From: Thiomicrorhabdus sp. 6S3-12
GTDB lineage: Bacteria; Pseudomonadota; Gammaproteobacteria; Thiomicrospirales; Thiomicrospiraceae
Assembly: GCF_017571475.1 (NCBI RefSeq)
Contig: NZ_JAGETW010000002.1
Coordinates: 1 to 64,000, forward strand
Reading direction: 5' to 3'
DNA: 64,000 nucleotides
Made by a program: the position numbers and the translations under genes. Each line of letters starts with the position of its first letter. Position 1 is the stretch's first letter. This document shows, piece by piece, positions 1 through 64,000 of the stretch. A model generated the notes under the pieces. It was not told the DNA's origin. It saw nothing but the letters and a program-made list of their open reading frames with translations, and did not search any database.

Positions 1-126
1 TAACCGGGACCCATGCCATAACCGGGACCCATGCCATAACCGGGACCCATGCCATAACCGGGACCCATGCCATAACCGGGACCCATGCCATAACCTGGAC
101 CCATACCATAACCTGAACCCATCATA
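1..126. repeat. Tandem 18-bp coding repeats
   Basis: Seven consecutive 18-bp units lie head to tail. The five units at 1-90 are identical (taaccgggacccatgcca) and the two at 91-126 have diverged. In the minus-strand frame each unit encodes Met-Gly-Pro-Gly-Tyr-Gly. The array continues past the left edge. Identity even at third positions points to recent expansion by slippage or recombination. Confidence 0.95.
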
Positions 127-239
127 TGAGGCTGCCATCGGTAATCATTATCGGTATCTGTATCAGACATAGCGACAGAGATGGGTGTGAAGGTAATCAC
201 GGATGAAACCAGAAGTGTTTTTAGAAATGAACTCATCAT
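1..239 (-). CDS. Secreted Met-Gly-Pro-Gly-Tyr-Gly repeat protein (3' end outside window)
   Basis: The reading frame starts at ATG 239 or the adjacent ATG 236, behind an AGGAG ribosome site, and runs off the left edge of the window. The first ~24 residues are a plausible Sec signal peptide (MSSFLKTLLVSSV..., small residues near SVA). A short Asp-rich linker follows, then a run of Met-Gly-Pro-Gly-Tyr-Gly hexapeptides encoded by 18-bp direct repeats. No family is recognised with certainty. Low-complexity secreted Gly/Tyr/Met proteins of sulfur bacteria, such as sulfur globule proteins, have a similar composition, but that is compositional resemblance only. A Fur-like box lies about 65 bp upstream (304-318). 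Function is unknown; a structural or metal-binding role is only a guess. Confidence 0.75.
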   Translation of the reverse strand, partial: MMSSFLKTLLVSSVITFTPISVAMSDTDTDNDYRWQPHMMGSGYGMGPGYGMGPGYGMGPGYGMGPGYGMGPGYGMGPG

Positions 240-552
240 GAAACTCCTTTTGCTTTCGCAAATTTAAGATAATTGATGCGCCATTCAAAAAGTTAATAAT
301 TAGTGAGAATCATTAACATCTCGATAATTTTTATTATGAACCTCCTGTAAGAAAGCGTCAAAAGGAAACCGCTGAGTAATCTATTATTATTTTTATGGAT
401 GCCCATTAACTCTATTTCTAAAACATCCGAATGACTTCCGGATGATTTCTTGCTGTAATCCGCAAAAACTCGACGAACCTGACACCTGGTTCAGAAAATA
501 TGGCTAAAATGGATCCGACATCTAGAATAATTCAGAATTTGAGGTTAGCAAG
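240..552. other. Intergenic region between divergent genes
   Basis: This 313-bp spacer separates the minus-strand repeat protein from the plus-strand small membrane protein. It is AT-rich and should hold both promoters. Besides the Fur-like box (304-318) it has a short inverted repeat, CATCCG at 424-429 with CGGATG at 439-444, of unknown role. I see no convincing additional gene. Confidence 0.5.
304..318. promoter_or_regulatory. Putative Fur box upstream of the repeat protein
   Basis: TGAGAATCATTAACA matches 12 of the 14 defined positions of the 7-1-7 Fur consensus TGATAATNATTATCA. It lies about 65 bp upstream of the minus-strand start at 239, within reach of that gene's promoter. This is a consensus match only; no binding is shown. 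Confidence 0.45.
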
Positions 553-810
553 TTGGTACAGGGAATGATTCAATCACTCAAACAAATCGATCCGGAAATC
601 AGAAAATGGGTTGCGCGTATTTTTATTTTGCTTGGGATTGCCATCGCCTACTCGCCTTACTGGATTGATTCGATTTTTGAAAAAGAGATACTCGAAAGCC
701 TGTCAGGCCCGATGATGACCGCAGGATGGTGGATTCTGGGTTTAGGTTTGCTCCTGTACATATTTAACATGTGGGTCGACATCAAGTCCGAAAATAAAAA
801 TACCGAATAA
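553..810 (+). CDS. Small two-helix membrane protein, unknown function
   Basis: This 85-residue protein probably starts at TTG 553, because a GAGG site at 541-544 is correctly spaced from it; ATG 565 is the alternative. It has two hydrophobic segments, around residues 20-38 (VARIFILLGIAIAYSPYWI) and 53-74 (MTAGWWILGLGLLLYIFNMW), joined by an acidic loop, with a polar C-terminus. I do not recognise the family. It stands alone, in front of the diguanylate cyclase gene and separated from it by 285 bp. Confidence 0.6.
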   Translation: MVQGMIQSLKQIDPEIRKWVARIFILLGIAIAYSPYWIDSIFEKEILESLSGPMMTAGWWILGLGLLLYIFNMWVDIKSENKNTE

Positions 811-996
811 GAAGGTAATAAACTTTATTCACAAACACCTCTCATCTGACGATCTTTATCTTTAGGCCCCTGTTGATAGGATTGCGAAAAAATGTACCTA
901 TTAGCAGGTTCATACCCCCTTTCTCCATTGCGCACTACCTTTTCTTGATATGGCGCTGGCCCGTCAGCAACAAACAAAATCAATTTTATTCCGTTT

Positions 997-1038
997 GAGT
1001 GATAATCACTCTCATACCCTAAAAACTTGATTTATAAT
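997..1038 (+). promoter_or_regulatory. Putative promoter with Fur-like palindrome, upstream of diguanylate cyclase
   Basis: A perfect TATAAT (1033-1038) lies 57 bp upstream of the cyclase start. About 20 bp before it is GAGTGATAATCACTC (997-1011), a perfect 7-1-7 palindrome. The register TGATAATCACTCTCA (1000-1014) matches 12 of 14 positions of the Fur consensus and would cover the -35 region. Iron repression of the cyclase is an inference from this layout. Confidence 0.45.
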
Positions 1039-1095
1039 GCTTTAATGTATTTTTCTGACATTGGCTTGGACGCCGAAAATATCTGAACCGACTGA

Positions 1096-2088
1096 ATGGT
1101 AACCAAACACGAATTCAACCATGAACCTCTCGTAAGAGGCGAGCTTTTACTGTTTCGTACTCTATGGCAGACGAGTAACGACAATATGTTTATCGTCAGA
1201 GTGAACGATAATGGTGATTACGTCAGCGAGAAATCCAACCGCTCCCTGGAAGCGACATTTGGATTAGATCCCGATCAGCTTGACGGCGTTTTGTTGAAAG
1301 ACATTCTGGAAGCTCCCGTCTATCAGAAAATTGCCCAGCGGTATGACAGATGTATCGCCCACAACACCCCGGTCACTTACGAAGAAGAGCATGTTATCGA
1401 TGACAGCGGACCGCGAGTCTGGAGCACGACGATTCTGCCGGTTTATGATCGCGAAAAAAATTGCACACGCATCTTAGGCGTTTCTCGCGAAATCACCTCT
1501 CTCAAGAAAGCCGAACAGATCCTTCAGCAACATAACAAACATCTTGAACACGAAGTCAGTAAACGCACCGAAGAGTTGCGCAAAGCGTTAAGAGAGATGG
1601 AAGCGATCTCCATTCATGACAAACTGACCGGTCTCTTCAACAGACACAAGCTGGATCAAACCCTGGCCGACTATCTCAGTCTCGCAGGCCGTTACGAAAT
1701 GCCGTTCGGATTGATTATCGTCGACCTGGATAATTTTAAACAGATCAATGACAGCTTCGGTCACCGCGCCGGAGATCACCTATTACAGGCAGTTGCCGAC
1801 ATCATGCATGAAAGCTCCAGAAAAACCGATATTATCGGCCGCTGGGGCGGCGATGAATTCCTGATTATCGTTCCGCACGCAGACGAAAAGGCTTTGTATG
1901 CATATACAGACCATATCCGCAGCCGAATTCAGAACCATTCCTTTGATAACATTCCGGCTAACTTGACTGTCAGCGCCGGTGCCACACTCTACCAAGCGGG
2001 AGATGACGCCGAGAGCATTCTCTTAAGAGCGGATAAGGCGCTTTACGATTCAAAAGATGGAAATAAAAACCGGGTCACCTTCAAGTAA
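1096..2088 (+). CDS. PAS-GGDEF diguanylate cyclase
   Basis: This 330-residue soluble protein makes cyclic di-GMP from two GTP. A PAS sensor domain covers about residues 22-135, a coiled coil (about 136-172) links it to the output domain, and a GGDEF domain fills 173-330. The active-site motif GGDEF is intact at 251-255. An RxxD inhibitory site (RKTD, 242-245) sits five residues before it, so product feedback inhibition is expected. There is no signal peptide or membrane segment, so the signal is cytoplasmic. The ribosome site is weak. The gene converges with the GGDEF-EAL gene 55 bp downstream, and a Fur-like palindrome lies upstream. Confidence 0.93.
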   Translation: MVTKHEFNHEPLVRGELLLFRTLWQTSNDNMFIVRVNDNGDYVSEKSNRSLEATFGLDPDQLDGVLLKDILEAPVYQKIAQRYDRCIAHNTPVTYEEEHVIDDSGPRVWSTTILPVYDREKNCTRILGVSREITSLKKAEQILQQHNKHLEHEVSKRTEELRKALREMEAISIHDKLTGLFNRHKLDQTLADYLSLAGRYEMPFGLIIVDLDNFKQINDSFGHRAGDHLLQAVADIMHESSRKTDIIGRWGGDEFLIIVPHADEKALYAYTDHIRSRIQNHSFDNIPANLTVSAGATLYQAGDDAESILLRADKALYDSKDGNKNRVTFK

Positions 2089-2143
2089 CCCTTTTTATTT
2101 AATCTGAAAGACCTTTCGCAGAGGAAGAGCGGACCGTCAATAC

Positions 2144-4666
2144 TCAAGCGCCACGGGAAGCATTCTTCAACAGCTGTCTGAAGGCCGGGGCCGGCAGAGG
2201 CTTACTGATAAAATACCCCTGAATCTGGTCACAGCCGAAATCCTTAATCATATCCAGCACCCGCTGTGTTTCAACGCCTTCCGCAACGACTTTCAGACCA
2301 AGACTATGCCCAAGATTGATCGTTGAACTGACAATCTGTTGATCGTTTTCGTCTTCATCGATTTCCATAATGAAGGACTTATCGATTTTGAGTTCGTTAA
2401 CCGGTAGGCGCTTCAGATAGGCGAGAGAGGAAAAACCGGTTCCAAAATCATCGATCGAGATATTGATTCCAAGTTTATTCAACTTCTTGAGCTGCCCGAG
2501 CGAGAGCGCAAGATTTTCCATCATCACACTTTCGGTTATCTCAACCGTCAGATAGCGGTAATCCAGCCCAAACTCGTTTAAATACTCGCGGATTTGGGTA
2601 CACAGTTGTTCGTTAGCCAGATCACGAACCGACAGGTTGACTGAAACCGATACTTCACTGCCCTGCCGATGCCAGTGACGACATTCGGCAATCGCTTTTC
2701 TCAACACATACAGCGACAGCTTATGAATAATGCCCAATCTTTCAGCCATTTCGATAATTTTGTCCGGCGGCACATAACCGTGCTCTTTATGCTGCCAGCG
2801 CAGCAGCGCTTCAGCTCCGCAGATACGACCGCTTTCCGCTGCAACCTGAGGTTGATAGTGAAGCTCGAATTGATCATTATCCAATGCATCGATCAGATCG
2901 CCGACCAGACTCAAGCGCTCCTTACTGTATATATTCTCGCTGGAGTCATATTGAGAATAGCCGATTCGTTTACGTTTGGCCGCATACATCGCCATATCCG
3001 CATATTGCAATAGGGTTTCGGCATTCATTCCATCATCGGGGTAACTGACAATCCCGATGCTGATACTGACATTCACCTTTTCCCCATTAAGTTCAAAAGG
3101 CTGCCCGATCTGCTCGATAATTTGTTCGGCCAGTCCCCCGGCCTGTTTTTTGTGCATATCCGGCAGCAATATCGAGAATTCATCGCCCCCCAATCGCGCC
3201 AGAGTGTCAGATTTTCGGATCAGCTTGTGAATCCGCTCCGATGCTTCGATTAACAGTTTGTCCCCCGAGGCATGCCCCAAGGTATCATTAATCTCTTTAA
3301 AGAAATCCAGATCCATTACAAACAGAACGAAACTCCCCTGCTGCCGCTCCGCCGAGAGAAGTTGATATTCGATGCGCTGGTTCAACAGAAAACGGTTAGG
3401 AAGCCCGGTCAGGTGATCGTGCATTGCCTGATGTTCAAGTGCATTCTGGCGATGTGTAACCTCTTCATCCATCTGTACAAAAGCTTCAACCAAACGCGCG
3501 ATCTCTTCGGTTTCAGTGGTATCGATTTTTGGCATATCCATACCGAAAGCGCGTGAGCGCAGCGCCTGAGTAACCCGTTCAATCGGCTTAAAGATGCTCC
3601 ATTCCATCGACATCAGAATGGAGCTGATGACAATCAGATAAAGCGCAATAATACCGTAAATCAGGTATTTAAAAGAATCGTCACTGCGGGATAACTCTTC
3701 ATCCAAAAATTTCTTTTCACGCTTGATGATTGCTTCGACATCGTTGCATCCCTGCGTAATGTCGTTAACCAAAGGCAAGACACTGTTTTTCATAAGCACC
3801 GTATCCGAACGCCACTGACCGGTTTCGGAGATGACCCGCATTTCCAGAAAATTGACAAACCAGGCTTCGGAAACTTTCTGAATCGAGTCAAGTATCGCAG
3901 TACCTTCGAAGCTGTTTTCCTTGCTGTAGAGTTCTTTAAGTCGACGGATATTGCTCTCGAAAACCAGAAACATATCGCCCAGACTCTGTCCCTGTTGCTC
4001 AAGAATTTCTGTCGTAAATGAAGCCAGTCGATTGGTCATATAGATACGTGACTGGGAGATCGTTTTACTCCATAGAGTCTGAGACTTAAGCAGAAGCGGA
4101 TAGAGTTCCGACGATTTCAATTCCAAACTGCCGGATTCAATCTCCAGAATCAGCAGCTCGAATCCCGAGTTGACCTGACTTTGCTGTCCTTCCATCTCAT
4201 TCGCCGAAATGCCCATAGCGGGGTATTGCTTATTGATATCGAGACGGTATTCGATCAGGCGCTTAACTTCCCGGTTAAGCTTTGCAAAGTTATCAATAAT
4301 CGGATTGACTTCGCTGATCAATTCCACGTGGTAATCGTGCCGGGAATTAACCAGCTGATTCAAACTCTTAAGCGACTGCTCTGTATAGGAGTCGATCTCT
4401 TTAATCAGATTTTCGTTTTGTGGATCAAGCAGAAACAGGTTGATGTCTTTATTGATCACCAGAAGGTGGTTTCGAACCTCTTCAAGACTGGCCTGCTCCT
4501 GTAGAACCCCGTCATAACCTCTTGAAACCGCATTTTTGGTGGCCGATGTCTGGAAATAACCGAATGCCACCACCGACGCAACAAACAATCCGAGAAAGAT
4601 TGTCAGGGAGATATAGCGTTTTCGAAGACTGGGAAGACCAGTCGCGTTTCGGAGCAACATACTCAT
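2144..4666 (-). CDS. Membrane-bound GGDEF-EAL protein with HAMP domain
   Basis: This 840-residue c-di-GMP protein has a transmembrane helix at about 19-38, a long mostly helical periplasmic sensor region (40-330), a second transmembrane helix (about 333-353), HAMP (354-405), GGDEF (about 415-575) and EAL (about 590-835). The cyclase motif GGDEF (493-497) and its RxxD inhibitory site (RKSD, 484-487) are intact. The phosphodiesterase domain keeps EALLRW (619-624), DDFGTG and EGVET. Both activities therefore look possible, and the balance cannot be read from sequence. The periplasmic part matches no sensor family I can name. The start at 4666 has only a weak AAAGAA ribosome site. Confidence 0.92.
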   Translation of the reverse strand: MSMLLRNATGLPSLRKRYISLTIFLGLFVASVVAFGYFQTSATKNAVSRGYDGVLQEQASLEEVRNHLLVINKDINLFLLDPQNENLIKEIDSYTEQSLKSLNQLVNSRHDYHVELISEVNPIIDNFAKLNREVKRLIEYRLDINKQYPAMGISANEMEGQQSQVNSGFELLILEIESGSLELKSSELYPLLLKSQTLWSKTISQSRIYMTNRLASFTTEILEQQGQSLGDMFLVFESNIRRLKELYSKENSFEGTAILDSIQKVSEAWFVNFLEMRVISETGQWRSDTVLMKNSVLPLVNDITQGCNDVEAIIKREKKFLDEELSRSDDSFKYLIYGIIALYLIVISSILMSMEWSIFKPIERVTQALRSRAFGMDMPKIDTTETEEIARLVEAFVQMDEEVTHRQNALEHQAMHDHLTGLPNRFLLNQRIEYQLLSAERQQGSFVLFVMDLDFFKEINDTLGHASGDKLLIEASERIHKLIRKSDTLARLGGDEFSILLPDMHKKQAGGLAEQIIEQIGQPFELNGEKVNVSISIGIVSYPDDGMNAETLLQYADMAMYAAKRKRIGYSQYDSSENIYSKERLSLVGDLIDALDNDQFELHYQPQVAAESGRICGAEALLRWQHKEHGYVPPDKIIEMAERLGIIHKLSLYVLRKAIAECRHWHRQGSEVSVSVNLSVRDLANEQLCTQIREYLNEFGLDYRYLTVEITESVMMENLALSLGQLKKLNKLGINISIDDFGTGFSSLAYLKRLPVNELKIDKSFIMEIDEDENDQQIVSSTINLGHSLGLKVVAEGVETQRVLDMIKDFGCDQIQGYFISKPLPAPAFRQLLKNASRGA

Positions 4667-5087
4667 TTCTTTAGTTACAAGACTCTGGTTTATTTTAGTG
4701 GCGATGATCTATTTCGATTGCAACACGACGCCCTTGATTGCATATTTCTGCAAGCGAATGCGCGTGCAAAACGTTCCGGAAAATAATCCAAGAAACTTCC
4801 TGGCGTAGAATCCCGTTAATCGAACGAGGGAGTATTCTAATAGTATAACTAATCGCTCAAGATAAAAGATTTAAATACCCTCTTTTATCAGGGGTTATGC
4901 TAATAAGAACTTAAAAAAACAAAAGGTTACTGCGATTGTAAATCCATTTTATCGATCCGTGCGGCTTTCCGTTTATAGCCGTTTTCTTTTATTCGCTTTT
5001 TTAAGCGATCAATTCATCACGATTCGTCAGATTATGTACGCCTAAAAGTCATCCACATCAACTTTACAATAGCGAAGTGCGCATAAA
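4667..5087. other. Intergenic region with inverted repeat
   Basis: This 421-bp AT-rich spacer lies between the divergent GGDEF-EAL and P-type ATPase genes. At 4861-4889 a perfect 9-bp inverted repeat, GATAAAAGA and TCTTTTATC with an 11-nt centre, could be a repressor operator or a hairpin. It has no U-tract or GC-rich stem, so it does not look like a terminator. I see no additional gene. Confidence 0.5.
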
Positions 5088-7874
5088 ATGAAACTCTTCT
5101 CACAGGCATTCAACAGCAAAGGCCTTCTCGATAAGAAAACGGAGCCTCAGGTGAAAGACGTCCCTCACTCGCAATATTCTCTGCCGATTCCCGAACTTTT
5201 TCGTGCCTACGAGACTTCCGAACAGGGTCTTTGTGAAGACGAAGTCCTAAACCGACAATTCGAATTCGGTCACAACAGGCTACCGATGGCTCCGCCTAAA
5301 CCGGCATGGTTGCGTTTTGCCAGACAGTTTCATAATGTTTTGATCTATGTCCTGATTATCAGTGCTCTTATCAGCTTCTTTCTTGAACACTATGTGGACG
5401 CCGGAGTGATTTTCGGCGTGGTTATCATCAATGCACTGGTCGGATTCATTCAGGAAGGTAAAGCTGAAAGCGCTTTGCAGGCCATTATGTCCATGACCAC
5501 AACTCAGTCGATGGTGATTCGCGAGGGAATCCTGAAATCGATAGACAGCGCTGAACTGGTTCCCGGGGATATTATTGTTCTGCAGGCCGGAGACCGGGTT
5601 CCGGCTGACGTCCGACTCTTTTTCAGCCGGGATCTGCACTGCGACGAATCCGCTCTGACCGGTGAATCCCAACCGAGCAGTAAACATCTCCGTCTTCTGC
5701 AAGCCGACACGCCTTTGGCCGACCGGGGAAATATGGCGTTTATGGGCACCATGGTCACCCACGGTTTCGCCCGCGGTCTGGTCACGCAAACGGCAAGCGC
5801 CACCGAAATCGGTAAAATCAGTACACTTGTGGAACGAGTGCAGATCTCACCGACGCCAATGCAGGTTCAGTTATCACGTTTCGCCCGGCAATTAACCGCT
5901 GGCATCATTCTGTTTTCCACGCTCACTGTCCTGTTCGGCATCTTTTTTCACGACTTTCATCTGGCGCAGATGTTTCAGGCGGCCATCGGCATCGCCGTTT
6001 CTTCCATCCCAGAAGGTCTGCCGGCCATAGTCACCATATCTTTGGCCATCGGCGTTCAGCGAATGGCTGACAACCGAGCTCTGGTTCGCCGTCTGCCCTC
6101 AGTGGAAGTTCTCGGTTCCGTCGACGTCATCTGTACCGATAAAACCGGAACCTTGACCAGCAATGCCATGACAGTCCGGGAAGTCTTTATGCTGGATCGT
6201 TCCTATCGGATTCATGGAGAAGGCTACTCCCCGGAAGGCTATGTCGAACGTCTCGATAACGGTGACAAAGTCTTGATGAATCAGGATTCGGCGTTTACCC
6301 TGCTTTGCTCAATCGGTATGCTTTGCAACGAAGCGAGCCTGACGCTCAAAGACGGCGAATGGGCAATGTACGGCGATCCGACCGAAGGAGCCTTGCTGAC
6401 GCTGGCGGCTAAACACGGACTCAACGCGGTAAACCTGCAACAACTCTGGCCCAGAATTGATGTACTGCCTTTCGAAAGCGAACAGCGCTATATGGCCACC
6501 CTGCACCACAATCAAGAAGGTGCAATCCGTTTAATGGTCAAGGGTGCACCGGAAAAACTCCTCGAGTGCGCCAAATATGAAATGCAGAACGAGAATCTTG
6601 TGCCATTGAATGAAACCAAATGGCGGGAGGCTATGGATAAGTTTGCGCATAAAGGAATGCGCGTTATGGCGTTGGCTTATAAAGACCTTGAACACAAACC
6701 CGAAACGCTTAAGCACAAAGACGTTGAACAAGATCTGGTTCTGGTCGGTCTGGCAGCGATCAGTGATCCGCCTCGCCCCGAAGCGATCGAAAGTGTTCGA
6801 CTCTGCCATCAGGCGGGAATCACCGTCAAAATGATTACCGGAGACAATCCGGTCACCGCCGCAGCGATCGGCGAGGAACTGGGCTTGGACAGCAGCCGAA
6901 TCATGACCGGTCAGGATATCGACCGACAAAGTGATCAGGAACTGGCGCAACAGGTTGAAAAAACGCATATCTTCGCACGTACCAGTCCGGCCAATAAGCT
7001 GCGACTGGTTGCCGCCCTTCAACAGAATCGGCATATTGTTGCCATGACCGGCGACGGCGTTAATGACGCCCCCGCTCTGAAAAAAGCGGCTATCGGTGTC
7101 GCCATGGGCCATAAAGGCACCGATGCGGCAAAAGAAGCCGCAGACTTCGTGCTTACCGACGACAACTTCAGAACCATTACCCGTGCGGTAGCCGAAGGCC
7201 GCACTGTATATGACAATATCGTCAAGTCGATTATCTTTATCTTGCCGACCAGCCTGGCCGAAGCGATGGTTATTGTCACGGCGATATTCCTGGGAAGCGT
7301 CATGCCGATCACCCCCGCACAGATTCTTTGGATCAATATGGTGACCACCATTACCTTGGCGCTGGCTTTAGCGTTTGAACGTTCGGAACCGAACATCATG
7401 CTGAGAAAACCGCGTCCGTACAACCAGAGCCTGTTTACCTACGCTCTGCTGCTCAGGTTGATTATGGTCGGAGCCCTGGGCGCTTTGATTGTCTTTTCTC
7501 TGTTTAACTACTATCTGTTACACGGCGAATCCATCGACTTTGCCAGAACCGTGGCGGTCAATGCCCTGGTGATGATCGAAGCCTTTTACCTTTTTAATTG
7601 CCGTTTTCTGACCGACTCGATTTTCAACCGCCAGTTTTTCAGAGGCAGTGTACCGGCCGTAGCCGCCGTTATCGGCGTGGTGTTGCTGCAAATCGGCTTC
7701 ACCTACTACCCCGGCACCCAGTCTCTCTTTGAGTTGGAATCGCTTCCGCTGCATGACTGGCTGGTGATTGTACTGTCCGCTTTTCCGATACTGTTTATCG
7801 TCGAGCTGGAAAAATGGTTTCACCGACGCTTCGCGTCTGACAGGACAATCTCGCCTTCAACAAGCGTTCACTGA
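5088..7874 (+). CDS. P-type cation-transporting ATPase (P2, SERCA/PMR1-like)
   Basis: This 928-residue ATP-driven membrane pump has an N-terminal cation-ATPase domain, about ten membrane helices, the actuator motif TGES (191-194), the phosphorylation motif DKTGTLT (Asp351), TGDN (near 583) and GDGVNDAP (near 655). PEGLP (308-312) in helix 4 places it in the P2 (calcium pump-like) group. Some transport-site residues differ from SERCA: helix 6 reads WINMVTTITLALALAF, where SERCA has Asp800 after NLVT, and helix 5 has Ser-Leu-Ala-Glu at the Asn768/Glu771 position. The ion is therefore uncertain (calcium, manganese or a monovalent cation). The gene lies 15 bp before the metallo-beta-lactamase gene and is probably cotranscribed with it. 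Confidence 0.9.
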   Translation: MKLFSQAFNSKGLLDKKTEPQVKDVPHSQYSLPIPELFRAYETSEQGLCEDEVLNRQFEFGHNRLPMAPPKPAWLRFARQFHNVLIYVLIISALISFFLEHYVDAGVIFGVVIINALVGFIQEGKAESALQAIMSMTTTQSMVIREGILKSIDSAELVPGDIIVLQAGDRVPADVRLFFSRDLHCDESALTGESQPSSKHLRLLQADTPLADRGNMAFMGTMVTHGFARGLVTQTASATEIGKISTLVERVQISPTPMQVQLSRFARQLTAGIILFSTLTVLFGIFFHDFHLAQMFQAAIGIAVSSIPEGLPAIVTISLAIGVQRMADNRALVRRLPSVEVLGSVDVICTDKTGTLTSNAMTVREVFMLDRSYRIHGEGYSPEGYVERLDNGDKVLMNQDSAFTLLCSIGMLCNEASLTLKDGEWAMYGDPTEGALLTLAAKHGLNAVNLQQLWPRIDVLPFESEQRYMATLHHNQEGAIRLMVKGAPEKLLECAKYEMQNENLVPLNETKWREAMDKFAHKGMRVMALAYKDLEHKPETLKHKDVEQDLVLVGLAAISDPPRPEAIESVRLCHQAGITVKMITGDNPVTAAAIGEELGLDSSRIMTGQDIDRQSDQELAQQVEKTHIFARTSPANKLRLVAALQQNRHIVAMTGDGVNDAPALKKAAIGVAMGHKGTDAAKEAADFVLTDDNFRTITRAVAEGRTVYDNIVKSIIFILPTSLAEAMVIVTAIFLGSVMPITPAQILWINMVTTITLALALAFERSEPNIMLRKPRPYNQSLFTYALLLRLIMVGALGALIVFSLFNYYLLHGESIDFARTVAVNALVMIEAFYLFNCRFLTDSIFNRQFFRGSVPAVAAVIGVVLLQIGFTYYPGTQSLFELESLPLHDWLVIVLSAFPILFIVELEKWFHRRFASDRTISPSTSVH

Positions 7875-7889
7875 ACTGAGGAGATCTTT

Positions 7890-9293
7890 ATGGCCACCCT
7901 AACCTTTTATGGCGCAACCGCTGGCGTCACCGGTTCCTGTTATTTACTTAAAACTTCAAGTGCGACCGTTTTGCTCGATTTCGGGCTGTTTCAGGGAAGT
8001 CGCGAAGAAGAACAGGCCAACAGCGATCCCCTGCCGTTCGATGTCACCGATATCAATGCCGTCGTCCTTTCGCACGCACATCTTGACCACTCCGGTCGTT
8101 TGCCGGTACTGGTCGCTCAAGGGTATAAGGGGCCGATCTATACCACCCAAACCAGCCGCGAACTGATTGAGGTTCTACTTAAGGATTCCGCGGCCATTCA
8201 GGAAAAGGATATCGAGTGGGAAAACAAGCGTCGGCAGCGAGCCGGAAAAGAGGAAATAACACCGCTGTACCGCTTTAAGGAAGTCATGGAAACCTTAGAG
8301 TTGTGCCGGGGATTGAATTACCATCAACCTACAGAAATCGCTACAGGCATTAAGGTCAATTTTCTGGATGCAGGCCATATTCTGGGCTCCGCCATTGTCG
8401 AGCTGTACATTCGCGAAGGCGAGCAGGAGAAAAAACTGGTCTTTTCGGGTGACCTCGGCAATTCGCAGGCGGCTCTTCTCAAGGACCCGGAAACCGTCAG
8501 TGAGGCGGATATACTGCTGCTCGAATCGACTTACGGCGATCGCAATCATCGCTCTATGGACGACACTCTGGCTGAATTCGAAGAAATTATCAAAGAGTCA
8601 TCGCTGTACGGAGGAAATGTGCTGATCCCCTCTTTCGCTGTCGGAAGAACCCAGGAAATCATTTTCCGCCTTGGCGAACTCTATCATCAGGGCAAAATCG
8701 GCCATCAGGCGATCTATCTGGACAGCCCGATGGCGATCGCCGTTACCGAAATCTATCAGCGTTATCAGAATCTCTATAATGCGCAAGACCGGGCCACTAT
8801 TCAAAGCCGATCGCCACAGCAGAGCCTGCATGACTTTCTACCCATTCTGCGTTATTCGGTGACGACCGAGGAGTCCATGGCGCTGAATCGAATCAGCAGT
8901 GGAGCCATTATTATCGCCGGCAGCGGTATGTGTAATGGCGGTCGAATCCGACACCACTTCAAACACAATCTCTGGCGCCGCAAAACCCAAGTGATTTTCG
9001 TCGGCTATCAGGCCGAAGGAACACCTGGACGCGCGTTGGTCGAAGGAGCCAAAACCTTTAAAGTGGCCGGAGAGGAGATTGCCGTCAAAGCGCAGATTCA
9101 CACCTTGGGCGGTTTTTCGGCACATGCCGGGCAATCACAACTGATCAACTGGTTAAAGACCTTCAAAGAACCTAAACCGCAGTTGTACCTGGTTCACGGA
9201 GAGACTAACGCCAAAAACGTTTTCCGTTCAGCGCTACAGCAGCATGGCTGGCCGGCATTGATTCCGACCAGCGGCGAAACCGTGGTATTTTAA
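7890..9293 (+). CDS. Metallo-beta-lactamase / beta-CASP RNA-processing nuclease
   Basis: This 467-residue protein is of the CPSF-like beta-CASP family (YsiC/RNase J relatives outside RNase J proper). The metallo-beta-lactamase motif HAHLDH is at 62-67, a further metal-ligand His is in DAGHILGSA (near 163), an Asp is in FSGDLG (near 188), the beta-CASP signature [13 protein letters not shown] lies around 348, and C-terminal ligand motifs FSAHA and VHGE are present. It should cleave RNA with two zinc ions; its substrate is unknown. A strong GAGGAG site at 7878-7883 sets the start. It follows the P-type ATPase closely, and its stop overlaps the stop of the convergent chemoreceptor by 4 nt. Confidence 0.9.
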
Positions 9294-11044
9294 GACGAAC
9301 GGGGCAAAAGCGGCGCTTTGACCGGTTGATTCAGGGTGTATTGAAAATACGCCATTTCACTTTTCAATTCGTCAGCGCCCTGCGCCATTGATTGCGCCGA
9401 TTGGCTGCTTTCACTCGCCAGCTCGGCATTGCGCTGCATAATCTGTTCGACCTGCAGCAGGGATTGATATGCCAGTTCGGTTTCCTGAGCCTGGGAAACG
9501 GCATTTTGTGCGACCTGCTGGATTTTATCACCGACTTCCTGAATCGAACTGTTGATCTGGTTCAGCATTTCGCCGGACTCGTTCGCCAGCGTGCTCCCCT
9601 CGTTAACCCGCTGAACCGTCTCTTCGATCAGGTTTTTGATATCCTTGGCCGCTTCGGCCGACTTCTGCGCCAAGGCGCGGACTTCACCGGCTACCACCGC
9701 AAAACCGCGTCCGTGTTCGCCGGCACGAGCCGCTTCGACCGCTGCATTCAGCGCCAGAAGATTGGTCTGAAAAGCGATACCGTCAATCAGACTGACAATC
9801 TCAGAAATCTTTTTACTCGACTCCTGAATCGCGTCCATCGCCTGCACGGTATCGTTCATTACCCGAACACCCTGCTTGGTTTGGCTCTGCACGTCCGCGG
9901 CGATCTGCGCAGCCGACGAAGCCTCTTTAGAACTGTTTTCGATCGCATGATTGGTCTGATTCATCGACTCCGAAGTCTGCTGCAAACGCGACGCACTTTC
10001 CTGAACCTGTTGATTCAGACTTTGCGAACTGCTGACAATCTGTCTCGAAGACACTGCAAATTCCCCGGCGGACTCATCCACGCTTTGAATCACCGCGCTC
10101 AACTTATGGCACATATTTTCGATACTGTGATTCAGCAGTTCGATATTTTTGTCGTACATGGTTGGATTATCCAGCCTGTGGCTTGCCATCTTGACCGTAA
10201 GATTTCCGTTGGAGACGGATTCGATCACCTTGGATGCATCCGTAATGACCGCATCCAGCAGCTTACTGTTCGGGTTCGAGCCGATGTCCGAGGCATATTT
10301 AATCACCTTACAGACCTGACCGTCTGGATCGAGAATCGGGTTATAGCTTGCCTCTAGCCAGACTTCGCGGCCATTCTTGTCGATACGCTGGAAAGTGCCC
10401 GAAAAAGACTCGCCGCTGGCTAGCCTGTTCCAGAAATCGCGATACGCATCGGAGCTGGCGAACTCCGGCAGCGCAAAAATACGGTGGTGTTTGCCTTGAA
10501 TCTCTTGCAGTGAGTAATTCATGGTTTTAAGAAAATTTTCATTAGCGGTCAGGATATTGCCATACGCATCGAACTCGATGACCGCCATAACCCTGTGAAT
10601 CGCCTCAATCTGTGCTTTGGCTTCGTATTCCGTTCTGACCTGATCGGTTATGTCGGTCGCAAACTTGATAAATTTCACCAACTTGCCTGATTCGTTCACT
10701 ACGGGGTTGTAACTGGCCTCGAGCCAGACGGTTTCACCTTGCTTGTTTTTACGCTTGAAACGTCCGGTAATAAACTCTCCCTGAGCCAGACGCTGCCAAA
10801 ATCGCTGATAATCAGATGAATTCGCCTCTTTGTCGTAAACGAATAAACGATGATGCTTGCCGCGTACTTCTTCCAGCGTATAACCGACCGTAAGCAAAAA
10901 ATTCTCGTTGGCATTGATAATGTTGCCGCTGAGATCAAATTCAATCGTTGCCATCACTCGATCCAACGCATTTAATATCTGCTGCTGATCGTTTGTCTGC
11001 TTATGCAGCAACTGAATCTGATTTTTGAATTTGGCGTTGAACAT
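9290..11044 (-). CDS. Soluble PAS-PAS methyl-accepting chemotaxis protein (BdlA/AerC-like)
   Basis: This 584-residue receptor has no membrane segment. Two tandem PAS domains (about 22-135 and 145-255) are clearly related to each other: both contain ANENFL, GKHHR and [10 protein letters not shown] signalling domain follows, with the highly conserved hairpin tip [20 protein letters not shown] and a coiled-coil region to about 565. The layout matches cytoplasmic energy or redox receptors such as Pseudomonas BdlA and Azospirillum AerC, which use PAS cofactors; the cofactor cannot be told here. An AAGGGA site precedes the start. No other che genes are nearby. Partner proteins would be CheW and CheA encoded elsewhere. 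Confidence 0.92.
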
Positions 11045-11357
11045 AATCGAATCCCTTTGATACCGGTATAACCGGAAGGCGGTGAGAAAAAACGGTAAAG
11101 AAGTAGAACAACATCAGCACAATTTATACCAGCCACTGTCGTGGCGCTATTCTGGCGATGCGGTTGGCAAACGTCTATTGACTAAAGTGTATAACCTATA
11201 GCATTGACATAGTTTATAGGCTATTAACCCTTTATTCCATAAGGATTTACTGTTAAAGAAAACAATATTGAGATGGATTAAGAGCGGACTTCACAGACAA
11301 TGCCGCCCCGCAAGAGACAATTAAAAGCGGACTCTCCAGCCCCTTAGACAAAGGCGC
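11045..11357. other. Intergenic region upstream of chemoreceptor
   Basis: This 313-bp spacer lies between two minus-strand genes and should contain the chemoreceptor promoter. A short inverted repeat (CCTATA at 11195-11200 and TATAGG at 11215-11220) is the only structure I noticed. I could not identify a sigma-28 or sigma-54 promoter. No gene is supported. Confidence 0.4.
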
Positions 11358-11774
11358 TTACAGAATCCTTTGCACTTCATGCGCAATAAAATCGGCGAGC
11401 TCTTTGGAGGTGTAGTTTTTATGTGAGTAAAGAGTAATCAACGGTACCGAAGCGCTGTCTAGCGACTTGATTACGACCGGGTCGACCCGTTCGTTCTTAT
11501 TACTGTCGATATAGGCAATTGCGCAGATAATATTCCACTCTTTGTCGCAGATAACGAAATCGATCACATGTTCACGAATCTGCGCCTGCAGAGATTCCCA
11601 GCCGCTATTGCGTTCCCACTGATTGATATTCGGCTCGATCAAGTGGTCAAGCGACTGCTTCGGCATGACATGCATGTCCGTACCGCCGATCTCTTTAAGC
11701 TGCTGATATAGTTTATTTTCATTACCATTTAACAGCTGTTTTTTTTGTTTATAGCTTGTACTCAGTCTCATCAT
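11358..11774 (-). CDS. DUF2726-like protein (restriction-endonuclease-like fold)
   Basis: This 138-residue protein resembles the DUF2726 domain: an N-terminal helix with KLYQQL, a VMPKQSLDHLI segment, then DFVICDKEWNIICAIAYID, a central strand pair, and VPLITL near the C-terminus. Family members have a nuclease-like fold and often sit beside helicase or topoisomerase-type zinc ribbons. Here the next gene upstream is a helicase with such zinc ribbons, 79 bp away on the same strand, which makes a functional link plausible. The canonical acidic-acidic-Lys nuclease residues are not obviously complete, so activity is uncertain. The start is ATG 11774 or ATG 11771. Confidence 0.65.
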   Translation of the reverse strand: MMRLSTSYKQKKQLLNGNENKLYQQLKEIGGTDMHVMPKQSLDHLIEPNINQWERNSGWESLQAQIREHVIDFVICDKEWNIICAIAYIDSNKNERVDPVVIKSLDSASVPLITLYSHKNYTSKELADFIAHEVQRIL

Positions 11775-11853
11775 TTCACCGCCGGTTATGGGATTTTTGC
11801 AGGCTGACTAGAATCTTAATACAAAAAGTCCGGCAAATATAGATTTCGTACTT

Positions 11854-14727
11854 TTACTGATCAATATAATCGCATTCAGGATAGGTGGAACAACCGTAAA
11901 ACCTGCCATGCTCGGACTCTCTGGCTAGCAGAGTGCCCTCTTCGCATTTCGGGCACACTTTCTTTTCCGTATAGTCACATGCCGGATAATGTGAGCAACC
12001 GAGAAAAATACTATACTGCCCGCGCCTTTCCTGCAGTTTACCGCTATGACATTTCGGACAGAGTTCAACCTCGACCAGTTTTTCGCTGATGCGGACACGC
12101 TCGATTTTGCCTAGCTGGTGCACAAACTCGGACTGATCCGCCGCGCTGGAAAGAATAAATACGCCGCGTTTTGCACGCGTCAAAGCCACATACAACAGGC
12201 GTCTCTCTTCCGCATGCGGGAAGGATTCCGGTTGCGGAATGACCAGATGCAGCAGTGCATCGTCGGAAAGCTCGCTCGGGAATCCATAGGCACCGGATTC
12301 CAATCCCAACAGAATTACATAGTCCGCTTCCAGCCCTTTCGAGGCGTGAATCGATTTGAATTCAATCTGCAAAGAAGGATAACGCGCCTGATAATTGGCC
12401 AGATTATCCGGTTTCTGACGATGGTAACGTGCCAGTAAAAAGACTTTCAGAGATAAGTTCCGCTTCTGCGCCATCTGCTGCAGTTTCCATAGTATATTCT
12501 GAACCAATTCAAGCTGTTCGCTTTCCGATTCATAGGCTTCAATATGCACCTGATCAACCTGAATATCGGCATGGGCGGCAACCTGTTTGCGTAACTGCTG
12601 CGGATTTTCCTGAATAAACTCCGCTGCCACATCGGCGATTCCCTGGTAACAGCGGAAGGTCTGCGTCAGGTAATTCAACGAACTGGGGCCGAAATGACGG
12701 GAAAAATGCGTCATGATGTCGATATCGGCACCGGAAAAGCGGTAAATCGACTGCCAATCATCGCCGACCGCCAGCAATTTACACTGCGGTTTCTGCTCGA
12801 GCAACGCCTGCAGCAGGCGCTTACGATCCTGGGAAATATCTTGAAACTCATCAACCAGAAGATATTTGAACGGATGTTTGAACTGATGCGTTTCCAGGTA
12901 GTCGCAGGCTAGATTGATCTGATCGTTGAAATCAATCTGCCCGTAAGCGTCCAATTCATCCTGATACGCCTGATAAAGTTGCGCGAAAACTTCAAGAAAC
13001 AGCGTCGTACGGATCGGATCCTGAACCTCCTGAACACTTAACTTTTTATCAAATGCACTGATATCCCCGCCGTTTGCCTTGAAATGACGTAAAAAGGCCT
13101 CAAAAATCGCCAGATCCTCTTCCGGCTTGTAAAAGCGGTTAACCAGCTGTGCCAAATCCTGATTGGACAGAGGCGAAAAACTCACTCCGGCCGTTTCGAG
13201 TATTTCTTTCAGATCGGCAAAAATGCTGCCCTGATCGAACTGGTAGCTGTAAGTTTCAAAGACATCGACCTTAAAACGTTTAGCCGCTTTACGACGCTTA
13301 TCGATAAAGTTGGCATAATCACTCAGAAACGAAGGCCACTGTTTTTGCTCATTGAGTGCAAAATGAAAATGATACAGATCCGCTTCCGGAAAATAGAAGT
13401 CGGCAATCGCATTGCGGTTGTCCGATCCCGATATCGGATGCAGATAGAGAAATTGCACGCCTTGCGCCACTAACCAGTTCGCCAGACTCAAAGCCTCCAT
13501 CGAACTGACCTTAATCCCGTTCAGCGCGGTAAATAACGGTCGTTTCTTGCCTTCTTTGGTTTGTGCATAGCTGGCGCCCATCTGTGCCAGATAGTCGTAA
13601 TACGCTTTCTGCGTCTCAAAAGCGAACAGATTCGGACGCGGTTTTTTGGCAATCGCCAGATAGTCATACCAGGCATGTGAAAAGTCCTCGTCCTGCAGCA
13701 GAACTTCGATTTTCTGCTGAAAGTAATTCAGCATCTGCAGTCGGCCGGCACCGGCCATAGGCGATAAGTTCGGCGTACTTCCCTGCTGCTTGCGGATAAT
13801 TGCCAGCCCCAATGCATGGAAGGTCGCACTGTAGACCTTTGCACTTAAGCTTTCGCCGTCACTGTATAAATTCAATTTCAATTGCATCTGCGCAATACGC
13901 TGACGAATGCTGCTTGCCGCTTCCTCGTTATAGGCAAGAACGCAAATCTCGTTCGGTTTGGCCAGCCCCTTTTTCAACAGATAAGCGACTTTGGCCACCA
14001 GAGTGGACGACTTCCCCGAACCGGCGGATGCAATCAGCAGATTGCGGTCCTCTTCCGTAACCACTGCCCGCATCTGTTCAGGCGTCAAAGGATAGCTTTC
14101 TACCTGGGAAAACAGCTTGGAATAACGCTCGATTTCCTGGTCGATAAATTTATCGTTATGTTGGCGAATCCATTCGGAATCGGCAACCAGCAATCCCTGC
14201 AAAATCGAAATCTGCTGCCACAGCTCTTTTTCCTGAGCGGAAAAATCGCCTGCGGACAAGTCGCAGAAAAACGGATGCGAAAGAATACCGGCTAAATCTT
14301 CATTTTCGGCAAGGCTCTGTAACAACTCCTGCAGCAAGAAGCGGCTGAGGTAGCTATCACCTTCGGCAAGCGACTGAAGCTGTTGCTGTACTCGATCGCT
14401 TCGATTCGCATTCAACTCCAACAGAGATCGCTTGAGCTCCTGACGGATCAGATATTGCAGAAGTTCAATAAACTGCTGGCTGTCAGCCGAGGTCAGGTGG
14501 ACAAGACGGTAAATTCGCTGTTCAGTCGTGACCCGTAACTCGTCCCAGATTAAACCGACGCTGCGGTAGACTCGCCCTATCTGCAGATAAGGGATCAGCG
14601 TTGTCTTGTTCCCCTCTTCAATCTGTAATCCATCCGGCTGCAATGCCATGCGTAGCTTGTGATTGAAAAGCGACGGTAAAGAGGAATTTTCAAAGTGCGT
14701 TTTAGAGGAAGTAACGGGAGCGTTCAA
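11854..14727 (-). CDS. UvrD/HelD-type superfamily 1 DNA helicase with C-terminal zinc ribbons
   Basis: This long helicase has an N-terminal region like helicase IV (HelD), a Walker A motif AGSGKSS (near residue 230), a DExx box LLVDEFQD (near 624), GDDWQSIYRFSGAD, HASKGLEADYVI and YVALTRAKRG. Two four-cysteine topoisomerase-type zinc ribbons form the C-terminus (about 886-957). It probably unwinds DNA during repair. The start is uncertain. The open frame extends to ATG 14772, but that ATG lies inside the terminator hairpin of the upstream gene (14753-14784), and similarity begins later. I place the start at TTG 14727, with ATG 14649 as another option; none has a good ribosome site. Confidence 0.88.
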   Translation of the reverse strand: MNAPVTSSKTHFENSSLPSLFNHKLRMALQPDGLQIEEGNKTTLIPYLQIGRVYRSVGLIWDELRVTTEQRIYRLVHLTSADSQQFIELLQYLIRQELKRSLLELNANRSDRVQQQLQSLAEGDSYLSRFLLQELLQSLAENEDLAGILSHPFFCDLSAGDFSAQEKELWQQISILQGLLVADSEWIRQHNDKFIDQEIERYSKLFSQVESYPLTPEQMRAVVTEEDRNLLIASAGSGKSSTLVAKVAYLLKKGLAKPNEICVLAYNEEAASSIRQRIAQMQLKLNLYSDGESLSAKVYSATFHALGLAIIRKQQGSTPNLSPMAGAGRLQMLNYFQQKIEVLLQDEDFSHAWYDYLAIAKKPRPNLFAFETQKAYYDYLAQMGASYAQTKEGKKRPLFTALNGIKVSSMEALSLANWLVAQGVQFLYLHPISGSDNRNAIADFYFPEADLYHFHFALNEQKQWPSFLSDYANFIDKRRKAAKRFKVDVFETYSYQFDQGSIFADLKEILETAGVSFSPLSNQDLAQLVNRFYKPEEDLAIFEAFLRHFKANGGDISAFDKKLSVQEVQDPIRTTLFLEVFAQLYQAYQDELDAYGQIDFNDQINLACDYLETHQFKHPFKYLLVDEFQDISQDRKRLLQALLEQKPQCKLLAVGDDWQSIYRFSGADIDIMTHFSRHFGPSSLNYLTQTFRCYQGIADVAAEFIQENPQQLRKQVAAHADIQVDQVHIEAYESESEQLELVQNILWKLQQMAQKRNLSLKVFLLARYHRQKPDNLANYQARYPSLQIEFKSIHASKGLEADYVILLGLESGAYGFPSELSDDALLHLVIPQPESFPHAEERRLLYVALTRAKRGVFILSSAADQSEFVHQLGKIERVRISEKLVEVELCPKCHSGKLQERRGQYSIFLGCSHYPACDYTEKKVCPKCEEGTLLARESEHGRFYGCSTYPECDYIDQ

Positions 14728-14752
14728 TCTGGGACCGATAAGAAATATACGA

Positions 14753-14784
14753 ATAAAAAATAAAACCGGCATCGCTACCGGTTT
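14753..14784 (-). terminator. Rho-independent terminator after DUF2818 gene
   Basis: Read on the minus strand, a perfect 7-bp stem (AAACCGG/CCGGTTT, arms at 14778-14784 and 14763-14769) with an 8-nt loop is followed by TTATTTTTT. It lies 67 bp past the DUF2818 stop and just upstream of the helicase. Confidence 0.85.
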
Positions 14785-14850
14785 CTTGAAAGTTGACGAG
14801 CGGCGGCGGTCAACGTCACATGCAACGCACCGACCAAGTCGAATCGGAAC

Positions 14851-15171
14851 TTATGTACCGCTTTTCTTCAGGAAGTTCTTGAGATTGTAGCGATAGATAA
14901 AACCCGGGAAGGCGAAAATCATAAACATAAACAGCACGACCGTATAGAACTCCCACTCCTGCGGTGCGACATGTCCCATACTCTTCTTTTCCAGAAGATA
15001 AGCAAATAAGCCGGTTATACAGAAATAGGTAAACCATTCGATCATATTCACTACGATCGATTTGTGCGGTACCTTAATCAGTAAAAACAGACGGTTGCCC
15101 AGAATAAAAGGAATATTGGCCAATACCATTGCGGTTAGCAGCAATAACCAAACAGCCTGATTGGTTTCCAT
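14851..15171 (-). CDS. DUF2818 family membrane protein, nuo-associated
   Basis: This 106-residue protein has about three hydrophobic helices: residues 6-28, 36-56 and 74-94. I recognise it as DUF2818, a family found next to nuoN in many beta- and some gammaproteobacteria, with no assigned function. The start at ATG 15171 is fixed by AGAGG six bases upstream; a longer frame to 15213 would run into the nuo terminator. It lies 120 bp after nuoN, with a terminator on each side, so it is expressed by read-through or from its own promoter. A role in complex I assembly or stability is inferred only from the neighbourhood. Confidence 0.8.
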   Translation of the reverse strand: METNQAVWLLLLTAMVLANIPFILGNRLFLLIKVPHKSIVVNMIEWFTYFCITGLFAYLLEKKSMGHVAPQEWEFYTVVLFMFMIFAFPGFIYRYNLKNFLKKSGT

Positions 15172-15210
15172 AATTTGCCTCTTTAAATCAAATCTTATGG
15201 CTTTTACATA

Positions 15211-15236
15211 CAATAAAAGCCCGCTGAAACGGGCTT
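15211..15236 (-). terminator. Rho-independent terminator of the nuo operon
   Basis: On the minus strand, AAGCCCG (15236-15230) pairs with CGGGCTT (15223-15217) around a 6-nt loop and is followed by TTTTATTG. It lies 55 bp after the nuoN stop and before the DUF2818 start. Confidence 0.85.
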
Positions 15237-15290
15237 CTATAATACACAGTTTTCCGGCCCGAGAGACTTCTCAAACCGGAAAAATGGTGA

Positions 15291-16727
15291 CTATATGCTT
15301 AAGTAGCAAAGGTCGATAAGCGAACCTGGCAACAGACCCAGAGCCAGAAGCAGGATCGCCACGAAACTTACACCCCAGTGCAATGCCGGACTGATGATCT
15401 CAACCGGACCTTGAATTTCGGACTTATCGAAATACATCGACTTAACGACGCGCAGGTAGTAGAACGCCGAGATAACAGCGGTAATCACCGCAATCACCGC
15501 AATCCAGGTAAATCCGGCCTTAACAACCTCTTCGATTACCACGATCTTCGCCCAGAAACCGACAAACGGAGGAATACCCGCCATCGAGAACATGACGATC
15601 AGCATCATCAACGCCAACCAAGGGTTCTTGGCATTCAAACCTTTGAAATCGGCAACACGGTCAAACTCAAACCCTGTACGCGACAGAGCAGTGATCATAC
15701 CGAAACCGGCGACACCTGTAATCGCATAAACGATGATGAAGAACATCGCAGCAGAGAAACCGTCGTCAGTCGCGGCAATAACACCCAACAATAGGAAACC
15801 GACATGACCGATACCGGAATACGCCAGCATACGTTTCAAGTTATCCTGCGCAATCGCCACGATAGAACCGATCACCATCGACAGAATCGAAATAATAATG
15901 ATCAACTGCTGCCAGTCTCCGACCAAACCAGGCATCGCTTCGTACAGAAGACGGTAGACCATAGCGAAACCAGCCAGTTTAGGCGCCGTCCCCAGATATA
16001 GGGTGACCGCAGTCGGAGAGCCGTGATAAACATCCGGCATCCACATATGGAAAGGCACAGCCCCCATTTTGAACGCCAGACCGATCACCACAAATACGAC
16101 ACCGAATGCCAGAACGATTCCGTCCGCTTCACCCGAAGCGATCACCGCTTTCATTTCCGGGAAGGTAATGGTACCGGTAGCACCATAGATCATCGAGAAG
16201 CCGTACAGCAGCATACCGGTAGCAAGCGCGCCCAGTACGAAATACTTCATACCCGCTTCGACGGCAACACCGTCATATTTGCGCAGCGCAATCATCGCAT
16301 ACATCGCCAGAGACATAATCTCCAGCCCCAGATACATGGTGATGAAGTTGTTCGCCGAAATCATGACAAACATTCCCAGAACACCGAACAGACCCAATAC
16401 GAAGAATTCACCGCTCATGAAACGGTGCTGGACCAGATATTCACGGGCAAACAGGAAAATTCCCAGCGTGATGGCGACCGTAAACAGCTTAAGTACATCG
16501 GCGAAGCTGTCGCGGACAAAGCTGTCGTTAAAGGTAAAAACCTGTTCTACCGAAAAGCTGGACAGTACCAAATAACCGGCCACAAGCAAGCTTGCCTGAG
16601 TCGCATAGTAGGTAGCGTTCTGAAAACGTTTAGACCAGAAAGTGTCTGCAACCAGAATCAATGACGCCAGAATCAGCAGCGTAATTTCAGGGATTGCAGG
16701 CGCAAAGGATGGAATGACAAAATTCAT
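15291..16727 (-). CDS. nuoN: NADH-quinone oxidoreductase subunit N
   Basis: This 478-residue antiporter-like membrane subunit of complex I has about 14 helices. Conserved proton-path features are visible: Glu in LGLEIMSLAMYAMIAL, Lys in FKMGAVPFHMWMPDVY, and a central Lys helix. It is one of three Mrp-like proton-pumping subunits in the membrane arm. It is the last structural gene of the nuo operon and is followed by a terminator. Length is normal for the family. Confidence 0.97.
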   Translation of the reverse strand: MNFVIPSFAPAIPEITLLILASLILVADTFWSKRFQNATYYATQASLLVAGYLVLSSFSVEQVFTFNDSFVRDSFADVLKLFTVAITLGIFLFAREYLVQHRFMSGEFFVLGLFGVLGMFVMISANNFITMYLGLEIMSLAMYAMIALRKYDGVAVEAGMKYFVLGALATGMLLYGFSMIYGATGTITFPEMKAVIASGEADGIVLAFGVVFVVIGLAFKMGAVPFHMWMPDVYHGSPTAVTLYLGTAPKLAGFAMVYRLLYEAMPGLVGDWQQLIIIISILSMVIGSIVAIAQDNLKRMLAYSGIGHVGFLLLGVIAATDDGFSAAMFFIIVYAITGVAGFGMITALSRTGFEFDRVADFKGLNAKNPWLALMMLIVMFSMAGIPPFVGFWAKIVVIEEVVKAGFTWIAVIAVITAVISAFYYLRVVKSMYFDKSEIQGPVEIISPALHWGVSFVAILLLALGLLPGSLIDLCYLSI

Positions 16728-16749
16728 ACTAATCTTTCACCTACCATAG

Positions 16750-18264
16750 TTATAGTTTTGTTGTGGTGGCTTGCACCAGTAAGTTCTCGACAGAAGTGTG
16801 CATCACTTCCATCAAAGGCGCAGGGAATACACCCAGAGCGACAACGGCAATTGCAAGCGTCGCCATAATCGCAAATTCGCGTTTGTTCAGATCCTGCAGC
16901 CCTTCGACATTTTCGTTGGTAACAGGGCCGAAGAAGACGCGTTTAACCATCCAAAGGGTATAAGCCGCACCGATAATCAGAGTCAAGGCCGCCAGCGTAC
17001 CGTACCAGACGTTCGCCTTGAACGAGCTCAGAATAACCATGAATTCACCGACGAAACCGGAAGTACCAGGCAGACCGACGTTAGCCATTGCAAACAGAAC
17101 CGCAAACATCACGAACCACGGCATCTTATTAACGACACCAGAGTAAGCGGAAATTTCACGCGTGTGCATACGGTCATACAGTACACCGATCGCCAGGAAC
17201 ATCGCACCGGAGATGAAACCGTGCGAAATCATCTGCACCATCGCACCTTCCATACCCAGCTGCGCACCTTCCATTGTGCCGTGGCTGGCAACGATGTCGT
17301 ACACCAGGAACATCCCCAGAGTAACAAACCCCATGTGCGAAATCGAAGAGTAAGCAACCAGCTTTTTCATATCCGACTGCACTAGAGCGACAATACCGAT
17401 ATAGACGATCGCGATCAGTGACAGTGCAATAACCAGCCAATCCAATTGCATAGACGCATCCGGCGTAATCGGCAGCGAGAAACGAACGAAACCGTAACCA
17501 CCCATTTTCAGCATAATCGCCGCCAGTACGACAGAACCGGCAGTAGGCGCTTCAACGTGTGCATCCGGAAGCCAGGTATGAACCGGGAACATCGGAATTT
17601 TTACCGCGAATGCAATCAGGAACGCAAGGAAGATCAGAATCTGCGCAGTCATCCCCAGCGGCAAGGCGTGGAAATCCAGAATCGAGAAACTTCCGCTCTG
17701 CCAGTACATATACAGGAATGAAACCAGCATGAATACCGAACCGAAGAAGGTATACAGGAAGAACTTCATGGTCGCGTACACACGACGCGGACCACCCCAC
17801 TTACCGATTACGATAAACATCGGAATCAGCAGCGCTTCCCAGAATACATAGAACAGAATTGAATCCAGCGCCGTGAAGACACCGACCATGATCCCGCCCA
17901 TAATCAGGAAGGCACCCATGTACTGTTCGATACGTTCTTTGATGCACTCCCATGCCGAAGCAATGACCAGAACCTGAGTGAAGGTTGTCAGCAGCACCAG
18001 TGGCATAGACAGACCATCAACCCCCAGATAGTACTGGACATTGAACATCGGGATCCATGGAATCTGTTCTACGAACTGCATCTCAGCCGTACCGTAGTTG
18101 AAATTCGCCCACAGAGGAATTGACAGAATAAAAGTCAGGCCAGCCACAATAAGTGACAGCCATTTAGCGACCGTATCGTTGTTACGGCCGGCAAACAACA
18201 CTAATAGACCACCGATAATCGGCAGCCAGATCAGTGTGCTCAAAATAGGATAGCTTGTTAGCAT
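16750..18264 (-). CDS. nuoM: NADH-quinone oxidoreductase subunit M
   Basis: This 504-residue antiporter-like proton-pumping subunit has about 14 membrane helices. Key motifs are FWEALLIPMFIVIGKWGG, carrying the conserved Glu, and AVKIPMFPVHTWLPDAHVEA, carrying the conserved Lys. It sits between NuoL and NuoN in the membrane arm, as in other complexes. It is separated from nuoL by 32 bp and from nuoN by 22 bp. Confidence 0.97.
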   Translation of the reverse strand: MLTSYPILSTLIWLPIIGGLLVLFAGRNNDTVAKWLSLIVAGLTFILSIPLWANFNYGTAEMQFVEQIPWIPMFNVQYYLGVDGLSMPLVLLTTFTQVLVIASAWECIKERIEQYMGAFLIMGGIMVGVFTALDSILFYVFWEALLIPMFIVIGKWGGPRRVYATMKFFLYTFFGSVFMLVSFLYMYWQSGSFSILDFHALPLGMTAQILIFLAFLIAFAVKIPMFPVHTWLPDAHVEAPTAGSVVLAAIMLKMGGYGFVRFSLPITPDASMQLDWLVIALSLIAIVYIGIVALVQSDMKKLVAYSSISHMGFVTLGMFLVYDIVASHGTMEGAQLGMEGAMVQMISHGFISGAMFLAIGVLYDRMHTREISAYSGVVNKMPWFVMFAVLFAMANVGLPGTSGFVGEFMVILSSFKANVWYGTLAALTLIIGAAYTLWMVKRVFFGPVTNENVEGLQDLNKREFAIMATLAIAVVALGVFPAPLMEVMHTSVENLLVQATTTKL

Positions 18265-18296
18265 GAACTCGAGTCCCTTTTCTTATTATTCTTCAA

Positions 18297-20270
18297 TTAC
18301 CACAATACCCAGATCAGCATCCCCAGCAGTCCGAAAATCATAACGAACGCATAGTGATACATATAACCTGTTTGGGTACGACGCAGACCGTTGGCAGAGT
18401 GCGCAATCGCCATAAAGGTATTGGTAACCATTCCGGTATCAATCAGTTTGACATCAACCCATCGAGTGAAGAACTGACCCAGTTTGCGGGTACCGTTAAC
18501 GAAGACGATTTCATTCAGACGATCGAAACCGTAAGCGTTTTCCAATACATAGTGACCGCGAGGACACATCTGCTTCAGCTTGCCCGGAATATTAGGCTGC
18601 TTGATATACATGAACCACGCCAGAGCCACACCGGACAGCGCCAGAATAACCGGCAGAGTTACGAATGAGTGAATGATCATATCCAATGCACCGTGGAAGT
18701 AGTTGTTGTACACCCACATCATGGTGTCGTTTTCAGGCTTGATCACAATCGCTTCGGCGAAATAAGAACCGTTCAACATCGGCTCGATCATCGGCAGCCC
18801 CATTAATAGCGCCGGAATAGCCAACAGAATCAGAGGAATTGTTACCACCAAAGGAGACTCTTTGATCTTATGCGTCTTAACGTATTCAGACTCTTCGCCA
18901 TGGAAGACGATAAAGAACATACGGAAGCTGTAGAAAGCCGTCACGAAAACACCCATCATCAACAGGATAAAGGCGAAATCAGCACCAAAGCGATCGGTAG
19001 CCTGCAGGCTCAACAGGATTGAGTCTTTCGAGAAGAATCCTGAGAAACCTGGGAAACCGATCAAAGCCAGTGAACCGATCAGCATCGACCAGTAGGTAAT
19101 CGGCATATACTTTTTCAGCCCACCCATCTGACGGATATCCTGGATGTGGTGCATCGCGATAATGACCGAACCGGCCGCCAAGAACAGCAACGCTTTAAAG
19201 AATGCGTGCGTCAATACATGGAACATACCGGCCGCATAAGCGGAAGCACCAAGTGCTGCTGTCATGTAACCCAACTGAGAGAGTGTCGAATAAGCGACCA
19301 CTCGCTTGATATCGTTCTGGATCAGACCTAGAAGCCCCATTAAGAACGCGGTCAGTGCACCGGTAATCAGTACCACCGACAGAGCAACTTCAGACAGCTC
19401 GTAGGCTGGAGACAGACGCGCCACCATAAAGATACCGGCGGTTACCATGGTTGCCGCGTGGATCAGAGCCGAAATAGGCGTCGGACCTTCCATAGATTCA
19501 GGCAGCCATACGTGCAGTGGCATCTGTGCAGATTTACCCATCGCACCGATGAACAGAAGAATCAGCATTACGGTGATCATCGACCACTCGACACCTGGAA
19601 TGATTTCAATCATTACGTCTTTCTGAGTCGTCAGTTGAGCGAAGAACTCTTTGTAGTCCATCGTACCGAAATACACAAAGACCACGGCAATCCCCAGAAT
19701 GAAACCGAAATCACCGACACGGTTAACCAAGAAGGCTTTCAGGTTTGCCTGAATCGCAGATTCACGCTTCATGTAGAAACCGATCAGCAGGTAAGAAACC
19801 AGACCTACCGCTTCCCAACCGAAGAACAGCTGCAGGAAGTTGTTCGCCATAACCAGCGACAACATCGAGAAGGTGAACAGCGAGATATACGAGAAGAAAC
19901 GCTGGTAATAAGGATTGTCATGCGAATAGTCTTCGTCGTGATCCATATATCCGATGGTATAGATATGAACCATCAGGGAAACGAAAGTGACTACCAGCAT
20001 CATGGTTGCCGACAATTTATCGATCATGAAACCGATCTGGAAATTAATTCCGTCAGACACCATCCAGGTATAGAGCGCCGCATTATATTCTGTAGCGCCC
20101 TGGAAAACATACAACCAGAAAACATAGAACGACAAGACCGCAGAGATCGCAACACCCGCAATGGTCGAGTAATGCGCTCCTGCACGGCCTATTTGACGGC
20201 CAAACAGACCGGCAATCATGGCACCCACTAAAGGTGCCAGCAGAATGACTGTTAAAATTTCATGTAACAT
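18297..20270 (-). CDS. nuoL: NADH-quinone oxidoreductase subunit L
   Basis: At 657 residues this is the largest membrane subunit of complex I and the distal proton pump. Conserved motifs are FFGWEAVGLVSYLLIGFY (Glu), GAMGKSAQMPLHVWLPESME (Lys) and HAATMVTAGIFM. The C-terminal extension after residue 500 would form the lateral amphipathic helix and final anchor helix that brace the membrane arm. The gene begins 6 bp after nuoK. Confidence 0.97.
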   Translation of the reverse strand: MLHEILTVILLAPLVGAMIAGLFGRQIGRAGAHYSTIAGVAISAVLSFYVFWLYVFQGATEYNAALYTWMVSDGINFQIGFMIDKLSATMMLVVTFVSLMVHIYTIGYMDHDEDYSHDNPYYQRFFSYISLFTFSMLSLVMANNFLQLFFGWEAVGLVSYLLIGFYMKRESAIQANLKAFLVNRVGDFGFILGIAVVFVYFGTMDYKEFFAQLTTQKDVMIEIIPGVEWSMITVMLILLFIGAMGKSAQMPLHVWLPESMEGPTPISALIHAATMVTAGIFMVARLSPAYELSEVALSVVLITGALTAFLMGLLGLIQNDIKRVVAYSTLSQLGYMTAALGASAYAAGMFHVLTHAFFKALLFLAAGSVIIAMHHIQDIRQMGGLKKYMPITYWSMLIGSLALIGFPGFSGFFSKDSILLSLQATDRFGADFAFILLMMGVFVTAFYSFRMFFIVFHGEESEYVKTHKIKESPLVVTIPLILLAIPALLMGLPMIEPMLNGSYFAEAIVIKPENDTMMWVYNNYFHGALDMIIHSFVTLPVILALSGVALAWFMYIKQPNIPGKLKQMCPRGHYVLENAYGFDRLNEIVFVNGTRKLGQFFTRWVDVKLIDTGMVTNTFMAIAHSANGLRRTQTGYMYHYAFVMIFGLLGMLIWVLW

Positions 20271-20276
20271 TCAGCC

Positions 20277-20582
20277 TTACCCCTTAAGTGAATCCAAGTC
20301 ATCAACATTGATGCTCTTACGGTTACGGAATACCAGAACGATAATCGCCAGACCAATTGCCGCTTCGGCAGCAGCAACCGTCAGAATAAAGAAAACGAAA
20401 ATCTGTCCGGTTACATCATTCAGATAGTGTGAGAATGCAACCAGGTTGGTATTGACCGCCAAAAGAAGCAATTCGATTGACATCAATAGAACAATCACGT
20501 TTTTACGGTTAAGGAAGATACCGGCCATGCTGATCATAAACAGCACCGCGCCGAATAAAAGATAGTCAGAAAGCGCAATCAT
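20277..20582 (-). CDS. nuoK: NADH-quinone oxidoreductase subunit K
   Basis: This small membrane subunit has 101 residues and three helices. The two membrane Glu residues needed for proton transfer are seen in [11 protein letters not shown] and [13 protein letters not shown]. Its start overlaps the nuoJ stop by 4 nt (ATGA type), indicating translational coupling. Confidence 0.96.
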
Positions 20583-21223
20583 TTTTTCTCTTCCTCCTTG
20601 TCCTCTGCAGCCGGTTGTTCAACCACCGCATCCATTTTGACCATTTCCAAACGCTCGGATTTCTCGGTACGGTTCTGCTTCTCGATATTCTGATAAAGCA
20701 CTGTACCGCTAGGACGTCGGCGCAATGTCAAGGCAATTGCCGCAACAATACCGACCAGAAGCAGTACCGCCGCCAGGATAAAGGCGTAAGCGTGCTCTGT
20801 GTACAGAGGAATCGCAATCTCGGTAGTATTGCTGTAATCCGCAGGTTTGGCTGCCGGAGCGGCAATCTTATCCAGACCGAAGTGTTCAGGGCCAACGACC
20901 ATATACATCAAAGCGAAGATCGCAATAGCGGCCAGCGCTCCGATCGGCAGGTAGCGGGTAAAGCCTTCCTTAAGAATAGCCATATTGATATCCAGCATCA
21001 TGACCACAAACAGGAACAGCACCATAACTGCACCGACATATACCAGAATCAGTACCAAGCCAAGGAATTCAGCCTGCGCCATGATCCAAAGTCCGGCGGT
21101 GGAGATAAAGGCTAAGACCAACCATAACGCTGCCTTAACCGGGTTCTTAACAGTAATCATCATTAATCCGGAGATAATGGCGATCGCTGCTAGCACATAA
21201 AAAATAAATTGTTCAAAGCTCAT
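20579..21223 (-). CDS. nuoJ: NADH-quinone oxidoreductase subunit J
   Basis: This 214-residue membrane subunit has five hydrophobic helices, including the conserved segment [21 protein letters not shown], which in the family contains the pi-bulge linked to quinone coupling. The C-terminal ~40 residues are charged (ending EDKEEEKK) and longer than in E. coli. It overlaps nuoK by 4 nt and lies 23 bp after nuoI. Confidence 0.96.
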
Positions 21224-21246
21224 AGCAATAACTCAGTACTCTCGAA

Positions 21247-21738
21247 TTAACGATATTTCGCATCAGCTGCACGGTCGGCGGCAATCTGCGCTTCGTGTTG
21301 ATCACCGAAGGCAAGAAGATCTTCCTTGGTACGGATATGCGGACCACGCTCATGGAACTCATACTCAAACACACGGGTTTCAACAATCGCATCTACCGGA
21401 CAGGCTTCTTCACAGAAACCGCAATAGATGCACTTAAACATATCAATGTCATACTGAGTGGTACGACGGGTACCGTCTTCACGCTCTTCCGATTCGATGG
21501 TAATTGCATTCGCCGGACAGACCGCTTCGCACAATTTACAAGCGATACAACGCTCTTCGCCGTTTTCATAACGACGCAAAGCGTGGTGTCCACGGAAACG
21601 CGGAGACAACGGCGTTTTCTCTTCCGGATAACGCACCGTAATCTTCTTTTTAAACAAGTACTTACCGGTAACTGATAAACCCTTGAATAACTCAGTAAGA
21701 CCCCAGGTCTTAATTTGATGTTTTAGAAATTTACCCAT
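21247..21738 (-). CDS. nuoI: NADH-quinone oxidoreductase subunit I (8Fe ferredoxin-like)
   Basis: This 163-residue peripheral subunit carries clusters N6a and N6b. Two classical 4Fe-4S motifs are present, [12 protein letters not shown] and [12 protein letters not shown]. It passes electrons from NuoG towards NuoB. An N-terminal amphipathic segment would contact the membrane arm. It follows nuoH by 11 bp. Confidence 0.97.
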
Positions 21739-21749
21739 GTCACCCTCTA

Positions 21750-22811
21750 TTAGTTAAACCATGGACCAAAGTCGAAGTACTTCATAGCGCCAACTACGAA
21801 TACCCAGACAATGGTTAATGGAATCAGCACTTTCCAACCCAGACGCATCAATTGGTCATAACGGTAACGAGGGAAAGTTGCACGTAGCCACAAGAATACA
21901 AACAGCAGAAGTGCTACCTTAATCGACAGCCAAGCCAGCTGCGGAACCCAAGAGAATAGTGTTTCCAGAAGCGGAATACCTTCAAACGGTGACAACCAGC
22001 CGCCAAGGAACATAATCGACGCCATAAAGGAGATCAGAATCATCATGGCGTATTCCGCAAGCATGAAGACACCGAAAGTCATACCGGAATAATCAACGTG
22101 GAAGCCGGCAACGATTTCCGCTTCCCCTTCGATGACATCGAAAGGCGTACGGTTGGTTTCAGCCAGACCGGAGATGAAATAAACAAAGAACATCGGCAAT
22201 AGAGGCAACAGGTACCAGTTAAGAATACCACCCTGCTGATTGTTAACAATCTCTGTCAGATTCATGGTGCCGGCAATCATCAAAACGGTAACCAAAGCGA
22301 AGCCCATCGCAATTTCGTAAGAAATCTTCTGTGCGGAACCACGCAGAGCCCCCAGGAAAGCGTATTTCGAGTTGGACGCCCAACCGGCGACAACAGTACC
22401 GTAAACAAGAATCGACGAAACCGCCAGAACATATAGGACACCGGCGTTAATATCGGTAACAACAACACCATCGCTGAATGGAATAACCGCATAGGCGGCA
22501 ACCGCCGGAGCAATTGCCAGAATCGGCGCAAGAATAAACAGGTACTTGTTGGACTGAGCCGGGAAAATAACCTCTTTGGTCATCAATTTCAAAGCATCGG
22601 CAATCGGCTGCAACAGGCCGATCGGACCGACACGGTTCGGTCCCATACGTACCTGCATATAACCGATGACCTTACGCTCGGCGTAAGTCAACCAGGCAAC
22701 TACCAGCATAATCGGCAGAATAACCGCTACCGCTTGTAGCACCAGAGTAATGGTGATGGCTAGCCACTCGTATAAGAAGCCAGATAAAAAAGCTTGGATC
22801 GCATCAAACAT
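21750..22811 (-). CDS. nuoH: NADH-quinone oxidoreductase subunit H
   Basis: This 353-residue membrane subunit forms part of the quinone-binding chamber and the junction with the peripheral arm. About eight helices are visible, with conserved [21 protein letters not shown] and [20 protein letters not shown] loops. The start is ATG 22811, with AGGA eight bases upstream; a TTG one codon earlier is less likely. It begins 5 bp past the nuoG stop. Confidence 0.97.
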
Positions 22812-22816
22812 CAATC

Positions 22817-24919
22817 TTATCCTCTCACCATCGTTTCTACATTAGCATCCGGCGTTTTCTGCAGAGATGGCGCTCTACGAACCAAAGCATCCATCTGATA
22901 CGGAGATACCAGTTTCACTTTGCCGTCATTGTTTACTGTCGTCATAGACGCATCCAGTTTAGAGAATGCAACACTGGAACCGCAGTTATCCAACACTTCG
23001 CGCAGGACTTCATTGCTATGGGTATAGTCAAAACCGCTCAGGTTCAGCATATTGCCCATAACACGCAGAACTTTCCATGCCGCTTTGGCATCGCCTACAG
23101 GTTGGGCAGCCATCTTGAACGACTGCTTCAGACCATTAAGGTTAACGAAAGTCCCGGCCGTTTCCGCATAGGAAGCGATCGGTAGCAGAACATCCGCATA
23201 GCTACGCTGTGCTTCGGAATCAAACAGACTCATGCTGACAACAAACTTAGCTTTAGCCATGGCCTGCGACGCCTGCTCAGAGTCAGAGAAATCTTCCGGT
23301 TCGACATTCAGAGTCAGGAATGCATCCATTCCCTGTGCCATCTGGGCTGCATTTTTGCCTTTAAGCGGCAAGAAGTTAACCAGATAGGCACCGACTTCGT
23401 TCGCTTGCATCGGTAGAATATTCAATGAAGAATCGGTGTTTTTTGCCAGACTCGCAGCCAATTTGCAGATCAACGCATAATCCGAATGGTTCTGGGCAAT
23501 CTGTCCGACCATAACCGCAGACTTATTGCCGTCGATTAAGGTCTGAGCCGCTGCTTTTTGCGCATCGCTGGCGGAAACATCTGCCAAGAACGCATCCGAG
23601 TCACCTTTAATCTCCGCTGCTGCTTTGGCCATTCCAGCCAGATTAGCAACCATCCCGGCATCATCACTGATGTCGTTCAGATCATAATTGAACTTGTAAG
23701 CTTGCGGATTGACCGCAATAACGCTGGCGCCGTTCAAGGTTGCTTTACGCACGCGAAGGTTCAACAGCGGTAATTCTTTACGCAGGTAAGAACCGACTAC
23801 AGCAACCGCATTTAGCTGCTCAACGTCGGCAATCGGCATTTCCAGTGACGGCGTGTGGAAATCGTGCGCATCGGCAGAAAAATCCACCTGACGGGTACGG
23901 AAATCAATATTTTCAACGCCCATACCGCGCGCCAGTTTCTGCAGCAAATGCAACTCTTCAAGAGTTGAGTTGGCTGATCCCAGAACACCGATCTCCTGAG
24001 AGGCATCAGCTGCATTCTTCAGTCCTTCGACTGCAAATTCCAATGCACTTTCCCAGTCGGTTGTCTGCCACTTGCCGTTGACTTTAATCATCGGCTGAGT
24101 CAGGCGCTCATCGCTGATCATCCCTTCATAGGCAAAACGATCGCGATCAGACAGCCATACTTCGTTGATCGCTTCGTTTTCGCTCGGCACGACGCGCATC
24201 ACTTTACTGTCTTTGGTGTGTACTTGAATGTTGGAACCGATTGAATCGTGACCAGCGACGGCCTTGTGCGCTTTCAGTTCCCAGGTACGGGTCTTGTAAC
24301 GGAACGGTTTGGAAGTCAGAGCTCCGACCGGACAAAGGTCGATCATATTACCCGACATTTCCGAGTCGATCGACTTCTCGACATAGGTACCAATTTCCAT
24401 CCATTCCGAACGTCCAGTCGCACCCAGTTCCATCATTCCGGCCACTTCCTGACCGAAACGGACACAACGCGTACAGTGGATACAACGAGTCATATCGGTG
24501 CTGATTAGCGGGCCGGCGTTTTTGTCGCCAACCACACGCTTGGCTTCGGCGTAACGGGAAACATCTTCACCGTAATCCATCGCCACATCCTGAAGCTCAC
24601 ACTCACCACCCTGGTCACAAATAGGACAATCCAGCGGGTGGTTGATGAGCAAAAATTCCATTACCGATTTCTGTGCCGCAATCGCCTTAGGCGAATTCGT
24701 GCGCACAACCATTCCATCGGTTACCGGAGTAGCACAAGCCGGAAGTGGTTTCCAGGCACCTTCAACGTCCACAAGACACATACGGCAGTTTGCCGCAATA
24801 GAAAGCTTTTTGTGGTAACAAAAACGGGGAATCGGAATTTCGGCATTATCAGCGACATCAATCAGCATGTCGCCTTCTCTGGCCTCGATAACTTGTCCGT
24901 TTATTTCAACTTTTACCAT
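22817..24919 (-). CDS. nuoG: NADH-quinone oxidoreductase subunit G (iron-sulfur)
   Basis: This 700-residue peripheral subunit starts with a 2Fe-2S ferredoxin domain (cysteines in [15 protein letters not shown] and PACATP), then [14 protein letters not shown] with the HxxxCxxCxxxxxC region, and 4Fe-4S ligands in [16 protein letters not shown] molybdopterin-oxidoreductase-like domain without a recognisable active site follows. It is shorter than E. coli NuoG (about 900 residues) and close in size to Paracoccus Nqo3. It belongs to the NADH-oxidising arm together with NuoE and NuoF. Confidence 0.97.
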
Positions 24920-24974
24920 AGTTCTTTAACCTAAATTTGATTTGGTTGGCGTAGCCCAAAACAACTCAGACCGC

Positions 24975-26255
24975 TTATACACGGTCGTAAATGCTGCAAC
25001 CGTGCTCAATATAGTGCATAAATTCATGTTCGTAGAGATCAACAGCCGAGGCCAATGCGATGGTTGCCGCATCTCCCAGACCACAGATAACGTTACCCAT
25101 GATTTTGCCTGAAACATCTTTAAGGGCTGCAATGTCTTCTGGACGTCCCTTCCCTTCGATGATGCGGTTCAGAACACGCATCAACCAACCTGTACCTTCA
25201 CGGCATGGCGTACATTGACCGCAGGATTCATCCCAGTAGAAGTGCGAAAGGTTCTGACAAACCTTAACGATATCGGTGGTTTCATCCATCACGATCATCG
25301 ATCCAGCACCCAAGAATGAACCGGCGTTGGCAATCGAATCGTAATCCATATTCATTTCCAACGCTTTTTCAGCCGGGATCAGTGCCGTTGAAGCCCCACC
25401 TGGGATAACGCACTTCAGCTTGCGGTCGTTCCATACACCACCGGCAAGATCGAGAAGATCTTTGAATGGCGTACCCATGCGTACCTCGAAGTTACCCGGA
25501 TTATTAACGTGTCCGGACACCGAGTACAGTTTGGTTCCACCGGCGTTCTTAACGCCTAGGTCATTGAACCACTTGCCGCCCTTCGCCAAGATCATTGGGA
25601 TGGACGCCAAGGTTTCAGTGTTATTAATGGTCGTCGGCTTGCCGTACAGGCCATAGCTCGCCGGGAAAGGCGGCTTAAAGCGCGGCTGACCTTTTTTACC
25701 TTCAATTGATTCGAGCAATGCGGTTTCTTCGCCGCAGATATAAGCACCGGCACCTAAATGAACGTGCAGGTCAAAATCCCAACCCGAACCTAAAATATTT
25801 TTGCCTAGAAGGCCCGCTTCACGAGCCTGTTCGATCGCTTTTTTAAAAACCTGATACGGTTCCCAAAATTCACCACGAATGTAGTTGTAACCCTGTGACG
25901 CACCGATTACATAACCGGCGATCATCATACCTTCAACCAGAGCATGCGGGTTATAACGGTGGATATCACGGTCTTTAAAGGTTCCTGGCTCACCCTCGTC
26001 CGAATTACAGACGATGTATTTCTGGCCTGGTGCATTACGGTTCATGAAGCTCCACTTCAAACCGGTAGGGAAACCGGCACCACCACGCCCACGGATATTA
26101 GAGGCTTTAACCTCTTCGATGATTTCAGCCGGTTCCAGCTCACCTGACAGAACCTTCTTCCACACTTCATAACCACCGTTTGCCATATACACATCGATGT
26201 CATATGAGCGCTCTAAGTGGTTAAGACGAAAACAGTTTTCATTTTGATGAACCAT
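24975..26255 (-). CDS. nuoF: NADH-quinone oxidoreductase subunit F (NADH and FMN binding)
   Basis: This 426-residue subunit is the NADH entry point of complex I. It shows the NADH/FMN-binding [15 protein letters not shown], the [13 protein letters not shown] loop, and the 4Fe-4S N3 motif [19 protein letters not shown] site seven bases upstream supports ATG 26255. It lies 4 bp after nuoE and 55 bp before nuoG, the largest gap inside the operon. Confidence 0.97.
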
Positions 26256-26259
26256 CGGC

Positions 26260-26751
26260 TTACTCCAACTCGTCTAAAATTTTAAACAGAGACTCTTCGT
26301 CCAGATTCTCATGGTATGTCTTGCCGATCTTACACATAGGAGCGCCACCGCAAGCACCGAGACATTCAACCTTCTTGATCGAAAATTTACCGTCCGCAGT
26401 CACTTCACCCGGCTTAACACCTAACTTCTGTTCCAGCTTGGCACGCAACTCTTCACCGCCGCGCAGGTAGCACGAGATTGAGTTACACCAGTTAATCTGA
26501 TGTTTACCGACCGGCTGATGGTTATAGTTACCGTAGAAAGTCGCCACTTCATAAACGGCGATCGGCGCCACACCAAGGTATTCGGCGATTTCATCCATCA
26601 ACTCGGTTGTCAGATGACCGCCGTTGGCTTCCTGTACGATACGCAACGCCGGCATAGTCGCAGACTGGCGCTGATCTTCCGGATAATTGGCAATCCAAGT
26701 ATCAATGCGTTTTTTAACATCCCCTTGAATCATTGATGTCTTGGTACTCAT
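26260..26751 (-). CDS. nuoE: NADH-quinone oxidoreductase subunit E
   Basis: This 163-residue subunit has a thioredoxin-like domain carrying the 2Fe-2S cluster N1a. The four Cys ligands lie in [11 protein letters not shown] and [11 protein letters not shown]. It pairs with NuoF. Its start overlaps the nuoD stop by 4 nt. Confidence 0.97.
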
Positions 26752-28001
26752 CGATCGATTTCTCCAAATACAATATCTTGGGTACCGATAATCGATACCA
26801 CATCAGCAATCATATGCCCTTTAACCATTTCATCCAGCGATGCCAGATGCGGGAAGCCCGGCGCACGTACTTTCATACGATATGGTTTATTGGCGCCGTC
26901 TGATACCAGATAGATTCCGAACTCCCCTTTCGGGTGTTCGACAGCCGCATAAGCTTCCGAAGCAGGAATGCTGTAACCTTCGGTAAACAGTTTAAAGTGG
27001 TGAATCAGAGCTTCCATGTTCGACTTAGCGTCTTCACGAGCCGGAGGCGCAACCTTGTGATCGGAGCTCATCACCGGACCATCGTTTTCTTTCAGCCATT
27101 TCACACACTGTTTGATGATCTTGTTCGATTCGCGCATTTCTGCAACACGAACTAAGTAACGGTCATAACAGTCACCAGTCTTACCGACTGGAATGTCAAA
27201 ATCCATTTTGTCGTAAACTTCATATGGCTGTTTTTTACGCAGATCCCAGGCGATCCCCGAACCACGTAGCATTGGTCCTGTGAAGCCAAGCTGTAGTGCA
27301 CGTTCAGGAGAAACGATACCGATATCAACGGTACGCTGTTTCCAGATACGGTTATCGGTCAGCAGGGTTTCATACTCGTCTATATATCCAGGGAAACGTT
27401 CGGTAAAGGCTTCGATGAAATCCAACAATGAACCTTCACGCGTTTCATTCAAACGGTCCAGTTCTTTACCTTTACGCCATTTCGACTCGGTGTATTTCGC
27501 CATAGTATCCGGAAGATCACGGTAAACTCCGCCCGGACGGTAGTAGGTAGCGTGCATACGCGCACCGGAAACAGCTTCGTAGCAGTCCATTAGGTCTTCA
27601 CGTTCACGGAAGGCATAAAGGAATACCGTCATGGCGCCGATATCCAAGGCATGCGCCCCAAGCCACATCAAGTGATTCAGAACACGGGTGATTTCGTCGA
27701 ACATGACGCGGATATACTGCGCACGCTCAGGCACTTCAACACCCAGCATTTTTTCAATCGCCATAACATAGCCGTGTTCGTTGGCCATCATGGAAACATA
27801 GTCAAGACGGTCCATATAGCCGATTGACTGGTTGTAAGGTTTGAACTCGGCCAATTTTTCGGTACCGCGGTGCAGAAGACCGATATGCGGATCAGAACGG
27901 ACAACGGTCTCCCCGTCCAATTCCAGTACCAAACGCAAAACCCCGTGCGCTGACGGGTGTTGAGGGCCAAAGTTAAGAGTATAGTTACGAATTTCAGGCA
28001 T
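26748..28001 (-). CDS. nuoD: NADH-quinone oxidoreductase subunit D
   Basis: This 417-residue, 49-kDa-type subunit lines the quinone site with NuoB and is related to the large subunit of NiFe hydrogenases without its metal ligands. [13 protein letters not shown] at the N-terminus and [10 protein letters not shown] are typical. It is separate from nuoC, unlike the fused nuoCD of enteric bacteria. Confidence 0.97.
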
Positions 28002-28013
28002 AACAGCTTCCTA

Positions 28014-28700
28014 TTAAGCTTTCGCTGGAGTCTTATGACGGATTACACGCGGCACATTTACACGGTTTTCAATCGAAACCGGTTCATAGACGACACGCGC
28101 CTTTTCGGCGTCATAACGCATTTCAACATGCCCGGTCAGAGGGAAATCTTTTCTAAGCGGGTGGCCGACAAAACCGTAATCGGTCAGGATTCGGCGCAGA
28201 TCAGGGTGACCTTTAAACAGAATGCCGTACAGATCGAATGCTTCGCGCTCGAACCAGTTTGCTACACTCCAGATATCAATCACGCTGTCGACAACCGGTA
28301 ATTGCGTATCCGGAGCAAAAACCTTAACGCGCAGACGGACGTTATTCTGAATGGACAACAAGTGGTACACCGCTGCAAAGCGACGTTCCATCTGCAGATG
28401 TTCTTCTTCGGTTTCATCTTCGGCGAAATCAAACACGCCGCGGCTGAAACCGCTATTCGGAGCTTTCATGGTTTCCCAGTTCGCTTTACCGTAATCAAGG
28501 TAATCCACTCCGCACAGATCGATCAGCTGCTCGAATCCAAGCTCATCACGACACTTTTTCAGACCCGCAAAAGCTTTGTCCGCAGGCAGTTCGATTGTCA
28601 GCTCATCCAATGCAACCGTAGAGGAAGCTAACATATCGCCTAAGACATCATTAACGCGGGTTTGTAAATCAACTACTGACTGTTTCATTGTTCGGTCCAT
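28014..28700 (-). CDS. nuoC: NADH-quinone oxidoreductase subunit C
   Basis: This 228-residue, 30-kDa-type subunit has the family signature [20 protein letters not shown] followed by [19 protein letters not shown]. It packs on NuoD and carries no cofactor. ATG 28700 is used here; ATG 28688 is also possible and has a GGA seven bases upstream. It lies 12 bp before nuoD. Confidence 0.96.
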
Positions 28701-28706
28701 TTAAGC

Positions 28707-29183
28707 TTATCGGGCGATGGTATTGGTACGTTTAATCTTGTTCTGCAACTGAACAATTCCGTACAGCAGCGCTTCAGCCGTCGGTGGACAGCCCGGCACA
28801 TAAACATCGACCGGTACGATACGGTCACAACCGCGAACTACCGAGTACGAATAGTGGTAGTAACCACCACCATTGGCGCAGGACCCCATTGAGATTACCC
28901 AACGCGGCTCCGCCATCTGGTCGTAAACTTTACGCAGCGCCGGCGCCATTTTGTTAACCAGAGTCCCAGCTACGATCATGACATCGGACTGACGCGGTGA
29001 CGGACGGAAAATAATCCCGAAACGGTCAAGATCGTAACGCGACGCACCGGCATGCATCATTTCAACCGCGCAGCAAGCAAGACCGAAAGTCATTGGCCAC
29101 AGAGAACCGGTTCTGGCCCAGTTAATCAATTTATCCGCAGAGGTGGTAACAACACCTTCTTTTAAAACGCCTTCTACTCCCAT
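28707..29183 (-). CDS. nuoB: NADH-quinone oxidoreductase subunit B
   Basis: This 158-residue subunit holds the terminal 4Fe-4S cluster N2, which reduces quinone. Ligands are visible in [25 protein letters not shown] and [15 protein letters not shown] 29183 is preferred because AAGGAG lies just upstream, inside the 3' end of nuoA; the frame opens further to 29204 without a good site. It overlaps nuoA by 10 nt. Confidence 0.97.
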
Positions 29184-29530
29184 TCCAGCGCTCCTTTTTT
29201 CCATTCATAGATAAAGCCGATAACCAGCAACGACAGGAAAGCCGCCATCGCCAGTAAACCAAAGGTTCCCACCTCTTCCAATACAATCGCCCACGGGAAT
29301 AGAAACGCGATTTCCAAATCAAAAATAATGAACAGAATCGCTACTAAATAGAAACGAACGTCGAACTTCATACGGGCATCTTCAAAAGCTTCGAAACCAC
29401 ACTCGTATGGAGAGTTCTTCTCTGCATCAGGCTTTTGCGGCCCTAATAGATAACCTACTAAAATCGGCCCGACGCCAAACAAAATACCCAGGACAATAAA
29501 TACCAGGACGGGAAGATAATTTTCTAGCAT
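29174..29530 (-). CDS. nuoA: NADH-quinone oxidoreductase subunit A
   Basis: This 118-residue membrane subunit has three helices. The conserved loop [21 protein letters not shown], at the membrane-peripheral arm interface, is present. It is the first gene of the 14-gene nuo operon, 76 bp after the tRNA-Leu gene on the same strand. GAGG nine bases before ATG 29530 supports the start. Confidence 0.97.
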
Positions 29531-29564
29531 TGGTTTGCAACCTCATCTAGTCTTTATACATAGT

Positions 29565-29587
29565 ACTGCCGCATCAAGTGCGGCAGT
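29565..29587 (-). terminator. Hairpin between tRNA-Leu and nuoA
   Basis: A perfect 9-bp stem (ACTGCCGCA/TGCGGCAGT) with a 5-nt loop lies directly downstream of the tRNA and 35 bp before nuoA. It lacks a U-tract on the minus strand, so it may be a tRNA 3'-processing or attenuating structure rather than a full terminator. Confidence 0.5.
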
Positions 29588-29597
29588 TGTTAAATAT

Positions 29598-29681
29598 GGT
29601 GCCGATGGCCGGACTCGAACCGGCACGACTTGCGTCACCACCCCCTCAAGATGGCGTGTCTACCAATTTCACCACATCGGC
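29598..29681 (-). tRNA. leuU: tRNA-Leu (anticodon GAG)
   Basis: The minus strand folds as a class II tRNA. The acceptor GCCGATG pairs with CATCGGC, the D-arm is GTGAAATTGGTAGAC, the anticodon loop is TTGAGGG (anticodon at 29645-29647), there is a long variable arm, the T-loop is GTTCGAGTC, and the CCA end is encoded. Placement between secG and nuoA is conserved in several proteobacteria. No intron or mobile-element remnant is seen at its 3' end. Confidence 0.96.
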
Positions 29682-29693
29682 ATGTATTCTTTA

Positions 29694-30014
29694 TTAATTT
29701 GGTACGACTGGTTCTTCAGGTTGTTGAGCAGACTCTTCAACCTTTACAGCCGAGTCATCAACAACACTTTGATATCCTTTTGCCTGCTGACTGGCGATAT
29801 AAGCCAGAGTCAGTGAGGTAATAAAGAAAAGGGTCGCCATAATCGCGGTCAGGCGCGACAAAAATGTCGCCGAACCGCCACTACCAAATAAGGTTTGCGA
29901 AGAACTACCACCGAAGTTCGCTCCCGCGTCGGCCCCTTTACCGTGCTGCATTAACACCAGCACAATCAATAAAAAGGCAATAATAATATGTATGGTTAGA
30001 ACAATACTAAACAT
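29694..30014 (-). CDS. secG: Preprotein translocase subunit SecG
   Basis: This 106-residue accessory subunit of the SecYEG translocon has two membrane helices (about 2-20 and 52-74) joined by the conserved Gly/Ser-rich [17 protein letters not shown] loop. The C-terminus is acidic. Its ATG overlaps the tpiA stop by one base (TAATG), indicating coupled translation. tRNA-Leu follows 12 bp downstream. Confidence 0.96.
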
Positions 30015-30772
30015 TAGGCACTCGCAGCTTTACAGATTGCCATGAAATCATCGGCATTCAGGGAAGCGCCACCGATCAATCCGCCGTCGATATCCGCTTG
30101 CACGAACAGTTCAGCGGCGTTATCCGGTTTTACGCTTCCACCATATTGAATAATTACCTTATCCGCGACAGCAGCATTTAAACCTGCCAGCTTGCCGCGA
30201 ATAAAGGCATGAACTTCTTGTGCTTGCTCAGGAGAAGCCGTTTTACCGGTACCAATTGCCCAAACAGGCTCATAGGCGATAACGATTTTCTCAAAAGCCT
30301 CGATACCGACAACATCAACGACGGCATCGATTTGCGTTGCGATGACTTTTTCCATCACACCGGACTCACGCTCATCAAGCGTCTCACCGACACACAGAAT
30401 CGGAGTAACACCCGCATCCAAAGCAACTTTTACCTTGCTGGCTACCTGAGCATCTGTTTCACCGTAGATGGCTCGACGCTCGGAATGCCCCAGAATAACG
30501 TAAGCACAGCCAAGATCTTTAATCATCTCGACAGAGGTCTCACCAGTAAAAGCACCTTGAACAGGCTCTTCAGCAATATTCTGAGCGCCTACAGCAATCT
30601 TGCCGGTAGTCAGCGACCCCTGCACAAAATCGATATAAATAGCTGGAGGACATACTGCCATATCAACGTTTTCGATCTGCTCTGCTTGGGCATTCAGTCC
30701 ATCAACCAGACTCTCGATAGAGGCCTTTGAACCGTGCATTTTCCAGTTACCTGCAACAAACGGCTTTCTCAT
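30014..30772 (-). CDS. tpiA: Triosephosphate isomerase
   Basis: This 252-residue TIM barrel interconverts dihydroxyacetone phosphate and glyceraldehyde 3-phosphate in glycolysis, gluconeogenesis and the Calvin cycle. Catalytic residues are visible: Lys in GNWKM, His in GHSERR, Glu in [16 protein letters not shown] eight bases upstream supports the start. It is followed directly by secG. Confidence 0.97.
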
Positions 30773-30801
30773 CTACTAATCTCCAACACAAAAGTTCGAC
30801 A

Positions 30802-30830
30802 ATATTAGCGTTTTCTTTCCTCAAAAACAA
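30802..30830 (-). promoter_or_regulatory. Putative sigma-70 promoter of tpiA-secG
   Basis: On the minus strand, TTGTTT (30830-30825) and TAATAT (30807-30802) are separated by exactly 17 bp and sit about 30 bp upstream of tpiA. Both hexamers deviate from consensus, so this is a candidate only. Confidence 0.35.
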
Positions 30831-30840
30831 TATTGCATTT

Positions 30841-32172
30841 TTATGAAAATTCTGCTTTTACAACCTGCTCAAGCTCAAGAGCAATTCTTTCAACCAGCTT
30901 GGCATCCTCGCCTTCAACCATAACGCGAATCTTCGGTTCGGTACCGGACGCCCTGATCAGAATCCGCCCTTTTCCATCAAGCTCAAGTTCGGCGGCTTCC
31001 ACGGCCGATTGCAGCGCGGCATTATCCTCAACCTTGGAACGCTGCGCAATAGTGACATTACGTAAAACCTGCGGATAAATCTGTACTTCGTCACGCACCT
31101 GATCCAGCGAGCGTTGCTGAGAGATCAAAGCCGCAAGCACTTGTAATGCCGCCACAATACCATCCCCCGTACCAATTTTATTCAAACAGAGAACATGCCC
31201 CGAAGGTTCCGATCCGTAAAACCACCCCTTTTCGACCAAGGCTTCCATAACATTGCGATCACCGACCGCAGTGCGCACGAATTCTATGCCCTTCGCCTTC
31301 AAAGTCTGTTCGAAGCCGAGATTACTCATCACCGTTCCGACAACACCTGGAACCGGCTTACCGGTCATGGTCGCCAGAACATATAAAACAATGTCGCCAT
31401 CAATCTCACGGCCTTTGGCATCAATCATCATGACCCGGTCACCGTCGCCATCAAATGCGATCCCCAGATCAGCGCGATGATTTTCAACCGCATGTGCCAA
31501 CGCCTTGGTATCGGTCGCGCCGCACTCATGATTGATATTCATACCATTCGGTTCGGTACCAATAGTAAAGACTTCCGCACCCAATTCACGAAATACATTC
31601 GGAGCAATGTGATACGTAGCCCCATTGGCACAATCCAATACCAGACGAAGCCCCTTAAGGTTCTTTTTAGCCCGATAGGTTCCCTTACAGAATTCGATAT
31701 AACGACCGGGAGCGTCATCGACGCGGAAGGCTTTACCCATATCCGCGGAAGCCACCACACTGACGGAAGATTCCAGCAGAGATTCGATTTCCTTCTCCAT
31801 CTGATCGGAAATTTTCTTGCCTTCTCCGGTAAAGAACTTGATGCCGTTATCACAATGCGGGTTATGCGAAGCACTAATGACAATCCCCATATCGCAACTG
31901 AACGTCTGCGTCAGATAAGCAACTGCCGGCGTAGGCATAGGACCGACCAGATAGACGTCAATCCCCGCCGCAATCAACCCGGCTTCCAACGCCGACTCAA
32001 ACATGTAGCCCGAGATGCGAGTATCCTTACCGATCATCACCGAAGTTCCGCCGTTCTTCGCCAGAACCGTTCCAGCCGCCCAACCCAATTGCAACACCTT
32101 ATCCGGGTTAATCATCCCCTGACCGACGGTTCCACGAATACCGTCGGTTCCAAATACTGAAGACTTCGCCAT
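30841..32172 (-). CDS. glmM: Phosphoglucosamine mutase
   Basis: This 443-residue enzyme converts glucosamine 6-phosphate to glucosamine 1-phosphate for peptidoglycan and lipopolysaccharide precursors. The phosphoserine loop SASHNP has its Ser at residue 102. The metal site DGDGDR and the sugar-binding GSEPSGH are present. It lies in the conserved order ftsH-folP-glmM. GGGA upstream supports ATG 32172. Confidence 0.97.
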   Translation of the reverse strand: MAKSSVFGTDGIRGTVGQGMINPDKVLQLGWAAGTVLAKNGGTSVMIGKDTRISGYMFESALEAGLIAAGIDVYLVGPMPTPAVAYLTQTFSCDMGIVISASHNPHCDNGIKFFTGEGKKISDQMEKEIESLLESSVSVVASADMGKAFRVDDAPGRYIEFCKGTYRAKKNLKGLRLVLDCANGATYHIAPNVFRELGAEVFTIGTEPNGMNINHECGATDTKALAHAVENHRADLGIAFDGDGDRVMMIDAKGREIDGDIVLYVLATMTGKPVPGVVGTVMSNLGFEQTLKAKGIEFVRTAVGDRNVMEALVEKGWFYGSEPSGHVLCLNKIGTGDGIVAALQVLAALISQQRSLDQVRDEVQIYPQVLRNVTIAQRSKVEDNAALQSAVEAAELELDGKGRILIRASGTEPKIRVMVEGEDAKLVERIALELEQVVKAEFS

Positions 32173-32214
32173 TTTTTTATCCCGCTTTTAAATATCCTGT
32201 ATTTTGCCCGTAAC

Positions 32215-33051
32215 CTAGCCCAGATGTCGTAACGTCTGCAACGCCTGAACCGTCTCTTTTACGTCATGAACGCGAACCACTTTGGCCCCTTTTTGCGCCG
32301 CCAAAACTGCCGCAGTAACACTGGCCGTGATTCTATCATCGATTTTCTCGCTGCCGACAATTTCCGCTATCATCCGCTTTCGCGACACACCAACCAGCAT
32401 CTCGCACCCCAAATCAGCAAAGGCGTGCATATTTTTAAAAAGCGTTACATTATCCTCAAAAGTCTTGCCAAAGCCAAATCCGAGATCGATGAGAATCGAG
32501 CTCTTATCAATCCCCGCCTGCTCACAAACGGCAATCCGCTGCTTAAGAAAATCCTTTACTTCAGCCACAACATCGCTATAAACAGGTGCCTGTTGCATGG
32601 TTTTGGGAATACCTTGCATATGCATAATACAAACCGGAACCTCGTAATCGACAACGACATCGACAGCGCCCTCAGAACGAAGAGCATTGATATCATTAAT
32701 CAGGTCTGCTCCGGCGCGCAGAGACTGCTGCATCACTTCAGTATGATAGGTATCTATCGATATCGGCATATCAGTACACTCACGAACCCACTCAATAGCC
32801 GGTAAAACCCGATCCAGCTCTTCCTGAAGCGAAACAGGATCAGATCCCGGCCTGGTCGACTCGCCGCCGATATCAAGAATATCGACCCCATCCTGTAACA
32901 TCTTGTCCAACTGCTGTTTGAAACGCTCCATTTCATTAAACTGCCCGCCGTCCGAAAACGAATCCGGCGTCACATTGAGAATTCCCATTACGGCTGCATG
33001 CCCTTTCTGCTCATACACCGAACCCAACCAGCTCTGAAGATCAAATTTCAT
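32215..33051 (-). CDS. folP: Dihydropteroate synthase
   Basis: This 278-residue TIM barrel condenses p-aminobenzoate with dihydropterin pyrophosphate in folate synthesis; it is the sulfonamide target. Signatures are MGILNVTPDSFSDGG, DIGGESTRPG and the Lys/Arg loop GVSRKRM. ATG 33051 is preferred, with GGAAGAG seven bases upstream, over the TTG two codons earlier. It sits between ftsH and glmM. Confidence 0.97.
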   Translation of the reverse strand: MKFDLQSWLGSVYEQKGHAAVMGILNVTPDSFSDGGQFNEMERFKQQLDKMLQDGVDILDIGGESTRPGSDPVSLQEELDRVLPAIEWVRECTDMPISIDTYHTEVMQQSLRAGADLINDINALRSEGAVDVVVDYEVPVCIMHMQGIPKTMQQAPVYSDVVAEVKDFLKQRIAVCEQAGIDKSSILIDLGFGFGKTFEDNVTLFKNMHAFADLGCEMLVGVSRKRMIAEIVGSEKIDDRITASVTAAVLAAQKGAKVVRVHDVKETVQALQTLRHLG

Positions 33052-33110
33052 AAACAATCTCTTCCATTTATTGTGCGCCTACCTTAATCAATCCATTTAT
33101 CAATGGCAAT

Positions 33111-33134
33111 AAAAAACCCCGCGTAGCGGGGTTC
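33111..33134 (-). terminator. Rho-independent terminator after ftsH
   Basis: An 8-bp stem AACCCCGC/GCGGGGTT with a 3-nt loop (arms 33126-33133 and 33115-33122) is followed by a T-run on the minus strand. It separates ftsH from folP, so folP needs its own promoter or read-through. Confidence 0.88.
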
Positions 33135-33152
33135 TTTTACAGACCTGTCAGC

Positions 33153-35132
33153 TTAATGCAATTTAGGCTCACCGGAATCTTTCGGTTCATTCTCATCAGA
33201 AATATCCTTACTGATCAGATTTGAATCGTCCGGTTTGTTTTCCGAAGCTTCTTCAAGAGAAGTTTTCGGCTCGGGAGATGATGGCGGAGGCGTATCATCC
33301 TCGACCCAGTCGCGCGGTGCACCCGGATCTTCGCCACGCATAATCCGATCAACCTGACCCTTGTCGATCGTTTCGTACTTCATCAGACAATCAGTCATGA
33401 TCTCCAGCTTTTCACGATTATCGACCAGCATCTGGCGGGCACGCTCATAGTTACGGTCAATAATATTGCGAATCTCTTCGTCAATCTTCTGCGAAACCTC
33501 GCCGGAAACATTGGCATTACGGGAAGTCCCCATAAAGCCGCCTTTATCTTCTTCTTCGTACAAAAGCGGACCGAGGTTGTCAGACAAGCCCCATTTGGTC
33601 ACCATGTTACGGGCAATAGCCGTAGCACGCTCGATATCGTTACTGGCACCGGTTGTCACCGCATCTTCGCCATACACAATCTCTTCGGCGAGACGACCGC
33701 CGTAAAGACTGGACAATTGCGACTCCAGCTTACGCTTGGAATAACTGTAACTGTCTTCTTCAGGCAGATACATGGTCACACCAAGAGCGCGACCTCTTGG
33801 CATAATACTGACTTTGTACACTGGGTCGTGCTCAGGCACCAGATAACCGACAATCGCATGACCAGACTCATGATAGGCCGTCATACGACGCTCGTCTTCG
33901 CTCATCACCATCGACTTGCGCTCGACGCCCATCAAAATCTTGTCTTTAGCTTTCTCAAAATGCTTCTGTGTGACCAACTTGGCATTTTCACGTGCCGCAA
34001 AAAGTGCCGCTTCGTTAACCAGGTTAGCCAAGTCCGCCCCAGAGAACCCAGGGGTACCGCGCGCAATATAAGACGGATTAACATCTTCAGCCAGCGGCAC
34101 CTTGCGCATATGCACTTTAAGAATCTGTTCGCGACCGCGAATATCCGGCAGACCGACCGTTACCTGGCGGTCAAAACGCCCCGGACGAAGCAGAGCCGGA
34201 TCAAGTACATCGGCACGGTTAGTCGCGGCAATTACGATAATTCCTTCGTTACCTTCGAAACCATCCATCTCGACCAGCATCTGGTTCAACGTCTGCTCGC
34301 GTTCATCATTACCGCCGCCCATACCGGCGCCACGGCTACGGCCCACTGCATCGATCTCATCAATAAAGATAATACAAGGCGCATGCGCTTTCGCCTGCTC
34401 GAACATATCACGAACACGGGAAGCACCGACACCGACAAACATCTCAACGAAATCGGAACCCGAAATGGTAAAGAACGGAACCTTCGCTTCACCGGCAATC
34501 GCTTTGGCCAGCAAGGTTTTACCGGTACCAGGAGGCCCGACCATCAATACACCGCGCGGAATACTTCCACCCAGATTCTGGTATTTGCTTGGATCTCTCA
34601 AGAAATCGACAATTTCACCAACTTCCTGCTTGGCTTCGTCGGCACCGGCAACATCGTCCAGCGTGATTTTATTCTGATCTTCCGTCATCATGCGCGCTTT
34701 GGACTTACCGAAGGACATAGGCCCACCTTTACCGCCAACACCGCCGCCCATGGAACGCATAAAGAAAATCCACACTGCAATCAACAGCAGCATCGGGAAC
34801 CAGGAAATGAAAATCTGCATCAACACGCTCTGCTGCTCAGGCGGTTTGGCAGTAATTTTCACACGGTTATCCAGCAAATCACCCATCAATCCAGGGTCGC
34901 CCGGATTATAGGTAGTAAAACTGTTACCGTTACCGTAAACACCACGAATCGTCTGCCCTTCAATCACAACCTGACTGACCTGCCCCTGATGAACCTGATC
35001 GATAAAATCAGAGTAATCAATGCGGCTCGAAGCCCCTTGCCCTTGGGTACTGAAATGGTTAAAAACAGTCATCAGGATCGTGGCGACAACCACCCAGATC
35101 ATGATGTTTTTTAACATATCGTTATTCTTCAT
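33153..35132 (-). CDS. ftsH: ATP-dependent zinc metalloprotease FtsH
   Basis: This 659-residue membrane-anchored AAA protease degrades misfolded membrane proteins and regulatory proteins. It has an N-terminal helix (about 9-26), a periplasmic domain, a second helix (about 105-126), an AAA module with Walker A GPPGTGKT (199-206) and [11 protein letters not shown], and the zinc motif HESGH (near 424). The C-terminal tail after residue 600 is long, acidic and low-complexity. It follows rlmE, as in E. coli. Confidence 0.97.
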
Positions 35133-35297
35133 TTAGTGAACCTTGTAATATTTCGAGTTCTATATATTTGTAAAATTGGAACACAATTAGCGATCAAAAG
35201 CCACTGTAACACAATTTTATATAAAAAAAACTTATCGCCAATTGATATAGTTAATTGTTGTAATTAAGTATCCCAATCAACATTACACCGAGAACTC

Positions 35298-35918
35298 TTA
35301 CGACTTCTTGCCTCTGGCCAGAAGATAGATCTCTTTGCTTCGAGCACGCGAAGCCTGCGGTTTACGGGTAATTACCTTACTGTACTTACTGCGCAAATCC
35401 TGCATTAATTCGTTATAACCCTCACCCTGAAAGACTTTCATCAACAGATCACCGTCTTTCTTCAGTACCTGATCGGCCAACTCGACACAGAGTTCGACCA
35501 GATACATCGCACGAGGAATATCAACCCCTTTGTTACCGCTCATATTCGGGGCCATATCCGACATGACCACATCGACTTCACGGCCATTGAGCGATTGCAG
35601 CAGACTGTTATAGACTTCATCATCGCGGAAATCGCCCTGAATAAAGGTCACCCCGGCAAAAGCTTCGACCGGCAGAATATCCAATGCAAAGACTTCTCCG
35701 TTTTTGCCGATCTTATGCGTTGTCCACTGCGACCAGCCGCCGGGCGCCGCGCCGAGATCCACCACACACATTCCGGGCTTGAAGAGTTTATCCTTGTCGT
35801 CGATTTCCTGCAGCTTATAGACTGCACGGGAACGCCAGCCTTCCTTCTTCGCTTTATTGACATAGTGATCGTCAAAATGTTCTTTTAACCAGCTTGAACT
35901 GGATTTACTTCTCGCCAT
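35298..35918 (-). CDS. rlmE: 23S rRNA (uridine-2552-2'-O)-methyltransferase
   Basis: This 206-residue SAM-dependent methyltransferase (FtsJ/RrmJ) modifies U2552 of the large subunit during late assembly. The SAM motif VVDLGAAPGGWSQW and catalytic residues in SDMAPNMSGN and LLMKVFQGEG are present. It is divergent from yhbY 58 bp away, the usual gammaproteobacterial arrangement, and precedes ftsH by 165 bp. Confidence 0.96.
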   Translation of the reverse strand: MARSKSSSSWLKEHFDDHYVNKAKKEGWRSRAVYKLQEIDDKDKLFKPGMCVVDLGAAPGGWSQWTTHKIGKNGEVFALDILPVEAFAGVTFIQGDFRDDEVYNSLLQSLNGREVDVVMSDMAPNMSGNKGVDIPRAMYLVELCVELADQVLKKDGDLLMKVFQGEGYNELMQDLRSKYSKVITRKPQASRARSKEIYLLARGKKS

Positions 35919-35976
35919 ATTCGATTTCTACTACAATAGCCGTTTATTAAAAATAAGAATCAATTTGGATAATTCA

Positions 35977-36300
35977 ATGGCACAAACCAAAAAAAACAAA
36001 ATTACTGAGTTAAGCCCTAACCAGTTGAAATTCCTTCGCGGCATCGCGCATAACATCAAACCGATGCTGATCATCGGCAGTAACGGCCTGACCGACAGCC
36101 TGATGGCGGAACTCGACAGCACCCTTTCACACCACGAACTGCTGAAAATCAAAATTTCCTATGGTGAACGCGAAGATCGTAAAAGCATTGTCGAGCATAT
36201 TCTGCAGGAGACCGGAGCACTGCATGTCCAGACCATTGGTAAGACTTGCGTTATTTTCCGACCAAACGAAGAAACCGAACTGCCTCTGCCACGAAAATAA
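35977..36300 (+). CDS. yhbY: YhbY-type CRM RNA-binding protein
   Basis: This 107-residue protein consists of one CRM domain with the motif LRGIAHNIKPMLIIGSNGLT. Family members bind pre-50S ribosomes. ATG 35977 is preferred; a TTG four codons upstream is the alternative. The gene is transcribed away from rlmE and converges with metZ. Confidence 0.93.
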   Translation: MAQTKKNKITELSPNQLKFLRGIAHNIKPMLIIGSNGLTDSLMAELDSTLSHHELLKIKISYGEREDRKSIVEHILQETGALHVQTIGKTCVIFRPNEETELPLPRK

Positions 36301-36345
36301 TATTTTTCAGATTATCCATCAGCCCTGAGAGTTCAGGGCCGTTGC

Positions 36346-37533
36346 TTAAATCAAGTCCAGGCCTCGCGCCAAATCTTTCTTAATATCTTCAACAGACTCC
36401 AGACCCACGGAAACCCGCAACAGATTATCGGTGATACCGGCTTTATCTCTGTCTTCCTGAGAAACACGTCCGTGCGTTGTGGTAGCAGGATGGGTAATAA
36501 TGGTTTTCACATCGCCCAGATTGGCTGTAATCGAGAGCATTTTTGTATTATCGATCACAGTCCAAGCCTGCTCTTTGCCACCTTTAACTCGGAACGAAAC
36601 CAAACCGCCGCCGGCTGACTGCTGTTTTTGCGCCAGGTCATACTGAGGATGCGAAGTCAGCCCCGGATAGAACACCTGTTCTACTTTCGGATGACTACTC
36701 AACCATGTCGCCAGAGACAAAGCATTTTCGCAGTGCGCTCGCATTCTGATCGGCAAAGTTTCCAATCCTTTTAAGAAAATCCACGCATTAAAAGGACTCA
36801 TGCTCGGACCGCAGGTACGCAGAAAGCCGCGCACTTCTTCACCGACCAGCTGAGCATTACCCAAAACGGCACCGCCGACAGCCCGTCCCTGACCGTCCAA
36901 AAACTTGGTCGCCGAGTGAATAACAATATCCGCCCCTTGCTCCAATGGTCGCTGCAGAATCGGTGTACAGAAGCAGTTATCAACAACCAGCAAACAATCA
37001 TTCTCTTTAGCCAGCTTACTGAGCTCTTCAAGATTTGCCACTTCTGTCAAAGGGTTAGACGGAGTTTCTAAGAATAAAGCTTTGGTATTGTCTTTAATTG
37101 CCGATCGCCATTCAGAAATATCCGTTTGCGAAACAAAAGTGATTTCGACACCGAACTTCATCAGATATTTACTGAACAACACCTTGGTCGTACCGAAAAC
37201 GCTCTGCGAAGAAACGATATGATCCCCGGCTTGGCACAGAGCCATAAAGGTCGAAAGAATCGCCGACATTCCGGAAGCGGTTCCAACACACGCCTCAGCC
37301 CCTTCCATCGCAGCCAGACGGTTCTCGAAACTGCGCACCGTCGGATTAGTGAAGCGGGAATAAACATTCCCCTGTTCTTCGCCACTGAAACGCGCTGCCG
37401 CCTGGGCTGCAGACTGGTAACGAAAACTGGACGTCGGAAAGATCGCCTCGGAATTTTCCTGCTCGGGAGTCTGTTCATACCCCGCGCGAACGGCCAGGGT
37501 CTGAATGTCATAATCATCAAATTCGTTAAACAT
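36346..37533 (-). CDS. metZ: O-succinylhomoserine sulfhydrylase
   Basis: This 395-residue PLP enzyme of the Cys/Met metabolism family incorporates sulfide directly into O-succinylhomoserine to make homocysteine. The PLP lysine is in HSATKFLDGQGRAVGG, and SRFTNPTVRSFENRLAAMEG is typical. The start ATG 37533 has AAGAG six bases upstream; the frame extends to 37578 without support. Position next to purF is the conserved metZ site of pseudomonads and relatives. Its product is the substrate of MetE (54791-57139). Confidence 0.93.
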   Translation of the reverse strand: MFNEFDDYDIQTLAVRAGYEQTPEQENSEAIFPTSSFRYQSAAQAAARFSGEEQGNVYSRFTNPTVRSFENRLAAMEGAEACVGTASGMSAILSTFMALCQAGDHIVSSQSVFGTTKVLFSKYLMKFGVEITFVSQTDISEWRSAIKDNTKALFLETPSNPLTEVANLEELSKLAKENDCLLVVDNCFCTPILQRPLEQGADIVIHSATKFLDGQGRAVGGAVLGNAQLVGEEVRGFLRTCGPSMSPFNAWIFLKGLETLPIRMRAHCENALSLATWLSSHPKVEQVFYPGLTSHPQYDLAQKQQSAGGGLVSFRVKGGKEQAWTVIDNTKMLSITANLGDVKTIITHPATTTHGRVSQEDRDKAGITDNLLRVSVGLESVEDIKKDLARGLDLI

Positions 37534-37550
37534 CGTCATCTCTTTTTGAC

Positions 37551-37585
37551 TTAAAAGCCGCCAATGGTTTACAACCAAAGGCGGC
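37551..37585 (-). terminator. Rho-independent terminator after purF
   Basis: On the minus strand, GCCGCC pairs with GGCGGC (37585-37580, 37562-37557), with an inner TGGTT/AACCA stem, followed by TTTTAAG. It lies in the purF-metZ spacer, so metZ may be partly uncoupled from purF. Confidence 0.75.
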
Positions 37586-37620
37586 CCAGATCAATAAAAT
37601 CGCTATCGAATCAAAACAAC

Positions 37621-39141
37621 TTAGCTTCGATTGTGGATACCAACCGTTTCCTGACCGGATTTTTGCTTGTTGGCATTCTGCGCGTCGTCGTTACGAGCCT
37701 GATCTAGAGAAGCCAGATATTCAGGCGTAATATCTCCGGTCGCATAAACACCGCTGAAACACGAAGTATCAAACTGGTTCACGCGTTCGGAACCGGCGCT
37801 GACCGCCTCAACAAGATCATCCAGATCCTGATAGATCAATTTATCACAGCCGATAATCTCGGCGACTTCTTCGGTCGTATGGTTACTGGCGACCAGTTCC
37901 GACGGCGACGGCATATCGATACCGTAAACATACGGATAACGCACTGCAGGCGCAGCCGAAGCAAAATACACTTTTTTCGCACCGGCTTCACGCGCCATCT
38001 GCACAATCTGACCAGATGTCGTTCCGCGCACAATAGAGTCATCAATCAGCAGGACGTTTTTGCCTTCAAACTCCAAACCGATCGCATTCAGCTTCTGGCG
38101 AACCGATTTTTTACGCAGGTGCTGACCCGGCATAATGAAGGTACGACCGATGTAACGGTTTTTGATAAAGCCTTCACGGTATGGCGTGCCGAGCTTATTG
38201 GCCAATTCAATCGCCGAAGTACGACTGGTATCCGGAATCGGCATAACCACGTCAATATCGTGATCAGGCCATTCGCGCAGAATCTTTTCCGCCAGCTTCT
38301 CACCCATACGCAAACGTGACTTATACACGGAAATATCGTCAATCATTGAATCCGGACGGGCAAAATAAACAAATTCGAAAATACACGGTGAATAAACCGG
38401 ATTCTCTGCGCACTGTTTAAAGCTGATTTCGCCTTTATCGGTGATCACGACCGCTTCGCCCGGCGCCAGATCCTTCAGCAGTTTGAATCCCAAACCGTCC
38501 AGCGCAACAGATTCCGAAGCAATCATGTAATCGGTACCGTACGCCGTCTGACGCTGCCCGACGACACAAGGACGCAGACCATAAGGATCACGGAAAGCAA
38601 AAATACCAATGGTCGAAATCATACCGACCGCGGCATAACCACCGCGAACACGTTTGTGAACCTTGGCAATCGCTTCAAAAATATCCTCTTCGGAAATTTC
38701 CATTTTGCGGTCTTGCATCAACTCATGCGCAAAAACGTTCAACAGTACCTCCGAATCGGAATTGGTGTTCAGGTGACGCAGATCCTGACGGTAGATCTCT
38801 TGGGCAATCTGCTCCGCATTGGTCAGGTTACCGTTGTGTCCCATTACAATTCCGTAAGGAGAGTTAACATAAAAAGGCTGGGCCTCGGCACTGGATGAAG
38901 AACCGGCGGTCGGATAACGCACATGCCCGATCCCCATGTTTCCGATCAGATCACGCATGTGGCGGGTACGGAAAACGTCCTTAACCAAACCGTTATCTTT
39001 GCGCTGATAAAAACGCCCGTTTTCGCAGGTGACAATCCCCGCTGCATCTTGTCCTCGATGTTGCAAGATGGTCAGTGCATCGTAAATCTCCTGATTTACC
39101 GAATTTTCACCGACCGAAACAATGCCAACAATACCGCACAT
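37621..39141 (-). CDS. purF: Amidophosphoribosyltransferase
   Basis: This 506-residue enzyme catalyses the first committed step of purine synthesis: glutamine amide transfer to PRPP. The N-terminal nucleophile Cys follows Met1 (MCGIVGIV), so the initiator Met must be removed. The PRPP loop [15 protein letters not shown] is present near residue 370. GAGAG seven bases upstream supports the start. The neighbour upstream is the SPOR protein; cvpA, often located here, is missing. Confidence 0.97.
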
Positions 39142-39167
39142 GTGTGAACTCTCTCTTAGATTGAATT

Positions 39168-39791
39168 TCAGTTTTTGGACTCTTGCGTCACTTCGATAAT
39201 GCGTGAGCCCTGAAGGTGGAATATTTTATCTAAATTCTGCTTAGCTTTTAGCGCTTTGTCCAAAGAATTATAATTTTCTGTGCGCGCTTGATACACAATC
39301 TGATTTTTTCCGTTTTTTGATACGTTAAATTCCTTAAGCACAACCTTGTATCCGTGCTTTTTGGCACGTTTGACAAACTGATCGGCTTTTTCGATTTCAA
39401 AAAAGGTAATCAGTCGCACCATATACTGTCGATCAATGCTTGGCGACTCTGTATCTGAAGTGCGTTTTGTTGCAACTGCTTGCTGCACCTGCGTTTGCGC
39501 CTTAGATTCCTGCAAGCGCTGTTCTCTCTGCTGAATCTCTTGCAGATGACGTTCACGCGCACCGACTAAAATCTCTTGTTTAACGGCATCCGGTTGCACC
39601 CCCTCAGGAAGATGATAGGCGGTAATTGCAATAGGCTCAGCGCCTTTGTCGGAGGATACACTTTGCACGCCTTGCGGTACAGGGTCGGCATACCAGCCGG
39701 GCACAAAAAGCAACAGCAGCAGAATCCAAACCAAGGCGCCTACAAGACGATATTTAATAACATCTTCATCTGCCGATAGGTTTTCCGTCAC
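39168..39791 (-). CDS. dedD: DedD-like SPOR-domain membrane protein
   Basis: This 207-residue protein has one N-terminal membrane helix (about residues 12-32: [18 protein letters not shown]), a charged Gln/Arg-rich coiled middle and a C-terminal SPOR domain (about 125-207) that binds denuded peptidoglycan at the division site. I start it at GTG 39791 because AGGAG lies nine bases upstream; the frame also opens at TTG 39821, without a site. Position between folC and purF matches dedD of other gammaproteobacteria. Confidence 0.85.
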
Positions 39792-39867
39792 CGAGATATG
39801 CTCCTGTTTTGAATTCTTCAATCTGCAAGTTTATATGAATCTTAACGCGAATTAACCACAACTGCGA

Positions 39868-41217
39868 TTAATTCCCCAACTCGATCGCCAAAGCCTTAAG
39901 AGCCTGATACACCTGGGCAACGGTAAAGAAAGATCCCCAAACCAACAGATCCGGCGTCTCCGGGCGAGTATCCGAGCCGCTTTGCGACAAACACGCCTGA
40001 ACACTTTTTTCAATCGAGTCGTAAACATGAATACAGGACGCCTTAACGTGATTATCCTGCAACAGAGTTTGCAGCTTCTTCTCACTGCTGGAACGTGGAA
40101 TCTGCAGATCCGCGGTGTACCACTGATCAACATAAGGAGAAATGCGCTGCACCATCGGCGATGCATCCTTGTCGTCCAGCACCGAAAAAACCGCTTTCAG
40201 CCCGCTCAGTTCCTGCTTGGCCAGATAATCAGCCAGCACTTCGGAGGACTGAGGATTGTGTGCCACATCGATCAGCCAGTGATAAAAACGGCCGTTATGG
40301 TGAAACTCAACCGATTGCAGACGCCCCGGATGAGTTGCGTTTTGCAGTCCCCGCTTGATCGCGTCGGCGGAAACTGTCAAATCGCCGCTACGCCCCATTT
40401 GCTGCAACAACGCCAGCACACCGGCGGCATTCTGGATCTGAAAATCCCCCTTCAAAGCAGGCCGCGGATAGGTATCGGTTTGAGCAGATGAATCCCACAG
40501 CAAGGACCAACCGCCCTCTTCGTCTACACGATAGTGAAAATCGCGTCCCAATTGAAGCAGATTAACTCGATGTTCGGCACAATAATCCGCCAAAGTCTGC
40601 GGCGGATTCGGATCAGAACAGACGGCCAGTCTTCCGCTGCGCGTAATACCGGCCTTTTCAATCGCAATCTGTCCGCGATCATCGCCGAGCCAATCGATAT
40701 GATCAACATCAATCGCGGTAATCAAAGCGGCATCGGCATCGACAATATTCACCGCATCCAGCCTTCCGCCCAGACCGACTTCCAACACAACCACATCCAA
40801 GGCAGCCTGCTTGAAAATCTGCAATGCGGCCAAAGTGGAAAATTCGAAATAGGTTAGTTTGATTTGACCACGAGAACGCTCTATCAGATCAAAAGCTTCG
40901 ACAATTGTCTGCGAGTCAACGGCAACGCCGTCAATCTGAATTCGCTCGTTAAAGGCCTGTATATGCGGAGAGGTGTAGGCACCGACACGGTAACCCGCCT
41001 GACGGAGAATACTGCTCAGGAGTGCAACACTGGACCCTTTTCCGTTGGTACCGGCAACACTGATTCCTTTGGGTGCAGGTTGCAGAATCGACATTTTTGC
41101 ACCGACCTGGCGAACGCGCTCCAGCCCCAAATCAATTTCCTGTGCATGCAGATGCAGCAGCCAATCAATCCAGGATTCCAGTGAACTGGCAGCATCGGGT
41201 TTTGCAGTAACACTCAT
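39868..41217 (-). CDS. folC: Bifunctional folylpolyglutamate / dihydrofolate synthase
   Basis: This 449-residue Mur-ligase-like enzyme adds glutamate to dihydropteroate and folates. The ATP loop GTNGKGSSVALLSS and TSPHIQAFNERI are visible, and the C-terminal domain includes VAHNPQS. The start is ATG 41217; TTG 41220 is less likely. It follows accD, separated by a terminator. Confidence 0.95.
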   Translation of the reverse strand: MSVTAKPDAASSLESWIDWLLHLHAQEIDLGLERVRQVGAKMSILQPAPKGISVAGTNGKGSSVALLSSILRQAGYRVGAYTSPHIQAFNERIQIDGVAVDSQTIVEAFDLIERSRGQIKLTYFEFSTLAALQIFKQAALDVVVLEVGLGGRLDAVNIVDADAALITAIDVDHIDWLGDDRGQIAIEKAGITRSGRLAVCSDPNPPQTLADYCAEHRVNLLQLGRDFHYRVDEEGGWSLLWDSSAQTDTYPRPALKGDFQIQNAAGVLALLQQMGRSGDLTVSADAIKRGLQNATHPGRLQSVEFHHNGRFYHWLIDVAHNPQSSEVLADYLAKQELSGLKAVFSVLDDKDASPMVQRISPYVDQWYTADLQIPRSSSEKKLQTLLQDNHVKASCIHVYDSIEKSVQACLSQSGSDTRPETPDLLVWGSFFTVAQVYQALKALAIELGN

Positions 41218-41251
41218 CAATGAAACTCAATAAGAAAAAAACAGCTTCCGG

Positions 41252-41282
41252 AAATAAAAAGCCAGAGTTGCTAACTCTGGCT
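41252..41282 (-). terminator. Rho-independent terminator after accD
   Basis: A perfect 10-bp stem AGCCAGAGTT/AACTCTGGCT with a 3-nt loop is followed by TTTTATTT on the minus strand. It is the strongest terminator in the window and splits trpFBA-accD from folC-dedD-purF. Confidence 0.92.
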
Positions 41283-41300
41283 CCCGGCCTGACAACGAAC

Positions 41301-42155
41301 CTATAGTGGCTGGTTCAGCAACATCTTACAGATGCTGGCCAGTTCCGAATTCAAATCGTGGCGATGGATAATACGATCGATCGCGCCATGCTCCAGCAGG
41401 AACTCACTGCGCTGGAAACCTTCCGGCAGTTTCTCGCGAACCGTCTGCTCGATAACACGAGGACCGGCAAAACCGATCAAGGCTTTTGGTTCGGCCACAT
41501 TCAAATCGCCCAACATGGCGAAAGAAGCGGAAACACCGCCCATGGTCGGATCAGTCAAAACAGAAATAAACGGCAATCCCTGAGCGCGCAGACGTCCTAG
41601 AGCAGCAGAAGTTTTCGCCATCTGCATCAAAGAGAACAATGCCTCTTGCATACGGGCACCACCACTGGCCGAGAAACAGATAAACGGTGAACGAGTTTCA
41701 ATTGCCTGATTCACGGCACGAACGAATTTTTCACCGACAACCGATCCCATAGAACCGCCCATAAAACGGAAATCGAAAGCCGCGGCAACCACAGGCAGAC
41801 CGTCAATCGTTCCCTGAGCGGTAATCAGCGCATCCTTTTCACCAGTCGCTCGCTGAGCCTGAGCGATACGGTCTTTGTATTTTTTCAGATCTCTGAATTT
41901 CAATGCATCGACCGGGCCTACCTCAGCTGCGAACTCTTTAAATGAATCTTCATCGAAAAAAGCTTCCAAACGAGCTCGTCCACCCAAACGCATATGATGA
42001 TCGCATTTTGGACAAACTTCCTGATTACGGGCTACCTCAGCGCGATACAAAGTCGCTTCGCACTTTGGACATTTGGTCCACAACCCTTCCGGTACTGACT
42101 TTTTACGTTCCGTAACCTGTTTGATACTTGGTAAAATTTTTTCAAACCAATTCAT
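41301..42155 (-). CDS. accD: Acetyl-CoA carboxylase carboxyltransferase subunit beta
   Basis: This 284-residue subunit transfers the carboxyl group from biotin to acetyl-CoA in fatty acid synthesis. The N-terminal four-Cys zinc ribbon is complete (CPKC...CPKC, residues about 29-51), and GGARMQEAL and [12 protein letters not shown] form the oxyanion sites. AGGGG seven bases upstream sets ATG 42155. It lies 23 bp after trpA. Confidence 0.97.
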
Positions 42156-42178
42156 CTTACTGCCCCTTTAAACTCTTG

Positions 42179-42997
42179 TTATTCTGCATCTGCGCGATCA
42201 ATCGCGTTACGGAATTCCTGCATCTTGTCACCGATCGCCAATTCGATTTCATACAGATCTTTATGCTCGTTTGCTTCAATCAGGCTGACCAGAGACGAAC
42301 CGACAATAACCGCATCACCCTGCTTAGCCATCGAATAAGCGGCATCACCGTTACGAATACCGAAACCGATCCCCATCGGAAGATCGACTTCGCCTTTCAA
42401 TCGCTGCATCTGTAAGGCAACATCATCGGCATCCACATCGCGCGAACCGGTTACCCCTTTCAGAGAAACATAATAGGCAAAACCGCTGCCCTTCTCATTG
42501 ACCGCACGCAGGCGTCCGACCGGTGTGGTCGGAGAAATCAGGAAAATACGATCTAAATCGTGCTCCTTCATGGTTTCCGTATAACCGAAGGATTCTTCCG
42601 GCGGCATATCAACCGTCAGAACCGCATCCACTCCGACAGAACTGGCCGCATTAGCAAACGCTTCATACCCCATGTGCTCCACCGGGTTCAGATATCCCAT
42701 CAGAATAACCGGCGTCAGCGCATCTTTTTCACGAAACTCGCGAACCATCTCAAGCACGTCATCCATAGAAACGTTATGTGCCAGCGCACGTTCAACTGCT
42801 CTCTGAATAACCGGACCGTCAGCCATCGGATCAGAGAAAGGCACACCCAACTCGATCATATCCGCCCCTTTGGCGACCAGAAGATGCATCAGGCTGACAG
42901 TCGCATTCGGCTTAGGATCGCCAGCGGTAATATATGGAATCAAAGCGGTTTTACCCTGCGCTTTCAGATCCGCAAATTTTTGTGAAATTCTGCTCAT
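42179..42997 (-). CDS. trpA: Tryptophan synthase alpha subunit
   Basis: This 272-residue TIM barrel cleaves indole-3-glycerol phosphate. The catalytic Glu and Asp are in IELGVPFSDPMADGP, and the phosphate loop is GIGFGIRN. It is separated from trpB by 195 bp, unusually far for this pair, and the gap is filled by a large palindrome. Its ribosome site is weak. Confidence 0.97.
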   Translation of the reverse strand: MSRISQKFADLKAQGKTALIPYITAGDPKPNATVSLMHLLVAKGADMIELGVPFSDPMADGPVIQRAVERALAHNVSMDDVLEMVREFREKDALTPVILMGYLNPVEHMGYEAFANAASSVGVDAVLTVDMPPEESFGYTETMKEHDLDRIFLISPTTPVGRLRAVNEKGSGFAYYVSLKGVTGSRDVDADDVALQMQRLKGEVDLPMGIGFGIRNGDAAYSMAKQGDAVIVGSSLVSLIEANEHKDLYEIELAIGDKMQEFRNAIDRADAE

Positions 42998-43052
42998 AAT
43001 TCTATTTTCAAGTTATCCATTGAAATGGTATCAACACTATGTCAAAACCACA

Positions 43053-43195
43053 TAAAAGCGTTTTGCGTGTCATGAGAGCTTAAAGGACAAGGCAAAAATT
43101 CCAGCGAAGTCGCGCAGTTTACATTTAGTAAATGAGCAGGCTTCGCGAATTTTTAACAAAGACATTTAAGTTCGCAATAGCGCAAAAAGCTTTTA
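43053..43195. repeat. 143-bp imperfect palindrome between trpB and trpA
   Basis: The outer 15-bp arms TAAAAGCGTTTTGCG (43053-43067) and the complement of 43181-43195 match at 14 of 15 positions. Similarity continues inward through AAAAATTC and GCGAAG to a centre at about 43125 (TTTAC-ATTTA-GTAAA). The right arm reaches the trpB stop codon. It looks like a dispersed intergenic repeat or small non-autonomous element that could fold as a long hairpin in the trpBA transcript. No protein is encoded. Confidence 0.8.
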
Positions 43196-44413
43196 AAATT
43201 CGAAGCCTTCGATTTGGGCAATCGTATTCATGTCCTTGTCACCTCGACCAGACAGGTTAACGATAATCACCTGATCTTTACTCATCGTCGGCGCCAGTTT
43301 GGTCGCGTAAGCAATCGCATGCGAGGATTCAAGCGCAGGAATAATCCCTTCGCAACGGGTCAGGTCACGGAATCCCTGCAAAGCCTCTTCATCATCGATC
43401 GCGACATAATTGACGCGTCCGACATCTTTCAACCAGGCATGTTCCGGCCCGACGCCCGGATAATCCAGACCGGCGGAAATCGAGTGCGTCCCTAAAATCT
43501 GACCATTCTTATCCTGCATCAGATAGGTGCGGTTACCGTGTAGAACGCCCGGCGTACCTTTACACAGAGGCGCTGCGTGCTCACCGGTTTCCAGACCATG
43601 ACCGGCAGGCTCGACACCGTAGATTGCCACCCCCTCGTCCGGCAGAAATTTATGGAAAAGCCCGATCGCATTGGAACCACCACCGACACAAGCGATTAAC
43701 GCATCCGGCAGCTTACCTTCTTTTTCCAGTACCTGTTCACGCGCTTCCTGACCGATCACCGCCTGAAAATCACGAACCATTGCCGGGTACGGATGCGGTC
43801 CGGCAACGGTACCGATAATATAGAAGGTGTCATCGACATTGGTTACCCAGTCACGCATCGCTTCATTCAAAGCGTCTTTCAGCGTTCTTGAACCGGACTC
43901 TACCGCAACGACCGTAGCGCCAAGCATCTTCATACGCGCCACATTCGGCGCCTGACGCACAACATCATCGGCCCCCATATAGACGACACATTCCAGACCG
44001 AGACGCGCGGCAACCGTTGCACTGGCTACACCGTGCTGACCGGCACCGGTTTCGGCAATAATACGTGTTTTACCGAGACGCTTTGCCAGAAGCGCCTGAC
44101 CAATCGTATTGTTTACCTTATGGGCACCGGTGTGATTCAGATCTTCACGCTTAAGATAAATTTTGGCGCCACCTAGCTCTTCCGACCAGCGTTTAGCGAG
44201 ATACAAAGGCGTCGGACGACCGACATAGTCGCGCAGATCTTGTGCCAGTTCATCCAGAAAAGCCGGATCGTTCTTCACACTTTCATATTCCTGATTAAGC
44301 TGCTCCAGAGCAGCCATCAGGGTTTCCGGCGCAAAAATCCCGCCGTAAGGCCCAAAGTGCCCATGCTCATCGGGAAACTTTGCATAATCAATCGTCGGAG
44401 AATCTTTTGACAT
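43193..44413 (-). CDS. trpB: Tryptophan synthase beta subunit
   Basis: This 406-residue PLP enzyme joins indole and serine. The PLP Lys is in [26 protein letters not shown] is the substrate loop, and [10 protein letters not shown] binds the phosphate. Its ATG overlaps the trpF stop by one base (TAATG). The stop codon lies at the edge of the palindrome that separates it from trpA. Confidence 0.97.
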
Positions 44414-45033
44414 TACACTCTTCTCATTACTTCTTGCATAAATTGCGAAATCTTTTCTGCGGACTTAATACCTTTGGAGGCTTCAACCCCTCCGCTGACA
44501 TCCAAAGCCCAAGGATGAACCGCGTCAATCGCCTGTCCGGCATTCTCAGGCGTCAAACCACCGGCCAGAATGATCGGCTTGACAAACCTCTGCGGTACCC
44601 ACTGCCAGTTAAAAGTCTCACCTGTACCGCCAGGCACGCCCGGCTTGTAGGTATCCAAAAGCAGGCCGCTGCAATCATGAAACTCGGCAACGATCTGCGC
44701 CAAATCAGTCTCTTCACGCATCGGCACGGCTTTAATGTAATTTCTTCCGAACTGCCTGCAAAACTCGGCCGTTTCCTGACCGTGAAACTGCAGCAGGTCG
44801 ATCCGCACTTCGCGCAAGACCTGTTCAAGCTGCTCTTTACTTGGATTCACAAACAGCGCCGTAACCGTGACAAAAGCCGGAATTTGCGCGGCAATTTCCT
44901 TGGCTTTGGCGATATCCACATAGCGCGGGCTCGGCTCGTAGAACACCAGACCGATCGCATCGGCACCGGAGTTTACCGCCTGCAATGCATCTTCAATTCG
45001 CGTCAGGCCGCAGATTTTAACACGAGTTCGCAT
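44413..45033 (-). CDS. trpF: Phosphoribosylanthranilate isomerase
   Basis: This 206-residue TIM barrel isomerises phosphoribosylanthranilate in tryptophan synthesis. The catalytic Cys is in VKICGLTR and the Asp in [12 protein letters not shown] seven bases upstream sets ATG 45033. It heads trpF-trpB-trpA-accD; earlier trp genes are not in the window. Confidence 0.96.
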
Positions 45034-45126
45034 TAACGTTTTCCATTGATAATTATTTCCCGGCGAAGTCCGTAAAATCGATAAATTTCACAATGTATTT
45101 TTCGCGCATTTCACTAGCCATATGGC

Positions 45127-45912
45127 TTACATTTGCCACAACACCTGATCCAAAGGAGTCTGCGGCACGCCCAATCCCTCGGGATAAATGGCGTTGACAA
45201 AATACAACCCTTCGGCCGGCGCGGTCGGCGCAGCCTGAGTACGATCCTGCAAGGCCAGCAAATCGGCCAGCCACTGTACCGACTGATGACCTTTACCGAC
45301 TTCAATCAGAGACCCTACAATATTGCGCACCATATGATGCAGAAAAGCGTTAGCCCGAATATCAATCAAAATAAAATCACCGCAGCGCTTAACCGAGACC
45401 TGCTGAACTTCACGCATCGCGTGACTGGCCTGACAGGCCGCAGCCCGAAAAGAGGAAAAATCCTGCTCACCGATCAGCGCTTGCGCCGCCTGATGCATTC
45501 TGGATTCATCCAATTTATACGGCTCGTGCGTCACCCGTCCGGCAAGTACCGCAGAGTGCACCCGACGGTTAAAAATCACATATCGATACTGACGGGCAAC
45601 CGCCGAGAAGCGAGCATGAAAATCCTCACCCATCGGCTTCGCCCAGACGACACGAATATCGGCCGGCAACTGTGTATTGGTACCCTGCACCCAGGCCTTT
45701 TCAGGACGCTCGGAGCAGGTTTCAAAATGCACCACCTGACCGATCGCATGCACTCCGGTATCAGTGCGTCCGGCACAATGCAGCTCGACGCGCTCGGCGG
45801 CAATCGAACTCAAAGCATTTTCCAGATGCTCCTGAACCGATGGACAATGTTTTTGCCGCTGATATCCGCAATAAGCGCCTCCCTGATACTCTATACCAAG
45901 GGCGATACGCAT
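45127..45912 (-). CDS. truA: tRNA pseudouridine(38-40) synthase
   Basis: This 261-residue enzyme isomerises uridines 38-40 in the tRNA anticodon stem. The catalytic Asp is in AGRTDTGVHAIGQV, and FLHHMVRNIVGSL is the C-terminal signature. It begins 4 bp after asd and is probably in the same transcript. Its place between asd and trpF is conserved in gammaproteobacteria. Confidence 0.96.
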   Translation of the reverse strand: MRIALGIEYQGGAYCGYQRQKHCPSVQEHLENALSSIAAERVELHCAGRTDTGVHAIGQVVHFETCSERPEKAWVQGTNTQLPADIRVVWAKPMGEDFHARFSAVARQYRYVIFNRRVHSAVLAGRVTHEPYKLDESRMHQAAQALIGEQDFSSFRAAACQASHAMREVQQVSVKRCGDFILIDIRANAFLHHMVRNIVGSLIEVGKGHQSVQWLADLLALQDRTQAAPTAPAEGLYFVNAIYPEGLGVPQTPLDQVLWQM

Positions 45913-45916
45913 TGAA

Positions 45917-46939
45917 TTACAGATAATCCTTGATCAGAACTTCGGCAATCTGCACCGTATTGGTCGCCGCCCCTTTACGGACGTTATCTGCCACCACCCA
46001 TAGGTTCAGACCTTTCTCGCAGGAAATATCTTCACGAATACGACCGACATACACCGGGTTGGTATCCGCCGCATCGGTCACCGCGGTTGGATAACCGCCG
46101 TCTACATGCTCGTCCATCAGAACCACACCATTGGCTTTTTCAAACAACGCCTTGGCTTCCGCTGCAGTGATTTTCTTATCGGTTTCAATATGAACCGCTT
46201 CACTGTGACCATAGAACACCGGTACACGAACCGCTGTCGGATTCACCAGAATCGAATCGTCGCCCATAATTTTCTTGGTCTCCCACACCATTTTCATTTC
46301 TTCTTTGGTGTAACCGTTGTCCATAAAGACATCGATTTGCGGGATACAGTTAAAGGCGATCTGTTTAGGGTAAACCTTGGCCTCAACCGGCTTCATATTC
46401 AAAAGGTTCGCAGTCTGTGTCGCCAGCTCTTCAATCGCCTCCTTACCGGATCCTGAAACCGCCTGATAGGTCGCAACGTTGATGCGTTTAATGCCAACCG
46501 CATCATAGATCGGCTTAAGGGCGACCAGCATTTGAATGGTCGAACAGTTAGGGTTAGCGATGATACCGCGATTCTTATAACCGGCAACTGCTTCAGGGTT
46601 TACTTCCGGCACAACCAGAGGAATATCGTCGTCATAACGGAACTGTGAAGTGTTATCCACTACGACACAGCCTGCTTCTGCGGCTTTCGGTGCATAAATT
46701 TTGGAAATGCTCGCACCTGGCGAGAACAGACCGATCTGTGCTTTGGAAAAATCGAATTTCTCAAGATCCTGCACTTCAACCCACTGACCTTTGAATTGAA
46801 TCTTTTTACCGGCAGAACGGCTGGATGCCAATGGATATAGATTCCCAACCGGGAAATCGCGCTCTTCCAATACTTTAAGAATCGTTTCACCTACCGCACC
46901 AGTGGCACCAACTACTGCAATATCATATAACTTGGTCAT
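45917..46939 (-). CDS. asd: Aspartate-semialdehyde dehydrogenase
   Basis: This 340-residue enzyme makes aspartate semialdehyde, the branch point to lysine and diaminopimelate, threonine and methionine. The NADP loop GATGAVGETIL is at the N-terminus and the catalytic Cys is in NPNCSTIQM. AGGA six bases before ATG 46939 supports the start. It is separated from the upstream bactofilin gene by a terminator. Confidence 0.96.
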   Translation of the reverse strand: MTKLYDIAVVGATGAVGETILKVLEERDFPVGNLYPLASSRSAGKKIQFKGQWVEVQDLEKFDFSKAQIGLFSPGASISKIYAPKAAEAGCVVVDNTSQFRYDDDIPLVVPEVNPEAVAGYKNRGIIANPNCSTIQMLVALKPIYDAVGIKRINVATYQAVSGSGKEAIEELATQTANLLNMKPVEAKVYPKQIAFNCIPQIDVFMDNGYTKEEMKMVWETKKIMGDDSILVNPTAVRVPVFYGHSEAVHIETDKKITAAEAKALFEKANGVVLMDEHVDGGYPTAVTDAADTNPVYVGRIREDISCEKGLNLWVVADNVRKGAATNTVQIAEVLIKDYL

Positions 46940-46954
46940 TTTTTATCCTTTATT

Positions 46955-46993
46955 TCACAAAAATAGCGGTGCGAGCCCTGCTACAACACCGCT
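46955..46993 (-). terminator. Rho-independent terminator after bactofilin gene
   Basis: On the minus strand AGCGGTG (46993-46987) pairs with CACCGCT (46971-46965) around a 15-nt loop, followed by ATTTTTG. It lies 22 bp past the bactofilin stop. Confidence 0.7.
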
Positions 46994-47015
46994 TACGAAA
47001 ATAATTGTTACGGGA

Positions 47016-47510
47016 TTATCTTTCCATCCGGTCTAGATTTTCAAACACCAGACCGTCTTCTTCACTGTCGGTTTCTTTAAGGCCGGCGAATTCAAGCAAA
47101 CGTTTATGCTCGCTCGAATCCAGCGCTTCGGTCATTGATAAGACTCGTCCGCCTTCGGTCAACTCGTGCCGCTGACCGATAAATTTGCCGCCCTGCTCAA
47201 TAACAAAATCCCGACAGACCAGATCGCCGACCAGCTTTCCGCCCGGAAGAATTTCGATTTTTTCGCAGGCAACATGCCCTTCAATCAAGCCGCTCAGAAC
47301 CACTTCTCGGGCTTTGATCAACCCTTTGATCACGCCATTGCTGCCGATCGAGATATCGAAAGCGGTGTTAATCACCCCTTCGATCGTGCCGTCATTATGC
47401 AGTTCACCTTTTAATTCGGTAAACTCGCCCTGAATGCGACATCCCTCGGCAATAATTGTTTTTCCACCTTCTTGGCTTGCAGACTTGCGGCTTGAACTAA
47501 AGAACCCCAT
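47016..47510 (-). CDS. Bactofilin (polymer-forming cytoskeletal protein)
   Basis: This 164-residue protein has a bactofilin domain (about residues 17-115) of regular beta-helix turns (TIEGVINTAFDISIGSNGVI and similar), flanked by short polar tails. Bactofilins self-assemble into filaments on the inner membrane and position wall enzymes. The start at 47510 makes the gene overlap the M23 peptidase by 100 nt; starting after the overlap would remove the first turns of the fold. An M23-bactofilin pair is known in Helicobacter (Csd1/CcmA) and other groups, where it controls cell shape. Confidence 0.92.
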   Translation of the reverse strand: MGFFSSSRKSASQEGGKTIIAEGCRIQGEFTELKGELHNDGTIEGVINTAFDISIGSNGVIKGLIKAREVVLSGLIEGHVACEKIEILPGGKLVGDLVCRDFVIEQGGKFIGQRHELTEGGRVLSMTEALDSSEHKRLLEFAGLKETDSEEDGLVFENLDRMER

Positions 47511-48394
47511 GGTACCAACTTAACCTCTTGAAAAATAGCGTTGTAATTTTCCTGCGACCACTCATGAAATGGCTTCGGATCGATACGGCGGGACAGGAAT
47601 AACACCTCATAATGCAAGTGCGGTCCCGTCGAACGACCGGTATTACCGATCTCACCAATTTTCTGACCCTTGTATACATAATCACCCACCTTAACGGTAC
47701 GTTTATGCAGGTGACCGTATCGGGATTTAAAACCATTCGCATGAATAATCGAAACCAGATTACCAAACCCGGTCTCCTTACTAAAGGCAGAAAAAGAAAC
47801 AATACCATCGGCAGTGGCAAGTACATCTTCACCCACCCCGCCACGGTAGTCGATCCCGAGATGCCGACTGCGAACGCCGGTAACCGGGTGTTTGCGGACA
47901 CCGTAGTAGCTGGTAAAGCCGTTGAAATTCTTAACCGCCGAACCGTTTGGAATCGAAGCCAGCATCAGACTGCGCTCCAAAGCACTCATCTGCAGATTTT
48001 CAAGACGCTGTTCAACAGGCAAGTTTGCAAGGCTTTGCAACTCGTCCTGCGTCATAATCATCTCTTCGATATTCTGCAGCGTCTGGCCAAGACTGTCCAA
48101 ACGCTCGCTCTTCTGGTTAAGCGCGGTTTCCAGCTCACCTTTCTCGGTCAGCATATTTTCATAGTCGTCTTCGACTTTTGCCAGCCTGTCCGAATAAGCC
48201 TTAACGGCAAACCGGTGCTGCGCTTCCACCTCGTCAACCTTATTGGAAAACCATACAATGGTTAAAGCACCGGCAACCCAAAGAGTGAGAAAGAGCAGCA
48301 AAATCCAGGAGAAAAAGCGCTTGGCAAGTTGCGTAAAGGAATAGTGTCGCGCACCATGCACATCACTGACCGTAACTGTAAACCGATTGCGCAA
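47411..48394 (-). CDS. M23 peptidase with N-terminal membrane anchor
   Basis: This 327-residue probable peptidoglycan endopeptidase has one membrane helix (about 28-50), a periplasmic coiled coil (about 53-118) and an M23 (LytM) domain (about 165-275). All zinc ligands are present: His178 and Asp182 in HLGID, and His261 in HLHYE with catalytic His259. The start is TTG 48394, backed by GGAG six bases upstream. The last 33 codons overlap the bactofilin gene in another frame. Together they probably form a cell-shape module. Confidence 0.92.
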   Translation of the reverse strand: MRNRFTVTVSDVHGARHYSFTQLAKRFFSWILLLFLTLWVAGALTIVWFSNKVDEVEAQHRFAVKAYSDRLAKVEDDYENMLTEKGELETALNQKSERLDSLGQTLQNIEEMIMTQDELQSLANLPVEQRLENLQMSALERSLMLASIPNGSAVKNFNGFTSYYGVRKHPVTGVRSRHLGIDYRGGVGEDVLATADGIVSFSAFSKETGFGNLVSIIHANGFKSRYGHLHKRTVKVGDYVYKGQKIGEIGNTGRSTGPHLHYEVLFLSRRIDPKPFHEWSQENYNAIFQEVKLVPWGSLVQAASLQAKKVEKQLLPRDVAFRASLPN

Positions 48395-48427
48395 CGCCTA
48401 CTCCGCCTTTAACTCATGTAGCTCAAA

Positions 48428-49501
48428 TTACAGTGCCGCGACGACCGCATCACCCATTTCCGAACAGGTTACCTGAGTACAGCCTGCATCCATAATGTCG
48501 CCGGTACGCAACCCCTGATCCAAAACTTTGGAAATCGCTTCTTCGATTTTCACCGCCAGATCTTCGCGAGCCAGCGAGTAACGCAGCATCATCGCCGCAG
48601 AAAGAATCGTCGCCAGAGGGTTGGCTTTATTTTGACCGGCGATATCCGGCGCAGAACCGTGGCTAGGCTCATACATACCCTTGTTATTGGAATCAAGAGA
48701 CGCAGACGCCAGCATACCGATCGAGCCGGTCAGCATAGAGGCTTCGTCGGAAAGAATATCACCGAACATATTACCGGTTACCATAACGTCAAACTGCTTC
48801 GGATTCAGTACAAGCTGCATCGCGGCATTATCGACATACATGTGATTAACCTGAACTTCCGGATATTCCGGCGCAATCTCATCAATGATTTCGCGCCACA
48901 TTTCCGTTACTTCCAGTACATTGGCCTTATCAACCGAAGTCAGTTTTTTGTTACGCTTCATCGCAGCCTGGAAAGCAACATGAGCGATACGACGCACTTC
49001 AGACTCAGAGTAAACATAGGTGTTGTAACCCTGACGCTCGCCGTTATCCAGAGTACGGATTCCGCGTGGCTGGCCGAAATAGATACCACCGGTCAGTTCG
49101 CGCACGATAAGAATATCCAAACCTGCAACCACTTCCGGTTTCAGGGTTGAAGCGGAAGCCAACTGCGGGAAAAGAACCGCTGGACGAAGGTTGGCAAACA
49201 GCTCCATCTCTTTACGAAGACGCAACAGCCCTTTTTCAGGACGTACCGAGATATCCAGCGACTCCCACTTATAGCCGCCGACAGCACCAAGAAGAACCGC
49301 ATCTGCCGCGTGCGCCTTGGCCATAGTCTCATCCGCAAGCGGAACACCGTGAACATCATAAGCGGCCCCACCGACCAGATCTTCTTCCATTGAGATATCC
49401 AAGCCGTCGGTTTCAACCAGCTTGTTCAACACTTTCACCGCTTCAGCAGTGATTTCAGGACCGATACCGTCACCAGGAAGAATCAATACGTTTTTTGTCA
49501 T
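48428..49501 (-). CDS. leuB: 3-isopropylmalate dehydrogenase
   Basis: This 357-residue NAD-dependent enzyme oxidises and decarboxylates 3-isopropylmalate in leucine synthesis. [10 protein letters not shown] at the N-terminus, [18 protein letters not shown] and the metal site in [13 protein letters not shown] are seen. It ends the leuC-leuD-leuB group. A 120-bp spacer with an inverted repeat separates it from leuD. Confidence 0.97.
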
Positions 49502-49568
49502 TTTCTAAACTCTTTAAATTGGATAATATTCTTAAAAATCTGTTTACATTTCACCCGGGAAAACGAGC

Positions 49569-49599
49569 CAACAAATTCAAACTGTTTTGAAATTTGTTG
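49569..49599. repeat. Inverted repeat between leuD and leuB
   Basis: CAACAAATT-CAAA and TTTG-AAATTTGTTG form an AT-rich inverted repeat with a short centre (one bulged base) in the 120-bp leuD-leuB spacer. It is followed by no T-run. It could be an RNA-processing or attenuation hairpin within the operon. Confidence 0.5.
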
Positions 49600-49621
49600 C
49601 ACCCGGCATTTCCCGTCACAA

Positions 49622-50263
49622 TCAGTTTGCGTACAACCAAGCCTTGCTGGCTTTGCGACTCTCTTCGTAAGCCTTAATTTCTTCGGCATGCTGCAGAGTC
49701 AGACCGATATCGTCCAAACCGTTCAACAGGCAGTGCTTACGGAAACTGTCGACATCAAAACGGATTTCATCGCCGTTCGGTTTAACAATTTTCTGCGCCG
49801 ACAGATCAACCGTCAACTCGTAGCCTTCAGCAGCAAAGGTTTCATTGAACAGTTCGTCGACGACTTTCTCGTCGAGAATAATCGGCAGAATACCGTTCTT
49901 GAAACTGTTATTAAAGAAAATATCGGCAAAACTCGGGGCAATAATCACATCGAAACCGAAATCTTTCAGCGCCCACGGAGCGTGTTCGCGACTGGAACCG
50001 CAACCGAAGTTTTCACGCGCCAACAGGATCTTCGCCCCCTGATAGCGCGGCTGATTCAAAACAAATTCCTTGCGCAGCGGACGTTTCGAATTATCCATAT
50101 CCGGCTGACCCACATCTTCGTAGCGCCACTCGTCAAACAGGTTCGGGCCAAAACCTGAACGTTTGATTGATTTCAAAAACTGTTTTGGAATAATTGCGTC
50201 GGTATCCACATTCGCGCGGTCCATCGGCGCAACAATCGCTGTCAAGGTTGTAAACTTTTCCAT
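49622..50263 (-). CDS. leuD: 3-isopropylmalate dehydratase small subunit
   Basis: This 213-residue swivel-domain subunit pairs with LeuC to isomerise isopropylmalate. [17 protein letters not shown] and [16 protein letters not shown] are diagnostic. It begins 15 bp after leuC. Confidence 0.97.
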
Positions 50264-50278
50264 CTCTCTCTCCCGAAC

Positions 50279-51694
50279 TTATAGCATGTCACGCACATCA
50301 ACGAAATGACCGGCCACCGCAGCAGCCGCAGCCATTTCAGGACTCACCAGGTGAGTACGCCCACCGGCACCCTGACGTCCTTCGAAGTTACGGTTTGACG
50401 TCGAAGCACAGTGCTTTCCGCTCGGTAGACGGTCGGCATTCATTGCCAGACACATCGAGCATCCCGGATTACGCCACTCGAAACCGGCTTCAATAAAGAT
50501 CTTATCCAGACCTTCCGCTTCCGCCTGCTGTTTCACCAGCCCGGAACCAGGAACGGCGATCGCCAATTCAACCTTATCGGATTTTTTACGCCCTTTAAGC
50601 ACTTCCGCCGCAGCGCGCAGATCTTCGATACGCGAGTTGGTGCAGGAACCGATAAACACATATTCCACCGGAATATCCTTGATCGGCGTCCCCGGCTGCA
50701 AGCCCATATAGTTCAGCGCATTACGAATCGATGTCGCCTTAACCGAATCAGCTTCCTTATCCGGATCAGGAACGATACCATCCACATCCAACACCATTTC
50801 CGGAGAGGTCCCCCAGGAAACCTGCGGCTGAATTTCCGCTCCGTCCATCTCGATAACCTTGTCAAAAACCGCATCGTCATCGGAGTGCAGATCTTTCCAG
50901 GCTTCGACCGCCTGATCCCAAAGCTCGCCTTTAGGAGCAAACGGACGACCTTTAACGTACTCGACCGTCTTTTCATCAACGCCGACCAGACCGACACGCG
51001 CTCCACCTTCGATCGCCATATTACAGACCGTCATACGCCCTTCGACCGACATGTCACGGAAAACCTGACCGCCGAATTCCATCGCATAACCGGTACCGCC
51101 AGCCGTTCCGATCTTACCGATAATCGCCAGAATGACATCTTTCGGCGTTACGCCCGGCTTCAACTGACCGTCAACTTTGATCAGCATGTTTTTCATTTTT
51201 TTCTGAATCAGACACTGAGTCGCCAATACATGCTCGACTTCCGAGGTTCCGATACCATGCGCAAGAGCACCCAAAGCACCATGCGTCGCCGTGTGCGAAT
51301 CACCGCAAACCAAAGTTGTCCCCGGCAGGGTTTTCCCTTCTTCCGGACCGACAACGTGCACGATCCCCTGACGCGGATCGCCCATTCCGAACTCGGTAAT
51401 CCCGAATTCTTTGGCGTTCATATTCAACGTCTGCACCTGAATACGCGATACCGGATCTTCAATTGACTCGACTCCGCCCTTCAACTCGGTCGTCGGAACA
51501 TTGTGATCACAGGTTGCCAGGTTGGCTTCGATACGCCAAGGCTTGCGTCCTGCCAGACGCAGTCCTTCAAACGCCTGTGGTGAAGTTACTTCGTGCAGAA
51601 GCTGACGGTCAATGTAAATTAACGCCGTGCCATCTTCTTCCTGACGAACCACATGGTCGTCCCACAATTTGTCGTATAACGTTTTTCCAGCCAT
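50279..51694 (-). CDS. leuC: 3-isopropylmalate dehydratase large subunit
   Basis: This 471-residue aconitase-family subunit carries a 4Fe-4S cluster; its three Cys ligands are visible in [12 protein letters not shown] and [27 protein letters not shown] is the family signature. It is the first gene of leuCDB; leuA is not nearby. The promoter must lie in the 148-bp region shared with divergent queE. Confidence 0.97.
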
Positions 51695-51842
51695 AGCTTA
51701 TAAACCTGTAATTCAATAATCCGAATAAATTTGAAATAGCCCCAAATTATAGCACCTAAAGCCCGATATTAAATAACAAATCAAGCGCTTTGAATCGACA
51801 ACTGCGGTAAAATGCCGGCAATTGAAATTCAAAGAGCATTCT

Positions 51843-52484
51843 ATGAGCTACTCGATCAAAGAAGTGTTTTATTCTCTGCAGGGCGAAGGCTTTCATTCCG
51901 GGCGGCCGGCAATTTTCTGTCGTTTCAGTAAATGCAATCTATGGACCGGCCGCGAAGAGGACCGCGCGGATGCAGTCTGTCAGTTCTGCGACACCGATTT
52001 TATCGGCACGGACGGTCAGAACGGCGGCAAGTTTGCCGATGCCGAAGCTCTGGCACAGCATCTGTTGCAGTTCTGGCCGGATAAGGATATTACGCCGTTT
52101 GTCGTACTCACCGGAGGCGAACCGCTGCTGCAAGTGGACAATAAGCTGATCGAAGTCTTCCATCGGCACGGTATTGAAATTGCCGTGGAAACCAACGGCA
52201 CCAAACAGGCTCCGGATGGAATCGACTGGATCTGCGTCAGTCCGAAAGCGAATGCGCCTTTACTTCTCGATCACGGGCACGAATTGAAACTGGTCTACCC
52301 GCAAGCCGACTGCATGCCGGAGAAGGTCGCCGATCTGGCGTTCGATTATTTCTACCTGCAGCCGATGGACGATGCCGACCCGCAAGTGAGCGAAGCGAAT
52401 ATCAAAGCGGCGGTGCAATACTGCCTGGATCACCCGCAATGGAAACTCAGCCTGCAAACTCACAAACTGCTGGGGATTGACTGA
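51843..52484 (+). CDS. queE: 7-carboxy-7-deazaguanine synthase
   Basis: This 213-residue radical SAM enzyme makes 7-carboxy-7-deazaguanine for queuosine. It has the variant cluster motif Cys31-X14-Cys46-X2-Cys49, as in Burkholderia QueE, and the GGEPLL loop. ATG 51843 has AAGAG six bases upstream; a TTG seven codons earlier is unsupported. No other que gene is near. rlmD follows at once. Confidence 0.95.
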   Translation: MSYSIKEVFYSLQGEGFHSGRPAIFCRFSKCNLWTGREEDRADAVCQFCDTDFIGTDGQNGGKFADAEALAQHLLQFWPDKDITPFVVLTGGEPLLQVDNKLIEVFHRHGIEIAVETNGTKQAPDGIDWICVSPKANAPLLLDHGHELKLVYPQADCMPEKVADLAFDYFYLQPMDDADPQVSEANIKAAVQYCLDHPQWKLSLQTHKLLGID

Positions 52485-52485
52485 T

Positions 52486-53766
52486 ATGAAACCGATCTAT
52501 CACGCACTGGAAGTCAGCGGCCTCAGCCACGATGGGCGCGGCATCGCCAAACTCAGCAATGAACACGACAGCGAACACTCTTTACCTCTGGTCGGGAAAA
52601 GCTGTTTTATTGCCGATACGGTTCCTGGAGATATCGTCACGGCCCGCATTCTTGAGCAGCAGGATCAGTTTGCCGAAGCCCAGCTTGTTGAAATTGAACA
52701 GGCTTCCGGCGAGCGCAGCGAACCTTTCTGCCAATACTATGGAGAATGCGGCGGTTGCCAACTGCAGCATCTCAACATCGACTCTCAACGCGAATGGAAG
52801 GCACAGAACTTCTTTAATCAACTGCAAAAAGCGGTCAATTGCGAAACCTGTGAATTTACCGCGCCCTTAACCAGCGAAGACAAAGGCTACCGCCGTCGTG
52901 CCCGTCTGGCGCTGGAAGTGGATAAGAAAAGCAAACAGGCGCGTTTCGGCTTCCGCAAACGCAACTCGAACGAGCTTATCGACATCGATTCTTGTCCGCT
53001 TCTGACCGACGGGCTCAATCAAGCGTTGCAGCAGGCCCGTCCACAATTCCTTGCGCAGGCCTCGCGCTCGACGAAAGAATTCACCCTGGTGGAAGCCGAC
53101 AACGGCATTTTCGGGCTGTCCGAAAATGCCGAGAAGCCGTTTTATCGACTCGATGCCTCAAACCTGACGCTGCATTTTCCGCAGTCAGGCTTTATACAGG
53201 TTAACAAGACGATCAACGAGCAGATGATTGCCCAAGCACTGAACTGGCTGCAGCTGACGGATAAAGACAAGGTGCTTGACCTCTTCTGCGGCGTCGGCAA
53301 CTTTACTTTACCTCTGGCGCAACAATCGAAAAAAGCGGTCGGTATTGAAGGCTTGAGCGAGCTGGTAGAAACCGCACAGCAGAATGCCGCAGACAATCAT
53401 CTGCACAATAGCGAATTCTTCCAGGCCGACCTGTTTGCCGAAGTCAGCGGTTTACCGTGGTTCAGAAAACAGAAGTACCACAAAATACTACTGGATCCGG
53501 GCCGTCCGGGCGCATTTGAATTGTGCAAGCAACTCGGCAAACTCAATGCGGACAAGATCGTCTATGTTTCGTGCAACGCATCAACCCTGATTCGCGATGT
53601 TAAAGAGCTGGAAAAACAAGGTTATCAACTGCGCAAAGCCACCTTTATGGATATGTTTGCGCATACGACGCATGCCGAAGTGATGGTTTTGCTGGAAAAA
53701 GCCCAAAAGCAGAAAACCCAGCGCGACAAACGGATTGCAAGCAAGAAGCAGATGTTTAAATTCTAG
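52486..53766 (+). CDS. rlmD: 23S rRNA (uracil-1939-C5)-methyltransferase
   Basis: This 426-residue protein has an N-terminal TRAM domain, a 4Fe-4S site (CQYYGECGGCQLQH plus a later Cys), a SAM site LDLFCGVGNFTLPLA and the catalytic Cys in VYVSCNASTLIRD. It starts at ATG 52486, one base after the queE stop, so the two are probably cotranscribed. It converges with metR. Confidence 0.95.
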   Translation: MKPIYHALEVSGLSHDGRGIAKLSNEHDSEHSLPLVGKSCFIADTVPGDIVTARILEQQDQFAEAQLVEIEQASGERSEPFCQYYGECGGCQLQHLNIDSQREWKAQNFFNQLQKAVNCETCEFTAPLTSEDKGYRRRARLALEVDKKSKQARFGFRKRNSNELIDIDSCPLLTDGLNQALQQARPQFLAQASRSTKEFTLVEADNGIFGLSENAEKPFYRLDASNLTLHFPQSGFIQVNKTINEQMIAQALNWLQLTDKDKVLDLFCGVGNFTLPLAQQSKKAVGIEGLSELVETAQQNAADNHLHNSEFFQADLFAEVSGLPWFRKQKYHKILLDPGRPGAFELCKQLGKLNADKIVYVSCNASTLIRDVKELEKQGYQLRKATFMDMFAHTTHAEVMVLLEKAQKQKTQRDKRIASKKQMFKF

Positions 53767-53784
53767 ACCGGCCTTGCATAACCC

Positions 53785-54675
53785 TTACAGATCCATTTCC
53801 GCCGCAACCAAATGAATCATTTCCTGAATATAGGGCAGATGCGTCTGCCCCGTATTTGTCGCGGCATACAGCTTGGACCACAAACCATCCGACCCGAGAG
53901 CGCGGAAGCCCAGATGTTCAAAATCCTTCTGGTTCTTTAACAGCCATTTCGGCAAGATACAGATCCCTCTCCCCGCCTCGACCCTTTGCAGCATCATCAA
54001 AGTCAATTCGGAATGACGGATCGCCTTGGGGCGCACTCCGGCCGGTTGCAGAAATCCACTGAAAACATCCAGTTTATCTTCCGCCACCGGATAGACAATC
54101 AAGGTTTCCGCAGCCAGATCGTCGGCGGAAAGCCACTCCTTGTGCAACAGCCTGTGCCCGAGCGGTAGCACCGCAACCAACTCGTAACTGAAAAGCGCGG
54201 TATATTCGATACTGTCAATCGGCTCGGGATCGGAAGTAATCACAAAATCCAGTTTCTGCTGTTGCAGCTTGCGCAAAGGTGTCTGATTCGAACTCGGCAC
54301 AATATCCAGATCTACGCTCGGCCAGCGTTCCTGATAAGGCCGTAACAACGGCAGAAGCCATTCAAAACAGGTATGACAGTCAACGCCGATCCATAAACGC
54401 CCGCTCTCCCCCTGCTTATGCGCTTTGAGCTGTTTTTCGGCATGCTGGATCAACGGCAGAACCTGCTGTGCGGTGTGCAATACGATCTGTCCTGCCGGCG
54501 TCCACTCAATCGGATGGGTTTTGCGTTTAAACAGTTCCAACCCTAACTGCTGTTCAAGCTGTTTAATCTGGTGCGACAACGCCGACTGGGTCATACAGAG
54601 TTTTTCCGCACTGCGGTTAATCGAATGGGTTTCCGCCAGACTCTGCAGCGTCTTCAAATGTTTTAACTCAAGCAT
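53785..54675 (-). CDS. metR: LysR-family regulator of methionine synthesis (MetR)
   Basis: This 296-residue LysR-type regulator has an N-terminal helix-turn-helix (about 3-60, with SINRSAEKLCMTQSALSHQI) and a homocysteine-responsive effector domain. It is divergent from metE with 115 bp between the starts, the classical metR/metE layout. ATG 54675 is preferred over the TTG three codons earlier. Confidence 0.93.
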   Translation of the reverse strand: MLELKHLKTLQSLAETHSINRSAEKLCMTQSALSHQIKQLEQQLGLELFKRKTHPIEWTPAGQIVLHTAQQVLPLIQHAEKQLKAHKQGESGRLWIGVDCHTCFEWLLPLLRPYQERWPSVDLDIVPSSNQTPLRKLQQQKLDFVITSDPEPIDSIEYTALFSYELVAVLPLGHRLLHKEWLSADDLAAETLIVYPVAEDKLDVFSGFLQPAGVRPKAIRHSELTLMMLQRVEAGRGICILPKWLLKNQKDFEHLGFRALGSDGLWSKLYAATNTGQTHLPYIQEMIHLVAAEMDL

Positions 54676-54790
54676 GGTTATCAATTTTATTCATGTAATT
54701 CTGAATTTTAATCGATTGTTTTCATATATAGCAAACCCTAAACTCAAGTCACTCGCAAAGAGATCGATTAAATTCAGTAAGGAAAAAATC
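54676..54790. promoter_or_regulatory. metR-metE control region with candidate MetR sites
   Basis: TGAATAAAATTGA (minus strand, 54693-54681) matches the MetR consensus TGAA-N5-TTCA with one mismatch, and an overlapping dyad TTCA-N8-TGAA spans 54690-54705. Both lie near the metR start, fitting autoregulation and activation of metE. Assignment is by consensus only. Confidence 0.4.
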
Positions 54791-57139
54791 ATGACAACCC
54801 ACAATCTAGGCTATCCGCGAATCGGAGACCTGCGCGAACTCAAATTCACTACCGAAGCCTACTGGAAAGGCGAAAAAACCTTGGCCGAACTGGAAGCGCA
54901 AGCCAGAGAAATCCGCTATCGGAATTTTAGAACCCAAATCAACGCCGGGATAGAACTGATACCAGTGAATGATTTCGCCTACTACGATCAGGTGTTGAAT
55001 ATGAGCACTTTGCTGGGCGTGATTCCGAAGCGTTTCCGTCAGGCCGAATACGATGTGGAAGTCGCTTTCCGTATGGCCCGAGGTCGCGCACCTTCCGATG
55101 ACGGTCACCATTGCTGCAATCACAACCATCAATCAACCGGCGAATCCAAAGCAGGTTATGCCGGAGCGATGAAAAAATGGTTCGACACCAACTACCACTA
55201 TATCGTGCCGGAATTGGAGGAAGATACCGAATTCGCCGTTACCGATAACCGTTTGTTCGCCGAAGTTGCCGAAGCGCTCGCTTTGAAGCAAGATGCCCGA
55301 CACATCGACTTCAAACCGGTTCTGATCGGACCGGTTACTTACCTCTATCTGGCGGAAAACAAAGGTACGATCATTCCAAAATTAAGTCGCCTGCCAGCAT
55401 TGCTGAAGGTCTACACGCAGATTCTGCAAAAATTGGCTGATCAAGGAATTAACTGGGTACAAATCGACGAGCCGATCCTGGGACTGGAACTGCACGAAGA
55501 ATGGAAAGCGGCTCTGAAAGTGGCTTACGACACGCTGTCACAAGCGCCTCTGAAGCTGTTGCTTGCCACCTATTTTGAAAGTTTGGGCGACCATCTTGAA
55601 ACCGTATGCAACTTGCCAGTCGCCGGTCTGCATTACGACGGCCTGCGCGGCGCGAAACAGCTAAATGAGGTTATCGCGCAATTTCCCGCCGACAAGGTCC
55701 TGTCCATCGGGCTAATTGATGGGCGAAATATCTGGAAAACCGATTTACATGCCGCAATTGATCGCCTGGAAACGGCAAAAGTAAAATTTGCCGATAACCT
55801 ATGGATCGCCCCAAGCTGCTCCTTAATACATGCTCCAGTCAACCTGGAAGTCGAAGACAAGCTAAACCCGGAATTGAAAAGTTATCTGGCCTTTGCCAAA
55901 CAGAAACTCTCGGAAATCAAACTGCTCGACGACGCCCTGAACGGAAAAACGGATGAACTGGCTTTGGCCGCAAACCGCCAAGCGATTAAAGCCAAAGCGC
56001 AATCCAAACTGATCCACAATCCCGAAGTACAGGCGCGCGTCGCCGGACTGGATCAAATTGCGCTGGATCGTTCCGTTCCTTATAGCATTCGTGCCGCGCT
56101 GCAAAAAAGTAAATTCAATTTGCCGCTCTTCCCGACGACCACAATCGGTTCTTTCCCGCAAACCCAGGGAATCCGTCAGACACGCCGACAATTCAAAAAC
56201 GGCGCACTGAGCGAAGCGCAATACATCGAAGCGATGCAAGCGGAAATCCGCGATGCCTGCGAGCGTCAGCAGCGTATCGGTATTGATGTCTTCGTACACG
56301 GCGAACCGGAGCGTAACGACATGGTGGAGTATTTCGGCGAACAGTTGGACGGTTACGCCTTTACCCAGTACGGCTGGGTGCAGTCGTACGGTTCACGTTG
56401 TGTAAAACCGCCGATTATATACGGCGATGTCTCGCGTCCGAAGCCGATGACGGTTTTCTGGTCGCAATATGCGCAGAATCAAACCGATAAGATTATGAAA
56501 GGCATGCTGACCGGCGCAGTGACCATGTTGCAATGGTCGTTTGTACGCAACGACCAGAGTCGCGAACAGACCTGCAACCAGATTGCCCTGGCATTACGGG
56601 ATGAAGTATTGGATTTGGAAGCCGCCGGCATTCATATGATTCAGATCGACGAAGCGGCTTTACGCGAAGGCCTGCCGTTGAAAAAATCTGACTGGGCGGA
56701 TTATCTTCGCTGGGCGGTCAACAGCTTCCGAATGACAACTTCCGGCGTGGCGAATGACACTCAGATTCACACGCACATGTGTTATTCCGAGTTCAACGAC
56801 ATTATCGAAGCGGTAGCACAAATGGATGCGGATGTGATTACGATCGAGACCTCGAAGTCGCAGATGAAACTGCTGGATGCATTTGTCGATTTCGATTATC
56901 CGAACGAAATCGGGCCCGGCGTGTACGACATCCATTCGCCGAATATCCCGACGGTTGAGCAGATGGTCAACCTGATTCAAAAAGCCGCGCAAAACATTCC
57001 GGCCGAACGCCTGTGGGTCAATCCCGATTGCGGATTAAAAACTCGTGGCTGGAAAGAGACCGAACCGGCCCTGACCAATATGGTCGAAGCCGCGAAGGTT
57101 TTACGGAAACAGTTTGAGGAGCAGGTTAAAAGCGCTTAA
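54791..57139 (+). CDS. metE: Cobalamin-independent methionine synthase
   Basis: This 782-residue enzyme methylates homocysteine from methyltetrahydrofolate-triglutamate, using zinc. Zinc ligands His662 and Cys664 ([12 protein letters not shown]) and the Cys in [11 protein letters not shown] are present. Compared with E. coli MetE (753 residues) there is an insertion after GRAPSDDG, with His and Cys clustered at residues 106-113 (HHCCNHNH). IDEAALREG replaces the more common IDEPALREG. AAGGA seven bases upstream fixes ATG 54791; the open frame continuing upstream is antisense to metR. Confidence 0.96.
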
Positions 57140-57164
57140 TGGCGCTTAGAGGTTTATCGCCGGG

Positions 57165-57581
57165 TCACCCATCCGAGGAAACGTTTTTGCGCAGGCTTTT
57201 AATCTGGCTGCGCTGGCGTTTATGTTCGAGGCGTTTGCGTTGCGAACTTTTGGTCGGACGAGTGGCAATACGCTTCTTCGGGCGAACCGCCGCAGTTTCC
57301 AAAATTTCCTTCAAACGCTCTAGGGCGGCAATCAGGTTGGCTTCCTGAGTTCGGTGCGATTGTGACTTGATCACAATAATGCCGTCCTTGGTAATGCGCT
57401 TATCGGACTTCAACAGCAGACGCTGCTTAAAATCGTCCGGCAGTGACGACTTGCGGATATCGAAACGTAAATGCACGGCCGTTGCGACTTTATTGACGTT
57501 TTGCCCTCCGGCCCCCTGTGACCGAACCGCCTGCCAGAAGATCTCGCTCTCATCAATAAGCTGTCCGCTAGAGAGTTGCAT
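57165..57581 (-). CDS. arfB: Alternative ribosome-rescue peptidyl-tRNA hydrolase
   Basis: This 138-residue protein is an RF1-like GGQ domain followed by a basic tail. GGQ is in SQGAGGQNVNKVATAVHLRF, and the C-terminal Arg/Lys-rich helix is the part that enters the empty mRNA channel in E. coli ArfB (YaeJ). It releases peptides from stalled ribosomes. ATG 57581 has GGAG five bases upstream. It converges with metE. Confidence 0.92.
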   Translation of the reverse strand: MQLSSGQLIDESEIFWQAVRSQGAGGQNVNKVATAVHLRFDIRKSSLPDDFKQRLLLKSDKRITKDGIIVIKSQSHRTQEANLIAALERLKEILETAAVRPKKRIATRPTKSSQRKRLEHKRQRSQIKSLRKNVSSDG

Positions 57582-57698
57582 TGCGACTCCATTTTTCAAT
57601 GAATGTGATTCTCATGATTTCCAATCATACAAAAATTGAGAACGAATATGACAACTACCGGAAGAATACATCGGCAATCCCGAATGGATTACCGGAAA

Positions 57699-58496
57699 TT
57701 AAAACTTTTGCGCCAAAGCGTCCTTTCCCCATAAACGCGTAAGCTGTCTCTGAAACAGTGCCAAATCTCCACTGCTGCAAAATGCACTTTCTCCGTCCAT
57801 GCTCTGCGTCGACAACAGATTTTCGTTTTCAAGACGCCGTAAAACCTCTTTAGCCACGGCCGTTTCGGTACTGATAACCGATATATTCGGCCCCGCAACC
57901 AGTTCGATGACCGGTGCCAGGTGCGCAAAATGGGTACAACCGAGAATAATGGTATCCGCACCTTTTTCGATTAGAGGCTGCACATAGGACTCAACCGCCG
58001 CACACGCCTCATCCGGATTCAGCTTTAATTCCTCGACCAGTCGAACCAGCTTCGGACTGGGTTGAATCACGACTTCGACGTGACCGGCTACCCTTTTGGC
58101 CAGCGCATCAAAAGCCTGACTGCTCAGCGTCTTTTCCGTCGCCAACACCCCTATTACACCGCTTTGCGTATGAATGGCCGCCGGTTTAACACCGGGCTCA
58201 ACTCCGATAAACGGCAGATCGTATTTGGCTCGCAGTGTCTTAATGGCAATCATGGTCGCAGTATTACAGGCAACCACGATCGCTTTGACATTCTGCGACA
58301 ACATAAACTCGACAACGGCCTGAGCGCGAGCCAAAACTTCGTCTTCCGACTTCTCTCCATAAGGCGCAAATTGCGTATCGGCCACATACAGAAGATTTTC
58401 GTTCGGAAGCAGTTCCCTGACTTTCTGAGCAATCGGCAGACCGCCAATCCCCGAGTCAAAAATTCCAATCGCTCTTTTATCTGCCATTTTGTCCAT
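57699..58496 (-). CDS. murI: Glutamate racemase
   Basis: This 265-residue enzyme makes D-glutamate for peptidoglycan. The two catalytic Cys lie in VACNTAT and LGCTHFAHL, and IFDSGIGGLPIA is the N-terminal signature. The start could be GTG 58499, ATG 58496 or ATG 58487, and none has a strong ribosome site. It is a single gene with its own upstream region. Confidence 0.94.
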   Translation of the reverse strand: MDKMADKRAIGIFDSGIGGLPIAQKVRELLPNENLLYVADTQFAPYGEKSEDEVLARAQAVVEFMLSQNVKAIVVACNTATMIAIKTLRAKYDLPFIGVEPGVKPAAIHTQSGVIGVLATEKTLSSQAFDALAKRVAGHVEVVIQPSPKLVRLVEELKLNPDEACAAVESYVQPLIEKGADTIILGCTHFAHLAPVIELVAGPNISVISTETAVAKEVLRRLENENLLSTQSMDGESAFCSSGDLALFQRQLTRLWGKDALAQKF

Positions 58497-58545
58497 CACG
58501 CAATTACCGCGGTATCCCTTGTGAAGCCTTTACATATGGCCGCAA

Positions 58546-58551
58546 ATTATA
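58546..58551 (-). promoter_or_regulatory. Candidate -10 element of murI
   Basis: A perfect TATAAT on the minus strand lies about 50 bp upstream of murI. The matching -35 is poor. Confidence 0.3.
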
Positions 58552-58796
58552 ATCCGAATTTATGCAAAAGTGTTTGCCGCATGAAACCGAACAGATAATT
58601 TCGCACCTTTTTAACGATCCGTTGTAAGCGGCAAGTTCTGTTCTCGCTCCGCAACGCCACTCGGCAAATCAAACCGACAGAATATAAAGCGCTTCCTCCG
58701 CTTTTAAACGGGCGCGAAATCATTCAATCTCTTTCAATCATAAACAGCCGGTCTTGGTGCATTTGCAGGTCGTGCCGGATAACGTCTTAATATCGC

Positions 58797-58826
58797 TTGA
58801 GTTTTTAAAAAACTCCGTGCTATAGT
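58797..58826 (+). promoter_or_regulatory. Putative sigma-70 promoter of the metal ABC operon
   Basis: TTGAGT (58797-58802) and TATAGT (58821-58826) are 18 bp apart, 69 bp upstream of the binding-protein gene. The AT-rich dyad at 58857-58869 would lie in the leader, where a DtxR/MntR repressor could bind. Confidence 0.45.
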
Positions 58827-58894
58827 TTAAGAAAAATTATTTTTTAGCTGCAACTAACTTTTTAAGTTTGCAATAACGAACCAGGATTAAAATC

Positions 58895-59812
58895 ATGGCA
58901 AAGTTGCTCCTGAGCACCCTGTTTATTACCCTAATCGGCCTAAGCCCGCTGGCCCATGCACAATTAAAGATCACGGTAACGACCGGAATGATCGCCGATC
59001 TGGTTAGCCATATCGCCAAGGATAAAGCCAAAGTACAGGCGCTGATGGGTGTGGGAGTCGATCCTCATCTATATAAGGCGACTCAGGGAGACGTCCGTAA
59101 ACTGAGCCGGGCGGACATTATTTTTTACAACGGTCTGCACCTGGAAGGCAAACTGCAGCCGATTCTGCAAAAAATGCAACGCCGCAAGACCGTTATCGCC
59201 GTCACTGAAAATTTCCCGGAAACACGCTTAATCACCTTTGACAAACTCCACGATCCCCACGTCTGGTTTGATGTCAGTCTGTGGGAACTGGCCGCCAAAG
59301 AAGTGCAGAAGACCTTGACCGAAAAAGACCCGGAAAACGCCGCTTTCTATCAGCGCAATGCCGAACAATACCGTGCCAGACTGAATGAATTGCATCAATG
59401 GGTTAAACAGGAAATGCAGAAGATTCCTCTGGCCAAACGCGTACTGATCACCGCGCACGACGCTTTCGGCTACTTCGGTAAAGCCTATGACCTTGAGGTT
59501 ATGGGACTGCAAGGCATCAGCACCGCCGGAGAATTCGGCCTGCAGGATATCAAGCAGCTCAAGGATGTGATTGTCGCCCGCGATATCTCCGCGGTGTTTG
59601 TCGAATCCAGTGTCTCGCCGAAGTTTATCGAATCTCTGGTTAAAGGCGTTCAGGCCGAAGGCAAGCAGCTAAGAATCGGCGGCGAACTCTATTCCGATGC
59701 GATGGGCGCCAAAGGCTCGGATGCAGACACCTATATCAAAATGGTCAAACATAACGTTCATACCATCCGCAACGGACTTCTGGGCAAGACAACAGAACAG
59801 GAAACCCACTAA
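58895..59812 (+). CDS. Metal ABC transporter substrate-binding protein (TroA/ZnuA family)
   Basis: This 305-residue periplasmic binding protein has a clear signal peptide (cleavage likely after LAHA at residue 22). Candidate metal ligands are His58 (VDPHLYKATQ), His122 (HDPHVWFD), the His of AHDAFGYFGKAY and the Asp of LYSDAMG, a TroA-like set that binds manganese or zinc. There is no His-rich loop of the ZnuA type. The regulator features in the same operon favour manganese. Its stop abuts the ATPase start (TAA ATG). Confidence 0.9.
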   Translation: MAKLLLSTLFITLIGLSPLAHAQLKITVTTGMIADLVSHIAKDKAKVQALMGVGVDPHLYKATQGDVRKLSRADIIFYNGLHLEGKLQPILQKMQRRKTVIAVTENFPETRLITFDKLHDPHVWFDVSLWELAAKEVQKTLTEKDPENAAFYQRNAEQYRARLNELHQWVKQEMQKIPLAKRVLITAHDAFGYFGKAYDLEVMGLQGISTAGEFGLQDIKQLKDVIVARDISAVFVESSVSPKFIESLVKGVQAEGKQLRIGGELYSDAMGAKGSDADTYIKMVKHNVHTIRNGLLGKTTEQETH

Positions 59813-60604
59813 ATGACAGATCGAAGCGCCATTCCGCTGAAAGTGGAACAACTCAGCATCCGCTATCACCATAAACCGGTTTTAACCGATGTCAGTTTCG
59901 AGGTTCCGGCCGGGAAAACCGTCGCGATTATCGGTCCGAACGGAGCCGGAAAATCGTCGTTGCTTAAAGGAATCATGGGGCTGACGCCGGTCATTCAGGG
60001 ACAGGCTCTGTTCTTCGGCGAACCGCTGGATAAGAAACGCCTTACGACCGCTTATGTTCCGCAGCGCGAAGAAATTGACTGGGATTTTCCAATCGACGTA
60101 ATGGATGTGGTGCTGATGGGTCGTCACGGTCAGCTCAAATTCTGGCAGAGGCCAAACCAGAACGACCGGGATATAGCCGAAAAGGCGCTGTGGGATCTGC
60201 AGATGTCGGATTTCAGCGACCGTCAGATTTCGCAACTTTCCGGCGGTCAGCAACAACGCGTTTTCCTGGCCAGAGCTCTGGCGCAGCAGGCCAGCCTGTA
60301 TTTGATGGATGAACCTTTTGCCGGTGTTGATGTCGCCACGGAAAAGGCAATTATTGAATTGTTCAAACAGCTTAAAGCCCAAGGCAATACCGTGGTCTGT
60401 GTCCACCACGATCTGAATACCGTTCACGAATATTACGACTATGCCGTTTTGATCAATGCCAGACTGATCGCCGCCGGGCCGGTAGACGAGGTTTTGACGA
60501 AAGACAATCTCAATAAGACTTACGGCGGCCGCCTGTCTCTGCTCAACGAAATGACCGAGCAGCTATACCGCAGCCAGCTTAATCAGGCACACGATCAGGA
60601 TTAA
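59813..60604 (+). CDS. Metal ABC transporter ATP-binding protein
   Basis: This 263-residue ATPase energises the uptake system. Walker A is GPNGAGKSS, the signature is LSGGQQQRVFLARAL, and Walker B is LYLMDEPFAGVD, followed by VHHDL. It directly follows the binding-protein gene and lies 2 bp before the permease gene, as in troB. Confidence 0.93.
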   Translation: MTDRSAIPLKVEQLSIRYHHKPVLTDVSFEVPAGKTVAIIGPNGAGKSSLLKGIMGLTPVIQGQALFFGEPLDKKRLTTAYVPQREEIDWDFPIDVMDVVLMGRHGQLKFWQRPNQNDRDIAEKALWDLQMSDFSDRQISQLSGGQQQRVFLARALAQQASLYLMDEPFAGVDVATEKAIIELFKQLKAQGNTVVCVHHDLNTVHEYYDYAVLINARLIAAGPVDEVLTKDNLNKTYGGRLSLLNEMTEQLYRSQLNQAHDQD

Positions 60605-60606
60605 TC

Positions 60607-61962
60607 ATGCAAGGTTTTGAAGTATATTCGGACGCCTCCCTCTGGCAGCAGACCCTTGAGCAACTGGCGCTGTTCTGGTCATTTGAAGACGTCAACGCCA
60701 CCTGGGTTCTCGTCGGCAGTCTGCTGTTAGGCATGAGCGCCTCGGTAATCGGCGCTTTCGCATTCCTGCGCAAACGATCTCTGCTCGGCGACGCCTTGGC
60801 GCATGCCGCGCTGCCCGGCGTTATGATGGCGTTTCTGCTCAGCGGCAGCCGGGATGCCGAAGTGATCTTTGGCGGCGCCCTTCTCAGCAGTTTACTCGGT
60901 TTCTGGATTATCGACTGGCTGCCAAAAAACACCAAAATCAAACCGGATGCCGCTCTGGCGATTACGCTCTCCTTTATGTTCGCCTTAGGTTTGATGCTGT
61001 TGTCGCTGATTCAAAGTACCGATATGCCGAACAAGAGCGGTCTGGATAAACTGCTTTTCGGTCAGGCTGCGGCAATCACCTCCGAAGACATCCAATTGCT
61101 GGTGTATGTCACTTCGGCGGTATTGATTACCGTCATCCTGTTTTTCGATAAATTCCGTCTGATCGCTTTTAACCGCCTGTATGCGCAAACGCTGGGGGTC
61201 TCCGTCAGATTCTATGAATTCCTGCTGGCCCTGATGATTGTGCTTTCGGTGGTGGTCGGCCTGCAACTGGTCGGCGTGGTACTGATGGCGGCAATATTGT
61301 TAACACCGATTGCAGCCGCGCGCTTCTGGAGCCATCAACTCAGTTATCTGCTGCTTCTGGCAGGGATATTCGGAGCGCTCAGCGCCTCCATCGGCGCGCA
61401 GATTTCCTATATCGCTCCGGCAATGCCGACCGGCCCGTGGATTGTCGTCAGCCTGTCGTTGGTGTTTTTCATCTCCTTTCTGGTCGCGCCGCAAAACGGA
61501 CTGATCAAACGTTACCTGGACTACCGAAGATTACGCCACAGAGTCGCTCAGGAAAATATTCTGCGCACGCTCCATAAGCTTTTGGAGCGTAACCACTTTA
61601 AGCGCAATGACTTTACCGTCGCGCAAATTACCGCTTTGCGAAACATTCAGATTCAGACACTGAAACAGACCTTGAAGCAGTTGCAGAAACAGGGGCTGGT
61701 TCGTGAACTGGGCGGCGGTTTTGCCTTAAGCGAAGCCGGCTTAAGACGGGCGATCGAACTGACCCGTCGCCATCGCCTGTGGGAGAGTTATCTGAGCCAG
61801 CATGCCGATTTGACTTCGGAGCAGGTGCACCAGCAGGCCGAGCATATGGAGCATATTCTGAATCAGGAACATGAAGAACAGATCGTCGCCGAACTGATGC
61901 AACGCCTGTCCGACCCGCACGGCCAGCCGATTCCACCGAAAAATACGCTTGAGGAGCAGTAA
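60607..61962 (+). CDS. Metal ABC permease fused to a DtxR/MntR-type repressor domain
   Basis: Residues 1-297 are an ABC-3 (TroC/ZnuB family) permease with about eight or nine helices. After a basic linker (298-314), residues 315-445 form a winged helix followed by a metal-binding and dimerisation domain of the iron-dependent repressor family. Positions equivalent to DtxR ligands are kept: His389 (H79), Glu393 (E83), His408 (H98), Glu412 (C102), Glu415 (E105) and His416 (H106), and the DPHGQPIP loop is present. Glu at the C102 position is typical of manganese-type MntR. The first-helix Asp of MntR appears as Asn317. Chlamydial YtgCR has the same fusion and is cleaved to free its repressor. Confidence 0.9.
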   Translation: MQGFEVYSDASLWQQTLEQLALFWSFEDVNATWVLVGSLLLGMSASVIGAFAFLRKRSLLGDALAHAALPGVMMAFLLSGSRDAEVIFGGALLSSLLGFWIIDWLPKNTKIKPDAALAITLSFMFALGLMLLSLIQSTDMPNKSGLDKLLFGQAAAITSEDIQLLVYVTSAVLITVILFFDKFRLIAFNRLYAQTLGVSVRFYEFLLALMIVLSVVVGLQLVGVVLMAAILLTPIAAARFWSHQLSYLLLLAGIFGALSASIGAQISYIAPAMPTGPWIVVSLSLVFFISFLVAPQNGLIKRYLDYRRLRHRVAQENILRTLHKLLERNHFKRNDFTVAQITALRNIQIQTLKQTLKQLQKQGLVRELGGGFALSEAGLRRAIELTRRHRLWESYLSQHADLTSEQVHQQAEHMEHILNQEHEEQIVAELMQRLSDPHGQPIPPKNTLEEQ

Positions 61963-61965
61963 GCC

Positions 61966-62886
61966 ATGCCGAGTATTGAAAACTGGATTCTCGATCTGTG
62001 GATTATCGCCACGGCATCACTGGTCGCCGCCTCCTGCGCCATGGTCGGTGTCTTTCTGATCCTGCGCCGTCAGGCATTGATGGGTGACGCCATTTCGCAT
62101 TCCGTTCTGCTGGGAATTGTTCTGGCTTATCTGCTGGCCGGCACCAATACATTATGGGTTATGTTGACCGGCGCGGTGATTATCGGCTTGCTTACCGCCT
62201 GGCTCAGCGAAAGCCTGCATAAGCTCAGTCGTCTGCAGAGCGATGCCAGTATCGGAATTGTCTTCACCCTTTTCTTCTCGATCGGTGTCATTCTGGTATC
62301 GCTCTATACCGGACATATCGATCTCGATCAGGAGTGCGTTTTATATGGCGAAATTGCCTTCGTCCCTTTCGACACGGTGATCTGGGGGGATATGGAGACC
62401 GGAACAGACTTGGGACCACGCGCTTTCTGGTTGATTCTGATCGTTTTTACCTTAGTCGCTCTAAGCATCGCGATTGGATTCGAACGTCTGAAAACGGTGA
62501 CTTTCCATCCGAGTCTGGCGGTTTCTCTGGGCATCAACATCACCTTCTGGCATTACTTCCTGATGACGCTGGTGTCGATGACCACGGTCGCTTCTTTTGA
62601 TGCCGTCGGCGCCATTCTAGTGGTCGCCCTGTTGATTATCCCAGCCAGTAGCGCCTACCTGCTTGCCACCTCGCTCAAAAGAATGCTCTGGCTGGCTATC
62701 GCCTACTCGCAAGGTTCTGTCTGGATCGGCTACGCCCTTTCCTACTGGCTGGATAGCTCGATCGCCGCCTCGATTGCGGTCAGCGCCGGAGCCCTTCTGG
62801 CATTGACGCTGATGGTAATTCAAATACGTAAATGGATTCAGCAGCAACACTACGCCAAACAACTCCAATCGGGAGAAAGTGCTTAA
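61966..62886 (+). CDS. Metal ABC transporter permease
   Basis: This 306-residue second permease is of the ABC-3 family (TroD-like), with about nine helices and the conserved LILRRQALMGDAISHSVLLGI segment. It has no regulator domain. It would pair with the fused permease to form the channel. Its stop overlaps the regulator start (TAATG). Confidence 0.92.
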   Translation: MPSIENWILDLWIIATASLVAASCAMVGVFLILRRQALMGDAISHSVLLGIVLAYLLAGTNTLWVMLTGAVIIGLLTAWLSESLHKLSRLQSDASIGIVFTLFFSIGVILVSLYTGHIDLDQECVLYGEIAFVPFDTVIWGDMETGTDLGPRAFWLILIVFTLVALSIAIGFERLKTVTFHPSLAVSLGINITFWHYFLMTLVSMTTVASFDAVGAILVVALLIIPASSAYLLATSLKRMLWLAIAYSQGSVWIGYALSYWLDSSIAASIAVSAGALLALTLMVIQIRKWIQQQHYAKQLQSGESA

Positions 62887-63569
62887 TGTCTCAGGCACAG
62901 AAAAACACGCCGTCGCAGGCATGGGAAGACTATCTCAAAATCGTCTATAAGCTGGAAGACAATACACGCGAAGACAAAGGCGTTCAGACCAAGGACATCG
63001 CCGAACGTCTGGCCGTATCGCAGGCTTCGGTAACCAATATGCTTAAAAAACTGGCCGAACAGGGGTATCTGGAATATGAACCTTACTACGGGGTGACCCT
63101 GACCGGACATGGCCGAAAAGTGGCGATGAAGATGATCCGCAATCACCGGATTCTCGAACTTTATCTGGTCGAGCGTCTGGGTTATCTGTGGGATGAAGTG
63201 GATGAAGAAGCGGAAACGCTGGAACATTACCTCTCCGACAAGCTGGTGGATCGTATGTGGCAGGACCTCGGCCAGCCGACGCAGGATCCGCATGGATCAC
63301 CGATTCCGAGTGTGGACGGCAAAATCGAACGCAAAAACCTGACGCCCCTGTCCGAGATCGAACTGCATCAACCGGTGACGCTGGAACGCATTAAAAACCG
63401 AAGCCCGGAAGAGCTACGCTATCTGACCTCAATCGAACTGCATATCGGAGCCCAAATCGAGATTAAAAACCGTGCCCCGCTCAACGGTCCTCTACTGATC
63501 GAGGTAGACGGCAAGGCGTTGCACGCCATCGACTACCGTCTGGCTATGGCTCTGCAAGTCAAAGCCTAA
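62886..63569 (+). CDS. DtxR/MntR-family metal-dependent transcriptional regulator
   Basis: This 227-residue stand-alone repressor has an N-terminal winged helix (about 10-75, DIAERLAVSQASVTNMLKKL), a metal-binding and dimerisation domain (about 78-145) and a C-terminal SH3/FeoA-like domain (about 155-227). Ligand positions equivalent to MntR are Asp15, His87, Glu110, Glu113 and His114; Glu at the DtxR Cys102 position suggests manganese sensing. Lys18 replaces MntR Glu11. It ends the operon, as troR does in Treponema. ATG 62886 overlaps the permease stop; an upstream extension of the frame lies inside the permease gene. Confidence 0.92.
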   Translation: MSQAQKNTPSQAWEDYLKIVYKLEDNTREDKGVQTKDIAERLAVSQASVTNMLKKLAEQGYLEYEPYYGVTLTGHGRKVAMKMIRNHRILELYLVERLGYLWDEVDEEAETLEHYLSDKLVDRMWQDLGQPTQDPHGSPIPSVDGKIERKNLTPLSEIELHQPVTLERIKNRSPEELRYLTSIELHIGAQIEIKNRAPLNGPLLIEVDGKALHAIDYRLAMALQVKA

Positions 63570-63580
63570 ATAGCTTTAGC

Positions 63581-63841
63581 CTAAGATTCTTTAAATATCT
63601 CCGGTTTAAGGCGGTAACACTCAATAATTCCCTGCACACGGCTCAAACAGTTACCGCACCCGGTTGATGCGCCGGTTGTTTTCTGTAGACAGTGCACCAT
63701 TTCCTCGACCGGCTCCAGCTGTGGATTTTCAGGAAGTTGCTGTAACAACTGATCCAGAGTGACATGATGACAGGTGCAGATCAGCGGGTTTTCGCCGACC
63801 AGCATCTGCACATAGCTTTTTTGACAGAGATGTAAATTCAT
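63581..63841 (-). CDS. BFD-like [2Fe-2S]-binding protein
   Basis: This 86-residue protein has Cys22-X-Cys24 (ICTCHHVT) and Cys62-X2-Cys65 (GCGNC), the ligand pattern of bacterioferritin-associated ferredoxin and the BFD domain of nitrite reductases. It may mobilise iron from bacterioferritin or act as a small electron carrier. The N-terminal extension of about 20 residues is longer than E. coli Bfd. It converges with the metal-regulator gene 11 bp away, which fits a metal-homeostasis context. Confidence 0.82.
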   Translation of the reverse strand: MNLHLCQKSYVQMLVGENPLICTCHHVTLDQLLQQLPENPQLEPVEEMVHCLQKTTGASTGCGNCLSRVQGIIECYRLKPEIFKES

Positions 63842-63884
63842 ACAATTTGCCGGTTAAGAGTTTGTCTCAGCCCTGCGCCGTTCG

Positions 63885-64000
63885 TTATTTCTTCAAGGCT
63901 AATAGGCACGGCGTAACGATCAGGGTCAGCAGCGTTGAAAAGGTCAGGCCGCCGACAATCGCGCTGGAGAGCTGTACCCACCACTGTGACGACGGTGCGC
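63885..64000 (-). CDS. C-terminus of an RND efflux transporter (5' end outside window)
   Basis: The last 37 residues of a minus-strand frame (ending SAIVGGLTFSTLLTLIVTPCLLALKK) match the final membrane helix of RND pumps of the AcrB/CusA superfamily. The gene continues past the right edge. The substrate cannot be judged from this fragment. Confidence 0.8.
   Translation of the reverse strand, partial: APSSQWWVQLSSAIVGGLTFSTLLTLIVTPCLLALKK

Follow-up and report, generated by a model that had tools for sequence, protein, structure and literature searches.

Why should one permease of a metal importer carry at its C-terminus a domain of the type that represses transcription, when a separate regulator of the same kind is encoded beside it? 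The question is raised by a stretch of 64,000 nucleotides from Thiomicrorhabdus sp. 6S3-12 (hereafter the window), in which the following features were delineated:

58797..58826, forward strand: sigma-70-like operon promoter TTGAGT-18-TATAGT, assigned from its consensus match only
58843..58858, forward strand: MntR-box-like palindrome TTTAGCTGCAACTAAC, directly downstream of the -10 hexamer (leave-one-out weight matrix score 9.8)
58895..59812, forward strand: substrate-binding protein gene, ZnuA family of Pfam (PF01297, E 5.6e-81)
59813..60604, forward strand: ABC ATPase gene (PF00005), nearest to manganese MntA and manganese/iron models
60607..61962, forward strand: permease subunit with fused DtxR/MntR-type domain, 451 aa (Pfam, AlphaFold model, Foldseek)
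61501..61959, forward strand: the DtxR/MntR-type domain, residues 299-451 (AlphaFold model, PDB sequence match)
61648..61683, forward strand: recognition-helix segment of that domain, residues 348-359, not conserved among fused proteins (entropy)
61771..61854, forward strand: metal-ligand region with H389, E393, H408, E412, E415 and H416 (identical in 36/36 family members)
61966..62886, forward strand: second permease subunit, with no fused domain (PF00950, E 1e-49)
62886..63569, forward strand: separate MntR-type regulator with winged helix, metal domain and FeoA domain (PF01325, PF02742, PF04023)

A binding protein, an ATPase and a second permease accompany the ABC-3 domain of the fused protein, as in other ABC-3 metal importers, and the operon probably encodes a manganese (or Mn/Fe) ABC importer. 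The top NCBIfam models for the ATPase are NF053840 and NF011630, both at E 1.1e-69 and each under its own cut-off. In the consensus scan, the promoter matches at 9 of 12 positions and has a TG ahead of the second hexamer.

The fused gene is a single open frame, within which Pfam assigns residues 32-293 to ABC-3 (PF00950, E 1.7e-61) and residues 376-443 to Fe_dep_repr_C (PF02742, E 8.8e-20); a permease and a C-terminal DtxR-type domain are joined in one frame, as in the chlamydial protein YtgCR. PF01325, the family for the N-terminal winged helix, gave no match in the same scan with E allowed up to 0.1. When compared with PDB sequences by phmmer, PsaBC matches residues 35-301 and ScaR residues 316-448. 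An AlphaFold model built from 8 sequences is of middling quality (mean pLDDT 76.8, pTM 0.55), with block values of 79-90 across residues 301-430 and only 65 at the joint, residues 291-300. It contains a winged helix (helices 299-328, 338-344 and 349-361, strands 365-368 and 371-374) followed by three metal-domain helices (376-399, 404-417 and 420-430), and helix 299-328 starts only a short way behind the last membrane helix, 275-293. The concern that the C-terminal part might lack a winged-helix fold is thereby removed. Foldseek matches the model to PsaBC (7kyp, E 1e-12), and its tail to the manganese repressor DR2539 (8pvt, E 7.2e-6; rmsd 2.1 across 134 columns) and to IdeR. By descent and by fold, the tail belongs to the DtxR/MntR family, though PF01325 fails to match it, and the gene at 60607-61962 is confirmed as an ABC-3 permease-DtxR/MntR-type fusion. 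The original prediction is upheld both in this and in placing the fusion next to a separate regulator.

A frameshift or an assembly error that fused two genes would give the same appearance. As the fused gene is conserved in 37 of the 62 genomes of the family, it is not a sequencing error; tails of fused length in 78 of the 80 named loci described below point the same way, nothing was found in support of a merger, and such an artefact is now exceedingly improbable. The genome search at order level returned the same 62 genomes as that at family level, in which the first permease is fused in 37 and unfused in 11, while 14 are without the operon. One of the 37 fused genes is cut by a contig end (G044), and was left out of the family conservation table, which covers the other 36. 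The unfused genes, which are without the tail, fall into two groups that stand apart on the permease tree: G011 with G012, and genus g6. Of 369 genomes in a sample of the class, 17 had a match at E <= 1e-30, and beyond the family the fusion with its metal domain occurs in five genomes (G118, G206, G108, G145 and G268).

A wider scan of contigs yielded at least 593 matching stretches, of which 80 named loci were kept, none of them chlamydial. Among the matches listed, the tail is 151 aa or longer in 78 of the 80; the titles of the loci include Thiomicrorhabdus, Hydrogenedentota, Verrucomicrobia, Planctomycetes, Chlorobiota, Gemmatimonadetes, Latescibacterota, Bacillus relatives and others. The architecture survey bears out the fusion and shows it to be neither uncommon nor limited to Chlamydia, where the original prediction had placed its one well-studied parallel, YtgCR: as excerpted, a review (PMC5599777) credits Thompson et al. 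(2012) with finding orthologous permease-repressor fusions in 11 phyla. The permease-DtxR fusion is a conserved, already known kind. In the titles and opening lines of abstracts in the open-access literature, only the Chlamydia papers and reviews were recognised as dealing with fusions of this kind or with the tail.

Ligand-complete tails, with Asp allowed at 408 and 412, account for 63 of the 78 among the matches listed, and residue 317 of these 63 is Asn in 51 and His in 12. The recognition helices of the named tails look unlike one another by eye. Stand-alone regulators were sought for 50 of the 80 named loci, and in 40 of 42 genomes with a ligand-complete fusion another, shorter PF02742 frame is present, which was classed as a stand-alone regulator purely on its length; the short frame of G848 holds a stop, leaving 39 of 42 intact. 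The fused and stand-alone classes both exclude the frames of 368 aa (G844) and 379 aa (G812) and the 60-aa fragment of G820. Only G825 and G838, MAGs by their titles, have no shorter frame. On this count the fusion is seldom the sole predicted DtxR-type gene in its genome.

In 11 of the 80 loci, among the matches listed, both permeases carry a DtxR-type domain (L149, L152, L155, L156, L165, L175, L189, L198, L204, L205 and L212; a weak second-tail match of 20 bits in L194 was left out). By title these come from Planctomycetes, Phycisphaerae, Latescibacterota, Gemmatimonadetes, Omnitrophota and a deltaproteobacterium. The metal-ligand residues are found in both permeases, except that 412 is Asn or Gln in two copies of the second; residue 317 is varied, and in 10 of the 11 pairs position 408 is Asp in the first permease and His in the second. 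Such double fusions place two predicted domains under one transporter.

Other tails have lost the metal site. All 15 named tails from Bacillota, among the matches listed, have a broken ligand set, with E415 lost in each, and profile comparison of these 15 with the ligand-complete tails indicates homology (probability 99.9, E 2.4e-33). Another 16 tails from other proteobacteria, aligned out of 26 seen, match the fused tails of the family (profile probability 96.4, E 1.4e-9); the recognition segment is missing from them in the profile alignment, and by eye they have lost most of the ligands. Two of the broken-ligand tails were run against Pfam, and neither received a label. With the ligand set broken, metal-dependent repression looks impossible in these tails, which are nonetheless retained.

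The promoters of the family bear on whether the fused domain represses its own operon. Upstream of the binding-protein gene lies a palindrome with the family consensus ATTAGCCTAGGCTAAT, often right behind a -10-like TATAGT (seen by eye in the family and by the consensus scan in the window). Promoter scores were obtained for 45 of the 48 operon-bearing genomes of the family (34 of the 37 with the fusion and 11 of the 11 without; G037, G040 and G044 were left out), using a matrix trained on the 42 genomes with a stand-alone MntR, each promoter's own site being left out, and 200 dinucleotide shuffles per promoter. The presence of MntR was established by a search with PF02742 and confirmed by a second with the MntR of the window. 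All 42 promoters from genomes with MntR have a box, the best site scoring between 7.6 and 23.9, and 40 of them score above all 200 of their shuffles. The two weak boxes are those of G041 (score 7.6, 10 of 200 shuffles as high) and of the window (score 9.8, 2 of 200 as high), the latter being the second weakest of the 42. A box is present in all 11 genomes with an unfused permease, and all of these are among the 40 strong promoters. In the matrix scan of the three promoters from genomes lacking MntR, none has the box: G006 scores -4.7, with 89 of 200 shuffles as high, G021 scores -7.1 (177 of 200) and G039 scores -1.6 (103 of 200). The association of box with MntR has a Fisher p of 7e-5 when the 45 promoters are treated as independent of kinship; with kinship likewise ignored, p is 7e-4 if the two weak boxes are counted as absent and 1e-3 if G021 is omitted.

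Searches with PF02742 and with the MntR of the window found no other DtxR-family gene in G006, G021 or G039, all of which keep the fusion with its metal ligands. As these genomes occupy three separate places in the permease tree, MntR has apparently been lost on three occasions. Taken at face value, the pattern would have MntR, and not the fused domain, read the palindrome. For boxes of the recognised type, in these 45 promoters, presence tracks MntR rather than the fusion, which speaks against repression through this box by the fused domain. The repressor at 58843-58858 is quite probably not the fused domain, and the case against a repressor role appears moderately well supported. The fused domain might have shifted, in the three genomes without MntR, to an operator of an unrecognised type.

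Some peculiarities of these genomes should be recorded. In G021, from which MntR and the box are both absent, the binding-protein gene is split into two overlapping frames (L039, 7440-8374) and the end of the fused domain is altered; the operon may be decaying, or the sequence may contain an error. G039 is a draft genome, 93% complete, in which an imperfect CAGTT-AACTG repeat can be seen by eye at the position of the box. Counts of the box over whole genomes, made with a 15-base pattern allowing one mismatch, gave 3 matches in G006, 27 in G021 and 24 in G039. These are dominated by chance, and the counts were not used, because in most genomes a reversed control pattern matches as often or oftener.

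A second line of evidence comes from the parts of the fused domain that vary. N317, H389, E393, H408, E412, E415 and H416 are identical in all 36 aligned family members, and the conservation claimed in the original prediction for the last six is borne out. These six of the seven positions are as in the DtxR/MntR family; the seventh, in the first helix, is Asn, at a position that we take to be that of MntR D8 and DtxR M10. It had been interpreted as a degraded ligand, a description ill suited to a residue that is fixed throughout the family. In the 17 genomes for which both the fused gene and MntR were in hand, entropies of the two were paired. For the recognition helix, residues 348-359, the fused domain averages 1.82 bits against 0.19 in MntR, and for the wing 2.30 against 0.66, while the first helix (0.61 against 0.45) and the metal domain (0.98 against 0.46) differ less; over the whole domain the values are 1.22 and 0.59 bits, the fused domain varying more everywhere. 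Ranked by excess variation over MntR, the top three windows of 12 residues are 349-360, 347-358 and 348-359, all at the recognition helix. The excess for 348-359 is 1.63 bits, a value reached by 0.0004 of random residue sets. Hence the constrained recognition helix of a DNA-binding regulator is not found in the fused domain; relative to MntR of the same genomes, this helix is, on these alignments, the least constrained part of the domain. Fixed ligands combined with a variable DNA helix imply that the metal pocket and first helix are kept, and that the DNA-reading surface is free to vary.

We lean, if only by a little, towards the view that the fused domain descends from a DtxR/MntR-type repressor and has become a cytosolic metal sensor acting on its own manganese (or Mn/Fe) importer, by trans-inhibition; that it gates transport is, taken by itself, an evenly balanced proposition. 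The separate MntR would repress the operon at the palindrome, to judge from the way the box follows MntR, and the fused domain would read cytosolic metal and slow the transporter when metal is high. The metal would be bound by H389, E393, H408, E412, E415 and H416 together with Asn317. In DtxR/MntR proteins, metal closes a clamp between the first helix and the metal domain. Here the same clamp would operate without DNA: the putative stalk helix 299-328, which bears Asn317 and is modelled almost immediately behind the last membrane helix, would be clamped to the metal domain and so restrain the permease. The stalk is a weakly grounded idea, given the pTM of the model and the low pLDDT of the joint. 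The mechanism uses the parts that selection has preserved (the pocket, the first helix) and has no need of those that it has let go (the DNA helix, the wing). An added cytosolic domain with conserved residues predicted to bind metal, as would be looked for in a trans-inhibited importer, is present.

Several observations count against a metal switch. From the tails with broken ligands it is clear that the domain can be kept without metal, and this would also suit a scaffold. DtxR-type domains normally dimerise; only one of the two permeases in the window carries the domain, and a single domain may need a partner. The fused domain is more variable than MntR throughout. Finally, there is the analogy of YtgR, which at a similar size (139 aa) is reported in the excerpted Chlamydia papers to bind DNA and to be cleaved. 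A YtgR-like second repressor, released or tethered to the membrane, and acting when metal-bound on its own operon or another target, would share architecture and size with YtgCR, the C-terminal 139 aa of which repress and are cleaved (PMC6504234, PMC5599777 and PMC7755916, as excerpted); the predicted structure keeps the full winged-helix fold, and in G006, G021 and G039 the fusion is the one DtxR-family gene that was found. Yet these same genomes lack the box along with MntR, all 11 unfused genomes examined have it, PF01325 does not match the fused protein, and the recognition helix and wing vary freely where those of MntR are nearly fixed. Nor is there a conserved start codon from which the domain could be made separately: among 36 genes, 18 have an in-frame ATG or GTG at residues 295-330, most often at Val313 (17 of 36), and the gene in the window has none. 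A second repressor is judged unlikely. Of the three roles originally proposed, the tethered and the released repressor have lost ground, since it is MntR that the box accompanies and the DNA helix is relaxed, while a metal-gated regulator of transport would be the one to favour.

The tail could instead be a structural part or a metal buffer, supporting assembly, contacting the ATPase or holding metal as it exits the channel, with no feedback on transport. Retention of tails with broken ligands in all 15 Bacillota loci and in the 16 aligned proteobacterial cases, the latter also without a recognition segment in the profile alignment, is what such a role would allow. It accords less well with seven ligand positions strictly conserved in 36 of 36 family members and with the ligand-complete state of 63 of 78 named tails, which favour metal sensing over mere shape, and two clades of the family (G011 with G012, and genus g6) manage without any tail; this explanation is rather unlikely. 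Extending the proposed metal sensor beyond the family is tentative, and falls somewhat short of an even chance: the widespread permease-repressor fusions would be mostly metal-operated brakes on manganese importers, paired in some phyla, with broken-site shells in Bacillus-type MntC and some proteobacteria, and YtgR would be the exception that kept or regained control of DNA. If the brake exists, a repressor domain would have been re-used as a post-translational control on the transporter of its own regulon, which would explain how uptake could stop faster than transcription permits, and the MntC of Bacillus would gain a tail of known ancestry that Pfam leaves unlabelled.

The closest described relative is YtgCR of Chlamydia trachomatis (CT069/CTL0325). 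It too belongs to a metal importer, is encoded in the importer operon and joins an ABC-3 permease to a DtxR-type domain, of about 139 aa, at the C-terminus. As excerpted, the sources describe this C-terminal part as an iron-dependent repressor that is cleaved in Chlamydia and in E. coli, and YtgR as the sole identified iron-dependent regulator of Chlamydia (PMC6504234, PMC5599777, PMC7755916). By contrast, the window has a separate MntR, it is with MntR that the box occurs, and the DNA helix of the fused domain shows no constraint; YtgCR enters this comparison by its description rather than its sequence. The work on YtgCR, the one fusion of this kind for which the literature search turned up experiments, led to the suggestion, in the excerpted text of the review, that a released-repressor mechanism may exist across bacteria (PMC5599777), and the evidence from this free-living lineage points the opposite way. 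Compared with DtxR, MntR, ScaR and IdeR, the fused domain shares the winged helix and metal domain, with H389, E393, H408, E412, E415 and H416 in register, and differs in being membrane-attached, in having Asn at the first-helix ligand and a variable recognition helix, and in lacking a third (FeoA/SH3-like) domain.

The proposed sensing of substrate by an added cytosolic domain has an analogy in MetNI and ModABC, in which, according to the excerpted text of PMC10710835, such a domain detects the substrate being carried and holds the transporter back; the domains come in pairs, as do those of the double fusions. Those domains are on the ATPase subunit and of another fold, whereas that of the window is on the permease and of DtxR type. 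The MntC type of Bacillus, represented by a 439-aa frame of B. spizizenii (L202), is alike in having a homologous tail on an ABC-3 permease and unlike in its broken ligand set, E415 being lost in 15 of 15. Its homology is argued from the profile comparison, since the fold match is weak: the model of the L202 tail finds its best DtxR-type match at E 4.5e-4 with an rmsd of 7.2, and its top match is a MarR-type protein. Pfam leaves this tail (4814-5296) unlabelled, reporting ABC-3 and FecCD only. B. subtilis MntC presumably has the same tail, given its close kinship to that of B. spizizenii. In the excerpted text of PMC9993123, mntABCD is expressed constitutively in a B. subtilis mntR mutant, which is what a non-repressing tail would lead one to expect. 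The terms 'DtxR', 'cytoplasmic domain' and 'regulatory domain' do not occur in the available text of a paper on the Bacillus manganese importer (PMC8487065).

Three minor observations may be added. The fused permease of L164, titled as a Klebsiella pneumoniae MAG, resembles those of Verrucomicrobia by eye, and its contig is perhaps mis-binned or mislabelled. A further unfused ABC-3 permease of the same genome, outside the window (G000:C12:214214-214960), has 34% identity over residues 31-290, and might, at a guess, belong to a zinc importer. Within the window, an iron-related gene adjoins the probable manganese operon: a BFD-like [2Fe-2S] protein (PF04324, E 3e-7) is encoded on the reverse strand at 63581-63841, tail to tail with the MntR gene.
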